From Tessaracoccus timonensis (GTDB lineage: Bacteria; Actinomycetota; Actinomycetes; Propionibacteriales; Propionibacteriaceae), in NCBI RefSeq assembly GCF_900343145.1, contig NZ_LT996886.1, positions 124,001-188,000 on the forward strand: a DNA stretch of 64,000 bases, written 5' to 3'. The notes below the pieces were generated by a model. That model had not been told where the DNA came from, did not search any database, and saw only the letters and a list, made by a program, of their open reading frames with translations. Made by a program: the position numbers and the translations under genes. How positions within the stretch are numbered: position 1 is the stretch's first letter; each line of letters begins with the position of its first letter. This document shows positions 1-64,000 of the stretch, piece by piece.

Positions 1-155
1 TCGCCCGCCACTCCTTCAGTGAGGTCAGCGAGAATGCCTGTGGTGGCGACGACGGTGAGGCGCCCGTCTGATGCAGCCGACGGTGAACGTCCAGGCGCCA
101 CGACGGCGACGGTGAGGACAAGCCCCACCGCCGCCGCCTTCAGCCACTTGCTCAC
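1..155 (-). CDS. Metal ABC transporter substrate-binding protein, N-terminus (partial)
   Basis: Reading the minus strand from a GTG at 155 gives a signal peptide (about residues 5-30, ending near PSAASDG) followed by [19 protein letters not shown]. This is the typical mature start of zinc/manganese cluster A-I solute-binding proteins. The gene runs off the left edge. Its GTG overlaps the stop of the upstream surface-protein gene in a GTGA arrangement, so the two are probably translationally coupled. Pairing of such a binding protein with an anchored-repeat surface protein is known in actinobacteria ('anchored repeat ABC transporter'). Zinc as substrate is inferred from the Zur-like box upstream of the pair. 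Confidence 0.75.
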
Positions 156-2821
156 CGGTTGGCCCGGCGGGCAAGCACGGCGGCTGCACCGATGAAGGTG
201 AGCAGCGCAACAGCCGCCGTCGATGCCGCACTTGCGGCGGAAGCTGACCCAGCGGAGGCAGGGGGAAGCACCTCTGCGCCGTCAGCGCCCGACTGAGGCA
301 TACCCGCGCCCGGCTTGCACGGTGTGCCGTTGGCGTAGGCCCAGGTGACCTCATTGATCATGGCCTTGCCATCCTTCATGAACACACCGCCGTCGCCGGC
401 TTCAGCTTGGGAGGAAGCAAGCTTGCCTGCCGGCTTGGATTGCGGTGCGCTTCCGCCAGACTTGGTGAACCACAGCTGGTCCACCACCTGACCGAAGTTT
501 CCAGAGGTGAACACCCCTACCTTGCCCGGCCCGGAGGCGCTGACGAGGGAGAAACGCACCTCGCCGGTGCTTCCAGCTAGCAGGGATTCGTGCATGGTGT
601 TCGCCCCGAGCCACGGCACACCCGATACCTGCGCGGATGCAATCATCCACACCGGGCTGCCCTGGCTGGCCACAAAGTCGATACCGGCGGGAGCCGTAGC
701 CTTGGCCGCGTTGCCGACGATGAACGTCTGCGACGCGGGGTCAACCCACTGTGCGGGAGATTTGCGGTCGTCCTTGAGCGATGCGACGAGCTTGCCGCCC
801 TCGATCTTGGGTCCGAAGTCGAAGTGACCGTTCGTCGCGCCTTGACCACCGGAACCCACCTTGAAGCGGAGGGTCGACGTCGTAGCCATGGGCTGGCCGG
901 ACTTCGACGTGGTGGACATCTTCACAGTGAGCGCGTAGTCACCCGGAGCGGAGAACACCCAGTTCGGGTGCACGTGCGTGTTGGCGGGGATCGTCACCGA
1001 GCCACCGGACTTGCCGCCTGGCCCCGAGGGCTGCTTGGCGGTCTTGGCAGCGGCGATTTCTTCCTTCGTGGCCGGCCGCACGTTGGTGTGCTTCTTGCAC
1101 TCCCCCAGGCTTGGCTTCATGGTGGGTGCGTTGTCCGACGGTGTGCTCGTCGAAGACGCCGACCCGCCTGCGGGATGCTCACCTGCGGGCTTGCCGCCCG
1201 ACTTGTCAGCATCATTGCGATCAGGGGCGCTTGCCGGAGGTTGGGCCTTGCCGTCACCGGCGGATGCGTCCGCATTGCCCTTGCCGCGGAACTGGTCGCC
1301 GACGGTGAACGTGTAGGTCTTCGGCTCAGACTTCACATCCTTGCCACCCGCGGTACCTTCCGCCACGACGGTGAACTTGTAGACACCTGGCTTGGCGAAA
1401 ATCCAGTTCGCATGCACGTGCGCCGGGGCATTCACGGGAAGCGTCGCCCCGTCGACAAGCTGGTACTGGTTGCCATCCAGCAGCGCCGACGGACCACCGA
1501 ATGAGGTCTGCCCGTAGACGTGGACGGCTCCCGGGCCTTCGACGGACTGGAAGCGCAGCGTCACCTTCGGATCGACGCCGCCGCCTTGCGTGCCGAGCGT
1601 GTCCCAGCCTGGCCACAGGAGGTTCGGATCTTGCGTCATGGACAGCGCGTACCCCTTCGGGCCGCCTGGCCATCCGGCCGGAATCTTCTCGTTCCAGGCG
1701 GCAGACTTCACGTGGAGTTCCACCTTGGCCGGGTCTCTACGAACGTGGGAGCCCGTGACGTCTTCCTTCAGATCCAACGCCAACTTGCCCTGCCTGGCCG
1801 TGACATTGAATGCATCGACGTGGCCGCGGTCAAACACCGTCATCGCCTGCGGCGCAGGCTTGGGAGCAGGCTTCGCGGTCGGCTTAGCGGTTGGCTTCGC
1901 GGTTGGCTTGGCAGTCGGCTTAGCGGTTGGCTTCGCAGTCGGCTTGGCAGTCGGCTTAGCCGTGGGCTTTGCAGTCGGCTTAGCGGTCGGTTTCGCCGTC
2001 GGCTTGGCGGTTGGCTTCGCAGTCGGCTTCGCCGTCGGCTTGGCGGTTGGCTTCGCAGTCGGCTTGGCCGTTGGCTTTGGTGAAGGTTTCACCGAGGGCT
2101 TGGGCGAGGGCTTCGGCGTCGGCTTGGGCTCGGGCGCGTCAGTGGCATACCCCTTACCGCGGAACTCATCGCCGACGGTGAACACGTACTGCTGCGAGGC
2201 CGACTCCACCTTCTTGCCGCTCTTCGTGCCTACCGCTTTCACCTTGAGCTTGTACACGCCGGGCTTGGTGAAAATCCAGTGGGCGTGCGTGTGGGCAGGA
2301 TATGTCTGCTTGCGGACGGCACCACTCTTCAGATCCAGCGTGCCGCCTTCGAGCAGCGGCTCAACACCGCCGAAGGAGCCGCTGCTGAACAGGTGCACGT
2401 TGCCCGGGCCCTTGACGTCCTGGAACACCAAATCGACGGCCTCTTCGAAGCCGGTGCCCTGGATACCAAGAGTGTCCCATCCCGGCCACAGCAGGTTCTG
2501 GTTCTGCGTCATGGGCAGCCAGTAGGCCTTCGGCGCGCCCGGAACCCCGTCAGGGATGTCCTGCAGCGCTGCCGATTTCACGTGCAGTTCGACGCTCTCA
2601 GGTGCGCGCTCAACGTGGCTACCCGTCGCATCCTCCTTGAGGTTCAGTTGCAGCGCCCCGTTCTTCACTGTCACGTTGAACGCATCAACGTGTCCCTGAT
2701 CGAGGATGAGTGGGGCGCTATCAGCTCTCGCCGTCGTCGGCACAGCCACGGCGAGGAGCGCGGCGATCAAGCTGATGGCTACGGCCCGCCAGGCGGCGGG
2801 CGCGCTGCTTCGTATGCTCAT
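152..2821 (-). CDS. ABC-transporter-associated repeat surface protein (choice-of-anchor M type)
   Basis: 889 aa. An N-terminal signal peptide (residues 1-33, cut near TARADS) is followed by three copies of the actinobacterial surface-anchored module. Each copy carries a His-rich signature: [15 protein letters not shown] and THVHPNWVF. Modules 1 and 2 are separated by a long Pro-Thr-Ala-Lys linker. The C-terminus has LPPASAGS, a hydrophobic stretch and a short basic tail (RRANR), an architecture like a sortase signal but without a canonical LPXTG. The protein probably sits on the cell surface and binds or relays metal to the coupled ABC transporter. The His clusters and the upstream Zur-like box suggest zinc. 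Its start ATG lies 26 bp from that box. Confidence 0.85.
1869..2072 (-). repeat. Tandem 12-bp repeat encoding a PTAK linker
   Basis: About 17 consecutive 12-bp units encode Pro-Thr-Ala-Lys repeats between the first and second surface modules. Units differ mainly at third codon positions, so purifying selection on the protein is likely. Similar PSPK/PAPK units flank the array. A Pro/Lys-rich spacer of this kind is typical of wall-spanning linkers, and copy number could vary between strains. Confidence 0.9.
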
Positions 2822-2847
2822 GTGTCACTTCCAATCTCTGACATTCA

Positions 2848-2862
2848 TGAAAATCATTATCA
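2848..2862 (-). promoter_or_regulatory. Zur/Fur-like operator
   Basis: On the minus strand this reads TGATAATGATTTTCA, a near-perfect palindrome that closely resembles the actinobacterial Zur box (TGAAAATGATTTTCA type). It lies 26 bp upstream of the surface-protein start and 46 bp upstream of the divergent lipB start. Repression of the surface protein/ABC operon when zinc is replete is the natural inference. A Fur-family iron regulator is the alternative. Confidence 0.75.
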
Positions 2863-2907
2863 TTAGCTCTGGATGGTTTTCAAGTTGAACGGGCGTAGGA
2901 TGTTCGA

Positions 2908-3549
2908 ATGCTGACGTTCGAGGAGCTCGGCTTGGGGACAGCCGACGCGGAGTACATGGAAACTTGGGAATACCAACGCGTCATTCACGACGAAGTCGCC
3001 GCCGGGAAGCGCGGGGGGCACGTGTTGCTCGTCGAGCATTCGCCGGTGTACACCGCCGGACGTCGCACCACCGACGAGATGAAGCCGCGCGACGGCACGC
3101 CGGTGGTCGACACCGACCGCGGCGGCCTCATCACGTACCACGGGCCAGGGCAACTCGTCGGCTATCCCATCGTCCACCTTGCAGAGGGCATGGGCGTGGT
3201 CGACCACGTGCGGAAACTCGAGGAAGCCATCATCAACCTGCTGGACGAGTACGGCATCGCTGCCGGTCGCGTCACCGGGCGTACCGGGGTGTGGCTGCCC
3301 GCCACCCCCACCAGGCTCGAGCGCAAGATATGCGCCATCGGAGTGCGCGTGAGTAGACGCACTACGCTGCACGGCTTCGCCCTGAACGTGCGCTCCAGCG
3401 CCGAGCGCTTCGGCAACATCATCCCTTGTGGCATCGACGACGCGGATGTCACATCGATCGAAGAAGAGCTCCCCGGCGAGTGGACGGTGCAGCAGGTTGC
3501 CCGCGACATTCGCCCCCACCTCACCGCAGCACTTTCTTTCGCGAACTGA
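2908..3549 (+). CDS. lipB: Octanoyl-[acyl-carrier-protein]:protein N-octanoyltransferase
   Basis: 213 aa, normal family length. LipB moves the octanoyl group from acyl carrier protein to lipoyl domains of 2-oxoacid dehydrogenases and the glycine cleavage system, in the cytoplasm. The signature RGGLITYHGPGQ is at residues 71-82. The acyl-cysteine is Cys174 in NIIPCGI, and the catalytic lysine is in ERKICAIG. It sits 17 bp upstream of lipA, so the two steps of lipoate synthesis are co-transcribed. Confidence 0.96.
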   Translation: MLTFEELGLGTADAEYMETWEYQRVIHDEVAAGKRGGHVLLVEHSPVYTAGRRTTDEMKPRDGTPVVDTDRGGLITYHGPGQLVGYPIVHLAEGMGVVDHVRKLEEAIINLLDEYGIAAGRVTGRTGVWLPATPTRLERKICAIGVRVSRRTTLHGFALNVRSSAERFGNIIPCGIDDADVTSIEEELPGEWTVQQVARDIRPHLTAALSFAN

Positions 3550-3566
3550 TTGAGTAGGGTTGCATC

Positions 3567-4496
3567 GTGACTGCCGTGAAGCCTGAGGGCCGGAAACTCC
3601 TTCGAGTCGAGGCCAAGAATGCCCAGACCCCCATCGAGCGTAAGCCGGAGTGGATCCGCACCAAGGCGAAGATGGGCCCCAACTACAACGATCTGCAGCA
3701 CATCGTGAAGTCGGGCGACCTCCACACCGTGTGCCAGGAGGCGGGCTGTCCCAACATCTACGAGTGCTGGGAAGACAGGGAGTCGACGTTCCTGATCGGC
3801 GGCGACCAGTGCACCCGTCGCTGCGATTTCTGCCAGATCACGTCCGCGAAGCCTGATGGCTACGACCCGACCGAGCCCCTACGCGTTGCCGCATCCGTGA
3901 AGAAGATGGGGCTGCGCTACGCCACCGTCACCGGTGTGTGCCGCGACGATCTGGAAGATGAGGGTGCCTGGCTGTATGCCGAAACGATCCGCCAGATTCA
4001 CCAGGTCAACCCCGGTGTTGGTGTAGAGATGCTCGCGCCCGATTTCTCGGGCAAGCGAGATCTCGTGCACCAGGTGCTCGACGCGAAGCCCGAGGTGTTC
4101 GCGCACAATGTCGAGACAGTCCCCCGTATCTTCAAGCGCATCCGCCCCGGTTTCCGCTACGAGCGCTCACTCGACGTGCTCCGCATGTCCCGCGACGAGG
4201 GGCTCGTCACCAAGTCGAACCTCATCCTCGGCATGGGTGAGACCCGCGACGAGATCTCCCAGGCGTTGCAGGATCTCCACGATGCAGGCGCGGAGCTCAT
4301 CACCATCACGCAGTACCTGCGCCCTGGGCCGACGCTATTGCCCATCGACCGCTGGGTGACGCCGCAGGAGTTCGATGAGCTGGCGGAGGAGGCCAAGGAG
4401 ATCGGATACGCTGGTGTGCTGTCCGGGCCGCTGGTCCGGTCGTCGTATCGCGCGGGTCGGCTGTACCGAACCGCGATGGAAGCTCGGAAGAAGTGA
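3567..4496 (+). CDS. lipA: Lipoyl synthase (radical SAM)
   Basis: 309 aa. LipA inserts two sulfurs into protein-bound octanoate using SAM and two 4Fe-4S clusters. The auxiliary cluster cysteines are Cys56, Cys61 and Cys67. The radical SAM CxxxCxxC motif is Cys82, Cys86 and Cys89 (CTRRCDFC). The conserved RSSY motif is near the C-terminus. The GTG start follows lipB by 17 bp. Confidence 0.97.
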
Positions 4497-4511
4497 GCTC
4501 GGAAAGGCACC

Positions 4512-5285
4512 ATGGCGAAAAGTGAACGCGCGAAGGCGCTAGCGGCCAAGCAGAAGGCGGAGGCCAAGGCGAGGAAGCTGGCGAAAAAGAATTCCTCCGA
4601 CCCCAAAGACTGGGGCATGGTCAAACAGATCAGGGAGGTCTACCGGGTCACCAAGGAGCAAGACCCGAAGCTGCCGCTGTACCTCGCGCTCGCTTTCCTC
4701 ATCCCCTTCGCCATCATCCTCGGCCTGACGATCTGGCTGTCGAACGGCTGGCTTGGCATCGTTTTGTGGGGCGTGCTTGCCGTCATGACCGGCATCATGT
4801 GCATGACGATCGTGCTCACGCAACGCGCAAAGAAAGCCACCATCACCCGCTACGAGGGGCAGGCCGGGTCAGCTGAGGTCGCCCTGTCGATGCTCCCGGA
4901 GAAGAAGTGGTTCTCCACCCCCGGTATTGCCGCGAACCGTCAGCTCGACGTCGTGCACCGCACCGTTGGCCCCGGCGGGTTGATCCTGATTGGTGACGGC
5001 GAGCCGGGGCGCCTGAAGCAGATGCTCGCGAGCGAAAAGAAGAAGCACGACCAGATCCTCTACGGCGTCCAAGCGCAGATCATCCAGATGGGCAATGGGG
5101 CTGGCCAGGTGCCGCTTTCGAAGCTCACCGACCACATCAAGAAGCTCCCCAAGCAGCTGACGGATTCGCAAATCCAGGAGACACGCCAGCGGCTGAAGTC
5201 GCTCGACGCGATGCGCCCCAAGATGCCCATCCCGAAGGGGCCCATGAATATGAAGGGTGCCCGCAAGGCCATGCGCGGCCACTGA
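4512..5285 (+). CDS. DUF4191 membrane protein
   Basis: 257 aa. A highly charged Lys/Ala-rich N-terminus (about 1-30) is followed by two adjacent membrane segments (about 57-77 and 80-100) and a long cytoplasmic C-terminal half. DUF4191 proteins are conserved next to lipA in actinobacteria; no function is established. Gene order and 15-bp spacing from lipA suggest one transcript. The ATG start is preceded by a GGAAAGG ribosome-binding site. Confidence 0.85.
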   Translation: MAKSERAKALAAKQKAEAKARKLAKKNSSDPKDWGMVKQIREVYRVTKEQDPKLPLYLALAFLIPFAIILGLTIWLSNGWLGIVLWGVLAVMTGIMCMTIVLTQRAKKATITRYEGQAGSAEVALSMLPEKKWFSTPGIAANRQLDVVHRTVGPGGLILIGDGEPGRLKQMLASEKKKHDQILYGVQAQIIQMGNGAGQVPLSKLTDHIKKLPKQLTDSQIQETRQRLKSLDAMRPKMPIPKGPMNMKGARKAMRGH

Positions 5286-5286
5286 C

Positions 5287-7047
5287 GTGGCCAACATCGT
5301 CAACGCCGAAGGTATCACGCACGGCTTCGGCACCAGGATTCTCCTCGACGACGTCTCCCTCGGCCTGGGAGCCGGCGACGTGGTGGGCGTCGTCGGGCGC
5401 AATGGCGACGGCAAATCCACGCTCCTGCGCATCCTCACCGGTTCGCTCACTCCCGATGCGGGGCGGGTGACCGTCTCCAATTCCGCATCCATCGGCACGC
5501 TCGGCCAGCAGCACATTGGCGACGACACCGACACCATTCGCGACGTCGCCCTCGGCGGCGAGCCCGACCATGTATTCGCGCGTCACGCCGAGCAGCGCGC
5601 CGTCGTCGAAGCACTACTGCCGGGCATTGATCTCGACCGCCCGCTGGGTGAGCTCTCGGGTGGCGAGCGCCGTCGCGTGGGGCTGGTCTCCGTGCTCCTC
5701 GGCCCGCACGACCTCCTCGTGCTCGACGAGCCCACGAACCATCTCGATGTCGAGGCCATCGCGTTCCTAGCGGGGCATCTTGCCGAGCGCACCCGCGCAG
5801 GGTTGGCGATGCTCGTCGTGAGCCACGACCGCTGGTTCCTCGATGCGGTGTGCACCCGGATCTGGGAGGTGCACGACGCCATGGTCGACGCCTACGACGG
5901 CGGCTACGCGGCCTACGTGCTGGCTCGCGTGGAACGCCAGCGCCAGGCGGCGGCGAACGAAGCTCGTCGGAAGAATCTGGCCCGCAAGGAACTGGCCTGG
6001 CTCAGGCGCGGCGCGCCGGCGCGCACGTCGAAACCGAAGTTCCGCATCGAGGCCGCCAACGAGCTCATCAAGGGCGAGCCGGAGCCGCGCGACAAGCTGC
6101 AGCTGGAGCGGTTCGCGACCGCGCGCCTGGGCAAGGACGTCTTTGACCTCATCAACGTGAGCTACGAGGTGGGCGGCAAGCGTCTGCTGCAGGGCCTGGA
6201 TTGGTCGATCGGCCCTGGCGAGCGCATCGGGCTCGTAGGCGTGAACGGGGCGGGGAAAACGTCGCTGTTGGATCTGCTCGCGGGGCTCCGCTCCCCTAGC
6301 CAGGGCAAGATCAAGCGCGGCCAGACCATCCGTTTGGCCTACCTCTCGCAGGCCGTTGGCGAGCTGGATGACGACGATCGGGTGCTGCAATCCGTACAGC
6401 GGCTCAAGCAGGAAACCAAGCTCGCCACCGGGCGCGAGGCCAGTGCATCCAATCTGCTGGAGGAATTCGGGTTCACCGGCGACAAGCTCGTCGCACGCAT
6501 CGGAGATCTCTCCGGCGGCGAGCCGCGACGGCTGCAGTTCCTGCGTTTGCTGCTCACCGAACCGAACGTGCTCATCTTGGACGAACCGACGAACGACCTC
6601 GATATCGACACGCTCACCGTCATCGAGGACTACCTCGACACCTGGCCGGGCACGCTCATCGTCGTCTCCCACGACCGCTACTTCCTGGAGCGCGTCACCG
6701 ACGTCACCTACGCGCTGCTCGGCGACGGCACGTGCGGGCTACTGCCTGGCGGGGTCGACGAGTACCTGGCACGCCGGCGTGCGGCGTTGGAGGCGGCGAA
6801 CGAGACCGCCCAACCGGCCACGCAGAAGCAGCCTTCCGACGCCGCCCAAGAGCGTGCGCGCAAGAAGGAATTGGCGAGGCTCGAAGGCCAGCTCGACAAG
6901 GTGGAGCGAGAGATCGCCACACTGCACGAGAAGATGGCGGCAGCTGCGACGGACTACGAGCGCCTCGCCGCGCTCAATGCCGAGCTCCAAGACGCTGAGG
7001 CTCGGCGGGACGCAATTGAGGAAGCCTGGCTGGAGGCGGCACAGTAG
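5287..7047 (+). CDS. ABC-F family ATPase (Uup/EttA-like)
   Basis: 586 aa from a GTG 1 bp after the DUF4191 stop. A longer in-frame start at 5257 would lie inside that gene, so it was rejected. There are two ABC modules and no membrane segments. Walker A sequences are GRNGDGKST and GVNGAGKTS, and signature motifs are LSGGERRR and LSGGEPRR. A linker lies between the modules, and a C-terminal charged helix (about 515-580) is predicted as coiled coil, as in Uup. ABC-F proteins act on ribosomes or branched DNA rather than in transport. Asp in the first Walker A glycine loop is slightly unusual. Confidence 0.88.
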   Translation: MANIVNAEGITHGFGTRILLDDVSLGLGAGDVVGVVGRNGDGKSTLLRILTGSLTPDAGRVTVSNSASIGTLGQQHIGDDTDTIRDVALGGEPDHVFARHAEQRAVVEALLPGIDLDRPLGELSGGERRRVGLVSVLLGPHDLLVLDEPTNHLDVEAIAFLAGHLAERTRAGLAMLVVSHDRWFLDAVCTRIWEVHDAMVDAYDGGYAAYVLARVERQRQAAANEARRKNLARKELAWLRRGAPARTSKPKFRIEAANELIKGEPEPRDKLQLERFATARLGKDVFDLINVSYEVGGKRLLQGLDWSIGPGERIGLVGVNGAGKTSLLDLLAGLRSPSQGKIKRGQTIRLAYLSQAVGELDDDDRVLQSVQRLKQETKLATGREASASNLLEEFGFTGDKLVARIGDLSGGEPRRLQFLRLLLTEPNVLILDEPTNDLDIDTLTVIEDYLDTWPGTLIVVSHDRYFLERVTDVTYALLGDGTCGLLPGGVDEYLARRRAALEAANETAQPATQKQPSDAAQERARKKELARLEGQLDKVEREIATLHEKMAAAATDYERLAALNAELQDAEARRDAIEEAWLEAAQ

Positions 7048-7050
7048 CGG

Positions 7051-7962
7051 CTACCTACCGTCGCTGAGCATGGCGGCGATGCGGGCGTTGCGGGCGCGCC
7101 ACTCCTGCGACGTGTGCGGCTGCTCCAGCACCTCGACGCCGCTGGGTGCCACGCGCCAGGCGCCGACGGTAGCGACGATAACCTCCCACGCCTCGGCGTC
7201 CGTGGCCGATTCCCGCCAGTGGGTGAGCCACTGTGCGGTCTGGAGGTCGTCGGGCTCACCGTGTAGGTGGAGGGTGCACCGTCGCGTATCCGGGGATACT
7301 TCTATGCGCTGGACGTCTGCGTCCACGAGCGCCGTGAGCAGTGTGGGCTGCAGCGGTATCGGTTCGGGCGCTGAGCGCACCACGGCGCTGGCGCCGTCGC
7401 GCTCCCAAGAGCGCAGCCAGGAGCGAGCGCCGTCGGGGCACGCCGCGAGGAGCAGCGTCGAGACCGCGTCGAGCGAAGCGGTGAAACGAAGCCGTACGTC
7501 ACCGTCGCTGGCTTCAGTGGATCCGCCTCCGATGCGCGCTTCGTCGAGCAGTGTTTGCAGCGCGGTGTCGTCGACGGGGCTGGTCCATCGTTGCTTCCAC
7601 CGGGAGAGTTTGAGCAGCACGGTGGCGGCACCGGTGGGCAGCGTGACTTCTAGCCGTGGGTCCAGGATGCTGCGGGCGCGGCCCTCGTCGAAGATCGTCT
7701 TGCATTGTTCGACGGCGCGTCGCACCGCCACCGCGTCGAGGTCGGGCCGAAGCGTGATGTGGGCCCGGTAGGTGCGTGCGAGCCCGCCCGCCGTCACTGG
7801 GCGGTCGACGCTCGCCTCGACGACGTCGTCGACGGTGCGGAGCTGCTCGACGAGAGCCTCCTCCAGGCCGATCCGGGCGACGCTCTGGGCGCCTTGCGCC
7901 GCCGTTCCGGCCGCAACGCGCCCAACGAACCCCAGGCCCCGCAGCAGTTTCGACACCTTCAT
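7051..7962 (-). CDS. Conserved hypothetical protein
   Basis: 303 aa from an ATG at 7962 preceded by GGAAAGG. A longer frame exists upstream but would read through the inverted repeat, so the shorter start is preferred. I do not recognise the family. The N-terminus (KLLRGLGFVGRVAAGTAA) could form an amphipathic helix. The rest is soluble with several Trp-rich stretches and no evident catalytic motif. It ends 3 bp from the convergent ABC-F gene. Confidence 0.6.
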   Translation of the reverse strand: MKVSKLLRGLGFVGRVAAGTAAQGAQSVARIGLEEALVEQLRTVDDVVEASVDRPVTAGGLARTYRAHITLRPDLDAVAVRRAVEQCKTIFDEGRARSILDPRLEVTLPTGAATVLLKLSRWKQRWTSPVDDTALQTLLDEARIGGGSTEASDGDVRLRFTASLDAVSTLLLAACPDGARSWLRSWERDGASAVVRSAPEPIPLQPTLLTALVDADVQRIEVSPDTRRCTLHLHGEPDDLQTAQWLTHWRESATDAEAWEVIVATVGAWRVAPSGVEVLEQPHTSQEWRARNARIAAMLSDGR

Positions 7963-7984
7963 GCCCGCACCTTTCCGTTGAACC

Positions 7985-8040
7985 CAAAGATAGATCAAGT
8001 TCGTGGTGCGTCTACCCGCCACGAACTTGATCTATCTTTG
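7985..8040. repeat. Perfect 22-bp inverted repeat between divergent genes
   Basis: Arms 7985-8006 and 8019-8040 are exact reverse complements (CAAAGATAGATCAAGTTCGTGG) with a 12-nt loop. The element lies 22 bp upstream of the minus-strand gene and 56 bp upstream of the plus-strand ATPase. A terminator is unlikely between divergent genes. A shared operator or a mobile palindromic unit are both possible. Confidence 0.9.
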
Positions 8041-8096
8041 CCCCACCGAATGGGCGACGCCGCAATGTGTCAGACCCGGCACCTACCCTTGGGCGC

Positions 8097-9233
8097 ATGT
8101 ACACGACATTGGCTGTCTCCGGGTACCGCTCGTTGCGCGACGTCGTGCTGCCGCTCGGGCGCGTCACCGTGGTCACCGGCGGCAACGGAACAGGAAAATC
8201 CAACCTCTACAAGGCCCTTCGCCTGCTGGCAGCCTGCGGTCGGGGCGGGGTGGTCGGGGCCCTCGCCGCAGAGGGCGGGCTCCCGTCGGTGTTATGGGCA
8301 GGCCCAGAACAGCTCAGCGGCGCCAGGCGCACCGGGTGCGTAGAGGGCACGGTGCGCTCCGGGCCCGTCAGCCTGCGCATCGGCGTGGGCGGGCAGGCCA
8401 CCAGCTACCTCATCGACCTAGGTCTGCCCCAGCAAAGCCACAACACCAGGTTCAACCTCGACCCGGAGATCAAACGAGAAGCCGTCTGGCTAGGGCCCAT
8501 TCTGCGCCCAAGCGCCATCGTCGCCCGCCGCAAACACGCCGCGGCGGAAGTCCGCGACGAAGCCTGGCAGCGTGTGGCGGCGCTGGCCCCCTACGAGTCG
8601 CTCCTCGACGCCACTGCACTCGACGTGGTGCGAGACATGCGCGACGAGCTCGCCAGCTGGCGCTTCCACGATTGGCTGCGCACTGACCCCGACGCTCCCG
8701 CCCGGCGCCCGCACGTCGGTACCCGCTCCCCCAGCTTGTCCGACGATGGCGGCAACCTGGCCGCCACACTGCAGACCATCATCGAAGCCGAGAGCGCGCC
8801 CGTCGGGGCACTCATCGACGATGCCTTCCCCGGGTCCGAACTACATGTCCACACCGACGGCGCCTTGTTCGACGTCGCCCTCACCCAGCCCGGCATGCTG
8901 CGCCCACTGCGGGGAGCCGAACTGTCCGACGGCACGCTGCGGTACCTCATGCTCGTCGCGGCCTTGCACGCGCCGCGCCCGCCGGCGCTCATCGCGCTGA
9001 ACGAGCCGGAGCAGAGCCTGCATCGCTCCCTCATCGAGCCGCTCGCGCGCCTCATCGAGGGCGCAGCGCAGCGCACGCAGATCATCGTCGTTACCCATAA
9101 CGACGAGTTAGCAGCCGCGCTCGAGCAGGGCCCCGACACCGAACACATCCACCTCGCAAAAGACCTGGGCGAGACGCTGATCGAGGGGCAGGGCCTGCTC
9201 TCGAAGCCGCATTGGGAATGGGGACGCCGCTGA
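8097..9233 (+). CDS. AAA family ATPase (RecF/SMC-like, AAA_21)
   Basis: 378 aa from the ATG at 8097; an upstream in-frame ATG at 8067 has poor support. It has an SMC-type Walker A (GGNGTGKSN, about residues 28-36), a degenerate signature region (ELSDGTLRYL), Walker B with NEPEQSLH, and a switch His in VVTHNDE. These place it with single-polypeptide RecF/OLD-like ATPases, many of which act in DNA repair or defence. No partner nuclease is adjacent, so the function is open. No clear Shine-Dalgarno is seen, and the transcript may be leaderless. Confidence 0.8.
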   Translation: MYTTLAVSGYRSLRDVVLPLGRVTVVTGGNGTGKSNLYKALRLLAACGRGGVVGALAAEGGLPSVLWAGPEQLSGARRTGCVEGTVRSGPVSLRIGVGGQATSYLIDLGLPQQSHNTRFNLDPEIKREAVWLGPILRPSAIVARRKHAAAEVRDEAWQRVAALAPYESLLDATALDVVRDMRDELASWRFHDWLRTDPDAPARRPHVGTRSPSLSDDGGNLAATLQTIIEAESAPVGALIDDAFPGSELHVHTDGALFDVALTQPGMLRPLRGAELSDGTLRYLMLVAALHAPRPPALIALNEPEQSLHRSLIEPLARLIEGAAQRTQIIVVTHNDELAAALEQGPDTEHIHLAKDLGETLIEGQGLLSKPHWEWGRR

Positions 9234-9300
9234 CGCTTCGTCGCCCTGGCGAGTGCGGGTTCGTGCGCCTGTTTGGCCCACTCCACAGTGCGGTGCTAAA

Positions 9301-9334
9301 GTTCAACACATGATGAATTCAACGAGTGTTGAAC
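9301..9334 (+). promoter_or_regulatory. Candidate TetR operator overlapping the start of the exporter operon
   Basis: GTTCAACAC (9301-9309) and GTGTTGAAC (9326-9334) are perfect inverted 9-bp arms separated by 16 bp. The ATG at 9310 lies inside. TAAAGT just upstream could be a -10 for a leaderless mRNA. Because the operon ends with a TetR-type gene, autorepression through this site is likely. Confidence 0.6.
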
Positions 9335-10053
9335 CTGCGGTAGAAGTGCAGGACCTCCGTATCCGGCGAGGCAAAGTGGAGATACTTCACGGCATTTCTT
9401 GCAGCCTTCCTCGAGGGTCGATCACCGGTTTGCTTGGCCCCTCAGGCTGCGGAAAAACCACACTGATGCGCTCTATCGTCGGCGTCCAACACATCACGTC
9501 AGGCTCGCTGCGAGTACTGGGCCTCCCTGCCGGCGAGAAAGCACTGCGGCATCGCGTGGGCTACACCAGCCAATCGGTCAGCATTTACACCGATATCTCG
9601 GTGCGCGCGAATGTACGGCACTTCGGCCAGCTCGTCGGAGCGAGCCGCGACGATATCGACATGGCCATCGAGCGCGTCGAGCTCTCGGACTATGCAGATC
9701 GGCGCGTGGATCAGCTCTCCGGCGGCCAGGCCGGACGGGCTTCACTCGCATGTGCCCTCGTGGGCCGCCCTGAGGTGCTCATCCTCGACGAGCCCACCGT
9801 CGGCCTCGATCCCCTCACCCGCGAGGAGCTCTGGAATACCTTTCACTCGCTGGCCGCCTCCGATACGACATTGCTGATCTCCAGCCATGTGATGGACGAG
9901 GCCGTCCGCTGTGATTCCGTACTGCTCATGCGCGACGGCAAATTCCTCGCCCACGAACCGATGGCCGAGATTCAGCAGCGCACCGGCACCACCAATCCGG
10001 AAGCAGCATTCCTCGCCCTCGTCAAACACTCCACTGCCAAGGAGCAAGCATGA
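9310..10053 (+). CDS. ABC-2 type exporter, ATP-binding subunit
   Basis: 247 aa. It has Walker A GPSGCGKTT, signature LSGGQAGRAS, Walker B VLILDEPTVGLDP and an H-loop (SSHVMDEA). It resembles the drug/daunorubicin-type ATPases (YadG/CcmA-like). The stop overlaps the permease start by 4 bp (ATGA). It probably exports a toxic or hydrophobic compound; the substrate is not deducible. The start is ATG 9310 or 9313, both within the palindromic operator. Confidence 0.92.
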   Translation: MMNSTSVEPAVEVQDLRIRRGKVEILHGISCSLPRGSITGLLGPSGCGKTTLMRSIVGVQHITSGSLRVLGLPAGEKALRHRVGYTSQSVSIYTDISVRANVRHFGQLVGASRDDIDMAIERVELSDYADRRVDQLSGGQAGRASLACALVGRPEVLILDEPTVGLDPLTREELWNTFHSLAASDTTLLISSHVMDEAVRCDSVLLMRDGKFLAHEPMAEIQQRTGTTNPEAAFLALVKHSTAKEQA

Positions 10054-10865
10054 CCACCGCCCCTCGCCACATGTCGCCAGCAGGCACATCTGCCGAAACA
10101 CCCTCCTCGCGCGGGCGCAGCCACCCGTTCACGACGATGGGCCGCATTGCCGCCCAGCTCCGCAGCGATCCACGCACTGTCGCCCTCATCCTTGTCGTCC
10201 CGCCGCTGTTGCTCGTGTTGCTCTACTACGTGTTCCACGACGCTCCCGTGCCCCCTGGGCAGAAGCCCGTGTTCGACAGTGTTGGTCCCATCATGTTGGC
10301 GGTGCTGCCGATGATCCTCATGTTCATCGTCACCAGCGTCGCAATGCTGCGCGAACGCACGTCGGGCACACTCGAGCGCATCCTCACCACACCGCTGTCG
10401 CGCTGGAACCTCGTCGCTTCCTACGGCGCGGTGTTCGGCGTCCTCGCCCTCATACAAGCAACGATTCTCGGCTGGCTCATTCTCGGGCCGTTCGGAGTGG
10501 AGCTCGAAGGCCCGTGGGTCATGCTCTTCGTTATTGCTTTGCTCGACGCCCTGTTCGGCGTCGCGTTTGGGCTGCTCGCGAGCGCTTTTGCAACGACGGA
10601 GTTCCAGGCCGTGCAGTTCATGCCGGCGTTCGTCGGCCCACAGATCTTCCTGTGTGGCCTGCTCGTGCCCATCGAGCACATGCCCGACGCCCTAGAAGCA
10701 GTGGCGAAGTTTCTTCCCATGACCTGGGCTGTCGACGTGGTGCGTGACATACTCACCAACGCCGAGCTCAGCGCCGGCATGTGGTGGCGCATCGGCGGGC
10801 TCGCCGTAGCCGTGGTGTTGGCACTGTTCCTGGCGGCACGCTCCATGCCGAGGCAGACCAAATGA
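10050..10865 (+). CDS. ABC-2 type exporter, permease subunit
   Basis: 271 aa with about six membrane segments: one near 50-70, five between about 85 and 265. It carries the ABC-2 family motif around MLRERTSGTLERILTTPLS. It works with the preceding ATPase as a two-component exporter in the cytoplasmic membrane. Both ends overlap neighbouring genes by 4 bp, indicating one tightly coupled operon with the regulator. Confidence 0.92.
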   Translation: MTTAPRHMSPAGTSAETPSSRGRSHPFTTMGRIAAQLRSDPRTVALILVVPPLLLVLLYYVFHDAPVPPGQKPVFDSVGPIMLAVLPMILMFIVTSVAMLRERTSGTLERILTTPLSRWNLVASYGAVFGVLALIQATILGWLILGPFGVELEGPWVMLFVIALLDALFGVAFGLLASAFATTEFQAVQFMPAFVGPQIFLCGLLVPIEHMPDALEAVAKFLPMTWAVDVVRDILTNAELSAGMWWRIGGLAVAVVLALFLAARSMPRQTK

Positions 10866-11443
10866 CGCCCCCCACCAAGGGTGAGCAGACCCGTCGCAGA
10901 ATTCTAGAAACTGCCTCGACGCTGTTCTCGCAGAAGTCGTTCGATGCTGTGAGCATGCGCGTAATCGCAAAGGAAGCGGGAGTGGATCCAGCCCTCATCA
11001 GCCACTACTTCGGCTCCAAGGAAGGGCTGTTTGAGGCGATGCTCGAGCAGTCCGTCGGGGTCGATGCAATCGCAGCTGAGATGTTTAGCGGCGATGTCAC
11101 CGGACTGGGTGCGACGATGGTTCGCGTCGCTGAGCAACTGTGGGCATCTGAGGCCGGTAAGGGGGTGATTGCCATCATGCGTCGTGCGTTCGCCGACGAT
11201 TCCCAGCTCGTCCGCCAGTTCGCGACGAAGGCGCTCCTGGGGCGATTGGTTGAGCGCCTCCCGAACGATGAGGACGGGATGCTGAGAGCATCGCTGGTTG
11301 CCACCCAGATGTCCGGGTTGTTGTTTGCACGGCACGTGCTGCGCATTGAGCCGCTCGCCAGCCTCACAGCCGACCAGGTGGTGGCGCTGATAGGCCCCGC
11401 GGTCCAGCACTACTTGACCGGGGAGCTCAGCGACAGGCGATGA
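10862..11443 (+). CDS. TetR family transcriptional regulator
   Basis: 193 aa from an ATG at 10862 that overlaps the permease stop. The N-terminal helix-turn-helix (about 10-55) includes RRRILETASTLFSQKSFDAV and LISHYFGSKEGLFEAM. The C-terminal part is the variable ligand-binding domain. As the last gene of the exporter operon it probably represses it until an exported compound binds. Confidence 0.92.
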   Translation: MTPPTKGEQTRRRILETASTLFSQKSFDAVSMRVIAKEAGVDPALISHYFGSKEGLFEAMLEQSVGVDAIAAEMFSGDVTGLGATMVRVAEQLWASEAGKGVIAIMRRAFADDSQLVRQFATKALLGRLVERLPNDEDGMLRASLVATQMSGLLFARHVLRIEPLASLTADQVVALIGPAVQHYLTGELSDRR

Positions 11444-11485
11444 GAGCCGGTTCCCTCTGACGCGCGCAACGCACACATCCCGACC

Positions 11486-11533
11486 TTAGGTGGCAGATCG
11501 CCGCCCAACTATGGGCGCTGAGCTGCCACCTAA
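11486..11533. repeat. Dispersed palindrome, family A, copy 1
   Basis: Perfect 11-bp arms TTAGGTGGCAG / CTGCCACCTAA enclose a second stem (CGCCC / GGGCG). It lies after the TetR gene and could serve as a terminator. A related copy at 48020-48059 shares GGCAGA, GCGCCCAA, ATGG and CTGCCACCTAA, so this is a dispersed element rather than a local accident. Confidence 0.8.
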
Positions 11534-11606
11534 CGTCCAGTGCTGGCGAGCTGGCTAGTTTGAGACGACATAGACTCGACATCAACGCCGATTCCTAGGA
11601 GGCACC

Positions 11607-12440
11607 GTGACGCTCACCATCCCAACCATCAACTTTGCCGACGGCACCCCCATCCCGCTCGTCGGGCTCGGCACGTACGGGCTGCAGGGCAACCCTGGCG
11701 CCGACGCCGTCGCTGCCGCCCTCCAGCAGGGTTACCGTCTGCTCGACACCGCCGCCCAGTACAACAACGAGACTGCCATCGGCGAGGGTATTCGTCGAAG
11801 CGGCGTGCCTCGCGACGAGGTGCTCATCACGACGAAGGTGGCCGGCGGCAGCCACGGTCGAGCCGCGACGCGCACCGCCGTCGACGAGTCCCGTCGCCGC
11901 CTGGGCGTCGACACCATCGACATCATGCTCATTCACTGGCCGAACCCGTCGCGCGGGCTCACCGTCGAGACGTGGGAAACCCTCGTGCAGCTCAAGGAGG
12001 AAGGCGCCATCACCCACATCGGGGTGTCGAACTTCCGCCCCGAGCAGCTCACCGAGCTACACGACGCCACTGGGGTGTGGCCGGTAATGAATCAGATTCA
12101 GCTCTCCCCCGCGCTGGCCCGTCACGAGGCGGTCGAGTTCCATGCTGAGCACGGCATCGTCACCGAGGCGTGGGGCCCGCTCGGCAAACGTGAAGGCCTT
12201 CTTGACCAGCTCGTCGTCCACAAGATCGCTGCCAAGCATGGCGTCGACCCCCGCCAGGTGGTGCTGAAGTGGATTGTTGATCGAGGCATCGTCGTGATTC
12301 CAAAGTCGAGGAATCCCGAGCGTCAGGCCTCCAACGCCACCTTCAGCTTCGAGCTCGACGACGATGACCGCACGCTGCTCGCCAGCCTCGATCTCGGGGA
12401 AGAACACGCCTGGGACAGCCGCGAGCACGAGGAGTGGTGA
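11607..12440 (+). CDS. Aldo/keto reductase
   Basis: 277 aa from a GTG with an ideal AGGAGG upstream. It is an NADPH-dependent (alpha/beta)8-barrel oxidoreductase. The catalytic Asp and Tyr are in DTAAQYNNE, Lys in LITTKV and His in LIHWPNP. The cofactor motif is VIPKSRNPER. It is close to AKR5 2,5-diketo-gluconate reductase-like enzymes; substrate unknown. It is followed 60 bp later by an unrelated-looking reductase gene. Confidence 0.93.
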   Translation: MTLTIPTINFADGTPIPLVGLGTYGLQGNPGADAVAAALQQGYRLLDTAAQYNNETAIGEGIRRSGVPRDEVLITTKVAGGSHGRAATRTAVDESRRRLGVDTIDIMLIHWPNPSRGLTVETWETLVQLKEEGAITHIGVSNFRPEQLTELHDATGVWPVMNQIQLSPALARHEAVEFHAEHGIVTEAWGPLGKREGLLDQLVVHKIAAKHGVDPRQVVLKWIVDRGIVVIPKSRNPERQASNATFSFELDDDDRTLLASLDLGEEHAWDSREHEEW

Positions 12441-12500
12441 GGTTCGTCCGCGACGAGCGCACCGCGAGCCGCATTAGTCTCCGCGCGTAGGGTTGCTGAT

Positions 12501-13166
12501 ATGAATATGCCGAAGAACGTCCTCGTGATTGGTGGCCACGGGCGGGTTGCGCTGCGCACGCTGCCCTTGCTGACCACCGCCGGCCACGATGTGGAAGCGC
12601 TCATCCGGACGACCGAGTACGAGCCTGACATCGTGGCCCGTGGTGCACGGCCTCACATTGCCGAGATGCTCAACTTTGATGACGCCGAGTGGGATGCGCT
12701 GCTGCGCGACAAGGACGTCGTCATTTGGGCGGCGGGCAACGGTGGCAGAAACGGCGTTGATCAGACGTATGCCATCGACCGCGATGCTGCGATCGCATCG
12801 ATCGACGCAGCTGCCCGCGCGCCCAAGCAGCCCCGGTACCTGATGGTAAGTTTCGCGACGTCGTTCGTGCACCCCGTCGATGAGGATGATCCCTTCCACC
12901 ACTACGTGTTGGCCAAGCGTGCCGCCGACCAGCATCTCCAGAGCACCAACCTCGACTACGCCATCGTCGGCCCGGGTGCCCTCACGGATGACGATGAGCC
13001 CACCGGTGTACGGCGCTTCGATCCCACCAACGCTGTGCCGGAACGCACGGACACGAGCCGGGAACTGGTTGCCCAGGTGCTGGCTCACCTGGTTGAAGCA
13101 GATCAGCTTCCAGACGACAGGTTTGTTGCGTTCATCGATGGAACAGACCCAGTAGCGAGCCTCTGA
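12501..13166 (+). CDS. NAD(P)-binding atypical short-chain dehydrogenase
   Basis: 221 aa. The N-terminal glycine-rich loop VIGGHGRVALRTL and YAIVGPGALTDD place it in the NAD(P)H-binding (YhfK/NmrA-like) atypical SDR group. These proteins often sense or reduce cofactors; no substrate can be assigned. The catalytic Tyr-x-x-x-Lys of classical SDRs is present as YVLAK. The start is ATG 12501, with a second ATG at 12507. Confidence 0.8.
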   Translation: MNMPKNVLVIGGHGRVALRTLPLLTTAGHDVEALIRTTEYEPDIVARGARPHIAEMLNFDDAEWDALLRDKDVVIWAAGNGGRNGVDQTYAIDRDAAIASIDAAARAPKQPRYLMVSFATSFVHPVDEDDPFHHYVLAKRAADQHLQSTNLDYAIVGPGALTDDDEPTGVRRFDPTNAVPERTDTSRELVAQVLAHLVEADQLPDDRFVAFIDGTDPVASL

Positions 13167-13167
13167 A

Positions 13168-13587
13168 CTACTTCCTGTTCACGACGACGGTGCCGAGCAG
13201 CAGGTCATCAAGGTGACGGCGCTCGGCACCGATGACGATCACGGGCAGTACGAGGCACTTCAGCAGCGACCGCACCGTCGGACGCCACCAGCCCAACGGG
13301 CCGCCATCCACGCGGGTCACGCCGATGCGGGCCAATAGTTGCCCGAACGACGACCCCGTGAGCGTGGTGAAGATGGAGGATTCGACGAAGAACACGGTGA
13401 GCGGCATAAATGTGCGCCAGCCCGACCCCGTCATGACCTCGGTGCCGAAGAGCACGATGGCGACGAGCATCGACGCAAGCCAGTCGACGAGGAGCGCTGC
13501 GCATCGCGCTCCCCAACTCGCCAGGCTGCCGCGCCCCGTCTCCGGGAGGCCGATGCTCTCTCCTGGGTACCCTTCGTCGTTGTCCAC
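13168..13587 (-). CDS. RDD family membrane protein
   Basis: 139 aa from a GTG at 13587 (VDNDEGYPGESIGLPETGRG); an upstream GTG at 13611 is less likely. There are three membrane segments: about 31-50, 56-75 and 100-120. ARCAALLVDWL fits the RDD start. This small RDD protein is regularly found beside glnA in actinobacteria, function unknown. It is divergent from glnA and convergent with the SDR gene, 1 bp away. A TAGGCT-like -10 lies just upstream of the GTG, suggesting a leaderless mRNA. Confidence 0.85.
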   Translation of the reverse strand: MDNDEGYPGESIGLPETGRGSLASWGARCAALLVDWLASMLVAIVLFGTEVMTGSGWRTFMPLTVFFVESSIFTTLTGSSFGQLLARIGVTRVDGGPLGWWRPTVRSLLKCLVLPVIVIGAERRHLDDLLLGTVVVNRK

Positions 13588-13744
13588 GCGCGTGAGCCTA
13601 GCCGTTCGCACGGCTGTCAGCCATTCGCGCTAGCACTGTTCGAACCGCGTCGAGCGTGATGGCTCCGCTCATGGACACCGCTGACGATCCAGAAACTGGG
13701 GTCCGTAGCATGAGGCGTGGAAACTGAAGGATGAAGGGGTTCCC

Positions 13745-15166
13745 ATGTTTATCGACGCCGCCGAGCTGATCCGCTACCTCAAGGACGAGGACGTCGAAAC
13801 CGTCGACGTCCGATTCTGCGATCTGCCCGGCGTGATGCAGCACTTCACGGTGCCTGCAGCGTCCTTCGACGAGCAGGTATTCGAGGACGGCCTCGGCTTC
13901 GACGGCTCATCCATCACTGGCTTTCAGAAGATCCATGAGTCGGACATGACACTGCTGCCGGATCCGACGACGGCCTACCTCGATCCCTTCCGTCGGTCCA
14001 AGACGCTCAACGTGAACTTCTTCGTGCACGATCCGCTCACCAAAGAGCCGTATTCGCGCGATCCGCGCAACATCGCGCGTAAAGCCGAGGCCTATCTCCT
14101 CTCGACGGGCATCGCCAACACGGCGTTCTTCGCGCCCGAGGCCGAGTTCTATGTGTTCGACGACATTCGCTTCGACGTGTCTGCGAACAGCTCGTACTAC
14201 CACATTGATTCAGAGGCCGGCGCCTGGAATACGGGACGCGTCGAGGACGGCGGTAACCGGGGTTACAAGGTGAAATACAAGGGCGGCTACTTCCCCGTCT
14301 CCCCCGTCGACCATTTTGGGGACCTCCGTGACGACATTGTGCGCCACATGGGCGAGGCGGGGCTCGTCGTGGAGCGTGCCCACCACGAGGTCGGCACCGC
14401 GGGGCAGGCGGAAATCAACTGGCGGTTCGACACGCTGCTCACTGCCGCCGACGATGTCATGAAGTTCAAATACCTCGTGAAGAACACCGCCTGGCAAGCA
14501 GGGAAAACCGCAACCTTCATGCCAAAGCCCATCTTCGGCGACAACGGATCGGGCATGCACTGCCACATGTCGTTGTGGAACGACGACCAGCCACTGTTCT
14601 ACGACGAGCACGGCTACGCCGGGCTGTCCGACGTCGCGCGTTGGTACATCGGCGGCGTGCTCCACCACGCGCCCGCGCTGCTGGCGTTCACCAACCCATC
14701 GGTGAACTCCTACCACCGTCTGGTGCCTGGGTTCGAGGCGCCGGTGAATCTGGTCTACTCGCAGCGCAACCGCTCGGCGTGCATCCGGATTCCCATCACT
14801 GGGTCGAACCCCAAGGCGAAGCGCGTCGAGTTCCGCTGCCCCGACCCGTCGTCGAACCCCTACCTGGCCTTTTCGGCGATGCTGCTGGCTGGCCTCGACG
14901 GCATCCAGAACCGCACTGAGCCGCTCGATCCCGTCGACAAAGACCTCTACGAGCTTCCCCCGGAGGAACACGCCCAGGTTCCGACGGTGCCGACGAGCCT
15001 GCCCGCCGCGATCGACGCGCTTGAAGCAGACCGCGACTTCCTGCTCGCAGGCGACGTGTTTACCGACGATCTCCTCGACACCTGGGTCGAGCTCAAGCGC
15101 GCAGAGGTGACCGCGATTGCGCAGCGCCCTCACCCCTACGAGTTCGAGCTGTACTACGCGCTCTGA
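13745..15166 (+). CDS. glnA: Glutamine synthetase type I (adenylylatable)
   Basis: 473 aa. It condenses ammonia and glutamate to glutamine as a dodecamer in the cytoplasm. It has the beta-Grasp start ([15 protein letters not shown]), the ATP/metal motifs ([22 protein letters not shown]) and the glutamate-flap region. Tyr402 in [11 protein letters not shown] is the conserved adenylylation site, matching the glnE gene at 37.3-40.2 kb. Its 3' end overlaps the convergent histidine kinase gene by 13 bp. Confidence 0.97.
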
Positions 15167-16296
15167 GGTGGCTGGGCTACGGGGAGAGACGCACTTAGCA
15201 CCCACTGCCCAGCATGCCTGGCAGCGGTGAGTTCCCCGCCAACCTGTGCGACGCGCTCGCGGAGCCCCTGCAACCCCACCCCTGCGGAGGGGGACTCGTT
15301 CCCAGCAGCGTTGCGAAATGTCACCTGGATTCCTCTGCCCTCTGCGACGAGCCGCGCCCGCACCTCGCACGCCGAGCGTCGCTGCGCATGCCGAAGGATG
15401 TTCGTCGTAGCTTCCAGCATGAAGTACCGAAGGACAGCGCTCTGCGCCTGAGCGAGGTCTTCGAGAAGTTCCGCTCCTTCGACGTCCACCTCAAACCCAG
15501 CTTCACGCAGCGTGGTAGTCAGCCTTACAAGCAAATCAGATAGCTTCTCGTCAGTGCCGTGATCAGACTGGCGGCTATCCCTGAGGAGCTGCACTAATTC
15601 ACGCAGTTCCTGCACAGCATTGCTCGTGTACCGGCGAACGGCCTTCAGCGCCGTAGTCAGCTCTTCGACGTCATCGCTGCCATCTGCCGCCTCGAGCTGC
15701 AGGGAGATACTGGCCAAATTATGCCCAACGAGATCGTGCAGTTCCCTCGCAAGTGACGCTCGCTCATCACGACGTAACGCTTCCAGCGCGGCAGAGAGCT
15801 GCTGGGCGCTCTGGCGACGGGCTGCTTCCGCGCGCATTATCCGTCGGATCATGAGTCCGATGAGTGCCCCGATAACCCCCATAGCCAGGGTCATCACCGT
15901 CCGAACGGACATGTGCTCCGCGGGGTTCCCGATTGCAAATAGCACACCGCCTAGTGCACTCAGCGCCACTGCCTTTCTGCCCGACATCGAGATAAACATG
16001 CTCATACACACAGGAAAGAGGGTGAACTGAGCAAGCGACATATCTCCCAGCGCAATTCCGAAAACGAGCGAGAGCAGGAAAGCGATCACGCATGCACCTG
16101 AATGCCAAGGGGATGTTGAAATCGCTATGCATGCCGTCAACAGCCCTCCCCAATACACCACCGGGTCTTCTGGTTGGCCTACGACATGCACTACCCACCA
16201 CAGTTCCATGAGCAGTAACCCCGTGCCCGCAATGGGCAGCAACACCCTCGCTGCTTGGAGTGTCCGGACCCCCAGCGGGGTAAGCGGCCTCACCAT
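15154..16296 (-). CDS. Two-component sensor histidine kinase (HisKA_3)
   Basis: 380 aa. About five membrane segments occupy residues 15-150 with almost no extracytoplasmic domain. The dimerisation box [11 protein letters not shown] gives phospho-acceptor His187. The N-box is [11 protein letters not shown] and the ATP lid [11 protein letters not shown]. This is a NarL/DesK-type kinase, expected to phosphorylate the regulator at 17922-18581. Before the IS insertion the kinase ATG lay inside the regulator's last codons. The IS now separates them by 1.6 kb, and the kinase ATG survives only because it is inside the target duplication. Confidence 0.92.
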
Positions 16297-16303
16297 GCGA
16301 TCA
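16290..16303. repeat. Target site duplication, left copy
   Basis: TCACCATGCGATCA directly precedes the left inverted repeat and is repeated exactly after the right one. It contains the histidine kinase start codon on the minus strand. Confidence 0.95.
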
Positions 16304-17921
16304 CCTGAGTCGTGCAGGTTGGGTGTGGTTTTGAGGGTTTGTGTTGGGGATGTGCTTGTCAGGGTGGGTTAGGTTTCTTGTTTTGGGTCACTAATTGCGG
16401 GGCTAGGATTGGGTGGTGGGCCAGTTTCTTCGTCGAGTGAAGACCTCTTCTGGTGCGACCGCGGTGCAAATCATGGTCAAGCAGGGCCGGCGCAACAAGC
16501 TGGTGGAGCATGTCGGCTCGGCCCATAACGAGCAGGAACTCGCCGCGCTGGAAGCTGAGGCTCGTCGCAAGATGGTCCCGCAGACGCAGGATGTGTTGCC
16601 GCTGGACCCGGTGGCGGCCCGGGCCGGGAGGCCCACCGTGGTCTCGCAGCGTAGTCAGTTGTTGTGGGATGTGCTGGCCACAGCGTACAAGGTGCTTGGT
16701 TTCGATCAGCTTAAGGATGCGGCGTTCCAGCAGCTTGTGCTGGGCAGGATCATCGAGCCGACCTCGAAGGCCGACACGATCCGGGTCCTTGACGAGCTTG
16801 GCATCGAACACGTCAGCCGGCGGACACTGTTCGCCAGTCTCGCACGCGCCCGGGAACGCGACTATCGCACCCAGATCGCCAGTGCTTGTTTCGACCACAG
16901 CCATGCCCGAGGCGGGCTGAGTTTGGTGCTCTACGACGTGACCACGTTGTACTTCGAGGCGGAGAAGGAAGACCAGCTGCGCAAGGTTGGCTACTCGAAG
17001 GAACGCCGGGTTGATCCGCAGATCGTGGTCGGGCTGCTGGTCGACCGCTGCGGGTTCCCACTGCAGATCGGCTGCTTCGAGGGCAACAAGGCCGAAACAC
17101 TGACCCTGCTGCCGATCATCGAACGCTTCCAGGACCTGCATGGGTTGGCTGATCTCGTGGTGGTCGCCGATGCCGGGATGCTGTCAGCGATGAACCTCAC
17201 CGGGCTGGAGGATGCCGGGTTACAGTTCATCGTCGGCTCCAGGATCACCAAAGCCCCTTACGATCTGGCCGATCACTTCGCCCGTCACGGCGACGCGTTC
17301 AGCGATGGGCAGATCATCGAAACCTCGACCACGATGGGCCGGGACAAGCAGCGCCGCAGGATGGTCTACCAGTACTCCCGGAAACGGTTCGTACGCGACA
17401 ACAAGACCCTCAACCAGCAGCGCAACCGCGCCCTGTCCATCATCGAGGGCGCAACCCGCCCGAAGAAGGCCCGATTCCTCAAGACCACCGGCCAGGCCAC
17501 CAGCTTCGACCACAACGCTTACGACAAGGCCGTCAGCCTCGCCGGGTTGAAAGGCTACGTCACCAACATCCCGACAAACCAGATGACCGGCGCGCAGGTA
17601 ATCGCCGCCTACCACGACCTCTGGCGAGTCGAGCAAAGCTTTCGAATGTCCAAATCCGACCTCGACGCCCGCCCGATCTTCCACCACACCCGCGACGCGA
17701 TCGAAGCCCACCTCGACATCGTCTTCGCCGCCCTCGCGATCGCCCGCTACCTCCAAGACCAAACCGGCTGGAGCATCAAACGACTCGTCCGAACCCTACG
17801 CCCGCTACGCGAGGTCACCATCAACATCGCCGGCCACGAACTCACCGCCGAACCCACCATCGACCCCAACACCCAGAACATCATCACCAAAATCCTGGGT
17901 CACTAACCTGCACGACTCAGG
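16304..17921. mobile_element. Insertion sequence, IS1634 family (IS1549-like), 1618 bp
   Basis: Perfect 17-bp terminal inverted repeats lie at 16304-16320 (CCTGAGTCGTGCAGGTT) and 17905-17921, flanked by a 14-bp direct target duplication. One intact transposase gene is inside. Long and variable target duplications are a known trait of this family. Intact ends and an intact transposase indicate a recent, possibly active insertion. It lies in the overlap of a regulator and a kinase gene. Confidence 0.95.
16413..17906 (+). CDS. IS1634-family DDE transposase
   Basis: 497 aa, full length, from tandem GTG codons. The first catalytic Asp is in LVLYDVTTLYFEAEKED, the second in VVVADAGMLS, and the Glu in the C-terminal RVEQSFRMSKSDL motif. 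GYSKERRVDPQIVVGLLVD is diagnostic of the family. It is transcribed opposite to the interrupted operon and ends just before the right inverted repeat. Confidence 0.95.
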   Translation: MVGQFLRRVKTSSGATAVQIMVKQGRRNKLVEHVGSAHNEQELAALEAEARRKMVPQTQDVLPLDPVAARAGRPTVVSQRSQLLWDVLATAYKVLGFDQLKDAAFQQLVLGRIIEPTSKADTIRVLDELGIEHVSRRTLFASLARARERDYRTQIASACFDHSHARGGLSLVLYDVTTLYFEAEKEDQLRKVGYSKERRVDPQIVVGLLVDRCGFPLQIGCFEGNKAETLTLLPIIERFQDLHGLADLVVVADAGMLSAMNLTGLEDAGLQFIVGSRITKAPYDLADHFARHGDAFSDGQIIETSTTMGRDKQRRRMVYQYSRKRFVRDNKTLNQQRNRALSIIEGATRPKKARFLKTTGQATSFDHNAYDKAVSLAGLKGYVTNIPTNQMTGAQVIAAYHDLWRVEQSFRMSKSDLDARPIFHHTRDAIEAHLDIVFAALAIARYLQDQTGWSIKRLVRTLRPLREVTINIAGHELTAEPTIDPNTQNIITKILGH

Positions 17922-17935
17922 TCACCATGCGATCA
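17922..17935. repeat. Target site duplication, right copy
   Basis: Exact second copy of TCACCATGCGATCA. On the minus strand it supplies the last codons and the TGA stop of the response regulator (IAW-stop). Confidence 0.95.
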
Positions 17936-18581
17936 GGCCAGACTTCGCTGCTGCAATCAATATCTGTGTTCTAGTAGAGACACCGAGCTTGTTCGCAATC
18001 GTACTCACATACTGCTTCACTGTGGACTCCGCCAGGAAGAGACGCTGTGCAATTTGTTTGTTGGTTTCCCCATCACATAGAGCACGGAGTACATCGAGCT
18101 CACGCTGCGAGAGTGTGGCGCCATTTCCTTTCACGGATTGGCTGCCCCTAACGAGCATTCCAGCAATCTCTGGGGAGAGAGGGAGGTCATCCGCCGCAGC
18201 GGCATACAGCGCCCATACCAGCTGCTGCGCTGATGCTGTTTTCAGCAGGTACCCTGCTGCCCCCAGCCGTAAGGCGGTGACCACAAGGAAGCGATCATCA
18301 AAGGCGGTCGAAACCACTACCTTGGTGCGCAATCGGTGAGGTGCCAGGCGTCGCAGGACTTCCAGTCCATCAATTCGAGGCATATGCAGGTCGAGGAGCG
18401 CAATGTCGGGCGCTATATCGATGATGGTTTCGGCTGCTTTCGAGGCATCGTCGATGCTTGCAAGCACCTCAAGGTTTGGAGCATGGCGGTGAAGGATTGT
18501 TCGATAGGCCGCAAGCGTGCTCGTTTCATCGTCGACGAGCACCACCGTGTGGCGGGGCAGCTGAACTGCGCCTGACATCAT
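17922..18581 (-). CDS. Response regulator, NarL/LuxR family
   Basis: 219 aa. The receiver domain (about 12-130) has acidic residues VDDE and the phospho-acceptor Asp64 in ALLDLHMP. The C-terminal LuxR helix-turn-helix (about 155-212) contains LSQRELDVLRALCDGETNKQ and STVKQYVSTIANKLGVS. It overlaps the lipoprotein gene upstream by 4 bp, and originally overlapped the downstream kinase. Its own reading frame and stop survive the IS insertion unchanged. It may act on the palindrome at 20388-20411. Confidence 0.93.
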   Translation of the reverse strand: MMSGAVQLPRHTVVLVDDETSTLAAYRTILHRHAPNLEVLASIDDASKAAETIIDIAPDIALLDLHMPRIDGLEVLRRLAPHRLRTKVVVSTAFDDRFLVVTALRLGAAGYLLKTASAQQLVWALYAAAADDLPLSPEIAGMLVRGSQSVKGNGATLSQRELDVLRALCDGETNKQIAQRLFLAESTVKQYVSTIANKLGVSTRTQILIAAAKSGLIAW

Positions 18582-19690
18582 CTGAGCGCCACCACGGCCG
18601 AGACGTATGCGTCACGCATGTTGCCGGGAACGGTCAGATTATGCTGAAACAACGGTTTCAGCTGTGCTCCCGTGGCATATGCATCAACGTGGAGGCCGTC
18701 GACATCATGATCGCCGAATGCAACCATCAGATCTCCCCGTACTGACAACTGTGCAAGGCCTCGGTCGAGCTGCAGGGTTTCGACTTTCATCGAGGGAAGC
18801 CGAACAACGGACACATGGCGATAGTCGGAAAGAGGACGAACGCTGGGGTTCATCGCTGTGTGTGCGATGTACATTATGCTGTCAGCGCCGTTTGGCACCG
18901 GCGTCAGCCAATACGGTGATGCAGCGGAAAGCTCCGATTGTTCCAGTGCCCCAGTATGCAGATTCAGCCGGTAGAGTTCCCTTGTTTCCTCATTTCGTTG
19001 TTCATCAAACGCACTCGTGAATATGGCGTACTCGCCCACCATAACGGGATTCTGCCAACCGAATGGAGGCACAGGGACCTCATGCTTCCACCGTTCATGC
19101 AGTGTCTCTGGGTCGAGGCGACGCGCGATGAATCTGCGCGGTGATCCATCACCGGTGTGCCAGTCACTCGCAATATCCGTGAACAACACCACAGCATCTT
19201 CGCTCATACCAACCCCCGACGTGCCTTCTTGAGGAAAACGAGCTTCCGCGATAGTGGCACCATCGAGCGAAAAGCGAGCCACATGTGCCACACCGTCCAC
19301 CGTGTCCATCGTGACCACAGCCCCGTCTCCGGCCGTCCACCCAAAGATACCGCTGGCATCGATAGGGATGGTGTTTACCTTGCACTGCTGCGGGTCGAAC
19401 ACAACGATATGGGACTTATCACGTCGCTGGTTGCCGGTAGCGACGGCGACCAATGCATCCCCGTCCCTTTCCATTCCCCGCGAAGGCTGCAAGCCCTGCA
19501 CAGCGATAGCCTCTTCCCACAGCAGCTCCGTGTTGCGAAACAGCTGCAACGTTGCATCACTGGATTCGCTCGACCACAAGACAGCGTGAGTGGCATCCGT
19601 CGGACAGGATTCCGGCATGCGCCAGTGGGAGCACGCGCTCAACGTTACTCCCACCAATACGATCATGGCCGCAGCCACTACTTTGCGCAT
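18578..19690 (-). CDS. Lipoprotein with WD40/PQQ-like beta-propeller
   Basis: 370 aa from the ATG at 19690. A lipoprotein signal peptide ends in TLSAC (Cys about 20). The rest resembles a six- or seven-bladed propeller of repeated strands with Trp/Tyr and Asp-Pro turns, without enzymatic motifs. It sits between an amidase-like gene (5 bp upstream) and the response regulator (4-bp overlap). That makes it a candidate accessory sensor of the two-component system at the outer face of the membrane. The specific family is not recognised. Confidence 0.75.
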   Translation of the reverse strand: MRKVVAAAMIVLVGVTLSACSHWRMPESCPTDATHAVLWSSESSDATLQLFRNTELLWEEAIAVQGLQPSRGMERDGDALVAVATGNQRRDKSHIVVFDPQQCKVNTIPIDASGIFGWTAGDGAVVTMDTVDGVAHVARFSLDGATIAEARFPQEGTSGVGMSEDAVVLFTDIASDWHTGDGSPRRFIARRLDPETLHERWKHEVPVPPFGWQNPVMVGEYAIFTSAFDEQRNEETRELYRLNLHTGALEQSELSAASPYWLTPVPNGADSIMYIAHTAMNPSVRPLSDYRHVSVVRLPSMKVETLQLDRGLAQLSVRGDLMVAFGDHDVDGLHVDAYATGAQLKPLFQHNLTVPGNMRDAYVSAVVALR

Positions 19691-19695
19691 CGATA

Positions 19696-20326
19696 CTATT
19701 TCTTTCTCCACACAATGTGCGTCTTGTTCGTGGTGACGAGATCCATAGGATGAATTGCCGCACCCCATGCCCCAGTGTCAAGATCAATATTAAAGTTGTT
19801 CTTGAACGCCGACCAGACTAGCTGAGAACAGTAAAACTTCTTTTGCGTCACTTTATCAAGGAAATTAAAGTTATACGGTTTTCCATACTGCTTATTGGCC
19901 CAGTCGGCTGCTTTCCTATCTTGGTCCCCAGATGTGGAACGCACAGTAACTCCATACGCTTTCTTCTTGCTTCGATACCAGTCATTACTTCCAGTTACCA
20001 CGCCTTTATCAATCGATTCCACCACCTGTGTGGAATTAAGAATAATACCAGCATGCCCTGTCGGAATAAGATTCTTATACCTATCTGGAGTTACAAGAAT
20101 AACCCCCCTTCCTTCGAGGATACACCCCAACTTCTGTAGATGAAATCACTTCCTCCTTCATACTCTCGGAAATCTGGAACTTATCCGGCACCACTGGATG
20201 GCTATCAGCCGTACGAATCTGCCTCGCCAATTCCTGATCCGCCTGTGTGCCTTCTTCGGCGTAAGCACTCACCCCACCCAACAAGGTAAGGCCAAGCACC
20301 ACGGCAAGTAGCCTCGTTGCCCTCAT
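19696..20326 (-). pseudogene. YiiX/YaeF-like permuted papain-fold amidase, frameshifted at a G6 tract
   Basis: The first frame (20326 to about 20108) encodes a signal peptide (MRATRLLAVVLGLTLLGG...) and ends early after VYPRRKGG. The second frame (to 19696) encodes VILVTPDRYKNL, the catalytic-type His in PTGHAGII and Cys in FYCSQLVW. The His-before-Cys order is that of circularly permuted NlpC/P60 (C92-like) enzymes. Removing one G from the six-G run (20103-20108) joins both parts as RRKGVILVTPDRYKN. The gene is clearly more AT-rich than its surroundings, suggesting transfer. The start has a GAGGAG ribosome-binding site. Intact-but-frameshifted, phase-variable, or sequencing error are all possible. 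Confidence 0.75.
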
Positions 20327-20387
20327 ATCCGCTCCTCACTGATGACGAATTACAGTACAGATCACCCTACGACTTGCGAAGTACGCC

Positions 20388-20411
20388 GACTACCTACTTT
20401 CGTAGGTAGTC
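20388..20411 (-). promoter_or_regulatory. 10-bp palindrome upstream of the amidase promoter
   Basis: GACTACCTAC, loop TTTC, GTAGGTAGTC: perfect arms. On the minus strand a TGTAAT -10 lies at about 20349-20354, which places the palindrome near -57, suited to an activator. A near-identical palindrome stands at the same distance from the decayed second amidase copy (24189-24212). The local LuxR-type regulator is the obvious candidate protein. Confidence 0.65.
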
Positions 20412-20805
20412 GCGAGGTCGCTGTGGGCTCTTGCACAGCAAGTGACGCCTCGATGCTCGATTCTCCGCCGAGCCCGGTGGCTGAGTAGCGCCCGAAGCTC
20501 GCATATCGAAGCTGGACTGCGAAGTGTAGATCCGTACCCACACCGAACACGCTCCCGCCCGCGTGTGGCTGGGGGAAGTAGTCACGCGGGCTCCGGAGTC
20601 TGAATCCAACGCACCCACATCCTCGGTCGGCGGGGCAGACCCTCCACGTTGGGGTGAAGGCACCACTTTCTGCCGTGACACCCGGCCAGAACATGGTGAT
20701 CTACGAAGGTACCCACGTACTGACGCAGACCACAATCGACCGGGTAAACCCGACAGCATAAACCTGCGTGATAATTGGGTGCCGTTCTGATCCTGAGGAC
20801 CACTC
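20412..20805. other. Intergenic stretch without a convincing gene
   Basis: Several short open frames occur on both strands, but none has recognisable protein features or a good start. A degenerate copy of the TTGAGTAG...CGTATCGA-type dispersed repeat lies around 20475-20510. It may hold decayed coding sequence upstream of the frameshifted gene that follows. Confidence 0.6.
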
Positions 20806-22686
20806 ATGAGGCCCATTGACCGCTCGGTACAGATTTTTATAGACCTCGGCTGGGATGCAGCCACCCGCGAGGACGCCCCTACCCTTCCGCTGGGGACGAA
20901 CGAGACCAACAGCGTACCGCGCTCGCGGGCCTGCAGAAGGGGACTCCGAGCGTGGACGTTGACCTTGGAATGCTCGGCATGTTCGCTATTCGGTTGGGTG
21001 TGAACGGACGCAGAGCAGCCGAACTCGCCAAGGGCTCAGACCAAGCGCTCTTGGACTGCCTTCTGCAACGCGATGAGAAGTTCGCGCTCGCGTTTGCCGA
21101 ACGCGCGTGCTGGCTGTGGGCGAACACGGATGCAATGAGCGAAAACGTGGCTGTGGGACTCATCCTCAAACACGGCTTGGAGATGCCCTACACACTTCCG
21201 TCCCTCGAAGCCTGGACTGTGACGGCTCACCAAGGACTCACAGGTCAAACACTTGGGCGCGGCTCATGGATTCCGTCCCTCGACGATCTGCGCCCGTCAT
21301 TTGCCACTCACCTGCGCGCCGCACTGGCGCTGGGTGTCTCCGTGGACGGCCCGTTGGGTGCAGTGCTGCGCATGGGGGGTTCAACATGGTCTCATCAGCC
21401 GTGATCAGGCACTTCAACACGCCATCACCGGACTGGACACCGCCCCCAAACCTGGGGACCGCAAGGAACTGGTGCGAATTATCACGGATGCGTTGAGCGC
21501 CAGCGATACCGAACTGTTAGACCGGGTGGCTGCATTGGTTCCTGCAATCTGTGCGGGTGAGGGGCCGGTGGTGGAGGCGCTCGCACCTCGGCTCATTTCA
21601 TTCGCCCCTCCCGAGGGGGTTGCTGAGCTGACGCTGCCTGCTCTGTATGCCAAAACAGTTAAGGCAAAGCGTGCGGTGGTTAAGGCACTGGCACGCAGAA
21701 ACGACCTGGGGCCTGAGCAGATTCACCAGCTTGTGGACCGGGTGGGCGAGCTGACTGCGGAGAACAATGCGGCGCTAGCTAAGCAGGCACATCGGGTACT
21801 GGACGGCTGGGGAGCAGTGGTCACCCAACTCGCTGTTGAAGAGCTCCCCACACGCAGGGCTCCTGGTTGTAAGGCCGAAGAGTTTGACGCCGAGAAATTT
21901 AACCGAGTGTGGCCACCTGATGCGGGAACTGCTTCCCGTATCGACGACGGCGTCCTCATCAGTGCACACTGGGAGGACCCTCATGCGAGTCACCGCAGGT
22001 TGATGTGCCACCTCACACTCCCCACGAACCAGACATTGACACTGAGCACCTTCACGGGGGCATTCCTGAGTGAAGGGTGGGTTCTATCTACCGAGGACGA
22101 GCGCGTGTTCTTTGACGGTACGCAGGTGGTTGCTGAACCGTTCGGCAACAAGGAACGCAATGCGTGGCAGCGCCGGAAGAACAAGCGAATCACCGACCAA
22201 CAAACGCGTTCAGATTCACTGTTTGGCGTGTGTTTGACCGATCTTGCGACTGACGGTGATGTGACTATCCCGCGTAATGAAGTAGAGCAGTTGGTCGTCT
22301 CGGGAAAGCTCGGATGGGACACCGTCCGAGCCGTAGTGCCCCAATTGATGCCAGGTGGGGCGTGGAGTCCCGCACGTGCCATTCACGATCTCGAGACGAA
22401 ACCGGAACTCCTTCCCGCGCTGTGGCCCATGCTCACCGAGCCATTGGTTTTCGCTGCCGAACACGCACCTGTGCCCAGATGGGTCAACCGGGTACTCGAC
22501 GTGATAACTCTGCACCACCAGATCCTTGCTGAAGCCACCCGACGCGGTTACATTCCCGCGGACGCGTGGAATGGCCTGCACACCTTTGTCTCGCAGAAAG
22601 GTTCGAGTGTTGCACTCAAGAAAGCGAGAGTTCTCAGCGATGCACTCCGCTCACATCCCTACAGGGCGTCATGCTCGGAACCCTGA
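20806..22686 (+). pseudogene. DUF6493-like protein, broken by at least one frameshift
   Basis: The clearly coding part starts in one frame around 20880 (GDERDQQRTALAGLQKG...) and runs to about 21374. It continues in the next frame (VQHGLISRDQALQHAIT...) to the stop at 22686. Removing one G from the six-G run at 21374-21379 joins them. An ATG at 20806 with a TGAGGA site would be the start if one G were also missing from the G4 run near 20892-20895. The protein is alpha-helical and HEAT-like, with the C-terminal domain of the DUF6493 group, whose function is unknown. It is probably also truncated at the C-terminus. Confidence 0.6.
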
Positions 22687-23102
22687 GAGCGGTCGGTGGT
22701 GAGGCCGGTATTGGACGATCGTTGGCGGCACCCCCTCGTTCGTCCTCGATTGATTGCAGAAGCGGCCGAGGTGGCGAGCGCAGTGGCGTCAGAGTCAGCG
22801 CTTGACGGGGCGCAATCGGGCGTGGAGTCAATCAACGTTGATCTGGGGCCAAGGTCTCGCACTCTGCTCACCATCACAGGGGCTCAAAAGAAGCGGAATA
22901 AAACCCAGGGCGATTCAGCGCTGGCCCCGAGGGCGAGGGGATCTTCGAGATGCGAAGATCACTCCAATCGGGCTAGCGCTCCAAATCGTCGCCCAAGGGT
23001 TGTGACCAAGGGCGGATGTACCATTTCACCCTATCCGAGTGCATCCGAAGTGACGCCGGGTCATTGCAGATGATGTGGGTGATGCGAGGGAGAGGAAAGC
23101 CT
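22687..23102. other. Intergenic region, possible decayed 3' end of the preceding gene
   Basis: Ala/Glu-rich open frames (around 22696-22880) could be remnants of the DUF6493-like C-terminus in other frames, but I cannot confirm it. A perfect 8-bp stem GATCTTCG / CGAAGATC lies at 22940-22960. No confident gene is seen. Confidence 0.5.
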
Positions 23103-23744
23103 ATGCAGTCCACTGTGAGCCCAGGTCGTCGTCGATTCTTCGTCATCTGGTCGCTGGTGATGCCCGTCCTCATGGCGATCCCTGTTGGTGTGGGCTTTCT
23201 CTTCCCGCAGCGGCGCATGGCGGCGATGATCGCAGCGATCGTGGCGACACTGGTGGTCGGCCTCATCTGTTACGGCGCAACCACCACACGGACGCTGTCC
23301 AAGTGGGTGCTGGGTGTGCTGCTGACTATTTCCGTGGTGCCGTTCATACTCGGTGCAGGTGAGCTCGGCCCGAACCTGGCCCTGGAGAACGCTGGTGAGC
23401 CCGTCGAGGCGCGGGTCACCGAGGTCGACCGCGAAGAACGACCTCCGAGTGGCAACAACTCGAGCCCCACCGTCACCTACACCTATTTTTTCGAACGTCT
23501 AGACGGCGGCCCGGATCCCGGCGTAATCGTGTACCGCGGTGACGGCGGTTACGACGGACTGTTCGAGGGCTCCACAACCACCCTGCTCGTCGACCCGACC
23601 GGTCGCCTCGAGCCTCAATTGCTGAGCGAGGTTGACACTTCGTCATCGCTGGGAATGCTGATCTTCGGGGTGATCGCAACCGGCGTGACCTGGGCTATGG
23701 GTTGCCTCACTTACGGGCCGCGTGTGCGCCGGATGAACACCTAG
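23103..23744 (+). CDS. Membrane protein of unknown function (DUF3592-like layout)
   Basis: 213 aa from an ATG at 23103 with a GAGAGG site; longer starts upstream lack support. Three membrane segments lie near 17-35, 41-60 and 66-85. An extracytoplasmic domain (about 95-180) follows, with EPVEARVTEV, VTYTYFFE and a Gly-rich turn, then a last membrane segment (about 185-205). The layout resembles DUF3592 proteins. Accessory-zone location, no functional partner nearby. Confidence 0.65.
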   Translation: MQSTVSPGRRRFFVIWSLVMPVLMAIPVGVGFLFPQRRMAAMIAAIVATLVVGLICYGATTTRTLSKWVLGVLLTISVVPFILGAGELGPNLALENAGEPVEARVTEVDREERPPSGNNSSPTVTYTYFFERLDGGPDPGVIVYRGDGGYDGLFEGSTTTLLVDPTGRLEPQLLSEVDTSSSLGMLIFGVIATGVTWAMGCLTYGPRVRRMNT

Positions 23745-23760
23745 CGAGGGCGCACCTCCA

Positions 23761-23828
23761 CCCGGTGGTTGAGCAGCCCGCCACACCCCGGTGGTTGAGT
23801 AGCCCGCCGAAGGCGGCGTATCGAAACC
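23761..23828. repeat. Dispersed repeat, family C (TTGAGTAG...CGTATCGAAACC)
   Basis: A partial copy (GGTGGTTGAGCAGCCCGCC) is followed by a complete unit reading GGTTGAGTAGCCCGCC, GAA, GGCGGCGTATCGAAACC. The unit forms a hairpin (CCCGCC / GGCGGC). Related copies occur at 25138-25235, 43918-44150, 47880-48000 and 48068-48110, all in intergenic accessory zones. Confidence 0.85.
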
Positions 23829-23970
23829 CCACGCACGGAAAGGTAGCTCGATATGGCGACTTCGTCGCCTACTCGATGAGCGAGGCCCTGTCCGCTGATG
23901 GAGCCGAACCCGACATCTCCAACAACATCGCTGAACTACTCACACCAGCGGCACGCCAAAGAGGTCCAAC

Positions 23971-24126
23971 TCACCGGATGAACTGCTGCACCAGACGCCC
24001 TGGGACTGAAAAAGTTCCGGCGTTCCCGGCCGAGATAAGATTTTTGTACCTATCTGGACATACAACAACCACCTCGCCCGACGAGGTAAGGACAAGGGCC
24101 AAGGCAAGTAGCTTCACTGCTCTCAT
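23971..24126 (-). pseudogene. Decayed second copy of the YiiX-like amidase
   Basis: From an ATG at 24126 the frame gives MRAVKLLALALVL, then jumps to CPDRYKNLISAGNAGTF before ending. This matches the signal peptide start and the VTPDRYKNLIPTGHAG segment of the gene at 19696-20326. The middle and the whole Cys-containing C-terminus are missing, and the catalytic His is replaced by Asn (AGNAG). Its upstream region (to 24212) is also homologous to that of the larger copy. Confidence 0.75.
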
Positions 24127-24188
24127 GCCCCGGTCCTCACTGATCACGAAGTATGCTACGGAGCCTCCTACGAACTGCAGGCCGTACC

Positions 24189-24212
24189 GACTACCTACTT
24201 TCGTAGATAGTC
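24189..24212 (-). promoter_or_regulatory. Second copy of the amidase promoter palindrome
   Basis: GACTACCTAC, TTTC, GTAGATAGTC: one mismatch from the palindrome at 20388-20411. It lies about 63 bp upstream of the remnant's ATG, as in the other copy (62 bp), with a TAGCAT -10 candidate at the equivalent position. Confidence 0.65.
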
Positions 24213-24288
24213 GCAATGTCGAGTGTGGATGCACCCCACACACAGCTGCTCAAACCGCTTCGAAACCGCGAAACCGTGGTCTCATCGG

Positions 24289-24750
24289 TCACTCGCCGGT
24301 GATCGCCAGCACCACTATTGGCTCCCGCACAGCGAGCCACGCCTTGGCGTGCCATGCGCCATCCGAGAAGAATTGATCGAGCTGCTGCGAGGCCACGAAC
24401 GGCCCCTCCGGGGCACGGGAACGAACCGCGTCATGGAGGTCATCAGGCAGCCCCACCTCATCAGCTGAGACCGCTCGTGCTGCGACCGCCGTTGCATCGT
24501 CCAGCTCAACCACAGCATCGATCCAGTACAGGGTTGGTCCGGGAACTCGGGAGTCACCGAGTTTGCCGCTCGTCCAACTCGCGGCAGTAGCGCCTGCCAG
24601 CTTCGGTAAGCGTCGCACAAGTGGTTCGAGATCGTCACGCAACACACCATCGCCTTGTTTCTGCATGGGGTCCTCTTTCCTCGAAGGTGCGCAGCCCACC
24701 ATTGCCAAGGCGCCGAGAATGATCCATCGCCGAGGGAGCTTCCAAGACAC
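24289..24750 (-). CDS. Small putative lipoprotein
   Basis: 153 aa from a GTG at 24750, chosen because an exact AAAGGAGG lies 8 bp upstream. The lipobox is LAMVGC (Cys about 20), with a mature part of about 130 aa. No family is recognised. It follows the amidase remnant's promoter region on the same strand and may be a cargo gene of this accessory zone. Confidence 0.65.
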   Translation of the reverse strand: MSWKLPRRWIILGALAMVGCAPSRKEDPMQKQGDGVLRDDLEPLVRRLPKLAGATAASWTSGKLGDSRVPGPTLYWIDAVVELDDATAVAARAVSADEVGLPDDLHDAVRSRAPEGPFVASQQLDQFFSDGAWHAKAWLAVREPIVVLAITGE

Positions 24751-25236
24751 GCTCAACGCCTCCTTTCTTTGTTGCAACTGACGAATATCGGGATGGTTAA
24801 ACCTACAGACTAGGTAACAGTTCAATTTCTCGAGCCGAGCGAGTCGAAACCTTATAGTTGCCATGCCTTCTTTAACGTGAACGCTAGCCAAACTCCACGG
24901 CTGGTGTCCGTCAATGGTCGTTTGCCGTTTCTCTGCCTCAGGATCGCACGGCTGTGAGCCTCGCCTCCTACCTGAACCTGAATTCTGCCTGTTTTGCCAT
25001 CTAAGCTACGGCTTCTGCAACTCATGCGACGTCGTTACCAAGGCGCCCGCGGCAACTAACCCAATATCCACACGCGTTTGCTCAGGAGGGCGTTTTTCCC
25101 TTGTTTTGGGAAACCCATGTGAGTATTGGGTTGGTTTCGTGAGGCGTCTCGATACAGCAGCTGCGCTGCCTACTCGACGGTCGGGGTTGCGGCCTACTCG
25201 ACGATCAGGTGACCACCCGGTGGTTGAGATTCAAGC
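24751..25236. other. Intergenic repeat-rich region
   Basis: It contains the promoter area of the small lipoprotein gene, an imperfect cruciform with 9-bp perfect outer arms (25058-25066 and 25124-25132), and several family C repeat fragments (25138-25235). The last 18 bp before the kinase stop include GGTTGAG / CTCAACC, a possible terminator. Open frames here look spurious. Confidence 0.7.
25058..25132. repeat. Imperfect 75-bp cruciform
   Basis: Outer arms AACCCAATA and TATTGGGTT are exact. Inner parts TTTTTCCC / GGGAAAC and CACACG / CATGTG pair partly. No neighbouring gene explains it; possibly a degenerate miniature element. Confidence 0.6.
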
Positions 25237-26421
25237 TCAACCGATGCGGTGGCCGGGGGCGCCCGCGCCGGTGATCAGCGTCGAGCCTTGGCACGCGCCA
25301 ATCGCGGCGTGGTATCGCTCGAGCCAGTCATCGGCGAAGGCCTCGGCGTCGGCGGCGCGCACGAGCGCCCAGACGCTGCCACCGAAGCCCGCACCGAACG
25401 ACGAGGCCGCCGCGGCCCCACCGCGCAGCGCCGTCTCGACGAGCGCCTTCGTCTCCGGAATCTCGTTCTCCAGTCCGATCACCGCAAGCGCCTGCGATTC
25501 GGCGCACAGCGCGCCGAACTCGTCGACGTCGCCTCGCTCCAATGCGTCGAACGCTCGGGGCACAAACTCCCCAGACTCGCGCACGAACTGCGTGAGCCGA
25601 CGTCGCTCGTATCCAACCGCAGTACGGGCGAGGATCTCGTCGGGGCCCACTCGCTCCAACACCTGCTGAACGCTCGAAGCCTCCGCACCGGTACGCTCAT
25701 TCCAGTTCGCCAACCACGAGCGCAGCGTGGCCGGGCCGCGGTTGTACAGCTCTCGCGCAGCCCCCGTCTTTTCTGCTAGCACGCCACTCACGCCGACGAC
25801 GAACACCCACCCGTCGGGCAGAGAGACCTGCCCCAGCTTCGACGTCGGGGCGAACTGCACGTACGACACTTTGCCTGCGGTGCTCGCCAACATGCCGGTG
25901 TGGTCGAGCGAACCGCCGCTCGTCCCCACGCCTGCCGCGCCGGCGAGATCCCCGTAGCGTCCGCCGTTCTCAATGGCCGCCAAGTATCCGGCCAGCGCCA
26001 TGCGGTCGTCGCAATGGGTGCGCCACAGCTCACTCGTCGTGAATCCAGACATGTCGGCGAGGGTGAGCGCCACAGAACTGAGCAGCGCCGACGAGCTGCT
26101 CATGCCCGATGCCGGCGGCAGGTCCGCCGTAATCGTGATCGACGCCGGCGCCACAGGCCCAAAGTTCGAGGTCAAACGGTCAATGACCGTCTGCACATAA
26201 TGCCCCCAATGCCCCGGCGGCAAAGCCGGGGACACACCCGCATGCAGCTCCACCACGTCGTTGGGGAACACCGACGTGCGGGCGCGCACCCCGTCGCCGC
26301 CCGGCACCGCTTCAGCGGTGACACCGCGCTCCACCGCGCACACCAATACTCGCCCGCCGCCATAATCGGTGTGCTTGCCGAGCACCTCGATACGGCCGGG
26401 AACCCACCACCCTGCGCTCAT
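25237..26421 (-). CDS. GHMP family sugar kinase (galactokinase-like)
   Basis: 394 aa. GHMP motif 1 is PGRIEVLGKHTDYGGG (galactokinases proper usually have GEHTDY), motif 2 LPPASGMSSSSAL and motif 3 GAGFGGSVWALV. It phosphorylates a hexose at C1, most likely galactose or a derivative. It overlaps the nucleotidyltransferase gene by 4 bp and forms an operon with it and a phosphohexomutase. No galT is nearby, so a classical Leloir route is not shown. The Lys replacing Glu in motif 1 marks a distinct subfamily. Confidence 0.85.
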   Translation of the reverse strand: MSAGWWVPGRIEVLGKHTDYGGGRVLVCAVERGVTAEAVPGGDGVRARTSVFPNDVVELHAGVSPALPPGHWGHYVQTVIDRLTSNFGPVAPASITITADLPPASGMSSSSALLSSVALTLADMSGFTTSELWRTHCDDRMALAGYLAAIENGGRYGDLAGAAGVGTSGGSLDHTGMLASTAGKVSYVQFAPTSKLGQVSLPDGWVFVVGVSGVLAEKTGAARELYNRGPATLRSWLANWNERTGAEASSVQQVLERVGPDEILARTAVGYERRRLTQFVRESGEFVPRAFDALERGDVDEFGALCAESQALAVIGLENEIPETKALVETALRGGAAAASSFGAGFGGSVWALVRAADAEAFADDWLERYHAAIGACQGSTLITGAGAPGHRIG

Positions 26422-27209
26422 AGGCGCACGTGGAACTCGGCCAGCCGGCGCTCCACCTCAGCGATATCATCGCGGCGCGACAAATCCAGCACGCCACCCG
26501 CGAACGGAACGACGGCCACGTCGTCGAGCAAGGCTACGGCGTCCACGATCTCGTATTCCCCACGCGCTGACTTCTCAATGCGCCGACAAGCATCGATGAT
26601 CTCCGGGGTGAACGCGAAGCAGTTCATACTCACCAGCGCATGCGGCCCGGCAGCTTCCACGACGGCGGCGTCGGGCTTCTCGACGATGGAACGCAGCATG
26701 CCCTCCGACTCGTCGATGAGCGCAAACGCGGCGATCCGCTCCTCCGGAATGTTGCTCTGGGCCACCAGCGCGCTGCGGTCGAAACCCAGCAGCGCGTTAC
26801 CGCCCCGCTCAGCCAGGGCACGCAGACCGTCGGCTGGGTACAGGTTGTCGCCGTTGACGACGATGCAGCCCTCGCCCGCTACGGCGTCGGCAGCTGCGGC
26901 GACGGCGTCGGCGGTGCCCAGAGGCTCCTCCTGCACCGCGAACGCCACGTCGAGGCGCTGTGGCCGCACCTGCTCGATGTGGGCGCGGAACTCGTCGTGA
27001 TCGGGCGCAACGACGAGCACCACGCGGCGAATCCCGGCGTCGGCCAAGGCGGAGAGCGAGTAGTCGACGAGACGGTGCTCCCCGATCGGCATGAGCGCTT
27101 TGTATCCAGCGGATGCGGCCGCGCGCTGCGCTTCGCTCAGTTCGCCGCTGCCCTCGGCGCGCATGCGGGTGCCAAGGCCTCGGGCCAAAACAACTGCAGT
27201 GGTAATCAT
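26418..27209 (-). CDS. NTP-transferase family nucleotidyltransferase (sugar-1-phosphate type)
   Basis: 263 aa. Rossmann-like start MITTAVVLARGLGTRM, with the catalytic-site Lys in GYKALMPIG. The roughly 20-residue insert between GTRM and that Lys is longer than in RmlA/GalU. VVNGDNLYP holds the metal-binding Asp, and EKPD is present. It probably couples a sugar-1-phosphate to a nucleotide. Overlap of 4 bp with both neighbours suggests it uses the product of the GHMP kinase, feeding an NDP-sugar. Substrate and nucleotide cannot be read from sequence. Confidence 0.8.
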   Translation of the reverse strand: MITTAVVLARGLGTRMRAEGSGELSEAQRAAASAGYKALMPIGEHRLVDYSLSALADAGIRRVVLVVAPDHDEFRAHIEQVRPQRLDVAFAVQEEPLGTADAVAAAADAVAGEGCIVVNGDNLYPADGLRALAERGGNALLGFDRSALVAQSNIPEERIAAFALIDESEGMLRSIVEKPDAAVVEAAGPHALVSMNCFAFTPEIIDACRRIEKSARGEYEIVDAVALLDDVAVVPFAGGVLDLSRRDDIAEVERRLAEFHVRL

Positions 27210-28621
27210 GCAAGCTCCAAATGTTGGGCGACGGCGTTCGCGATGGCGTCTGCTTCGTCGCGGGTTGGCATTTCAGCAAAGACTCGCAGCACGGGTTCGG
27301 TGCCAGAGAACCTGATCGTGGTCCAGCCGCCGTTGGTGAAGTACACCTTGCATCCGTCCTCCCAGCTGATGTGGTCGATCTCGTGGTCGAATGCGGGAAG
27401 ATCATGGTCGGTGAAGACGCGCTCCCGCAGCGCTTCCTTCCGGCTCGGGGTGAACCCGTAGGCCGCCTCCACCATGACGAGTTCCCCGTAGCGCTCGACG
27501 AAGTCGGCGTACATCTCGGACAGCTTCTTGCCCGACGCGGCCACCGCTTCGACGAGCAGGCTGCCGGCATGAATGCCGTCCTTGCCGGGAATGTGCCCAC
27601 GTACGGTGAGGCCGCCCGACGATTCGCCACCGATCACCGCGTCGGTTTCCGCCATCTTCGCGCTGATCCACTTGAATCCGACGGGAACCTCGTAGCACCG
27701 CTGTCCGTGGGCCTCGGCGACACGATCGAGGAGGTGGGTGGTGGACATGTTGCGCACCGCGGGGCCTTCCCAGCCCTTCTGCGTCACGAGGTACTCGTAG
27801 AGCAGCACGAGCACCTGATTAGGCGTGAGGTAGTTGCCCTCGTCGTCGATGATGCCGAGGCGGTCGGCGTCGCCGTCGGTGGCGATACCCATGGCCGCGC
27901 CGGAATCGACGACGGCCCGCCGCAGCGAATCCAGGCTTCCGGCAGCAGGCGACGGCATGCGCCCGCCGAACAGCGGATCGTGCCGGTCGTTGATGACGTC
28001 CACCTCGCAGCGGGCTGTGAGCAGCACGGTCTGCAGCGCGGTCTGTGCAACGCCGAACATCGGATCCAGAATGATGTGAAGGTGCGCGTGGCGGATGACG
28101 TCGAGGTCGAGGCTGTCCATGATGGCGTCGAGGTACCAGTTGATCGACGTCTGCACCGTCACCAAATCGGAGGCCTTCGCCTCGTGCGGTTCGACGCTGC
28201 GCACGTCGTCTTGGGTGAGGGCGTTGCATTCGCTGGCCAGCTCGTCGGTGATAGCGAGCTCTGCGTCGCGCCCGCCTTCGGTGAAGAGCTTGAACCCGTT
28301 GTAGAGGGCCGGGTTGTGGGATGCCGTGACAGCCAAGCCGTACGCGCAGCCCTTGTTGCGCACGGTCCACATCCCCATGGGCGTGGGCACGGGGCGCCCG
28401 ATCACCGTCACCGGAATGCCGTTGGCGACGAGCACCTCGATGGCCCACCACGCCGCGACGTCGGAGAGGAAGCGACGGTCGTAGCTAATCACGAGCCCCC
28501 GGTCTACCACGCCCTCGCGGTGCATACGATTGCTGAGCCCCTGTGCCAGGAGCCGAATATTTGCCCGATTGAATTCATCGCCGATGATGGCCCGCCAGCC
28601 ACCGGTGCCAAACTTGATCAT
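27206..28621 (-). CDS. Phosphoglucomutase/phosphomannomutase (alpha-D-phosphohexomutase)
   Basis: 471 aa from the ATG at 28621 (MIKFGTGGWRAIIGDEFNRA); an upstream frame extension to 28741 lacks family similarity. The phosphoserine loop is VTASHNP, the metal loop DGDADRLG, the sugar loop GGESSGG, and the phosphate loop RFSGTEPV. It interconverts hexose-1- and -6-phosphates in the cytoplasm. First gene of the kinase operon; it probably connects the sugar-1-phosphate pool with glycolysis. Confidence 0.92.
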   Translation of the reverse strand: MIKFGTGGWRAIIGDEFNRANIRLLAQGLSNRMHREGVVDRGLVISYDRRFLSDVAAWWAIEVLVANGIPVTVIGRPVPTPMGMWTVRNKGCAYGLAVTASHNPALYNGFKLFTEGGRDAELAITDELASECNALTQDDVRSVEPHEAKASDLVTVQTSINWYLDAIMDSLDLDVIRHAHLHIILDPMFGVAQTALQTVLLTARCEVDVINDRHDPLFGGRMPSPAAGSLDSLRRAVVDSGAAMGIATDGDADRLGIIDDEGNYLTPNQVLVLLYEYLVTQKGWEGPAVRNMSTTHLLDRVAEAHGQRCYEVPVGFKWISAKMAETDAVIGGESSGGLTVRGHIPGKDGIHAGSLLVEAVAASGKKLSEMYADFVERYGELVMVEAAYGFTPSRKEALRERVFTDHDLPAFDHEIDHISWEDGCKVYFTNGGWTTIRFSGTEPVLRVFAEMPTRDEADAIANAVAQHLELA

Positions 28622-28671
28622 GCCCAGCCAATCTTCCCGGGCTCGGCCTGTGCAGCCTCCACCCGCCATTA

Positions 28672-28688
28672 GGTTTAGATCTTGAACC
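28672..28688 (-). promoter_or_regulatory. Candidate operator of the sugar operon
   Basis: GGTTTAGATCTTGAACC contains the palindrome AGATCT with imperfectly matching flanks (GGTT / AACC) about 50 bp upstream of the phosphohexomutase start. The ROK regulator is encoded immediately upstream. Weak evidence. Confidence 0.35.
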
Positions 28689-28741
28689 AAATGTAGCGCA
28701 CGGCAGTACATCATGTCTGCATTCGAGACGAAATCACGCAC

Positions 28742-29980
28742 CTACGTTGCGCGCACCACCGTCGGGTCCCGGAACACCCGCTCGAGCGCCATCACTGCGC
28801 CGCCCCTCGCCGCAGCCTGCAAGCCGTGCCCACACGTCGTGACGTCGACGTGAGTACCGGGGTCGATGCTGGCCTGATCGAACCGTCGCTGCAACACCGG
28901 CACCAGCAGCTCTCCGAAGTAGCCGAAGTAGCCGCCCAGCACGAGCACCTTCGGATTGAACAAATCGACGACGCTCTGCAGCCCGCGCGCCAGATCCTCG
29001 GCAGTCCCCCCCGCCGCCGACGCGATACCCTCATCCCCCGCCTGCATCTGCGCCCGAAGCTCGTCGAGCTGCTCCCCGAGCGATCCGTCGGGGCTCACGT
29101 CGATGCCGGCTTCCGCCAACCGGCGGCAAAATGCTGGCCAGCCGACGGCAAGCTCCAAACAGCCCCGGCGCCCACACGGGCAACGCGGCCCGTCGGCATC
29201 CAAGGTGGTGTGCCCCAGCTCGCCCGAGTACCCAGCGCCTCCGCGCAGGAGGCGCCCGTCGGCGATCACGCCAAGGCCGATACCCGCTCCACCGGTGACG
29301 TGCACCAGGTCGCGTACCTTCGCGTCACGGTGGTCGACGAGGGAGCTCAGCGCGGCGAGTTTCGCGTCGTTTTCAATGTAGGTAGGCAGTGCCCCATCGA
29401 GCTGGGATGCGAACGACGGCGCCACCGGGGCGTCGGTCCACCCCAAGGCGGGCGCGAGTCGGACCATGCCGCGCTGATAGTCGATGAGCCCGGGAGCAGC
29501 CAGCGTGCAGGCCGCTACCGGGGCGTCCAGTTCGTCGAGGACGCGGCGCACCAGCTCGGCGGCCTCACGCACGACGCTTTCCGCGTCGCCGGGGTCCGCG
29601 GAAAGCGCCACCGTGTGTTCCACCACGGGTTCCCCGACGAAGTTCACCACTGAGAGGGCCAGATGGTGCTGTGCCAGTTCGATGCCCAGGCCGCGGACAC
29701 CGTCGGGGCGGAGCCGAATTTCGATGCCAGGGCGCCCCACGCGTCGGTGATGTTCGACGTCACCTTCCTCAATGAGACCCACACCGGCGAGCCCGGCGAT
29801 GACGTTCGTGATGGTGGCCTTCGACAGCCCCGTCTCGGCGGCGAGTTCGGCCCTCGAGCGTCCGCCATGATCGCGGAGATATCTCAGCACCAAGCCGAGG
29901 TTGGCGGCACGCATCTGCGCGTGCCCGATCGGTCGCTGATGGCCCGCCTGCGGGATTCCAAAGCCGTGATGTTCGTCCAT
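28742..29980 (-). CDS. ROK family transcriptional regulator
   Basis: 412 aa. An N-terminal winged helix (about 22-80, RSRAELAAETGLSKATITNV) is followed by a ROK sugar-kinase-like domain. The ROK zinc site is present: GELGH plus CPCGRRGCLE. Glycine-rich phosphate motifs are retained, but it is a regulator by architecture. It lies directly upstream of the kinase/nucleotidyltransferase/mutase operon on the same strand and probably controls it, with the cognate sugar as ligand. Confidence 0.9.
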   Translation of the reverse strand: MDEHHGFGIPQAGHQRPIGHAQMRAANLGLVLRYLRDHGGRSRAELAAETGLSKATITNVIAGLAGVGLIEEGDVEHHRRVGRPGIEIRLRPDGVRGLGIELAQHHLALSVVNFVGEPVVEHTVALSADPGDAESVVREAAELVRRVLDELDAPVAACTLAAPGLIDYQRGMVRLAPALGWTDAPVAPSFASQLDGALPTYIENDAKLAALSSLVDHRDAKVRDLVHVTGGAGIGLGVIADGRLLRGGAGYSGELGHTTLDADGPRCPCGRRGCLELAVGWPAFCRRLAEAGIDVSPDGSLGEQLDELRAQMQAGDEGIASAAGGTAEDLARGLQSVVDLFNPKVLVLGGYFGYFGELLVPVLQRRFDQASIDPGTHVDVTTCGHGLQAAARGGAVMALERVFRDPTVVRAT

Positions 29981-29988
29981 GATGCGTT

Positions 29989-30002
29989 ACAACGTACGTC
30001 GT
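29989..30002 (-). promoter_or_regulatory. 14-bp palindrome upstream of the ROK gene
   Basis: ACAACGTACGTCGT is palindromic except for one pair and ends 8 bp from the ROK start codon. Suitable for autoregulation. Confidence 0.45.
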
Positions 30003-30015
30003 GCCCACAAAGGCC

Positions 30016-30054
30016 GTGGGGCCGCACCCCGGAAAGACAGGGGTGCAGCCCCAC
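30016..30054 (-). terminator. Terminator of the CoA-transferase gene
   Basis: A 15-bp stem (GTGGGGCCGCACCCC / GGGGTGCAGCCCCAC, one mismatch) with a 9-nt loop, 19 bp downstream of the CoA-transferase stop. There is only a short T-run (CCTTTG on the minus strand). It isolates that gene from the ROK gene. Confidence 0.75.
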
Positions 30055-30073
30055 CAGGGCTCTCGCGGGTTTC

Positions 30074-31576
30074 TTACTTCTGCATCGTGTCGGTCTCGAG
30101 GAACCGGGTGTGGAAGTCGAAGGCGTGCGCAAGATCATGCGGGGTTTGCATGGTGCCGGCCTTCTGGTTCGCCATGTCGACGTACTCCTGCAGGAGCGGA
30201 CGGAAGTCCGGGTGAGCGATGGAGATCATCTTCTCGACGCGCTGCTTGGGCGCGAGGCCGCGCAGGTCGGCGTACCCGTATTCCGTGATGACGACCATCA
30301 CGTCGTGCTCGGTGTGGTCGATGTGCGACGCGAACGGCACGATCGCGGAGATGGCACCGTTCTTGGCCTCCGACGGGGAGATGAACGACGAGATGAAGGC
30401 GTTGCGGGTGAAGTCGCCCGAGCCGCCGATGCCGTTCATCATGCGCGAACCTGCCACGTTGGTGGAGTTCACGTTGCCGTAGATGTCGGCTTCGATGAGG
30501 CCGTTCGTGGCGATCAGGCCGAGGCGACGGATCACCTCGGGGTGGTTCGACACCTGCTGCGGGCGCATGACGATGTGCTCGCGGTAGAAGCCGGCGTTCT
30601 CGTTCATCCGCTCGGCATATTCGGGCGAGAGCGAGAACGACGTCGCGGAGGCCACAGACATCTTGCCGGAGTCGATCAGGTCGATCATGCCGTCCTGGAT
30701 GACCTCGGTGTAGGCCTGAATGTTCTCGAACTTCGAGTCGAGCAGGCCTGCCATCACGGCGTTCGGCACGTTGCCCACGCCGGACTGCATGACGTACTGG
30801 TCGTACTTGAGGCGCCCCGCGGCGACTTCTCCTTCGAGGAAGTCGAGGAAATGGCCCGCGATCTGCTTCGACGTGTCGTCGAGCGGCTTGAACGGTGCGT
30901 TGCGGTCGGGAGCGTCAGTTTCGACGACGGCGACCACCTTCGACGTGTCAATGTCGATGTAGGGGGTGCCGATGCGCTGCCCGGCTTCGGTGATCGGGAT
31001 GGGCTTGCGGCCGGGAGTGTTGCCGATGCGGTAGATATCGGCCATGCCCTCGAGGTTCTCGGACTGCCAGGAGTTGACCTCGATGATGATCTTCTCGGCG
31101 GAGTCGAGGTACTCGACGTTGTTACCCACACCAGACGAGGGGATGATGTTGCCGTTTTCGTCGATGCGTGTGGCCTCGACGATGGCGACGTTCATCTGGC
31201 CGAAGAATCCGTAGCGCACCTGCCAGCCGGCGTGCGAGAGGTGCACGTCGTCGTAGAGGATCTTGCCGGCGTTGATGCCCCTGCGCATGACGGGATCCGA
31301 CTGGTAAGGAGAACGGAAGCGCACCGCGTCAGCCTCGGCGAGCACACCGTCGCAGTCGGGCGCGGTGGAAGCGCCGGTGAAGACGTCGATCTGGAATTCG
31401 CGTCCTGCCTCGTGCTCAGCCTTGGCACGGTTCGCGATGGCGGTGGGCAGGGCTTTGGGGTAGGCGGCGCCGGTGAATCCGGACAGGCCGACGCGATCAC
31501 CATGGTTGATGAACTGGGCGGCCTCGTCGGCCGACATGACCTTGCCGCGCAGGTCGGCGTTGTCGATACGGGACAT
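30074..31576 (-). CDS. Acetyl-CoA hydrolase/transferase family (succinyl-CoA:acetate CoA-transferase)
   Basis: 500 aa from an ATG at 31576 with an AAGGAG site; a longer upstream frame is rejected. The family Glu is in YTEVIQDG, and the conserved GIGGSGDFTRNA and CoA-binding regions are present. These enzymes exchange CoA between acetate and succinyl-CoA (or propionyl-CoA) in the cytoplasm. In propionic fermentation this links acetate formation to the methylmalonyl-CoA cycle, consistent with the inferred host. It is the sole gene between a terminator and a divergent reductase gene. Confidence 0.9.
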   Translation of the reverse strand: MSRIDNADLRGKVMSADEAAQFINHGDRVGLSGFTGAAYPKALPTAIANRAKAEHEAGREFQIDVFTGASTAPDCDGVLAEADAVRFRSPYQSDPVMRRGINAGKILYDDVHLSHAGWQVRYGFFGQMNVAIVEATRIDENGNIIPSSGVGNNVEYLDSAEKIIIEVNSWQSENLEGMADIYRIGNTPGRKPIPITEAGQRIGTPYIDIDTSKVVAVVETDAPDRNAPFKPLDDTSKQIAGHFLDFLEGEVAAGRLKYDQYVMQSGVGNVPNAVMAGLLDSKFENIQAYTEVIQDGMIDLIDSGKMSVASATSFSLSPEYAERMNENAGFYREHIVMRPQQVSNHPEVIRRLGLIATNGLIEADIYGNVNSTNVAGSRMMNGIGGSGDFTRNAFISSFISPSEAKNGAISAIVPFASHIDHTEHDVMVVITEYGYADLRGLAPKQRVEKMISIAHPDFRPLLQEYVDMANQKAGTMQTPHDLAHAFDFHTRFLETDTMQK

Positions 31577-31801
31577 GTGCTCAATCTCCTTGTTCTGTCC
31601 TATAGAAGAGACTCGCTCCACTGCGAGATCGGACGTTGGACCGGACAGGTTTCGTCTAGTCTGGCACGAAAACAAGCGCAAGAGAACCGTCGCGGGCGAC
31701 GTGTTCCATGCCGGTCACGTTACTCGAACTCGCAACTATGAATATATCGGCTGCGTTTTGGGCGCCGACGCCGGCCCTCCCTCGTCGCGTAGCATGAAGC
31801 T

Positions 31802-32773
31802 ATGCGCGCAATCGTCGTTCGTGAAGAGTCCGTATCCGTCGAGAATCTCGAGGAGGCGTTTCTGCCCGACGCGCCCGTCACCGTCGACGTGCGTTGGTCT
31901 GATCTGAACTACAAGGATGCCCTCGCAGTGACTGGCCGCAAGGGCGTCGTTCGCACCCATCCGCTCATCGCAGGCATCGATTTGGTTGGTGTGGTTCGCA
32001 CCTCGCGCGACGAGCGCTTCGCACCCGGTGAGTGGCTGATCCTGAACGGCGCTGGGCTGTCCGAGACGCTGCATGGCGGCTACGCCACCGTCGCCAAAGT
32101 CGATCCAACCCTCGCCGTGCCGCTGCCCGAAGCGTTCTCCCCCGCACGTGCTGCCGCGCTCGGCACCGCCGGTTTCACCGCCGCACTCAGCGTCCTACGC
32201 CTAGTGATGGAAGGCGTCTCCCCTGAGCAGGGTCCGGTACTGGTCACTGGCGCGACGGGCGGCGTCGGCTCCATTGCGACGATGCTCCTCGCAGCCGCAG
32301 GGTTCGAGGTAGCGGCGGTGACAGGGCGCCCCGATGAGTTCGGCGACCTACTCACCCGGCTTGGCGCCAACGAGGTGCTGCACCGCGACGCATTCACAGG
32401 CCGCGGCAAGCCGCTCCAGCGCGCCACCTACGCCGGTGTGGTCGACTCCGTGGGCGGAGAAGTCCTCGCTAACGCCATCGCACGAACCCTTCCCGACGGC
32501 ACCGTCACCGCTTGCGGTAACGCAGCCGGGCACGAGCTGCCGTCGAGCGTGATGCCGTTCATCTTGCGAGGCGTCACGCTCGCGGGCATCAATTCGGTGA
32601 CAGCCGACGCTGCCGACCGCGCCGACGCGTGGCGTGTGCTGGCCCAGGGCGTCGATCAAGCGCTGCTCGACGAGATGACCACCTGCATCGGGTTGGATGA
32701 CACGATCGCCGCCGGCGAGGAGCTGCTCGCCGGCAAGCGGCATGGTCGCACCCTCATTCAAGTGGGCGACTGA
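31802..32773 (+). CDS. Acrylyl-CoA reductase-like MDR oxidoreductase (AcuI/YhdH)
   Basis: 323 aa. A zinc-free medium-chain dehydrogenase with a GroES-like N-terminus (DLNYKDALAVTGRKGVV) and a cofactor motif TGATGGVGSIA (about 155-165). Arrangement and length match AcuI/YhdH, NADPH-dependent acryloyl-CoA (or quinone) reductases, in which acryloyl-CoA is reduced to propionyl-CoA. Start ATG 31802 follows TAGCAT by 8 bp, so the mRNA may be leaderless. Confidence 0.85.
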   Translation: MRAIVVREESVSVENLEEAFLPDAPVTVDVRWSDLNYKDALAVTGRKGVVRTHPLIAGIDLVGVVRTSRDERFAPGEWLILNGAGLSETLHGGYATVAKVDPTLAVPLPEAFSPARAAALGTAGFTAALSVLRLVMEGVSPEQGPVLVTGATGGVGSIATMLLAAAGFEVAAVTGRPDEFGDLLTRLGANEVLHRDAFTGRGKPLQRATYAGVVDSVGGEVLANAIARTLPDGTVTACGNAAGHELPSSVMPFILRGVTLAGINSVTADAADRADAWRVLAQGVDQALLDEMTTCIGLDDTIAAGEELLAGKRHGRTLIQVGD

Positions 32774-32778
32774 TCGGT

Positions 32779-33450
32779 TTACGGATCGACAAGGTTGTTG
32801 TAACGCCAGGCTGACGAGGTGTAGGGCGCGGATCCCCACGTCTGCACCTTCTCGACGGCGCGCGGCGGGGTTTCCTCGATCGTGCGGAACTGGGTGCGCG
32901 ATTCGTCAACCCATCCGTTGAAGATCATGACGTGCCCACCGGCGCCAGCGGTGCCGGGGCCGAGGTTGCCGACGATGTCGCCGGGCTTCAAGTCGTCCTT
33001 ATTAATGGGATGCACGGCGCCTGGCAGCGTCACAGTGCTCTCGCTGTTGGGCAGGTGCAGCGCCATCGACACTAGACCCGAGCAGTCGGTGCGGTACGAC
33101 TTGCCGTTGACGTCGCTGGTGTAGGCCTGCATGGAGTAGGGAACTCCCTGGTTGCTCCAATGCCGCGCTCGGTCCAGAATCTCCTGGCGTGTCACGGGGC
33201 CGCCGACAGAACTGTTGTTCGCAGGGGCCGAAGGCGCGCCACCGGCGTCGCCCTCCCCCGGATTGCCTCCGCCCGGCGCAGGCTGCCCGCCACCGTTGCC
33301 CGGATTGGGTGGCGGCGGGCCGCCCGGATCGCCGGCAGCGACTGGTCCGCCTGGTTCGCCCGCACGGCGGCCCGAGTTCACCCACCAGATGGGCTGCGGT
33401 CCGAGCGTCATGATGCCCGCATCGATCACGTCGTGGGTTACGTTGCTCAT
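32779..33450 (-). CDS. NlpC/P60-type cysteine peptidase, last gene of the EspC-like operon
   Basis: 223 aa from the ATG at 33450, which overlaps the upstream stop by 4 bp. A Pro/Gly-rich low-complexity linker (about 30-80) precedes the catalytic domain. Catalytic Cys is in RTDCSGLVS and His in GGHVMIFNGW. It has no signal peptide, so a cell-wall role would need non-classical export. The upstream EspC-like protein with a YxxxE tail suggests type VII secretion. A cytoplasmic toxin-like role is the alternative. Confidence 0.8.
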   Translation of the reverse strand: MSNVTHDVIDAGIMTLGPQPIWWVNSGRRAGEPGGPVAAGDPGGPPPPNPGNGGGQPAPGGGNPGEGDAGGAPSAPANNSSVGGPVTRQEILDRARHWSNQGVPYSMQAYTSDVNGKSYRTDCSGLVSMALHLPNSESTVTLPGAVHPINKDDLKPGDIVGNLGPGTAGAGGHVMIFNGWVDESRTQFRTIEETPPRAVEKVQTWGSAPYTSSAWRYNNLVDP

Positions 33451-33833
33451 CGCTGTTCCTCCATCTGCATGCCCATTGCCGAAAGCAGGTACGCCTGTGC
33501 CTGCCACAGTTCCGAGAAGATTCCCGGCGTACCGCCTGCCTCCAGCAGCGTGTTGTGCACCGCCTGACGGTGCTCGTCCAGGGCCCTATTGAGCACCTCG
33601 ACGAGGTGGGTTTCGAACTCTGCATCGGGTGCCGTCAGCAGCTCGTGGGGCATCATGATCTGCGTGCAGGAGCCATCTTCCATGCAGATCTCGGTGAGGC
33701 CCTCGTCGGCGGTGGTGATGGTCTGCACACCGGCATCGGGAAACTCCATGGGCTCGAACTCGCCGCGCTGCACCTTACCGATAAGCGATACGAGCGTGTC
33801 CATCTCTTGCTTGACGTCAATGCCGAGGCTCAT
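33447..33833 (-). CDS. Small hypothetical protein of the EspC-like operon
   Basis: 128 aa from the ATG at 33833 (MSLGIDVKQEM), which overlaps the upstream stop by 4 bp. A long frame extending further upstream is not supported. Helix-rich, acidic, no membrane segment, no recognised domain. Coupling on both sides (ATGA overlaps) shows it belongs to the secretion-type operon. Immediately upstream of the peptidase gene, it could be a chaperone, immunity or export partner. Confidence 0.65.
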   Translation of the reverse strand: MSLGIDVKQEMDTLVSLIGKVQRGEFEPMEFPDAGVQTITTADEGLTEICMEDGSCTQIMMPHELLTAPDAEFETHLVEVLNRALDEHRQAVHNTLLEAGGTPGIFSELWQAQAYLLSAMGMQMEEQR

Positions 33834-34318
33834 CCGCGGATCCTCCCCGCTGCAATCGAGTCGACGGTGTTCAGCGCGCCGTGGGCAGCCTGTGCTGCAG
33901 ACTGAATAGCCATCTCCGCCATAGGACGGAAGTGCGGCGGCACAATCTTGGCCGCGTTCATCATGGCCTGAATGCCACCCGAGACGAGCATCGTCGCCAC
34001 CTTGAGCGCCACGACGAGGCCCGCGGCGATCGCGCACGTGCCAGCCGCGATAGCAGCGATGGCAGCCAGCCGGGCGGTGCCCGTCGCGTTCGATTCGCCA
34101 GCGTTGTATTGGATGAATTGATCGGCGGCCTCGCCCTCGTTTTCAAGTGCGACGTGCCCCGCTGCTCCGGCCAGGTCACCGGTGATCTCCGTCAGACGGG
34201 CGGCGATTTGCCCGAGTTCGATGGCCAGCTTCGCCAACTCGGTCTCGTCCACGCCGGGGAACATCGAGCCGATCCGCGAGAGTGCTTCTTGCAGGAAGGG
34301 AGGAAGTTGAATGGGCAT
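33830..34318 (-). CDS. Helical protein with glycine-rich membrane hairpin (T7SS-associated)
   Basis: 162 aa from an ATG at 34318, 1 bp after the preceding stop. An ATG 15 bp upstream is possible. It has an amphipathic helical N-terminal half (about 5-75) and a hydrophobic hairpin (about 80-118, AIAAIAAGTCAIAAGLVVAL), then another helix. The shape resembles secreted or membrane-inserting PE/PPE-like or WXG-related effectors, but no family signature is certain. Confidence 0.6.
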   Translation of the reverse strand: MPIQLPPFLQEALSRIGSMFPGVDETELAKLAIELGQIAARLTEITGDLAGAAGHVALENEGEAADQFIQYNAGESNATGTARLAAIAAIAAGTCAIAAGLVVALKVATMLVSGGIQAMMNAAKIVPPHFRPMAEMAIQSAAQAAHGALNTVDSIAAGRIRG

Positions 34319-34319
34319 C

Positions 34320-34601
34320 TCACAACCCCGCATTCTGCGCCAGCTCGGCGTTGTGGTCTTCAGCCTTGGCGTAATCCTTGCTGGTGGCTTCCATGTTGTC
34401 GGCGTCTTCGCGCAGTCCCTGACTGAGCCCTGCTGTCGCGCGCTCGAAGCCTTCGGAGAGGCGGCGCAGGGCGTCGGCGACGGCGCCGTCCACCTGGGTG
34501 GGGCCGCCGGTCCCCGTCGGGATCTTGATCTGGCTCACTGCCTCGCTAGCTTCCCGATAGGCCTCAGCCGACCGGGACCACGATTCGGGTGAAAACTTCA
34601 T
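34320..34601 (-). CDS. EspC-like type VII secretion target protein
   Basis: 93 aa, all helical, the size of WXG100/EspC (DUF2580) proteins. N-terminal helix SPESWSRSAEAYREA, a Gly/Pro turn near 28-33, then a second long helix. The tail reads KDYAKAEDHN, which contains YxxxE, the type VII (ESX) export signal. It overlaps the gene before it by 4 bp and heads the group of helical proteins ending in a peptidase. No ESX machinery gene lies in this window. Confidence 0.7.
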   Translation of the reverse strand: MKFSPESWSRSAEAYREASEAVSQIKIPTGTGGPTQVDGAVADALRRLSEGFERATAGLSQGLREDADNMEATSKDYAKAEDHNAELAQNAGL

Positions 34602-34858
34602 CGTGCCTCCAATTCGAGTGCTGCATCGTGCAGCACCTGCTCCATTTCGGGAACCGGTTCGCTCCCGTCGATCGCCGCAGACAGTCCCTCGCGATCCTGC
34701 GTGAGGGCGTCGTTGAGAGCCTCAACCACACCGCGGGTGACTGCGCGCGGAGGGGCACTCTCGCGCCATGCTTCGTTCGCGCGCACGCCAATCACCCGGC
34801 CGTGCTCCATTTCAACTTCGACTTTGCCGTCTGCTCCGTAGCCAATCACGACACCCAC
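34598..34858 (-). CDS. Small YbaB/EspC-neighbour protein, first gene of the operon
   Basis: 86 aa from a GTG at 34858. An N-terminal beta-strand part (VVIGYGADGKVEVEMEHGRV) is followed by two helices. It recalls small YbaB-like proteins found first in ESX-associated operons. It overlaps the EspC-like gene by 4 bp. The start has no Shine-Dalgarno, so the transcript may be leaderless. Confidence 0.6.
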   Translation of the reverse strand: MGVVIGYGADGKVEVEMEHGRVIGVRANEAWRESAPPRAVTRGVVEALNDALTQDREGLSAAIDGSEPVPEMEQVLHDAALELEAR

Positions 34859-34969
34859 GCTATGGGATTCACAAGGTCATCTGTGCGGCAGTTACGGCAC
34901 TGTGTTGAAGACTGAGCCGGGCTACTTAGGCATGTCTGGAGCACCGTCGCGATGCCATAGGATGAACGC

Positions 34970-35371
34970 GTGGCGAAGAACGAAACCTGGCGTGACCCGA
35001 TAGCCGTCGCCATGTGGGTGATGGTGGCCGTCGTGTTGTGGCTCATCATCATGGCGAGTCCGCAGCTGGGTCGGCTGGTGTGGGAACAAACGCATGGTGG
35101 GGCTTCCACCGTCGCGGATCCACTGGCCGCTCCCCCGTGGCTGATCTACGGGCTGGTGGCCGCTGGCGTCGCGCTCGTCGCGGTGATCGTGTTGTGCGTA
35201 TGGCTGCGGCTGGGGCTGTGGTGGCTACTGCTCACGGTGTTGGTATCGAGCCTCACCTACGCGCTACGCGGCGCACTGCCCGAGCCGCTCGACACGGTGA
35301 TGTTCCTCGTCGTGCCGCCTATCGTGGCAGCGCTGGTGTTCAAGCCGAAGTCGTACGCGCCCCGCGACTGA
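34970..35371 (+). CDS. Small membrane protein, unknown
   Basis: 133 aa from a GTG at 34970. Four membrane segments lie near 9-29, 55-77, 80-97 and 103-124; no loops of functional interest. TAGGAT lies about 7 bp upstream, so a leaderless start is likely. It ends 3 bp before the convergent binding-protein gene. No family recognised. Confidence 0.65.
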   Translation: MAKNETWRDPIAVAMWVMVAVVLWLIIMASPQLGRLVWEQTHGGASTVADPLAAPPWLIYGLVAAGVALVAVIVLCVWLRLGLWWLLLTVLVSSLTYALRGALPEPLDTVMFLVVPPIVAALVFKPKSYAPRD

Positions 35372-35374
35372 GCG

Positions 35375-36286
35375 CTACTTGATGCCTGCCTTCTGCAGGA
35401 ACTCCTCCATCCGCTGCATGGCAGCCTGGTCGACGTCGATGTGTGGCGCGTCCGCGTCTCCCTTCCAGAGTTCTGCGGTGGCTGCGAGCACCCGCTCGGC
35501 GCTCGCACGCTGCTCGGCCTCCTGCAGCGCGGGCACTTCCTTCGCCGTGGCATCGATCGCGGCCTTCGGGTCGTCGACGATGCGCCGCTCTGCCGCGAGC
35601 ATCCCATCGACGATGGCCTGCACGCACGGCTCCTTCGCGCGCTCCTTCGTCGTGATGAGGCTGGGGCCAACGAGTACGGGTTTGGGCGCGATGGGCAGCG
35701 AGGCCACTTCGATCCCCTGCTGTTCGAACTGCACGAGCTCGTTGTTCCTGAATCCGACGATGGCATCCACCTTGCCCGTCGAGAGTGCCGCCACCGACGT
35801 GAACCCGATTTCCACGAGCTTCACGTCCTGCTCCGTGAGTCCGGCGGTATCCAGCGCGGCGAGCGCGGCGTAGTAGCTGGAGCCGAAGCGACCGGGGATG
35901 CCCAGGGATTTCCCGCGCAGATCCTCCAGCGACGACGCTTCTCCCGCGATCATGATCTCGGCCGGGTAGCGCTGGTAGGCGGTGGCGACCACCTCGAGGT
36001 CGCCGGCGACGACGGCCTCGTCGGCTGAGGCGAACACGATGTCTTCGCGCCCCAACTTCACCGCCTCAAACAGTCCCTCCTGTTCACCGTGGTGGCGCAG
36101 CGTCACGTCGAGGTTGTCGAACAGGCGCTCCTGCACGCCCAGGTAGAACGGGCAGAACTGCACGTTCGGAATGTAGGTGAGCCCGACGGTGATCGCCTCG
36201 CGCTCGGCTGGCTGCTGCGACGGGCTACACGCGGCGAGTGCAGCCAGGCTCGCGCCGGTGATGAAGATGCGGCGGTTGATGGTCAT
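35375..36286 (-). CDS. ribY: ABC transporter substrate-binding lipoprotein, NMT1/ThiY-like, probable riboflavin binder
   Basis: 303 aa from the ATG at 36286; a longer frame upstream is the overlapping permease region. Lipoprotein signal ends in LAALAAC (Cys20). The NMT1/THI5-like fold starts with ITVGLTYIPNVQF. ThiY-like proteins bind thiamine precursors, but this operon is preceded by an FMN riboswitch, the context described for the riboflavin transporter RibXY. Gene coupled to the permease by a 4-bp overlap. The symbol is inferred from context. Confidence 0.72.
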   Translation of the reverse strand: MTINRRIFITGASLAALAACSPSQQPAEREAITVGLTYIPNVQFCPFYLGVQERLFDNLDVTLRHHGEQEGLFEAVKLGREDIVFASADEAVVAGDLEVVATAYQRYPAEIMIAGEASSLEDLRGKSLGIPGRFGSSYYAALAALDTAGLTEQDVKLVEIGFTSVAALSTGKVDAIVGFRNNELVQFEQQGIEVASLPIAPKPVLVGPSLITTKERAKEPCVQAIVDGMLAAERRIVDDPKAAIDATAKEVPALQEAEQRASAERVLAATAELWKGDADAPHIDVDQAAMQRMEEFLQKAGIK

Positions 36287-37092
36287 GTGTCCTCTCCTTG
36301 GACGCGGTTGGTGGCGGCTCGCTCGCACAGCGCGACGAGCCAGTAGAGCACCATGGCCACCGCTGAAATCCACACGATCACGGTGAACACCCCGACGGTG
36401 TCGGAGGCCTGCCGAGACAGCGTGAGCAGGGTGCCGAGCCCCGTGCCGCCCATGACGAATTCGCCGACGACGGCGCCCGTCATGCCCAGCACGGATCCGG
36501 CGCGGATGCCCGCCAACACGGAGGGCGCGGCCATGGGGATCTCGACGACGATGAGGCGCTGCCAGGGGGAGGCGCCGTCGAGCACGGCCTGTTCGAGGAC
36601 GCGCATGTCGAGATTCCGGAACCCGACGATGGTGGTGGTCACCATCGGGAAGAACGCGACGATCGCGCACAAACACGCGATCGGCACGGTGCCGTATCCG
36701 AGCCAGAGGACGAGGAGAGGGGCGATAGCGACGAGCGGCACGGTCTGTGACAGCGCCACCCACGGCTCAAACACCGACGCCAACCGGCGCGAGTGCGTGA
36801 CGAGGATGCCGATCGTCACCGACGCGATGACGGCGATACCGACCCCAAGCAGGGCCGGGCCCACCGTCGGCCACAAGTATTGGGAGGCGACGCCGTTCAC
36901 GGCCTGCTGCCCGACGCGGGTGGCCACGTCAATGGGGCTCGGCAGGAGCAGCGTCGGAACGAAGAGGCTCACTACCCACCAACAGGCGACGAAGACGACC
37001 GCCGAGATTGTGGGCACGACGATGCGTTCGGTACTGGTTCGGGGGCGCGAACGCGCGGGGAAGGCGGTCCAGAACCGCGATCTCGCTGCCAT
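36283..37092 (-). CDS. ribX: ABC transporter permease, probable riboflavin uptake
   Basis: 269 aa from the ATG at 37092 with a GAAGGG-type site. Six membrane segments. The permease loop with FRNLDMRVLEQAVLDGAS, then PSVLAGIRAGSV, contacts the ATPase and is of the SsuC/TauC/ThiX type. Operon with the binding protein and FMN riboswitch; no ATPase gene is adjacent, so the ATPase must be encoded elsewhere or shared. Symbol inferred from riboswitch context. Confidence 0.72.
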   Translation of the reverse strand: MAARSRFWTAFPARSRPRTSTERIVVPTISAVVFVACWWVVSLFVPTLLLPSPIDVATRVGQQAVNGVASQYLWPTVGPALLGVGIAVIASVTIGILVTHSRRLASVFEPWVALSQTVPLVAIAPLLVLWLGYGTVPIACLCAIVAFFPMVTTTIVGFRNLDMRVLEQAVLDGASPWQRLIVVEIPMAAPSVLAGIRAGSVLGMTGAVVGEFVMGGTGLGTLLTLSRQASDTVGVFTVIVWISAVAMVLYWLVALCERAATNRVQGEDT

Positions 37093-37162
37093 CCGGTGTC
37101 CCTTCTTCCAATACCGGGGCAGCAAGCGGGCACGCGCGATGTAGGGCGCGAGCCGTTCGCAT

Positions 37163-37281
37163 TCCTCCCATCCAGACTCTGACTGTCGGCCTCGGAGTTT
37201 CACCGAGTCAACCTGTTGCTGCGTAAGGCAGCGCGAGGGTCGCGGGCTGTCACCGCCGGTTCGGACTTTCACCGACCCCGG
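37163..37281 (-). promoter_or_regulatory. FMN riboswitch (RFN element)
   Basis: On the minus strand the conserved blocks are GGTCGGTGAAAGTCC, CGGCGGTGACAGCCCGCGA, GGTTGACTCGGTGAAACTCCGAGG and GACAGTCAGAGTCTGGATGGGA; the last two are only summarised where longer than a core. Order and spacing fit the six-helix FMN aptamer. It ends about 70 nt before the permease start, so control may be at translation or by early termination. Confidence 0.93.
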
Positions 37282-37322
37282 AATACGTGCCGCTCACTGT
37301 ACCCCACCGCACCTCGGCATCG

Positions 37323-40220
37323 TCACTCGCCCCAGAAGTAGCGCTCGACGACGGCCGCCGCTCGGCGCGCGTGTCGTCGGGTGATCTCGACGAGCTCACT
37401 CGCCGGCCCGTCGATGCCTAGCAGCGTGTTGATGGCCGCGAGGTCTCTGAGGTCGGTGGGGAGCGCGTCGGCGGCGCGGCCACGCACGAGCATCACCGCG
37501 TCGCGAACGCTGCTGGCGTGTCGCCACGCCTCCTGCAGCGCGTCCGCGTCGGGGGCCGCGATGAGCCCGAGCGAGCGGGCGGCGTCGAGGGCTGCGAGCG
37601 TCGACGTGGTCTGCAACTCGGGGTTCGCATGGCCGTGCTGAAGCTGCAGCAACTGCACGGTCCATTCGATGTCGGCCAACCCGCCCGGGCCGAACTTGAG
37701 GTGGCGGTCGCGATCGATACCGCGCGGAATGCGCTCGCGCTCCATGCGCGATTTCAGTCGACGGATCTCTGTCACCTCCGACGGCGCGAGCCCCTCGGTC
37801 GGGTACCGGTAGGGGTCTGCGTCGTGCAGCAACTGCGCGACAAGCGCGGCATCACCGGCGCCGTGTCGGGCGCGAAGAAGCATCTGCCGTTCCCACGTCG
37901 CGGCCCATCGCTCGTAGTAGGTGCGGTATGAGGCCAGGGTGCGCACCTGCGGGCCGCTCTTCCCGCCGGGCCGGAGGTCGGAATCCAGGGTCAGCCCGTG
38001 GTCTGGGCCGGGGCGCCCCAGGATCTCGGCGGCACGTCGGACGAGTTTCGTCGCCGCTTCCAGTCCGGCGGCGTCGGTGTCGTCGGGTACCACGAACATC
38101 GCGTCGAGGTCTGACGAGTAGCTCATCTCCGAGCCGCCCCAACGCCCGAGCGCGACGACGCCAAGCTCCGGCGCGGCGTGCACGCGGCGGGCGATATCCA
38201 GCGCAGCCTCGAGCGTCGCGTCCGCCAGCGACGACAGCGCCTGGCCGCATTGGGCGACGTCGACGCGGCCCAGCACGTCGGTGATGGCGATACGGGCGAG
38301 CTCGGAACGCCGCAGCGCGCGCATGGACGCGACGGCGCGATCGGCGTCGTCGTGGCGGGCGGCGGGGTTCTTGAAGGCGGCGACGAGCTCGTCGCGCGGG
38401 CGGGGCTGGAGGTCGTCGTCGGAGGCCAGCAGCCGCACGGATTGCGGCACCCGCTGGAGCAGCGCGACGGCGAACCGGCTGGTGGAGGCAACCGTCGCGA
38501 ACCGCCTGGCCATGTAGCCCTCGTCGCGCAGTGCCCGCAGGTACCAGCTCTCCTCCCCCAGCGCTTCCGAGAGCTGCCGAAACGACAGCAGCCCGAAGTC
38601 GGGGTTCGGTCCGTCGGCGATCCATTCGAGCATGGCCGGCATGAGGTGCCGACGGATCTCCGCCGCCCGCGAGGTCCCCGTCGTGAGCGCCTCGATGTGC
38701 GTGAGTGCGGCTCGCGGGTCGAGGAATCCAAGCGCCTTCGCGCGCGCTCGGGCGGCGTCTTGACTGAGCAGGGCACCCGACGGTGATTGCGCCACCACGT
38801 CGAGCAGCGGCGAAAAGAAGATGCGCTGACGCAGACGCCGCACATCACGTCGGGTGGTTCTCCACTGTTCCCACACATCCGGTATCCGCGCGGTGCGTGA
38901 GAGCTCCGCGAGCTGGTGCTCGTCGTCGGGAACGAGGTGGGTGCGCCGCAATCGGGCGAGTTGGATGCGGTGCTCGATCACGCGCTGGATGCGGTAGTCC
39001 TGCGCGAGCTTGGCGCCGTCGTCGCGCCCGATGTAGCCGTAAGCGACGAGCGCTTCGAGGCCGTCGAGCGTGCCTCGGCAGCGGATGCGTTCGTCGGAGG
39101 TGCCGTGGACGAGCTGCAGGAGCTGCACGGAGAACTCGGTGTCGCGCAGGCCGCCGCTGGCGAGTTTGATGTCGCGGTCGGCCTGCGACTTCGGGATAAG
39201 TGAGATGACCCGCTCGCGCATGGCGCTCATCTCGGGGAGGAAACCGTCGGTGTGAGCGACCTGCCACACCCGAGGCGCAAGCATGTCGACGAACGCCTGC
39301 CCGAGTTGCAGGTCGCCGGCGGCAGGGCGGGCCTTCAGCATGGCCTGGAACTCCCAGGGCTTCGCCCAGCGTTCGTAGTAGCGGCGGCATGATTCGAGCG
39401 TGCGCACCAGCGGCCCGGCTTTGCCTTCCGGGCGCAGCGCGGCGTCGACAGTCCAGATGGTGCCGGCTCTGGTGTGGGCGGCGCAGATGCGCGCTTGGGC
39501 CGCTGCGATGCGCGTGGCGACGGCGAGGGCGTGGTCGGTGGGCACGTCGTCGCGGGCAGGTTCGGCGACGTAGAGCACGTCCACATCGGAGAGGTAGTTG
39601 AGTTCCTGGGCGCCCGTTTTGCCGAGCGCGATCACCGCGAGTTTCGCGTCGGCCCACTGCGGTACTTCGGCGCGCGCGAGGGCGAGCGAGGTGTCGAGCA
39701 CGGCGTCGGCCACGTGCGCGAGCTCCCTGGTGATGTCGGCGAGGAGCGTCGTCGGATCCTCTGCCTCGAGGTCCCGTGCGGCGATGAGCGTGAGCGCGGC
39801 TCGGTTCGCCAGGCGCAGCTCGTCCGCGGCGCCGGCGCAGACCCCGTCGACGATGGGCAGGCGCTCCGCGAAAAAGCGGCGCCAATCGTCGGCGCTGCGC
39901 GGGCGAGGTGGGTCACGTAGGAGATCCAGCAGGTGTTCTTCGCGCCCGAGCGCCGTGGCCAGCACCGACGATGCACCCGCGACGAGGAGCACGCGTCGCG
40001 CCCAATCCGCGTCGCCCAGCAACTCGCGATGCCGCCCGGCCTGCACGATGGCGTCGAGGGTATGGAGGGCGCCGAAGCGATCCCCTGCCGGGGCGAACCA
40101 GTCGAGATCCACCTTGGCTCGAACATCGTCCGGCCAGGATTGCCAGATACGCGCGGCCGAGGTGGGTTGGGCGAATCCTCGCCGCGCAAAATCAGCTTGG
40201 GGTGAGTGGAGCCGCGCCAT
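37323..40220 (-). CDS. glnE: Bifunctional glutamine synthetase adenylyltransferase/adenylyl-removing enzyme
   Basis: 965 aa, normal length. Two nucleotidyltransferase domains are visible: ELNYLSDVDVLYV (removing domain, about residues 225-240) and SEMSYSSDLDAMFV (adenylating domain, about 700-715), with helical linkers including the PII-type regulatory region. It adds or removes AMP on GlnA Tyr402 according to nitrogen status. Flanked by the FMN riboswitch and a sterol-carrier-type gene. It is followed by glnA2 at 40.7-42.0 kb, but the type I glnA is 22 kb away. Confidence 0.96.
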   Translation of the reverse strand: MARLHSPQADFARRGFAQPTSAARIWQSWPDDVRAKVDLDWFAPAGDRFGALHTLDAIVQAGRHRELLGDADWARRVLLVAGASSVLATALGREEHLLDLLRDPPRPRSADDWRRFFAERLPIVDGVCAGAADELRLANRAALTLIAARDLEAEDPTTLLADITRELAHVADAVLDTSLALARAEVPQWADAKLAVIALGKTGAQELNYLSDVDVLYVAEPARDDVPTDHALAVATRIAAAQARICAAHTRAGTIWTVDAALRPEGKAGPLVRTLESCRRYYERWAKPWEFQAMLKARPAAGDLQLGQAFVDMLAPRVWQVAHTDGFLPEMSAMRERVISLIPKSQADRDIKLASGGLRDTEFSVQLLQLVHGTSDERIRCRGTLDGLEALVAYGYIGRDDGAKLAQDYRIQRVIEHRIQLARLRRTHLVPDDEHQLAELSRTARIPDVWEQWRTTRRDVRRLRQRIFFSPLLDVVAQSPSGALLSQDAARARAKALGFLDPRAALTHIEALTTGTSRAAEIRRHLMPAMLEWIADGPNPDFGLLSFRQLSEALGEESWYLRALRDEGYMARRFATVASTSRFAVALLQRVPQSVRLLASDDDLQPRPRDELVAAFKNPAARHDDADRAVASMRALRRSELARIAITDVLGRVDVAQCGQALSSLADATLEAALDIARRVHAAPELGVVALGRWGGSEMSYSSDLDAMFVVPDDTDAAGLEAATKLVRRAAEILGRPGPDHGLTLDSDLRPGGKSGPQVRTLASYRTYYERWAATWERQMLLRARHGAGDAALVAQLLHDADPYRYPTEGLAPSEVTEIRRLKSRMERERIPRGIDRDRHLKFGPGGLADIEWTVQLLQLQHGHANPELQTTSTLAALDAARSLGLIAAPDADALQEAWRHASSVRDAVMLVRGRAADALPTDLRDLAAINTLLGIDGPASELVEITRRHARRAAAVVERYFWGE

Positions 40221-40279
40221 GGAAGGAGTCTACGGCCCTCGACGCGTCGGCTACAGGCGTGCCCGGCTAGGCTCGACGC

Positions 40280-40699
40280 ATGTTTCGCCCCACCGATGCC
40301 ATCACGCAAGCACTCCGCCCGCTCGTGGATGAGCGCGATCTCGATGCGGAATTGTCGGCGAAGCGCCCCGATCTCACGCAGCTGCTGCTGCGGGCGGCGT
40401 CGGAACATGAGCAGCTGCCGCGCCCCCTCATCGCAGCGGCTACGCGCGCGGCGTGCGGGCTGCTGGGTGAGCGCTTCGGCGGCCACGCCATCGAGTTGCG
40501 CGTGCCGCCATTTGCGGCGGTGCAGTTGAGCTTTGGGTCCGGCCCGCGGCACACGCGCGGCACCCCGCCCAACGTCGTCGAGATTGAGCCGACGGTGTTC
40601 CTCGCCCTCGTCACGGGGCGCGTGGCCTATGCGGACGCTTCGGTTCGGGCGTCGGGCGCCCACGCGCACGAGGTGGCGCAGGCATTTCCGCTCACATGA
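40280..40699 (+). CDS. Sterol carrier family protein
   Basis: 139 aa. C-terminal TPPNVVEIEPTVFLALVTGR resembles the SCP2-type/MDMPI C-terminal pocket found in this small actinobacterial protein that accompanies glnE and glnA2. No catalytic residues; possible lipid or hydrophobic ligand binding. Its 3' end overlaps the convergent glnA2 by 8 bp. Confidence 0.7.
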   Translation: MFRPTDAITQALRPLVDERDLDAELSAKRPDLTQLLLRAASEHEQLPRPLIAAATRAACGLLGERFGGHAIELRVPPFAAVQLSFGSGPRHTRGTPPNVVEIEPTVFLALVTGRVAYADASVRASGAHAHEVAQAFPLT

Positions 40700-42020
40700 C
40701 GGCGATGTTCTGGTCGATCTCCCATTGCGAGGTCTGGCGGCGGTAGTCCTCGAACTCCTCGTGCTTGTTGCGCAGGAAATGTTCGAAGACGTGCTCGCCG
40801 AGCGTGTCCGCGACGAGTTCCGAGCCCTCCATCACCCGCAGCGCACCGTCGAGATTGCGGGGCAGCTCGTCGATGCCCAGCGCCTGGCGTTCGCGACGAG
40901 ACAGCGTCCACACCGCCTCTTCCGCCTCAGCCGGCAGGGGGTATTCGCCCTCGATACCCTGCAGCCCTGCGCGAAGCAGGAGGGCGTACGCGAGGTACGG
41001 ATTCGCGGCGGAATCGATCGCCCGATACTCCACGCGCGCACTCGACGCCTTGCCGGGCGTCCATTGCGGAACGCGCACGAGGGCGGACCGGTTGGCTCTC
41101 CCCCAGCACACGTAGCTCGGGGCCTCGTCGCCTGCGGCGAGGCGCTTGTAGGAGTTGACCCATTGGTTCGTCACCGCAGTAATCTCGGGAGCGTGCCGCA
41201 GCAGCCCCGCAATGAAGTGCCGTCCCACCTTCGACAGCTGGTATTCGTCGGCGGCGTCAAAGAACGCGTTCGTGTCGCCCTCGAACAGCGACAGGTGCGA
41301 GTGCATGCCCGAGCCTGGATACTGCGTGAACGGCTTCGGCATGAACGTGGCATGCAGACCGCGAGAGGCTGCGGCCTCGCGCACCGCCACCCGGAACGAC
41401 ATGATGTTGTCCGCCATCGTGAGCGCGTCGGCGTGACGCAGGTCGATCTCGTGCTGTCCGGGGGCGCCTTCGTGGTGGCTGAACTCGACGGAGATGCCCA
41501 TGTCCTCGAGGCCAAGAATGGCCTCGCGTCGCACGTCGTTGGCTCTGCTCAGGGTGGTGTGGTCGAAGTATCCGCCGTTGTCGAAGGGCACTGGCGGGTT
41601 GAGCTGGCTCAGCACGAAGAACTCAATCTCGGGGTGCACCTGCAGGCTGAACCCGGCGTCGGCGGCTTTGTCGACGGCGCGTTTCAGTACGTAGCGGGGG
41701 TCGGCGAAGCTCGGGGACCCATCACGGAGCCGCACATCACAGAACATGCGTGCCGTGACAAGGCCGGATTCGGTCATCCACGGCAGCACTTGGAACGTAG
41801 AGGGGTCCGGGTGGGCCACCATGTCGGCCTCGAACACGCGGGCAAAACCCTCGATGGCCGAGCCGTCGAAGCCGACGCCTTCCGCGAGCGCCACCTCAAC
41901 CTCACCCGGCCCGATAGCCACGGATTTCAGGTTGCCCAGCACGTCGGTGAACCACAGCAGGATGAATCGAACCTGATGCTCTTCGATGAGTCGAAATACG
42001 GTTTCGGCCTGAGTGTCCAT
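40692..42020 (-). CDS. glnA2: Glutamine synthetase-like protein GlnA2
   Basis: 442 aa from the ATG at 42020 (MDTQAETVFRLIEE). It has the N-terminal DVLGNLKSVAI and the metal/ATP motifs VHPEIEFFVL and GSGMHSHLSLFEGD. Where GlnA has NLYELP, this protein reads WTLSRRERQALGIDELP, without the adenylylation tyrosine. Alternative roles of GlnA2-type proteins include gamma-glutamylpolyamine synthesis. It is therefore not expected to be a GlnE substrate. Confidence 0.92.
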   Translation of the reverse strand: MDTQAETVFRLIEEHQVRFILLWFTDVLGNLKSVAIGPGEVEVALAEGVGFDGSAIEGFARVFEADMVAHPDPSTFQVLPWMTESGLVTARMFCDVRLRDGSPSFADPRYVLKRAVDKAADAGFSLQVHPEIEFFVLSQLNPPVPFDNGGYFDHTTLSRANDVRREAILGLEDMGISVEFSHHEGAPGQHEIDLRHADALTMADNIMSFRVAVREAAASRGLHATFMPKPFTQYPGSGMHSHLSLFEGDTNAFFDAADEYQLSKVGRHFIAGLLRHAPEITAVTNQWVNSYKRLAAGDEAPSYVCWGRANRSALVRVPQWTPGKASSARVEYRAIDSAANPYLAYALLLRAGLQGIEGEYPLPAEAEEAVWTLSRRERQALGIDELPRNLDGALRVMEGSELVADTLGEHVFEHFLRNKHEEFEDYRRQTSQWEIDQNIAVM

Positions 42021-42094
42021 GGGCCCAAGTGTGCCGTACGGCGCACCGTCGCGGCGCTCACACCACGGTTTGTTGGACAACTACACTGCGGGGT

Positions 42095-42922
42095 ATGAGT
42101 CAGCCCGGCTGGTACCCCAACCCGGAAGGCCGCGGTACGCCGCGGTACTGGGATGGTGCCCAATGGCACGACGAGAAACCCCAGAAGTCGTCGCCTGCGG
42201 GCTGGATCGTCGGCGGCCTGCTGCTCATCGCGACGGTGATCGTCGTTCTGGTATTGCAACCTTCGAGCATCATGAAACCTCTCGCTGCGCCGCCAGAAGA
42301 TTCCCGCTCCGATCGTCCGAGCGTGAAGCCGTGGGATGAGCGCACGCGAGAACCCGACGAACCCGCGCCCACCGAGGACGGCGGCGCCAAACCTGAGGAC
42401 TGCCCCACCGTCGGTTACCCGACGAGTGAAGTGGACGCGAATGGGCTGTTGCATGGCGGCGGGCTCACCGTCGTGGCTCCGAGCGCCGACGGTTGGAGCA
42501 ACGAGCCCACATATATGCCGTGGATGGCGGAGCAAAACTCGGTGACACGGCAAATCGTGCCGGGCTGGGTGGCGTCGATGGACATCGGTACCGTGCGTGC
42601 CGAGGACGGGTTCCGCAACCCGAAGCAGGCTGCGGCGGCGATGGTGTCGTGCATGGCGTCGTCGTGGATGTACGACGGCTTCACTGGTCGCGAAGACCTG
42701 GTCAATGAACAGGTGGAGATTTCCGGGGTCACAGGTTGGCATATTCAGACGAACATCTATGTGGACAGGGAGGACGGCATCGAAGGCGACCTACTGGATG
42801 TGTACGTCTTCGATCTCGGGCGCGACGGTGAGCTCAGCGTCGTGGCGGGCTGCGCCACCATCGACGATGCCTCCTCCATCGAGGAGGTTCGCCAGTCGCT
42901 CGACAGCATCGCCGTCGAGTGA
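42095..42922 (+). CDS. DUF2510 domain membrane-anchored protein
   Basis: 275 aa from the ATG at 42095. N-terminal DUF2510 motif GWYPNPEGRGTPRYWDGAQW, then one membrane helix (about 36-55), a Pro/Glu-rich linker and an extracytoplasmic domain. Two Cys residues (PEDCPTVG, VSCMAS) and a third in VAGCAT could form disulfides. Function unknown. TACACT lies 7 bp before the ATG, suggesting a leaderless transcript. Confidence 0.8.
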   Translation: MSQPGWYPNPEGRGTPRYWDGAQWHDEKPQKSSPAGWIVGGLLLIATVIVVLVLQPSSIMKPLAAPPEDSRSDRPSVKPWDERTREPDEPAPTEDGGAKPEDCPTVGYPTSEVDANGLLHGGGLTVVAPSADGWSNEPTYMPWMAEQNSVTRQIVPGWVASMDIGTVRAEDGFRNPKQAAAAMVSCMASSWMYDGFTGREDLVNEQVEISGVTGWHIQTNIYVDREDGIEGDLLDVYVFDLGRDGELSVVAGCATIDDASSIEEVRQSLDSIAVE

Positions 42923-42953
42923 ACCCGCCCGAGACAAGCGCTAGGGTGAAACT

Positions 42954-43799
42954 GTGAGCATCATTACCCCGCATACCGTCTCCCCCGTCCGCCCAGTTCC
43001 CGCGTCGATTGCCCGGCCGGAGTACGTCGGGAAGGAAGGGCCGACCCCCTACACCGGGTCGCATGTGCAGTCCGACGACGTGATCGAGCGCATGCGGGTG
43101 GCGGGCAAGATTGCCCACGACGCGATGCACGAGGCCGGCAAGGCCGTCGCGCCCGGCGTTACGACAGATGAGCTCGACCGCATCGCGCACGAGTACATGC
43201 TCGACCACCACGCCTACCCGTCGTCGTTGGGGTACCGCGGCTTCCCGAAATCGATCTGTACGTCGGTGAACGAGGTCATTTGCCACGGCATTCCGGATAG
43301 CCGCCCGCTCGAAGACGGCGACATCGTGAAGATCGACTGCACCGCGTTCTACGACGGCGTCCACGGCGACAACTGCTACACCTTCCTGTGTGGCGACGTG
43401 TCCGAAGAGCACAAGCTGCTCGTCGAGCGCACGCAGGAGGCGCTCAACCGCGGCATTAAAGCAGTGAAGCCCGGGCGGCCGATGTCCGTGATCGGGCGGG
43501 TGATCGAGAGCTATGCCAAGCGCTTCGGGTACGGGGTGGTGCGTGACTACACCGGCCACGGCGTGCACACGCAGTTCCATTCCGGGCTCGTGGTGCTGCA
43601 CTACGACGAGCCACGTCTCGACACACGCATGGAGCCGGGCATGACCTTCACCATCGAGCCGATGCTCACGCTCGGCAACTACGAGTCGGAGGTCTGGGAC
43701 GACGACTGGACCGTCACCACACTCGACAAGTCGTGGTGCGCCCAGTTCGAGCAAACCCTCGTCGTCACCGACGACGGAGCCGAGATCCTCACCGCCTGA
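42954..43799 (+). CDS. map: Methionine aminopeptidase, type I
   Basis: 281 aa from a GTG. It removes N-terminal Met from nascent proteins. Metal ligands are in [33 protein letters not shown] and FEQTLVV. An N-terminal extension of about 35 aa containing Pro-rich [12 protein letters not shown] is typical of the actinobacterial MapA long form. 31 bp downstream of the DUF2510 gene. Confidence 0.95.
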
Positions 43800-43830
43800 G
43801 CTGCTCCCGACTGTTTCCCCGCCCCAAACA

Positions 43831-43913
43831 AAACTGCAAAACTCGACAACAGCTGGATGCCTCACGCTCACCTGAGCGGGGACAATTCCGTCTGATGGCG
43901 AGTTTTGCAGTTT
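43831..43913. repeat. Dispersed palindrome, family B, copy 1
   Basis: Outer arms AAACTGCAAAACTCG and CGAGTTTTGCAGTTT are exact complements, 53 bp apart, with CACGCTCACC inside. The second copy is at 54466-54546. Both lie in intergenic DNA. The sequence in the middle differs, but the arms are the same. Confidence 0.88.
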
Positions 43914-43917
43914 CTTC

Positions 43918-44150
43918 ATCCGATGATTGAGCCGCGGGCGCAGCGCGCGAGTCGAAATCATCTGCCAGATGTGGCTTCGATACGCGCCTACGGCGCTACT
44001 CAACCACCGGTGCCGAGGCGACTGCCCCCCCCCCCGACCGTCGAGTAGGGCCGCAGGCCCGTATCGAGACGCAGCAACGAGTTTCGACACGCCGCATCCG
44101 ATGCTTGATCCGCTGCCCAAGGCAGCGGGTCGAAATCATCTTGAGCGCCA
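43918..44150. repeat. Family C dispersed repeats with poly-C tract
   Basis: At least four units of TTGAGTAG / CTACTCAACC plus CGTATCGA / TCGATACG sit in both orientations around GAAATCATC sequences. A run of 11 Cs lies at 44025-44035 between two units. No gene is seen. Confidence 0.8.
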
Positions 44151-44187
44151 AAAGCTCTGCAGATTACAAGGTCCCCCGACTACCAGC

Positions 44188-45477
44188 TCAAGGATGCTCC
44201 CAGAGCGTGGCGACGGGCAGCACGTAGAGAGGAGGACCATCACCGCGATTGAGGGTTATCGCGCGTGAGCCTGTGTAGCAAAGAACCCGTGCGGCCACTC
44301 GATCACCCAGGCGCGTAGCGACAGCATCCAGGTTCTGCCATGCGCGCTCGTCCACGGACACCGCCGCCTTCACCTCGATGAGAACCAGCCGAGAGTCCGC
44401 AAGTTCAACGAGCAGATCTACTTCACGGTCTCGTTCGCGGAAGTGATGAACGGTGTAGCGCTCCTTCGACCAAGCAGCCTGAGCGCGCAGTTGCGTCGCG
44501 ACAAACCCTTCCAGCACAGCGCCAAACAGTTCTGCACCACCGGCAGCCCGGGCTTTATCGACGGTGAGCCCCGCCAGGAAACACGCCAGCCCTGAATCAG
44601 CGATCGCCACCTTGGGGCGCTTCACAGTGCGGTTGGTAAATCCGATGCCCCAGCCAGGAGTGGAGTCGATGAGGTACATGCGCTCTGCAAGACTCAAGTA
44701 ACTCGTGAGCGCTGTCTCGCTCACGCCTAGCGCCCTCGCAGTCTTCGCTTTGACAAGCTCCGATTGGCCCTGTGCCGCTAAGTACCGCAAGAGCGCAGAC
44801 AGATGCTCAGGGAAATCTCCCGCCCCAAGTTCAGCGGCATCGTGTTGCACTAAGGAGCTGAGATACGAGTCGAACCAACGAGCTTTTCGCCGCTCTCCGT
44901 CGCGTTGAGCAGGTACCGGGTAACCACCTTCGACGACGATCTGTCGAAGCGTCTCGCCGCTCGTGAAACCCTGACTTGACGCGCCCCCAGCAACGTTCTC
45001 TGCACCATTGAGGATCCATGCAACCCAATCCTCTGGATGGGCACGCTCGATCATCTCTCCGGGCGTGAATGGGTACAGGCGTAGAAACTCGGCGCGCCCA
45101 GCAAGGGAATCAGAAACCCCAGGCGTGCGGAGCAAATCGGATGACCCGGTCACTGCAAATCGACCCGGGCGACGATCAGCGTCGATCGTGCGCTTCAGCT
45201 CGAGAGCAAGAGATGGCACTCTCTGCGCTTCGTCAATGACCAACGTCTTTTCCGGCTGCTGAGCCAGGAAGGAGGCTGGGTCCAGCTGTGCAAAACTACG
45301 CTCAAGTGTGTCGTCCAGAGAGATGAAATGAGCATCTTTTGACGAGAGGGCTTGCTTCAACAGCGTTGATTTCCCCACCTGCCTTGCGCCCTGCACAACG
45401 AGCAGTGGGGAATCTTCGAGAATCTCCCGGGCTAGCATCACGGCATGGCGTGGGACCTCGCGTTCTGACAGTGTCAT
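44188..45477 (-). CDS. ATP-binding protein of AAA_14/DUF4143 type
   Basis: 429 aa. The AAA_14 domain carries Walker A (QGARQVGKST) and Walker B (TLVIDEAQRVP), followed by a DUF4143 C-terminal domain with an ESVK-like region (VDLLVELADSRLVLIEVKAA) that resembles a nuclease-like restriction fold. These proteins are common accessory genes of unknown role, often next to tandem repeats. Here the gene begins 19 bp from the tandem repeat array at 45496-45583. Confidence 0.88.
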   Translation of the reverse strand: MTLSEREVPRHAVMLAREILEDSPLLVVQGARQVGKSTLLKQALSSKDAHFISLDDTLERSFAQLDPASFLAQQPEKTLVIDEAQRVPSLALELKRTIDADRRPGRFAVTGSSDLLRTPGVSDSLAGRAEFLRLYPFTPGEMIERAHPEDWVAWILNGAENVAGGASSQGFTSGETLRQIVVEGGYPVPAQRDGERRKARWFDSYLSSLVQHDAAELGAGDFPEHLSALLRYLAAQGQSELVKAKTARALGVSETALTSYLSLAERMYLIDSTPGWGIGFTNRTVKRPKVAIADSGLACFLAGLTVDKARAAGGAELFGAVLEGFVATQLRAQAAWSKERYTVHHFRERDREVDLLVELADSRLVLIEVKAAVSVDERAWQNLDAVATRLGDRVAARVLCYTGSRAITLNRGDGPPLYVLPVATLWEHP

Positions 45478-45495
45478 GAACCCATACTACGATTA

Positions 45496-45583
45496 CAGCG
45501 CGAGGATTTGCCACCCTCAGCGCGAGGTTTTACCACCCCTAGCGCGAGGATTTGCCACCCCCAACGCGGGGATTTACCACCCC
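45496..45583. repeat. Four imperfect 21-23-bp tandem repeats
   Basis: Each unit contains CGCGAGG (or CGCGGGG) ATTTGCCACCC or TTTTACCACCC. Units start near 45496, 45518, 45541 and 45563. They fill the space between the DUF4143 ATPase (45477) and the HicB-like gene (45574) and overlap the end of the latter. They may be the promoter/operator of the ATPase gene. Confidence 0.9.
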
Positions 45584-45774
45584 AGCGATTCTGGTCTGAT
45601 GACTTCGAGGGCGATCTCAATTTCGGACTCGGGCATTCCAACAAGATGAGCGACTGGCTCACGCATCTCTTCCTCCGCCTGGCTGAGTGTGTGCGCCTGG
45701 CTGACAGCACCGTTATCAGATTCAAGAACCCACACACCGTCGCCGCGTTCGGCGATCACACTTACGGTCATCAT
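45574..45774 (-). CDS. HicB-like small protein
   Basis: 66 aa from ATG-ATG at 45774/45771, with a GGAGAGG site. Starts MTVSVIAERGDGVWVLES and ends in an acidic tail (ESEIEIALEVIRPES), similar to partial HicB-type antitoxin folds without the DNA-binding domain. No HicA toxin adjoins it. It could be an orphan antitoxin or regulator of the ATPase downstream. Confidence 0.6.
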   Translation of the reverse strand: MMTVSVIAERGDGVWVLESDNGAVSQAHTLSQAEEEMREPVAHLVGMPESEIEIALEVIRPESLGW

Positions 45775-45846
45775 CGGCGTGGTCCTCTCCAGCTGAGCGC
45801 ATCGACTTACTCGCCAATATTCTCAGACGCTCGAACAACGAGCTGA

Positions 45847-46543
45847 AGCCAATACGTGTATGCGGCGAATGGTCAGCGCTGGCGACGGGTGAGTGGTGGT
45901 CACCCGTGCGCGTTTTGCGCAATGCTCGCGACTCGCACTGACTACACCTCGCGGTTCTCGTTCGCTGGGTGAGAGGTATCACGACAATTGCGGCTGCACT
46001 ATGGCTGAGGTGTTCGACGATTGGGAGCCGTCTCACGCTGAGCGGCAGTAGAAGGCGCTCTACGAGGAGGCTCGGAAGGCCTGCGAGGAGAAGGGACTCG
46101 AGCCGAACCTGAAGAACATCTTGGCGCAGATGCGTGAGCTTGGTGACGGCACCATCCAAGACGCGCTCCCCTTCGACACGACGGGAGCGGAGATGAAGCC
46201 GCACGAGATCGAGTTCGAGGAGGCGTTCATCGCGGATGAACACGAAATACTGCGATGGGTACCCCAAGGGGGCGTAGACGCAACCGGTCGCATTCCAGCT
46301 CAAAGCGACTTCGAATAGGAGCCGGGTTGCCTCCTCGAACTCAAGCGAACAGGCAAGCCGGGGACGATGAAGCGCTACATCAAGTACAATCTCGTGAAGG
46401 GTATGCGCATCTTCATGGTCGACTTCGGGGACATTCGTCCAGCCACCAAGGAACTACGTAGCTTGCGGAAGCTCGCGCCCGAAGGCAATCCCGGCTTCGA
46501 GCTCTGGGCCTTCTGGGATGGCCATCTCGAAAGCCTGCAGTAA
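45847..46543 (+). pseudogene. Degraded phage minor head (MuF-type) gene with a toxin-like C-terminus
   Basis: One frame (45847-45972) reads GQRWRRVSGGHPCAFCAML. Removing one G near 45967 continues into GERYHDNCGCTMAEVF. Both are hallmark Cys/His patterns of MuF-type minor capsid proteins. The second frame continues to a TAA at 46541 in a single frame broken only by TAG codons at 46049 and 46316. After the second TAG, LLELKRTG and later KRYIKYNLVKGMRIFMVDF recall the E-x-K core of CdiA-C-like nuclease toxins. That part is a weak assignment. Confidence 0.65.
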
Positions 46544-46692
46544 TGCAGGAGCCGTGACGCTCCGGTTTTGCTGTAGTCCTGTTTCAACTACATCCCGGGT
46601 CTGCGGCTCCTGCCTGCACTACTCTACCCCACTCAAGCTTGGGTGTCAGCAACCGGCGTTGCACCGGGTCTGAATAACCTGCACCTTCGGGC

Positions 46693-47109
46693 GTGGAGGA
46701 GTCGGCGCCCTCGGCAGCCACCAACGCCAGGCCCAGTAGGTGTTCCTGCGGGGTTTCTCATGGCCAGCCCGAGCAGGCGAAGCCCGAGTTTCAGCCGATC
46801 ACGTCGCAGGAGCAGCTCAACGCGCTTCTGGGTGACCGGCTGGCTCGCGAGCGGACGAAGTTCGCTGACTATGACAAGCTGAAGGCAAAGGCCGAGAAGG
46901 CCAACCTGTCGGAGCTGGAGAAGGCGACCAAGGCGAATGCGCAGCTCAAGCAAGAACTCGAAGTGTTCAAGCTGAGGGACTTGCACAGTCAGGTTGCCGC
47001 GTCCAAGGGGTTCTCCCTGGAGGCTGCTGCGCATCTCGTCGGTCCGCACCTTTCCAAAAGCACGCTCGCATTCCCTAAACATGCCCCAACAACGCGATAT
47101 ATCACCTAA
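46693..47109 (+). pseudogene. Degraded phage scaffolding protein
   Basis: The part from about 46795 encodes TSQEQLNALLGDRLARERTK and a Lys/Ala/Glu-rich coiled coil up to AAHLVG. This is typical of actinophage scaffolding proteins, which sit after the MuF gene. The N-terminus is in disorder and the C-terminus is short, ending at 47109. It fits the degraded MuF gene upstream as a leftover head module. Confidence 0.7.
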
Positions 47110-47149
47110 GGGACCAATTCTGCGCTGGCGCCCTGCTCAAGATTGATAG

Positions 47150-47455
47150 TCACACGAGTGCCGCTTCGAGGGCTTCACGCACGATCTGGGAGCGTCGTTT
47201 TCCGGTGCTGGCGACCGCGCGATCCAGCTTGGCGCTGAGCTCCTCTGGAAGACGGACAGTGACGGATGGAGAGTGGACGCCGGGAGCGCTCAGCGACGGC
47301 CGCCCCGCGCTACGGGCTTCTGCGGCTGCCTCGACGAACTCCCCCACCACCTCATCCGTCAGACGTCGCCCGGTGCTGGTGCGCACATCTTCAGTGTCGA
47401 GATCAACGTCGGACCCAATTGGGGTATCCAGGGTGACCTTGGGTGCTTCACGCAT
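47150..47455 (-). CDS. Ribbon-helix-helix (CopG-like) antitoxin
   Basis: 101 aa. The C-terminal part VTVRLPEELSAKLDRAVAST then KRRSQIVREALEAAL is a ribbon-helix-helix DNA-binding domain. The N-terminal part is a flexible, acidic antitoxin-like segment. The ATG follows the upstream toxin-like gene's stop by 1 bp, with GAGAGGATAC as its ribosome-binding site. It is expected to neutralise and autorepress. Confidence 0.85.
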   Translation of the reverse strand: MREAPKVTLDTPIGSDVDLDTEDVRTSTGRRLTDEVVGEFVEAAAEARSAGRPSLSAPGVHSPSVTVRLPEELSAKLDRAVASTGKRRSQIVREALEAALV

Positions 47456-47456
47456 G

Positions 47457-47687
47457 TCAGTATCCTCTCAGCGCCGTAGGCATGGCGTGGATGACGAGGA
47501 GGCCTTCGGGTACTTCGACGGCGATGATTTCGAGTTCGCATTCTCGGTCGTCGACTCCGATGTAGAGCCATCCCGCGTCACCGCGTTTGGTGGTGGTCGG
47601 TGTGGGCTCGGTTGTGGCCACGACGTGGCGGACGTGGGCTTTACCGACGCGGTGCTTGCGAGCCGCCTGCGTGAACCTCAACTCCAC
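47457..47687 (-). CDS. Toxin-like small protein of an RHH toxin-antitoxin pair
   Basis: 77 aa from a GTG at 47687 (VELRFTQAARKHRV); TTG 47723 or GTG 47705 would extend it. Conserved pattern FTQAARKHRVGKAHVRHVV ... LYIGVDD ... LEIIAVEV ... VIHAMPTALR is seen in actinobacterial proteins found next to CopG-type antitoxins. The biochemical activity is not known to me. It is encoded upstream of the antitoxin (toxin-first order). Confidence 0.75.
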   Translation of the reverse strand: MELRFTQAARKHRVGKAHVRHVVATTEPTPTTTKRGDAGWLYIGVDDRECELEIIAVEVPEGLLVIHAMPTALRGY

Positions 47688-48019
47688 ACACCCATTGTGC
47701 CTCACACAATCCAACTTAGGCAAGGCATAGCTCTAGGTAGTTCGCCAGGCGGATTCCCATACGTTCACGGCAATCTTGGCCGTATCACCCGAAACAAGGC
47801 ACTCGGTTCGGGCCTACGCTCCCAGCTCTCCCCTCCCCTAAAAGCCCACGACTGATGGCAAGAGGGGCCGAGCCCAGCAAATCCGGTTTCGATACGCGAG
47901 CTACACCCGCTACTCAACCGCCAAGGCTGGGCACCCAATCCTTTAGCCGACGCACACCCCCCCGATGATTGAGCCGCTGCCGAAGGCAGCGAGTCGAGAT
48001 AACCCCAGATGAGCTTCAG

Positions 48020-48059
48020 TGGCAGAAATGCGCCCAAACATGGACGGGAATCTGCCACC
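48020..48059. repeat. Dispersed palindrome, family A, copy 2
   Basis: GTGGCAGA / TCTGCCAC form the outer stem, and GCGCCCAAACATGGACGG is inside. CTGCCACCTAA is shared exactly with copy 1 at 11486-11533. Confidence 0.75.
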
Positions 48060-48250
48060 TAAGCGGGTGTGGTTTCGATACGCGAGCTTCGCTCGCTACT
48101 CAACCAGCGAAATGAGCAGCGCCCAACCGCCACGACGAGGAGGTGACGAGTCGGCCTGTACAGCTCTTAGAGACGCTGCACCCGAAGCCCACCCGACCGC
48201 GTGCGCTGCGTGTGCGCTACGAGACCACGAGCTCCCTCGTTTTGCGCTAC

Positions 48251-48300
48251 GTTCTCGTACATTTCCGTACATTTCCACACGTTCCCTAACGTTCCCCGAA
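48251..48300. repeat. Five 10-bp tandem units
   Basis: GTTCTCGTAC, ATTTCCGTAC, ATTTCCACAC, GTTCCCTAAC, GTTCCCCGAA: five decamers with a shared TTCC core. No gene is associated; about 60 bp from the rnpB 3' end. Confidence 0.7.
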
Positions 48301-48358
48301 ACGCGTTCTGACAACGTCAAACACCGCCCACAAGGGGCGATATCACGATACGGAGGGG

Positions 48359-48733
48359 ACGAGCCGGCCTATAAGCCGGGTTTTGTAGTCGGTGATCATC
48401 TATCTAAGGCGGCGCGTTGCCGCGTCGCTCAAGCAACCTACCCGGGCACCTCGCGCGAGCAGCGCTCCGACGGTGTCCGCAGCCGGCGAAACCGGCCTTC
48501 TTGGTCTTGCTCCAGGTGGGGTTTACCAAGCCGCCCCAGTCACCTGGGACGCTGGGGGTCTCTTACACCTCCGTTTCACCCTTACCCGTTGCCGGGCGGT
48601 CTGTTTTCTGTGGCACTATCCCGCGGGTCACCCCGGGTGGGCGTTACCCACCACCTTGCTCTATGGAGCCCGGACTTTCCTCAGCCCTGCATCAGGGCCG
48701 CGATCACCCGGCCGACTCGTCCGTCGGACGATT
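48359..48733 (-). ncRNA. rnpB: RNase P RNA, bacterial type A
   Basis: Read on the minus strand it begins near GGCCGGGTGATCGCGGCCC. The universal P4 element follows as GAGGAAAGTCCGGGCTCC, then ACAGAAAACAGACCGCC, GGTAAGGGTGAAACGG and AGAGACCCCC. It ends around CTATAAGCCGG (second P4 strand region and 3' stem). Long open frames on the plus strand over this stretch are false. Ends are approximate to about 10 nt. Confidence 0.93.
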
Positions 48734-48786
48734 CTATCGGCACCGCATGGCAGCGTCGCACCCAAAACGGCGTACACTCATCATTC

Positions 48787-50118
48787 GTGGCTCTTCCCTT
48801 CAGGGGCTCGCGTCCGACGCGCACCATCCTGTTCGGTTTCTTGCTGGCGCTTATCATTGGCACCGGGCTGTTGATGCTTCCCATCTCCACCCAGTCCCCC
48901 GGCGGCATCCCGCTCCTGCCGGCGCTGTTCACGGCGACGTCGGCGCTGTGCGTCACGGGGCTGTCCGACGTCGACGTGCCCACGTACTGGACCCCATTCG
49001 GGCACGTCGTGATCATGTTCCTCATCCAAATCGGCGGCTTCGGAGTCATGAGCTTCGCCACGCTACTGAGCCTGCGCGTGATGGGGAAAGTCTCGCTGGG
49101 CAGCCGCATCACGGCGGCGACCGAAGCGCACGGTTCCGTCGGCGGCCTCCGCCCACTACTGCGACGGGTCCTCGTCACTGGCCTCGTGATCGAGGGCATC
49201 GTCATGGCGGCACTCACCATCCGACTACTCACGCTGGGGTACTCTGTCGGAGATTCCCTCTGGTACGGGCTCTTCCACGCGGTGTCGTCGTTCAACAACG
49301 CCGGGTTCTCGCTGTTCCCCGGCAACATGACGCCCTTCGTCGGCGACTGGGGCATCTGCCTTCCCATCATGGGCGCCATCATCGTCGGCGGGCTCGGGTT
49401 CCCCGTGCTGCACCAACTCGCCAGGGCGTACCGGCATCCGCACCGGTGGACCATGCACACCCGCATGGTGTTGTTCGGCACCGCCGTGCTGCTCGTGCTC
49501 TCGTCGATCTACGTCACCGTGCTCGAATGGAACAACCCGAAGACGCTGGGCGAACTCCCCTGGCACTCCCGCATCCTCGCCGGGGCGTTCCAAGCCGTCC
49601 AGACCCGCACCGCTGGCTTCAACTCCGTCGACATCGGCTCACTCCATGACTCGACGCTGTTCGGCATGGACATGCTGATGTTCATCGGCGGCGGCCCAGC
49701 GGGCACCGCAGGCGGTATCAAGATCACGACGTTCTTCGTCTTACTGTTCATCGCTTGGGCAGAAATCCGGGGTGACAGCGCCGTCAACATCTTCGGCCGT
49801 CGCCTGTCCCGCTCGCTGCACCGGCAGGCGATCACCGTCGCGTTGCTCGCCTCCGCCGTCGTCGGATTGGCGACGCTCGCGCTCCTCGTGCTCTCGCCAT
49901 TCTCGCTCGACCAATCACTGTTCGAAGCCATCTCCGCGTTCGGCACCGTCGGGCTCTCGACGGGGATCACAGCGCAGCTCAACCCCGCATGCCAGCTGGT
50001 CCTCATCGGCCTTATGATCGTGGGGCGGCTCGGCCCCATCACCGTCGCCACGGCACTCGCAGCACCCACCACGAAGCGGCACTACCAGCTTCCTAAGGAA
50101 AGGCCGATCATTGGTTAA
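48787..50118 (+). CDS. trkH: TrkH-type potassium uptake channel subunit
   Basis: 443 aa from a GTG at 48787; longer upstream frames would read through rnpB. About 10 membrane segments, with the four filter-region repeats (TATSALCVTGLSDVD, VSSFNNAGFSLF, QTRTAGFNSVD and GTVGLSTGIT). K+ (or Na+/K+) uptake in the membrane. TACACT lies 8 bp before GTG, suggesting a leaderless start. It overlaps trkA by 8 bp. Confidence 0.93.
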   Translation: MALPFRGSRPTRTILFGFLLALIIGTGLLMLPISTQSPGGIPLLPALFTATSALCVTGLSDVDVPTYWTPFGHVVIMFLIQIGGFGVMSFATLLSLRVMGKVSLGSRITAATEAHGSVGGLRPLLRRVLVTGLVIEGIVMAALTIRLLTLGYSVGDSLWYGLFHAVSSFNNAGFSLFPGNMTPFVGDWGICLPIMGAIIVGGLGFPVLHQLARAYRHPHRWTMHTRMVLFGTAVLLVLSSIYVTVLEWNNPKTLGELPWHSRILAGAFQAVQTRTAGFNSVDIGSLHDSTLFGMDMLMFIGGGPAGTAGGIKITTFFVLLFIAWAEIRGDSAVNIFGRRLSRSLHRQAITVALLASAVVGLATLALLVLSPFSLDQSLFEAISAFGTVGLSTGITAQLNPACQLVLIGLMIVGRLGPITVATALAAPTTKRHYQLPKERPIIG

Positions 50119-50800
50119 CAGACTCTCTAGGCGCTCCGTCCACGACAAGCGCGCCGACTCCGTCGCCGTCATCGGCCTCGGGCGTTTCGGCGCATCGGTC
50201 GCCCTCGAGCTCATGGGCATCGGCGCGGAGGTGTTCGGCATCGATGCCGACGAAGAGGTCGTCCAGCGCTTCAACGGCCAGCTCACCAACGTCGTCCAGG
50301 CGGACACCACCGACGAGGTCGCCCTCCAGGAACTCTCCCTCGCCGAGTTCGACAAAGTCGTGGTCTCCATCGGGTCGAAGCTCGAGGCCAGCATCCTCAC
50401 CTGCTCACTGCTGCTGGACATGGGGGTGCCCGACGTGTGGGCGAAGGCGACGAGCATCCCCCATGGCCGCATTCTCAGCCAGCTGGGCGCCCACCACGTC
50501 GTCTACCCGGAAACGGAGATGGGCAGACGCATCGCCCACCGCGTCCGCGGGGCACTGCTCGACTTCATCGAGATCGGCACCGACTTCGCCCTCGTGCGCA
50601 CCGAGGTGCCCGCTGCCCTCGCGGGCGGCACCATCGACGAAACGCTCTGCTGGCGGAAATACAAGGTGAAGCCCGTGGCCGTGAAGTCACCGTCGCTGGG
50701 CTGGATGCCCATCGTGAGCGACACCATCGTCAACGAGGGCGACCTCATCCAGGTCGTCGGCAAGATCGAGCACGTTGAGGCGTTCGCTCGCGTGCAGTGA
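50111..50800 (+). CDS. trkA: TrkA/KtrA-type regulatory subunit
   Basis: 229 aa from a TTG at 50111 with AAGGAAAGG upstream. The RCK N-terminal domain (SVAVIGLGRFGASVALELM, about 17-35) binds NAD(P) or ATP. A C-terminal TrkA_C domain (about 150-225) follows. It gates the TrkH channel made by the overlapping upstream gene. Confidence 0.92.
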   Translation: MVNRLSRRSVHDKRADSVAVIGLGRFGASVALELMGIGAEVFGIDADEEVVQRFNGQLTNVVQADTTDEVALQELSLAEFDKVVVSIGSKLEASILTCSLLLDMGVPDVWAKATSIPHGRILSQLGAHHVVYPETEMGRRIAHRVRGALLDFIEIGTDFALVRTEVPAALAGGTIDETLCWRKYKVKPVAVKSPSLGWMPIVSDTIVNEGDLIQVVGKIEHVEAFARVQ

Positions 50801-52234
50801 TTAGTTCACCCGAGTGAGTTTCACGTTCCCCTGCTCCACATCGACGCGGTCGATCCGCACGCGAATCACCTCGCCGACATCGCTCGGTTTGGCCGTCACG
50901 GCTAGTTCCACCGCCGACTCGAAGATCTGCACGACGCCACGCTTATTCTTGGGATTCACGTCGACGAGAACCCCCTCCATCGTCTGCCCCTCGCAGCCCG
51001 CGAGCACCAGCGCTTCCGCGATGTCCATCACGCCGCGCTCGTACGCCCGCGCACGCCTGCCCGACTCACGCATAACCTCAGGGAGATCGTCGAGCCCGTC
51101 CAGCGCCCATTGCGGAATGTCCTGGCCCTGCGCATGGGCGAGGCAGATCTCCAGCACGTAGCGGTCGACCAGTCGACGCAGGGGCGCCGTCGTGTGCGTG
51201 TAGGGGGCGCCGAGCGCAGCCTGAGCGAGGTCGCCGTCGGGCGCCCCACCTGTGAACGTGCGGTAGTCGGCGCCGCGGAACAACACGGTGCACTTCATCA
51301 GCACAGCCAGTTGCTGGGGATCGTTCGGATCGAGGCGTCGCACGAAGTCAGGGTACGTTTCCGCGTCATCCCATGGCACGCCGATAGTGGCCGCCGCACG
51401 CTTCAGCCGTCGGACGGATTCTGGCTCGGCTGCGGGGAGGGTGCGCAACACGCCGGTGCCGCCGTCGATCTGCATCTGAGCGGCCACAAACCCCGTCAGC
51501 AGCGAGATCTGCGCGTTCCAATCCTCGACGGGATGCAGCGTGCGAAATGTGAGGCTCCAGGCGTCCTCATTTTCGACGATCTCTTGTTCCGGCAGATTGA
51601 GGGAGATGCCGCCCCGCTCCTGCTCCAACTGTTGGCGCAGCCGTCCCACTTCGGGCAGCAGCGCGACGCTCGGATGCGCGCGGCCGGCGTCGACGTCGGC
51701 CTGTACTTGGTCGTAGTTGAGCTTCGCTCGGTTGCGCACCACCGCACGCTCGACGGTGGCTTCTCGCACCCGACCCTGAGCGTCGAGATGGTGACTCCAC
51801 AGCACTGCCGGGCGGGGTCTGCCGTCGGCCAAGAGCGACGCCGCGTCCTCCGACAGCGCCGGCGGGTGCAGCGGAACCCGGGCCCCCGGAGCGTAGAGAG
51901 TCTGCCCGCGCCGATGCGCCTCGACGTCGATCGGCGAGCCCGGCTCCACCCAGTGCCCCACATCAGCGATCGCGTAGTGCACGACGAAACCGTCGTCCTC
52001 TCGTGCGATGTGCATCGCCTGATCGAGGTCCATCGACGACGCCGGATCAATCGTGACGAACTCGATGTCGGTCCTATCGACGTGCGCCTCGCACGCAGGT
52101 GGGTGCTGGCGCAGCTGCTCTGCCTGGTCGAGCACCGCCTTCGGGAGCTCGAGCGGCAACTCCAGCTTGCGCTGTAGCTTCGCTATCGCGGAGCGCGCCT
52201 TCTGCGGCACTTCGTTGAGGCGATGGTGGCGCAT
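50801..52234 (-). CDS. RNB domain exoribonuclease (RNase II/R type)
   Basis: 477 aa. RNB catalytic pattern VTIDPASSMDLDQAMHI (metal-binding Asp) and YTHTTAPLRRLVDRYVLEI. A C-terminal S1-like strand region (VEGVLVDVNPKNKRGVVQIF) is present. Cold-shock domains usual in RNase R are missing at the N-terminus, so it is a short form. Its start lies 7 bp after the zinc-ribbon gene stop, suggesting a transcript. Confidence 0.9.
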   Translation of the reverse strand: MRHHRLNEVPQKARSAIAKLQRKLELPLELPKAVLDQAEQLRQHPPACEAHVDRTDIEFVTIDPASSMDLDQAMHIAREDDGFVVHYAIADVGHWVEPGSPIDVEAHRRGQTLYAPGARVPLHPPALSEDAASLLADGRPRPAVLWSHHLDAQGRVREATVERAVVRNRAKLNYDQVQADVDAGRAHPSVALLPEVGRLRQQLEQERGGISLNLPEQEIVENEDAWSLTFRTLHPVEDWNAQISLLTGFVAAQMQIDGGTGVLRTLPAAEPESVRRLKRAAATIGVPWDDAETYPDFVRRLDPNDPQQLAVLMKCTVLFRGADYRTFTGGAPDGDLAQAALGAPYTHTTAPLRRLVDRYVLEICLAHAQGQDIPQWALDGLDDLPEVMRESGRRARAYERGVMDIAEALVLAGCEGQTMEGVLVDVNPKNKRGVVQIFESAVELAVTAKPSDVGEVIRVRIDRVDVEQGNVKLTRVN

Positions 52235-52241
52235 GACAGGT

Positions 52242-52976
52242 TCACAGCTCCTTGGTGCGCACCAGGATGCGGTCGCATTCCGGGCAGCGCAGCACCGCGT
52301 TGGCGGGCGCCTGCTGGATGTCGTTGAGGTCCGACACGTTCAGCTGCAACTGGCAGCCCCCGCATCGCCCGCCGGTGAGGGCACCGGCGCCCGAACCCGA
52401 CGTCGCCCGGATCTTCTCGTACAGGTCGAGCAGAGGGCCCTGCAGCTTCGACGCGAGCTCCTTACGAGACTTCGCCACACCGACCGCCTCCGCCTTGAGC
52501 TCCGCCACGGCTGTGTCCCTGGCAGTGACCTCGTCGCGCAACTGCTGCTCGACAGCTTCCTTCTTCTGGGCAAGCTGGTCGCGGTGCGTCGCGGCTTCCT
52601 CGGCTCTGCTCATCGCTTCCAGCTGCTCGTCTTCCAACGTCGCGATGCGCCCGGTGAGGTGTTCGATCTCGGCGACGAGCCCCTGCACGGCCTTCGCATC
52701 GGTGACGCTGCCGTCGTCGAGGCGCTGCTGGTCACGCTCGAGCCGGGCCCGCACTGGCACCAGATCGGATTCCGCGCGACGCGCGGCCACATCCAGGTCG
52801 TCGGCGTTGGTGGTGGCTGCGGTGAGCGCGTCGGAGAGTTCCCGACGCTGTTCCATCAGCGAAGCGATTGCCTGATGCTGCGGCAGCGACTTCGCGAGAT
52901 GCGTCACGCGAGCGATGTCGGAGTCGAGTCCGGCCAGGCGCAGGAGTTCGCGCTGTACCGCTGGTTCGGCTTGCAT
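52242..52976 (-). CDS. C4-type zinc-ribbon coiled-coil protein
   Basis: 244 aa. A long helical coiled coil (about 15-195) precedes a zinc ribbon with CGGCQLQLN and CPECDRIL (CxxC...CxxC). Widely conserved in actinobacteria, of unsettled function, usually near rnhA/cobC-type or RNase genes. Start ATG 52976. Cytoplasmic and acidic. Confidence 0.88.
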   Translation of the reverse strand: MQAEPAVQRELLRLAGLDSDIARVTHLAKSLPQHQAIASLMEQRRELSDALTAATTNADDLDVAARRAESDLVPVRARLERDQQRLDDGSVTDAKAVQGLVAEIEHLTGRIATLEDEQLEAMSRAEEAATHRDQLAQKKEAVEQQLRDEVTARDTAVAELKAEAVGVAKSRKELASKLQGPLLDLYEKIRATSGSGAGALTGGRCGGCQLQLNVSDLNDIQQAPANAVLRCPECDRILVRTKEL

Positions 52977-53029
52977 CAGTTGATTCCTCTTCCCTGTTGG
53001 ATTGTGCTGGTGTGTGGCTCTGGCGGGCG

Positions 53030-54379
53030 TTACAGCGTGAGTCGTTCGCGAACCACGTCGGCGAGCGACTCGGCGATGGAGTCGGCTTCGTCCTGCGTGG
53101 GCGCCTCTACCATGACGCGCACCACCGGCTCCGTGCCCGACGGCCGCAGCAGCACGCGGCCGGTGTCGCCCAGTTGCATGGAGGCGTCTGCGACGGCGCG
53201 GTTGACGTCGTTATCGACGCCTGCGCGCAGCTTGTCGACGCCCCGAACGTTGATAAGCGCCTGCGGGAATACCGTCATGACCTTCGCGAGTTCAGCAAGC
53301 GGCTTACCCGTCTTCGCCATCCGAGCCGCCAGGTGCAGGCCGGTGAGGGTGCCGTCGCCGGTGTTGGCGAACTCGTTGATGATGACGTGCCCGGATTGCT
53401 CACCGCCGAGCGCAAAGCCGTTGGCGTTCATGGACTCGAGCACGTAGCGGTCGCCCACCTTTGTTTGGTCGACGCGGATGCCGTGCTCACGCATGGCCTT
53501 CACCAAGCCGAGGTTGCTCATCACGGTGGCGACGAGCGTGTCCGAAATCAGGCGGTGTTCTTCCTTCATGGCCACCGCGAGGATCGCCATGATCTGGTCG
53601 CCGTTCACGAGGTTGCCATCGGCGTCGACGGCGAGGCAGCGGTCGGCGTCTCCGTCGAGGGCGATGCCGAGGTCGGCCCCCACTTCCGTGACGCGCTGCA
53701 TGAGCGACTCCATGTGGGTGGAGCCACACTTGTCGTTGATGTTGATGCCGTCTGGGTGGTTGTGCATCGGGATGACCTGCGCGCCCTTGGCCTGGAACGC
53801 TTCGATCGCAGTGGTGGAGGCCGCACCGTTGGCGGTATCGATGACGACGGTGAGCCCCTCCAGCGAGGTGTCACCGAGCGAGTTGGTCAGGTGATCGACG
53901 TACTTCTGGTGGAGGCTGACATCGGAGCGAACCCGGCCAACCGCAGCACCCGTGGGACGCGTCCATTCCTCGCCCATGTGCGATTCGATGGCGTCCTCGA
54001 GGTCGTCGGCAAGCTTCACGCCACCACGGGAGAAGAACTTGATGCCGTTGTCAGGCATGGCGTTGTGCGAGGCGGAGATCATCACGCCCAAGTCAGCATT
54101 GATTTCGTCGACCAGGAACGCCACACCTGGCGTCGGAAGCACGTCGACGAGCACCACGTCGATGCCTGCCGAGGCCAGCCCGGCCACGACTGCGGCTTCG
54201 AGAAACTCGCCGCTGGCGCGCGGGTCGCGCCCCACCACGGCGAAAGGTTTGGTGCTGCGAAGCGCTCCAGCTTCACCCAAGATGTGTGCAGCGGCGACGG
54301 AGAGATCAAGCGCCAATTCCGCGGTGAGTTCGACGTTGGCGGTGCCGCGTACGCCGTCGGTTCCAAAAAGACGTGCCAT
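53030..54379 (-). CDS. glmM: Phosphoglucosamine mutase
   Basis: 449 aa from the ATG at 54379 ([12 protein letters not shown]); the frame extends further upstream but without family similarity. Phosphoserine loop [13 protein letters not shown], metal loop [20 protein letters not shown], and phosphate loop [10 protein letters not shown]. It converts glucosamine-6- to -1-phosphate for UDP-GlcNAc and peptidoglycan. It follows rpsI/rplM as usual in actinobacteria. Confidence 0.96.
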
Positions 54380-54465
54380 AAAACGCAACAGTACTCGCGA
54401 TACCGCGTTCTTGGCGAGGAGCCGCCCGTCGCCCACCGTGAAAACGCAGCGGCACCGACGGCCAA

Positions 54466-54546
54466 AACTGCAAAACTCGCCATCAGTGGATGCCCTTACG
54501 CAGGAGCTGAGCGTGAGCGTTGCCACTGTTGGCGAGTTTTGCAGTT
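54466..54546. repeat. Dispersed palindrome, family B, copy 2
   Basis: Arms AACTGCAAAACTCGCCA and TGGCGAGTTTTGCAGTT, perfect 17 bp. Central CTGAGCGTGAGCG is partly complementary to CACGCTCACCTGAG in copy 1. It lies between rpsI and glmM, close to the rpsI terminator. Confidence 0.9.
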
Positions 54547-54593
54547 GTTCTGGCGATACCCGCGCCTCGAGGCACGCCGTCGCCGAAAAACAA

Positions 54594-54628
54594 CTGTGGG
54601 GCAGGTCCTTGCCGGACCTGCCCCACAG
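54594..54628 (-). terminator. rpsI terminator
   Basis: Perfect 15-bp stem CTGTGGGGCAGGTCC / GGACCTGCCCCACAG with a 5-nt loop, 14 bp after the rpsI stop. No strong U-tract follows on the minus strand, but stem stability is high. Confidence 0.85.
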
Positions 54629-54642
54629 TGCATGAGTGTTGA

Positions 54643-55167
54643 TCAGCGCTTGCTGTACTGAGGCGCCTTGCGGGCCTTCTTGAGACCAGCCTTCTTACGC
54701 TCGGGCACGCGGGCGTCGCGGGTGAGCAGTCCAGCCTTCTTGAGCGCGGGGCGCGAGGCCTCAGCGTCGACGGCGTTCAGCGCGCGGGCGATCGCCAGGC
54801 GCAGCGCACCTGCCTGTCCCGACGGGCCGCCACCCACGATGCGGGCCACGACGTCGTAGGAACCAACGAGGCCAGCGACGACGAAAGGCTCGTTGATGGC
54901 CTGTTGGTGCAGCTTGTTGGGGAAGTAGTCTTCCAGAGTGCGGCCGTTGATGGACCACGAACCGGAACCGGGGATGATTCGGACGCGGGCGATAGCCTGC
55001 TTCCGACGGCCGACGGCCTGACCAGGGGCCACGACGGCGGGCCGAGACTGGGCGCCTTCAGCGGCGGCCGGGTTGGAATCGGAGCGGTAGGCGATCTCGC
55101 GATTCTCTTCATCGGTGAACGGCGTGATCTCGTCGCTCACGGTCTCCTCGACAACTTCAGTGCTCAT
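54643..55167 (-). CDS. rpsI: 30S ribosomal protein S9
   Basis: 174 aa including a long acidic N-terminal extension (about 45 aa) usual in actinobacteria. The S9 core starts [14 protein letters not shown] and ends RKAPQYSKR, whose tail contacts P-site tRNA. It lies 19 bp after rplM. Confidence 0.97.
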
Positions 55168-55186
55168 ATATGTCTCTGCGCTCTCG

Positions 55187-55630
55187 TTACTGGGCGATCT
55201 GGGTGATCTCGTACGGCTGCGGCTTCTGCGCAGCGTGGGGGTGCTCAGGGCCGGCGTACACCTTGAGCTTGCCGATGAGCTGACGCGACAGCTTGTTCTT
55301 CGGCAGCATGCCCCACACCGCGCGCTCGACAGCCTTGCGCGGGTTCTTCTCCAGCAGCTCGCCGATGGAGGACTGCTTCAGCCCGCCCGGACGGCCGGAG
55401 TGAGAGAAGCGCATCGACTTCTGAGCCTTGTCGCCGGTGAGCGCGATCTTCGACGCATTGACGACAATCACGAAGTCGCCGCCGTCGACGTGCGGGGCGA
55501 AAGTGGCCTTGTGCTTGCCACGCAGCAACGTTGCGGCAGTTACCGCGAGACGTCCGAGGACAACATCCTCGGCATCAATCACATACCAGTTCCTGGCGAT
55601 TTCGCCTGGCTTGGGGGTGTACGTAGTCAC
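55187..55630 (-). CDS. rplM: 50S ribosomal protein L13
   Basis: 147 aa from the GTG at 55630 ([19 protein letters not shown]); the frame extends further upstream but is not family-like. L13 signatures [12 protein letters not shown] and [11 protein letters not shown] are present. First gene of the rplM-rpsI operon. Confidence 0.97.
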
Positions 55631-55815
55631 GGACGCAGACCAACTTCCAGTTTGTGTACTTCTTGCCTTGGGATTGCGTCCCAGGGCACGTGAGCCAGCC
55701 CGCAGGATGCGCAACAGCTACCTACCCTAGAACAGGGAGGCCAATCGGTCAAAATCCGCGCAATGTCGCACGAAGATTCTGGGTAGAAAGCGTAGCTCAT
55801 GGCCGATGTGGAGGG

Positions 55816-56754
55816 TCAACGAGCACTCCTGGCGCCCAGGACCGCGCACGCGATGCCCCCTGCCACGAACGTCGCGAGTGAGACGAGCCTCGTCGATCGA
55901 CGCACGGCATGTGCGTCGGGGCGCGGACCATCACCAAGCAGCCCTCGCTCCTCGACCCGCCCTCCGTAGTAAATGTTGCGACCGCCAAGTTGCACGCCCA
56001 GCGCGCCCGCCATCGCTGATTCACACCAGCCCCCGTTCGGGCTCGGGTGCTTGGCATGGTCGCGTCGCAACACTCGCCACGCTCGACGTGCATCGCCACT
56101 CACGGCAGGCGCGAGCCCTGCAAACAGCATGCCGGTGGCCCTGGCGGGCAGCAGATCGAGCACATCATCGAGTCGCGCAGCCACTTTCCCGAACCGTTCG
56201 TAATGGGCGTTGCGATGCCCGATCATGGCGTCGAGGGTATTCACCGCGCGGTGCACCAGCATGCCTGGCACACCCAGCGTCGCACCCCAGAAGATCGACG
56301 CGACGGCGGCGTCGGCCGTGTTCTCTGCCATCGATTCGATGGTGGCTCGAGCGAGCTCCGGCGCGTCGAGCGCGTCGGCGTCTCTGCCGCACAGATGCCC
56401 CAGCCGCTCGCGGGCGCGAGGCAGATCGTCGGCGTCGAGGGCGTCGGCCATGATGCGTCCTTCCTTGGCAAGGCTGGTGGCCCCGACGACGGCCCAGGTT
56501 GTGCAGGCGGTGGCAACCACCCGAACCCACGGCCAACGCCGCCCGGCGCATTCCACGACGGCACCGCCCACTGCGAGTGGGGCGAGCAGTGCCGCGACGT
56601 GCATCCCGCCGGCGCCCACGTCGTCGGCGTAGGTGTGCTCCTCGATTCGGCTGGCCGCCGTACCGAACCACGCGACGGGGTGATGCCGCGCGGGGTCGCC
56701 GAACGCACGGTCCGCCACGAGTCCCAGTGCCAAGCCCACCGCACGCCACTTCAT
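55816..56754 (-). CDS. cobD: Cobalamin biosynthesis protein CobD/CbiB
   Basis: 312 aa, integral membrane enzyme. It joins (R)-1-amino-2-propanol phosphate to adenosylcobyric acid. It starts ALGLVADRAFGDPARHHPVAW and carries ATIESMAENTADAAVASIFW and GVQLGGRNIYYG. Four to five hydrophobic segments. Overlaps the decarboxylase gene by 4 bp, so substrate supply and attachment are coupled. Confidence 0.94.
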   Translation of the reverse strand: MKWRAVGLALGLVADRAFGDPARHHPVAWFGTAASRIEEHTYADDVGAGGMHVAALLAPLAVGGAVVECAGRRWPWVRVVATACTTWAVVGATSLAKEGRIMADALDADDLPRARERLGHLCGRDADALDAPELARATIESMAENTADAAVASIFWGATLGVPGMLVHRAVNTLDAMIGHRNAHYERFGKVAARLDDVLDLLPARATGMLFAGLAPAVSGDARRAWRVLRRDHAKHPSPNGGWCESAMAGALGVQLGGRNIYYGGRVEERGLLGDGPRPDAHAVRRSTRLVSLATFVAGGIACAVLGARSAR

Positions 56755-57812
56755 GGCTGATCTCCTTCCGCCTGCACCGCGGCGAACGCGGCAGCAAGGC
56801 GCTCATGAGCTCGTGGGGTGCGCACGGCCAGCCGAAGCCAGCTAGGCCCAAGCCCCGGAAATGTTTCGCATCGACGAACCGCAAACCCCTGCTTGGCGAG
56901 CGGCTCGCGCAGCGACCCAGCCCCCATCGACGAGGTGTCCGCCAGCACGAATGGGCTCTGCGACGGCGCCACCCACAGCCCGAGCGTTTCGAGACGCCGC
57001 ACCAGGTCGTTCCGCGCCGCCGGAATCGATGCTGCCTCGGCACGCACGAAGGCGAGCGCTTCGTCGGACATGCACGCCTGCATCAGCGTGATGGCGGGCG
57101 AGGAGACCGACCACGGCGTTTGCTCACTGCGAAGCCTCGCGATCAGATCGGGCTCCCCCACCGCGTAGCCCGCCCGCACACCGGCGATCGAGAACGCCTT
57201 CGTGAGGGAGCGCGTCACCAGGAGCCCCGGCATCGCGGGCGCGATGAGGGAATGGTCGTCGCCCACTTCGTCGAGGAAGGCTTCGTCGACGAGCACCACC
57301 CGCCCAGGGCGGGCCAACCGTCGAAGCACGTCCGCCGGGTGCAACACCCCGGTGGGATTGGTGGGGTTACCCACGACGACGACATCGGCGTCGTCGGGCA
57401 CGTCACCCGAGTTCAGCGTGAAGGGGCGATCGAGCAACACGCGCGACACGTGATGCCCGGCCCGCAGCAAGGCCGCTTCCGGCTCCGTGAACTGCGGGTG
57501 CACCACCACTGCCTTGCGGGGCCGCAACGCGCGCGCCACGAGGGTGAACGCCTCCGCTGCTCCGCTGGTAGGCAGCACCATCTTCTGCGGCACGCCCCAC
57601 CTGCCCGCGATGGCAGCAATCGCCGGCGCGGGGTTGGGATACGCAGCCCACGTCGAGACCGCGCGCATGAGTGCCTCTTGCACAAACGTCGGCGGCGTGG
57701 CAGCCCGCACGTTCACGGCGAAGTCTTCCAGACCTTCTCCCAGGTCAGCGTCGCCGTGGTGCAGTAAATCCGGCCAACCGGAATCCGTGGCACAATACCC
57801 GCGATGACTCAC
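56751..57812 (-). CDS. cobC: L-threonine-O-3-phosphate decarboxylase-like aminotransferase (CobC)
   Basis: 353 aa from a GTG at 57812; a longer frame to 57905 would overlap cbiT further. PLP-dependent class I/II fold. Typical opening HHGDADLGEGLEDFAVNV, PLP-lysine in TRSLTKAFSIAGVRAGY and Arg in RLAVRTP. It makes aminopropanol phosphate for CobD. Its start overlaps the divergent cbiT start by 9 bp. Confidence 0.85.
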   Translation of the reverse strand: MSHRGYCATDSGWPDLLHHGDADLGEGLEDFAVNVRAATPPTFVQEALMRAVSTWAAYPNPAPAIAAIAGRWGVPQKMVLPTSGAAEAFTLVARALRPRKAVVVHPQFTEPEAALLRAGHHVSRVLLDRPFTLNSGDVPDDADVVVVGNPTNPTGVLHPADVLRRLARPGRVVLVDEAFLDEVGDDHSLIAPAMPGLLVTRSLTKAFSIAGVRAGYAVGEPDLIARLRSEQTPWSVSSPAITLMQACMSDEALAFVRAEAASIPAARNDLVRRLETLGLWVAPSQSPFVLADTSSMGAGSLREPLAKQGFAVRRCETFPGLGPSWLRLAVRTPRAHERLAAAFAAVQAEGDQP

Positions 57813-58376
57813 GCTTTCTCTCCCGTTCCCGGTCTGCCCGACGACGCGTTCGCCCATGATGGCCTCATCACCAAGCGCGTGGCCAGGGCCGCCGCGCTCG
57901 CGCACTTGCGCCCGTCACCGAAGGAGCGACTGTGGGACGTCGGCGTCGGTGCGGGCAGCGTGCTCGTCGAATGGCTTCGGGCGCTGCCTGACACCACAGG
58001 CATCGGCGTCGAACGCCGCCCCGAGCGCCTGGCGAACGCGCGCGAGAATCTGCACCGTTTCAAGGTGGCTGATAGAGGTGAGCTGGTGGCCGCCGACGCG
58101 CAAGACGCCCTGGCGGGACTCCCCCAGCCGGATGCGGTGTTCATCGGCGGCGGATTGAGCGACGGTGTGCTCACCCAGTGCGTGGATCGGCTGAAATCGG
58201 GGGGCAGGCTGGTGGCGCATGGGGTCACCGTCGAGGCAGAACTCCTGCTTGCTGCTGCGCAGGCCACCCACGGCGGGGAGCTCATGCGCATCGCGGTGGA
58301 GGTGGGCGACACCATCGGCTCGTTCCGTGGCTGGAAGCCGCTGCGCACTATCACGCAGTGGGCCTGGCAGCGCTGA
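57804..58376 (+). CDS. cbiT: Cobalt-precorrin C15 methyltransferase/decarboxylase CbiT
   Basis: 190 aa. SAM-binding motif WDVGVGAGSVLVEW (about 44-57) in a Rossmann methyltransferase. CbiT is the C-terminal half of CobL in aerobic pathways; here it is separate, matching the anaerobic route. Head-to-head with cobC and convergent with cbiO (2-bp gap). A CACAAT -10 candidate lies about 8 bp before the ATG. Confidence 0.9.
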   Translation: MTHAFSPVPGLPDDAFAHDGLITKRVARAAALAHLRPSPKERLWDVGVGAGSVLVEWLRALPDTTGIGVERRPERLANARENLHRFKVADRGELVAADAQDALAGLPQPDAVFIGGGLSDGVLTQCVDRLKSGGRLVAHGVTVEAELLLAAAQATHGGELMRIAVEVGDTIGSFRGWKPLRTITQWAWQR

Positions 58377-58377
58377 T

Positions 58378-59168
<791 letters not shown>

Positions 59169-59172
<4 letters not shown>

Positions 59173-59927
59173 CGCCACGGCAACCACACTCCCAGTATCC
59201 AGATGCCGGCGACGGTCAGCGCGCATCCGCCCAGCATCGCCCAACTGCGTTGCCTTGGCAGCGCCGTGGTGCGCAGCCCTTCCTCCATGCCTCGTGCGGT
59301 GAGGCCCTGCTCCAGCCGCTGGGCACGATCCCACGCGCGCAGCAGCAAGGTGCCGGTCACTGCCCCGGCGCTGTGCAACGTCACGCGCCCGCAGCGTCGA
59401 TGCTGGGCGTCGAGCAGCGACGTGGCGGTGTCGAGCAGGATGAACAGCATTCGGTACGTAAGCGAGGCGATGTCCACCAGGGGGCCTGGAACCCGGTGAC
59501 GCTCCATCCAGTTAAGCAGATCAGACATCGGCGTGGTGAGCGCTAGCAGCATCACCGCAAGCGTGCCGCATATGGCGTGCAGGAATAGTCGCCACGCCAT
59601 GCTGACCGATTCGGGTCCGACGGAGAGCAGCCCTAGGCTCCAGTAGGCGTCGACAGGGTCTCGCCCTACCGAGCACAGCACTGAGATGGCTCCCACACAG
59701 ATGAAACCGAAGGGCACCGCCATCGCGGTCACCACCATGGATGCGGGGATGCGCGCCGGCCCTAGGACGAGCGCGAGCGCCACCACCCCTGCTGCGACGG
59801 TGGCCCAGATTGAAGGCACCGCGAGCGCGGTCACGACGAGGGCCCCGCTCCACAACACCTTCTCACCTACGCGATGACGCCGCCAGGGGCTTGCCCAAGC
59901 GGCGTCATCGAGCGCCAGTGTGGCCAC
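59169..59927 (-). CDS. cbiQ: Cobalt ECF transporter transmembrane subunit CbiQ
   Basis: 252 aa, about five membrane segments, with the two short Ala-x-Gly coupling motifs ([20 protein letters not shown] contains ARG). Couples CbiO to CbiM/CbiN. Starts 2 bp after the cbiN stop. Confidence 0.92.
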
Positions 59928-59929
59928 GG

Positions 59930-60277
59930 TCAGTCGGCGTCTATCGTGCGTGGCTCGCCGACGGCGCCATCTTCGTCGCGAGCCGCTTTGCGTCCGCGCA
60001 GGTTGCCGAACGCAAACCCGACGATGCCCGCACCCACCGCTGCCTGGAGCGCGAACAATCCCGACTCCAGTTCGCCGGAGCCAGGCTCGAAGATGGGTTG
60101 GAACCAGGGCTTAGCGCCTTGTTCGTCCATGATGTCCACCACGACGGAGTCCGTGCCGACGAAGCCTTCCTCGCCCTCCTGCACAGTCTTGCCGCCGAGG
60201 CTGAACGACACCGCGAAGAGCACAACGATGCCCAACGCGCAGATCACATTCACCCAAGGGAAACGACGCTCAGACAT
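59930..60277 (-). CDS. cbiN: Cobalt ECF transporter small subunit CbiN
   Basis: 115 aa from the ATG at 60277, overlapping the cbiM end by 8 bp. Two membrane segments (about 9-28 and 78-98) with an extracytoplasmic loop, [13 protein letters not shown] being typical for CbiN. Confidence 0.88.
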
Positions 60278-60956
60278 GGACGGGCTCCTTCGGTTCGGCA
60301 CGCAGTACGTGGAGACGGACGAGGTCAGACTTGGCGACGCGCGTCAGGAAGCGCAACACGATCACGCCCAGGAGGCCCTCCATGATGGCGAGCGGGATCT
60401 GGGTGATGGCGAACACGCTGAGGAACTTCGCGGCAGCACCGCCGAGCCCGCTCGTCGGGTCGGGGTAGGCGAGCGCCAGCTGCAGCGACGTCACGCAGTA
60501 GGTGCTGAGGTCTGCGAGGGCCATGGCGAAGAAGATGCCGATGTCCTTCGAGCCGCCCAGCTTCCGCACGAGCACCCACGCCCCGTAGCCAACCCAGGGG
60601 CCGACAACGGCCATCGAGAAGACGTTCGCGCCGAGCGTGGTGAGGCCGCCGTGGGCCAGCAGCAGCGCTTGGAACAGTAGGACGATGGTGCCGAGGAAGG
60701 CCATCACGGGCGGTTTAAACAATACCGCACCTAGACCTGTGCCCGTCGGGTGCGAAGAGCTACCCGATACGCTGGGCAGCTTGATGGCCGACAGCACGAA
60801 GGTGAATCCTGCGGCGGCGGCCAAGAGCAGTTTGTTTTCGGGGTTCTTGCGGGTTTCTTTGATGACTGCCGTAGCTCCATGGATGATGAAGGGCGCCGCT
60901 GCCACACTCCATCCGACGGCGTGGGCCACCGGCAGGTAGCCCTCTGCGATGTGCAT
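60270..60956 (-). CDS. cbiM: Cobalt ECF transporter substrate-capture subunit CbiM
   Basis: 228 aa. Begins [16 protein letters not shown]; the N-terminal Met-His pair binds the metal and cannot be extended. Six to seven membrane segments. [16 protein letters not shown] is the CbiM signature. Operon cbiMNQO behind a cobalamin riboswitch. Confidence 0.94.
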
Positions 60957-60998
60957 CGTGCACGATCCTTTCCTCGGGATTACGCGTCCCGAATTAGG

Positions 60999-61130
60999 TC
61001 TGGTGGCGAGTTCCTGACTAACGCCCCGATGGGGCGATCACAGTGGCGCGACCGTGCTGGCTTCACCAGCTTCCTCGCAAATTCACCAGAGATTCAGTAG
61101 TGAGGCTGAGCCTATACCACGGCAATTCGC
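60999..61130 (-). promoter_or_regulatory. Cobalamin riboswitch
   Basis: The minus strand carries GAGGAAGCTGGTGAAGCCAG, ACGGTCGCGCCACTGTGA, GTCAGGAACTCGCCACCAG: the conserved blocks of the adenosylcobalamin aptamer in the right order. It precedes cbiM by about 45 nt, with TCGGGATTACGCGTCCCGA as a short hairpin between. Exact ends approximate. Confidence 0.92.
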
Positions 61131-61177
61131 AGACAGCCGGTATCCCGTCCTAACGGTTCACACGCTACGGTTACGGT

Positions 61178-61828
61178 GTGCAGTACGACTATCTGAAGCT
61201 CGGTTCCGACATCTACCGGCGCTCATTCGAGATCATCCGTGAAGAGGCGAACCTCGAACGTTTCCCCGCCGACGTGGAGCCCGCCGTCGTGCGAATGGTG
61301 CACGCTGCGGCAGATCCAGCCATCGCCGACATGGTGGCGTTCACCCCCGACGTCGCCTCGCGCACGCTGGCCGCGTTGGAGTCCGGCGCGACCATCCTGT
61401 GTGACTCGTCGATGGTGGCCACCGGCATCATCCGCTCACGGCTGCCTGAAGGCGCGCAGGTGGTGTGCCACATCAAAGACCCGCGCCTGGTGCAGCTCGC
61501 GGAGGAGCAGGGCACGACGAAAACTGCGGCCGCGGTGGATTTGTGGCAGCACGATGGGCTGCTCGACGGCGGCATCGTCGTGATCGGCAACGCCCCCACC
61601 GCGCTCTTCCGCACGCTGGAGGTGTGCCACGCCACCGGCGCACGCCCAGCCGCGATCGTCGGCATCCCCGTCGGGTTTGTGGGTGCGGCGGAATCCAAGC
61701 AGGCGCTGGTCGATGACACCCTTGGCCTGGAGTACCTCACGGTGTTGGGCCGCCGCGGCGGCTCGGCGATGGCTGTGGCTGCCGTGAACGCCATGGCCAG
61801 CGCAGCCGAAACCACGAATGACCGCTGA
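61178..61828 (+). CDS. cbiC: Precorrin-8X methylmutase CbiC/CobH
   Basis: 216 aa from a GTG. Motifs SGATILCDSSMVATGI, KTAAAVDLWQ, VVIGNAPTALFRTLEV and IVGIPVGFVGAAESKQ. It rearranges the C11 methyl group to make hydrogenobyrinate or cobyrinate. Overlaps cbiD by 11 bp. Confidence 0.95.
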   Translation: MQYDYLKLGSDIYRRSFEIIREEANLERFPADVEPAVVRMVHAAADPAIADMVAFTPDVASRTLAALESGATILCDSSMVATGIIRSRLPEGAQVVCHIKDPRLVQLAEEQGTTKTAAAVDLWQHDGLLDGGIVVIGNAPTALFRTLEVCHATGARPAAIVGIPVGFVGAAESKQALVDDTLGLEYLTVLGRRGGSAMAVAAVNAMASAAETTNDR

Positions 61829-62963
61829 CGAACAGGCTCGATTGGCCGCGGAGGGGCGCGACGCGCTGCGTCCCCGCGGGCGTGCCGCACAGCTGGAGCA
61901 TTCCGAGCTCCGCCCCGGCTGGACGACGGGCGCGTGTGCGTGCGCGGCCGCCACGGCGGCCTTCGAAGCTCTGCTGACCGGCGACTTCCCCGACCCCGTC
62001 GAGATCACCTTGCCCGGCGGGCGCACACCAGCGTTTGCGCTCACCCAGAGCCGGTTGAGCGACGGCGAGGCGATGGCGGCTATCACGAAGGATGCCGGCG
62101 ACGACCCTGACGTCACCCACGGCGTGGTGGTACGTGCCACGGTGCGGCGCACGTCGGACGGTGCAGGCGTGAGCTTCGTGGGGGGCGCGGGCGTCGGCAC
62201 CGTGACGCTGCCTGGATTGCCTCTCGAGGTGGGCGAGCCGGCCATCAACCCCATGCCCCGGAAATACATCACCGACAACCTCGCATCCGTGGCGCATCGC
62301 CACGACGTGAGCGCCGACGTTGAGGTAATCATCAGCATCGACGACGGCGAACGCGTCGCCAAGCGCACCTGGAACGCCCGCATCGGGGTGCTGGGCGGGC
62401 TCAGCGTGCTCGGCACGACGGGCGTGGTGGTGCCCTATTCCTGTTCGGCATGGATCGCCTCCATCCACCGCGGCATCGACGTCGCCTGCGCCAGGGGCGC
62501 GCAACACGCCGCGGCCTGCACAGGCTCCACGTCGGAGCGAGTGGCCGAGGAGCTGTACCCCGGCATCGAGCTGCTCGACATGGGAGATTTCGCCGGCGCC
62601 GTGCTGAAGTACTTGCGCAAGCATCCCCTGCCGCGCCTCACCATCGTCGGGGGCGTGGCGAAGCTATCGAAGCTGGCGGCGGGTTATCTGGATTTGCACT
62701 CTCACCGCACGCAAATTCAGCCCGCCCACTTGGTGCAGCTGGTTGCTAGCGCTGACGCCAGTGAGGCGCTGCAGGCTCAGATCGCGGAGGTGTGCACCGT
62801 CGCGCACGCCGTGCAGCTCGCCGACGAGGAGGGCATCAATCTGCCCCACCTCATCGCAGTATCTGCCCGCAATGAAGCCCTCGAGGTGCTCAAGGGCTCC
62901 CCCGTCGAGGTAGAGATTGTGGTGGTGAACCGAGCGGGCGACATCCTCGCCCGCGTCGGTTGA
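61818..62963 (+). CDS. cbiD: Cobalt-precorrin-5B (C1)-methyltransferase CbiD
   Basis: 381 aa. Starts LRPGWTTGACACAAATAAF, typical of CbiD, a marker of the anaerobic pathway. It overlaps the cbiC end by 11 bp and lies 8 bp from the convergent cbiX-type gene. Confidence 0.95.
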   Translation: MTADEQARLAAEGRDALRPRGRAAQLEHSELRPGWTTGACACAAATAAFEALLTGDFPDPVEITLPGGRTPAFALTQSRLSDGEAMAAITKDAGDDPDVTHGVVVRATVRRTSDGAGVSFVGGAGVGTVTLPGLPLEVGEPAINPMPRKYITDNLASVAHRHDVSADVEVIISIDDGERVAKRTWNARIGVLGGLSVLGTTGVVVPYSCSAWIASIHRGIDVACARGAQHAAACTGSTSERVAEELYPGIELLDMGDFAGAVLKYLRKHPLPRLTIVGGVAKLSKLAAGYLDLHSHRTQIQPAHLVQLVASADASEALQAQIAEVCTVAHAVQLADEEGINLPHLIAVSARNEALEVLKGSPVEVEIVVVNRAGDILARVG

Positions 62964-62971
62964 CCTCAGCG

Positions 62972-64000
62972 TCAGCCTTGCAGTGCTTTGAGCAGCGCGT
63001 CGCGCACGCTGACGGAGCGTCGGGGGTTACGGTCGCCTACGACTGCGACGGTGAGCCCGCCCGCAGACGCGGTCGCCGGGGTGGCGGCGGATCCTTCCAG
63101 AGACTTATCCGCGCGCACGCAGAACGTGTGCCGACGCTCGGCTTCTTCCGCCACCATCTGGTTGACCGCAGGGTCGTTGCTGGCCGCCAGCACGTACCAG
63201 GCGTCGGCCACATCGTCGGCACGAACGGCGCGCTGCTCCCAGACGATCGCGTTGCTCGCCGCGAGCCTGCCAACCTTGATGCCCACGTTGGGTGCCACCA
63301 CTCGCACCTTGGCGCCGACGGCGAGCAGCGCGGGAATGCGCCTTGCTGCCACGGCTCCGCCGCCAACGACGAGCACGTCGCGGCCCGCGAGGGAGAGGCT
63401 CGATAGGTAGCCGGGCGCCCCGTCATCCACGCCTTCGGCGTCCAGCTGCTCCGCGTAACGATCCACCACGAGCTGGGCGAGCTCGTCGCAGTCTCCAATA
63501 ACTTCGGCGACGCGCACCTCCACCTCGGGGTGCTGCTCGGCCCACGCCTGCACTTGGTCGAAGGTCCACGTGCGCAGCTTGCCGGGGAACAGGAAATGCT
63601 GCCCGACGACGATCTGCGTCGCCCCTGCGGCCAACGCCTTGTGCAGCGCCTCGGGAATGGACGGGCGCGACACCTGCACGAAGGCTGGCTCCACATCGGC
63701 GAGCTCGCCTTCCTCCATGACGGTGCGGGTTAGGCGGTAGTGCTCGGCGTTGGCTTCGGTCACCAGGTTGCCTCGCCCGACGAGCACCCCCACCGTGTCC
63801 TTGGCACGCCAGGTGCCCATCGCTTCGCGCATTCGCTGCAGCAACGCGTCGAGCAGCAGCGGGCTGGGCAGCAGCGGCTGCGCGTAGCGCACATCAGCGT
63901 CGCCGCGCCCCTCGTCGAAGGCCTCCGGGATGTCTTGCCGCACGTGCCCGCCGGTGGCGAGCATGAGGGGTACGACGACGGCGTCGGTGTCGCCGGTGAT
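62972..64000 (-). CDS. Sirohydrochlorin chelatase - precorrin-2 dehydrogenase fusion (partial)
   Basis: More than 340 aa, running off the right edge. The N-terminal part shows VVVPLMLATGGHVRQDIPE, a CbiX-type chelatase region with its catalytic His. A CysG-N/SirC-like NAD-binding domain follows: VLVVGGGAVAARRIPALLA and WYVLAASNDPAVNQ. One protein may thus make sirohydrochlorin from precorrin-2 and insert cobalt (or iron), feeding the cbi genes here. Confidence 0.9.
   Translation of the reverse strand: MTGDTDAVVVPLMLATGGHVRQDIPEAFDEGRGDADVRYAQPLLPSPLLLDALLQRMREAMGTWRAKDTVGVLVGRGNLVTEANAEHYRLTRTVMEEGELADVEPAFVQVSRPSIPEALHKALAAGATQIVVGQHFLFPGKLRTWTFDQVQAWAEQHPEVEVRVAEVIGDCDELAQLVVDRYAEQLDAEGVDDGAPGYLSSLSLAGRDVLVVGGGAVAARRIPALLAVGAKVRVVAPNVGIKVGRLAASNAIVWEQRAVRADDVADAWYVLAASNDPAVNQMVAEEAERRHTFCVRADKSLEGSAATPATASAGGLTVAVVGDRNPRRSVSVRDALLKALQG

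Follow-up and report, generated by a model that had tools for sequence, protein, structure and literature searches.

A response regulator gene and a sensor histidine kinase gene of Tessaracoccus timonensis are separated by an insertion sequence (IS), and both reading frames are intact. The locus raises the question of how an IS can enter the junction of two overlapping genes without costing either of them a codon, and whether such sparing is anything special. The window, by which the whole analysed stretch of 64,000 nucleotides is meant, carries the following features at this locus:

18578 to 19768, minus strand: 396-aa open reading frame (from the list of open reading frames), upstream of the regulator and overlapping its start by 4 nt
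17922 to 18581, minus strand: response regulator of the NarL/LuxR type, 219 aa (profile matches)
17922 to 17935: right copy of the 14-bp duplication, containing the regulator stop (17922 to 17924)
16304 to 17921, plus strand: IS1634-family insertion sequence, 1618 bp, with perfect 17-bp terminal inverted repeats
16413 to 17906, plus strand: transposase, 497 aa from a putative GTG start (NF033559; PF01609 DDE domain)
16290 to 16303: left copy of the 14-bp duplication, containing the kinase ATG (16294 to 16296)
15154 to 16296, minus strand: sensor histidine kinase, HisKA_3, 380 aa (Pfam match)

The element was assigned to the IS1634 family. Its transposase scores 393.8 bits against NF033559 (cut-off 100), with the next families below their own cut-offs, and the DDE domain matches PF01609 in Pfam. 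The first 17 bases of the IS, CCTGAGTCGTGCAGGTT, recur inverted at the opposite end with 0 mismatches. The length of 1618 bp falls within the 1500-2000 bp given for the family in the available text of PMC2266710, where direct repeats of 5-6 bp and a poorly conserved terminal C-----YT are also described. The terminal bases of the element, CCTGAGTC, match C1 and Y7 of this consensus, and position 8 is C, not T. The sequence TCACCATGCGATCA is found at 16290-16303 and at 17922-17935, identical in 14 of 14 positions and directly abutting both IS ends. Since an exact 14-mer at fixed boundaries has a probability of about 4^-14, this agreement is not due to chance. The sequence-only reading, which had proposed an IS1634-type insertion with a 14-bp target duplication, is thus borne out in both respects. 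A search of plasmid records with the IS returned six matches, none with 80% coverage of the element, and only one distant locus (L308) was found with the transposase in viral contigs.

The position of the duplication relative to the two genes explains the intact frames. On the minus strand the 14-mer reads TGATCGCATGGTGA, with the kinase ATG at nucleotides 8-10 and the regulator stop at nucleotides 12-14. The regulator is read as CTG ATC GCA TGG TGA. Of the two TGA triplets in the 14-mer, the first is out of frame and the last serves as the regulator stop. In the uninterrupted order the genes would overlap by the 7 nt ATGGTGA; the insertion has moved the kinase ATG to 1625 nt behind the regulator stop. 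The earlier claim that stop and ATG overlap needs rewording, for the genes do overlap by 7 nt but the two codons have no common bases. That the regulator keeps its stop and the kinase its start was read correctly, each in a copy of the 14-mer. The statement that the duplication restores both genes is better put as preserves: regulator and kinase are each left with one full copy of the gene end concerned.

This argument depends on the kinase ATG being the true start. A protein search returned four close kinase homologues with 95, 93, 83 and 83% identity. Three of them (P0001-P0003) share the N-terminus MVRP, and the fourth has a listed sequence shorter by 7 residues. Three homologues were returned for the regulator, namely P0155 (99% identity; listed without a source and perhaps no independent witness beside the studied genome), P0156 (83%; a protein named after uncultured Tessaracoccus) and P0157 (49%). 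The C-terminus LIAW is common to P0155 and P0156, and P0157 differs. Because the homologues retain the LIAW ending of the regulator and the MVR start of the kinase, the kinase ATG is probably real. An LIAW-stop and an MVR start fit the same ATGGTGA overlap, which, judging from protein ends alone, is therefore probably older than the IS. The description of the insertion as coding-neutral is likewise supported by the shared MVRP start and LIAW end as well as with the intact frames. Relatives free of the IS were sought at the DNA level. With the kinase, 83 stretches in genome contigs matched the search pattern and none was confirmed; among 60 genomes, including the own one, the best other match by E-value has 35% identity. 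With the regulator, the best other match by E-value among 39 genus-level genomes, again including the own one, has 41% identity, and among the matches listed none besides the own one exceeds 43%. The 1040 plasmid records matching the regulator are all below 60% identity.

The surroundings of the gene pair were also inspected. The 396-aa open reading frame at 18578-19768 has no match in Pfam or NCBIfam. Together with the regulator and the kinase (15154-19768) it shows low codon-usage scores against a mixed actinobacterial table, and these genes may therefore be acquired. A gene for a YaeF/YiiX (C92) permuted papain-like amidase lies at 19696-20130, upstream of the two-component genes.

The genome contains three full copies of the IS. 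Two are identical and the third has 1 mismatch, which points to recent insertions. The copies outside the window are:

L010, 3001-5855 (in G000:C1:2399359-2406976): second full copy, 54-bp duplication, at a DUF349 gene
L011, 2747-4888 (in G000:C1:2498362-2505979): third full copy, 5-bp duplication, in a split GNAT gene

All three copies have perfect duplications within differing flanks, and the lengths of 14, 54 and 5 bp may be set against the 5-6 bp AT-rich repeats of the family. The long duplications of 14 and 54 bp stand beside identical copies and so vary in length from copy to copy. The copy with the 54-bp duplication (G000:C1:2402359) lies at the 3′ end of the DUF349 gene, which loses only its last residue: EFTA-stop becomes EFT-stop, the stop being supplied by the IS end. 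The copy with the 5-bp duplication TCAGA (G000:C1:2501362) splits a GNAT acetyltransferase gene, whose two pieces, searched apart, match positions 4-68 and 79-140 of the Acetyltransf_8 profile. Diverged fragments of the same element at G000:C1:783640-784241 (94% identical) and 964555-965055 (88%) point to earlier rounds of transposition.

Duplication lengths were then compared across the family. The elements were taken from the window, stretches of the own genome, the best 80 of 129 relatives as loci, and stretches of further genomes. A total of 161 elements, each matching over at least 380 residues, entered the survey. Of these, 86 distinct insertions were retained, whose ends were recognised and whose duplication measures 4 bp or more. 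The other 75 were dropped because their ends were unrecognised, their inverted repeats matched at under 10 of 17 positions or a duplication was missing, or because they repeated an insertion already counted (L072, L295). The cut on inverted repeats removed L204, which has a 158-bp duplication and 9 of 17 matches. The short-flank loci L126-L201 and L262-L287 were excluded as well, many but not all of them re-entering with longer flanks. The duplications of the 86 insertions fall into two size classes: 22 are exactly 5 bp long, none has 6-12 bp, and 64 have 13-738 bp. The 5-bp duplications have the sequence TCNGA and are not AT-rich (T 0.82, C 0.89, G 0.89, A 0.82; 44 ends). A weaker form of the motif, CG|T[CG]nnA, is seen at the boundaries of long duplications (128 ends). 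TCNGA with at most one mismatch is found at 36 of these 128 ends compared with 5.2% of background positions, and at both ends of only one of the 64 long insertions, where 5.0 would be expected under independence (Fisher p 0.013, exploratory).

On a quick tree of 83 of the 86 transposases, three with fewer than 350 residues being left out, the size classes are clustered: 10 changes are required compared with a shuffled mean of 17.7, and none of 500 shuffles is as low, near-copies contributing to this clustering. One set of 9 rows, which includes a long-branch join flagged as unsure by the tree program, consists of 5-bp insertions only, and one set of 15 rows of long ones only. It was considered whether the length is fixed for each transposase lineage. 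This was rejected, as identical copies belong to both classes despite the clustering. The elements L232, L233 and L234 (0 mismatches) have duplications of 5, 59 and 313 bp, and L061 and L063 (3 mismatches) have 5 and 94 bp. The window element likewise represents both classes with its near-identical copies of 14, 54 and 5 bp.

We tentatively propose, while regarding it as somewhat more doubtful than assured, that one transposase works in two modes. In the concerted mode the ends would be joined with a 5-bp stagger at TCNGA. In the uncoupled mode they would be joined 13 to more than 700 bp apart, one at a TCNGA-like site and the other at a looser site, and strand-displacing synthesis would duplicate the sequence between them. 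The latter mode would, as a by-product, yield insertions after which overlapping or adjacent genes remain intact. Binding of IS1634-family transposases to the beta sliding clamp, stated in the available text of PMC4549789, would suit synthesis-dependent long duplications. A beta-clamp motif in the window transposase itself (QLVLG) was also considered as a link to replication and was dropped as too weak, the pattern occurring in 12 of 83 proteins.

The element resembles systems described before. IS1634 of Mycoplasma mycoides and IS1549 of Mycobacterium smegmatis share with it the transposase family and long, copy-variable duplications; 8-514 bp are given for these two elements in the available text of PMC2266710, which noted in 2008 that a mechanistic model for the variable duplications had yet to be proposed. 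The element differs from IS1634 and IS1549, as described in that text, in that duplications of 5, 14 and 54 bp are found beside near-identical copies and in that the surveyed set has either 5 bp or 13-738 bp, with a gap between. ISGka5 of Geobacillus and ISPfe2 of Paracoccus, also of the IS1634 family, share short duplications with the window element. According to the available text of PMC8024623 and PMC3281130 their duplications have 6 bp, unlike the 5-bp, TCNGA-like ones found here, and in the present case long duplications arise from one and the same element as well. In the titles and abstract openings of the literature searched, we recognised no description of an overlapping stop and start kept through an insertion's own duplication, nor of two classes of duplication length in the IS1634 family. 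The element and its long duplications are already known in kind, and the junction is nothing unusual for an element of a known type.

Whether gene sparing is special was assessed for the 80 of 86 insertions with enough flanking sequence. Genes were called with a simple codon-usage caller, and the expectation was obtained by random placement of duplications of equal length within the same flanks. The gene calls are crude and the counts approximate, two of the three own copies being partly misread: the kinase start was placed too far in, and the copy splitting the GNAT gene was called intergenic. Genes are disrupted in 31 of 80 insertions compared with 50.6 expected (p 7e-6), and 30 insertions are intergenic compared with 14.4 expected. 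The deficit of disruption is seen for the 5-bp class (10 compared with 14.8, n=21) and for the long class (21 compared with 35.8, n=59) and is present at four gene-call thresholds. Genes are saved by the duplication in 16 of 80 insertions (10.7 expected; one-sided p 0.06), and at most 10 codons are lost in 3 of 80 (4.3 expected). Both genes are complete with their ends inside the duplication in 3 of 80 insertions by the caller; the window, with its misplaced kinase start, would be the fourth. Standing insertions are thus found preferentially where they do no harm, in line with what selection would lead one to expect. Sparing by duplication is near the chance level for long duplications, with a mild preference being possible at p 0.06. 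The special character that the sequence-only reading had implied for the sparing finds no support, as the duplications of the family are long and variable and saved genes stand near the level of random placement.

The insertion has created a new sequence in front of the kinase:

16297 to 16306, minus strand: hybrid Shine-Dalgarno sequence, formed by AGG of the IS end, TGATC of the duplication and GC before the kinase ATG (duplex energy)

The 3′ end of the genome's own 16S rRNA is GGATCACCTCCTTTCT. The native sequence upstream of the kinase, GCGAAGTCTGGCCTGATCGC, persists beside the right-hand copy and pairs with it at -8.8 kcal/mol, compared with -13.3 kcal/mol for the insertion-made sequence TGCACGACTCAGGTGATCGC. 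The stronger match arises because the AGG of the IS end, located 7 nt before the kinase ATG, adjoins the TGATC of the duplication, and it is a product of chance. The strength of the new site is matched at 16 of 1675 ATGs in the window and at none of 48 mechanically called gene starts; that of the native site is matched at 188 and 12, respectively. As judged from these energies, the insertion probably did not weaken ribosome binding at the kinase and may have improved it, and we infer that the AGG of the IS end helps kinase translation. Among 172 IS ends of the family, 14 start codons lie inside the duplication at 4-11 nt from the end, two of them in the window; they are ATG or GTG codons with an open frame and mostly unverified gene starts. 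At 11 of them the upstream sequence made by the IS gives stronger pairing than its native counterpart, at 1 equal pairing and at 2 weaker pairing. These counts at most hint that IS ends with AGG can lend a Shine-Dalgarno sequence.

The locus is best explained if an IS1634-family element recently inserted into the 7-nt overlap of regulator and kinase. The two strands of the target would each have received one IS end, at a spacing of 14 bp, and filling in would have duplicated the sequence between. One copy would complete the regulator and the other would start the kinase, and no codon would be lost because the duplicated stretch holds the whole overlap. The sparing would be a by-product of long, variable duplications and of the survival of low-harm insertions, the junction having been neither targeted nor repaired. 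We assign a probability of about 0.85 to this account as a whole, and the junction probably goes back to a single transposition event. If the IS had instead entered between two 14-mers already present as a spaced or tandem repeat, their exact abutment to the IS ends would be hard to understand, as would the perfect duplications of the other two copies in different flanks and of other surveyed insertions. No IS-free DNA relative was found among the genomes searched, which leaves this alternative some room, but we regard it as scarcely credible. It is also very unlikely that the element seeks gene junctions or that insertion at this junction was selected as a beneficial arrangement. Two of the three own copies do lie at gene ends, where they cost little coding sequence or none, and the excess of intergenic insertions (30 compared with 14.4, n=80) would agree with such a preference. 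However, the third own copy splits the GNAT gene, genes are disrupted in 31 of 80 family insertions, the boundary motif CG|T[CG] is not of a stop/start kind, and the copies are too similar for long-term selection to be read from them.

Another reading is compatible with insertion by by-product and concerns its consequences. The insertion may be neutral for codons and not for function, a polar IS that uncouples kinase translation, cuts or rewires transcription and leaves the regulator partly orphaned; we consider the chances of this to be just short of even. The regulator stop and the kinase ATG are 1625 nt apart with the transposase on the opposite strand, and translational coupling of the kinase to the regulator is lost through the IS. 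A transcript reading through from the regulator into the kinase would pass the IS in antisense orientation relative to the transposase. A sigma-70-type scan of 15100-20200, a method that is weak for GC-rich actinobacteria, returned 0 promoter-like sites (1.9 in shuffles). Against a polar effect, none of the four terminator-like sites in this region (3.9 in shuffles) lies within the IS, and the hybrid Shine-Dalgarno match exceeds the native one. Transcription of the kinase may be lowered or otherwise altered by the IS.

Under the favoured account of a by-product insertion, the junction shows that an element with long duplications can insert where two operon genes overlap and yet cost neither a codon. 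The hybrid Shine-Dalgarno sequence is a neat extra. The main lead is the two-class duplication length from one transposase: two length classes from identical or near-identical copies, together with a shared boundary motif, offer a concrete test of the duplication mechanism in the IS1634 family.
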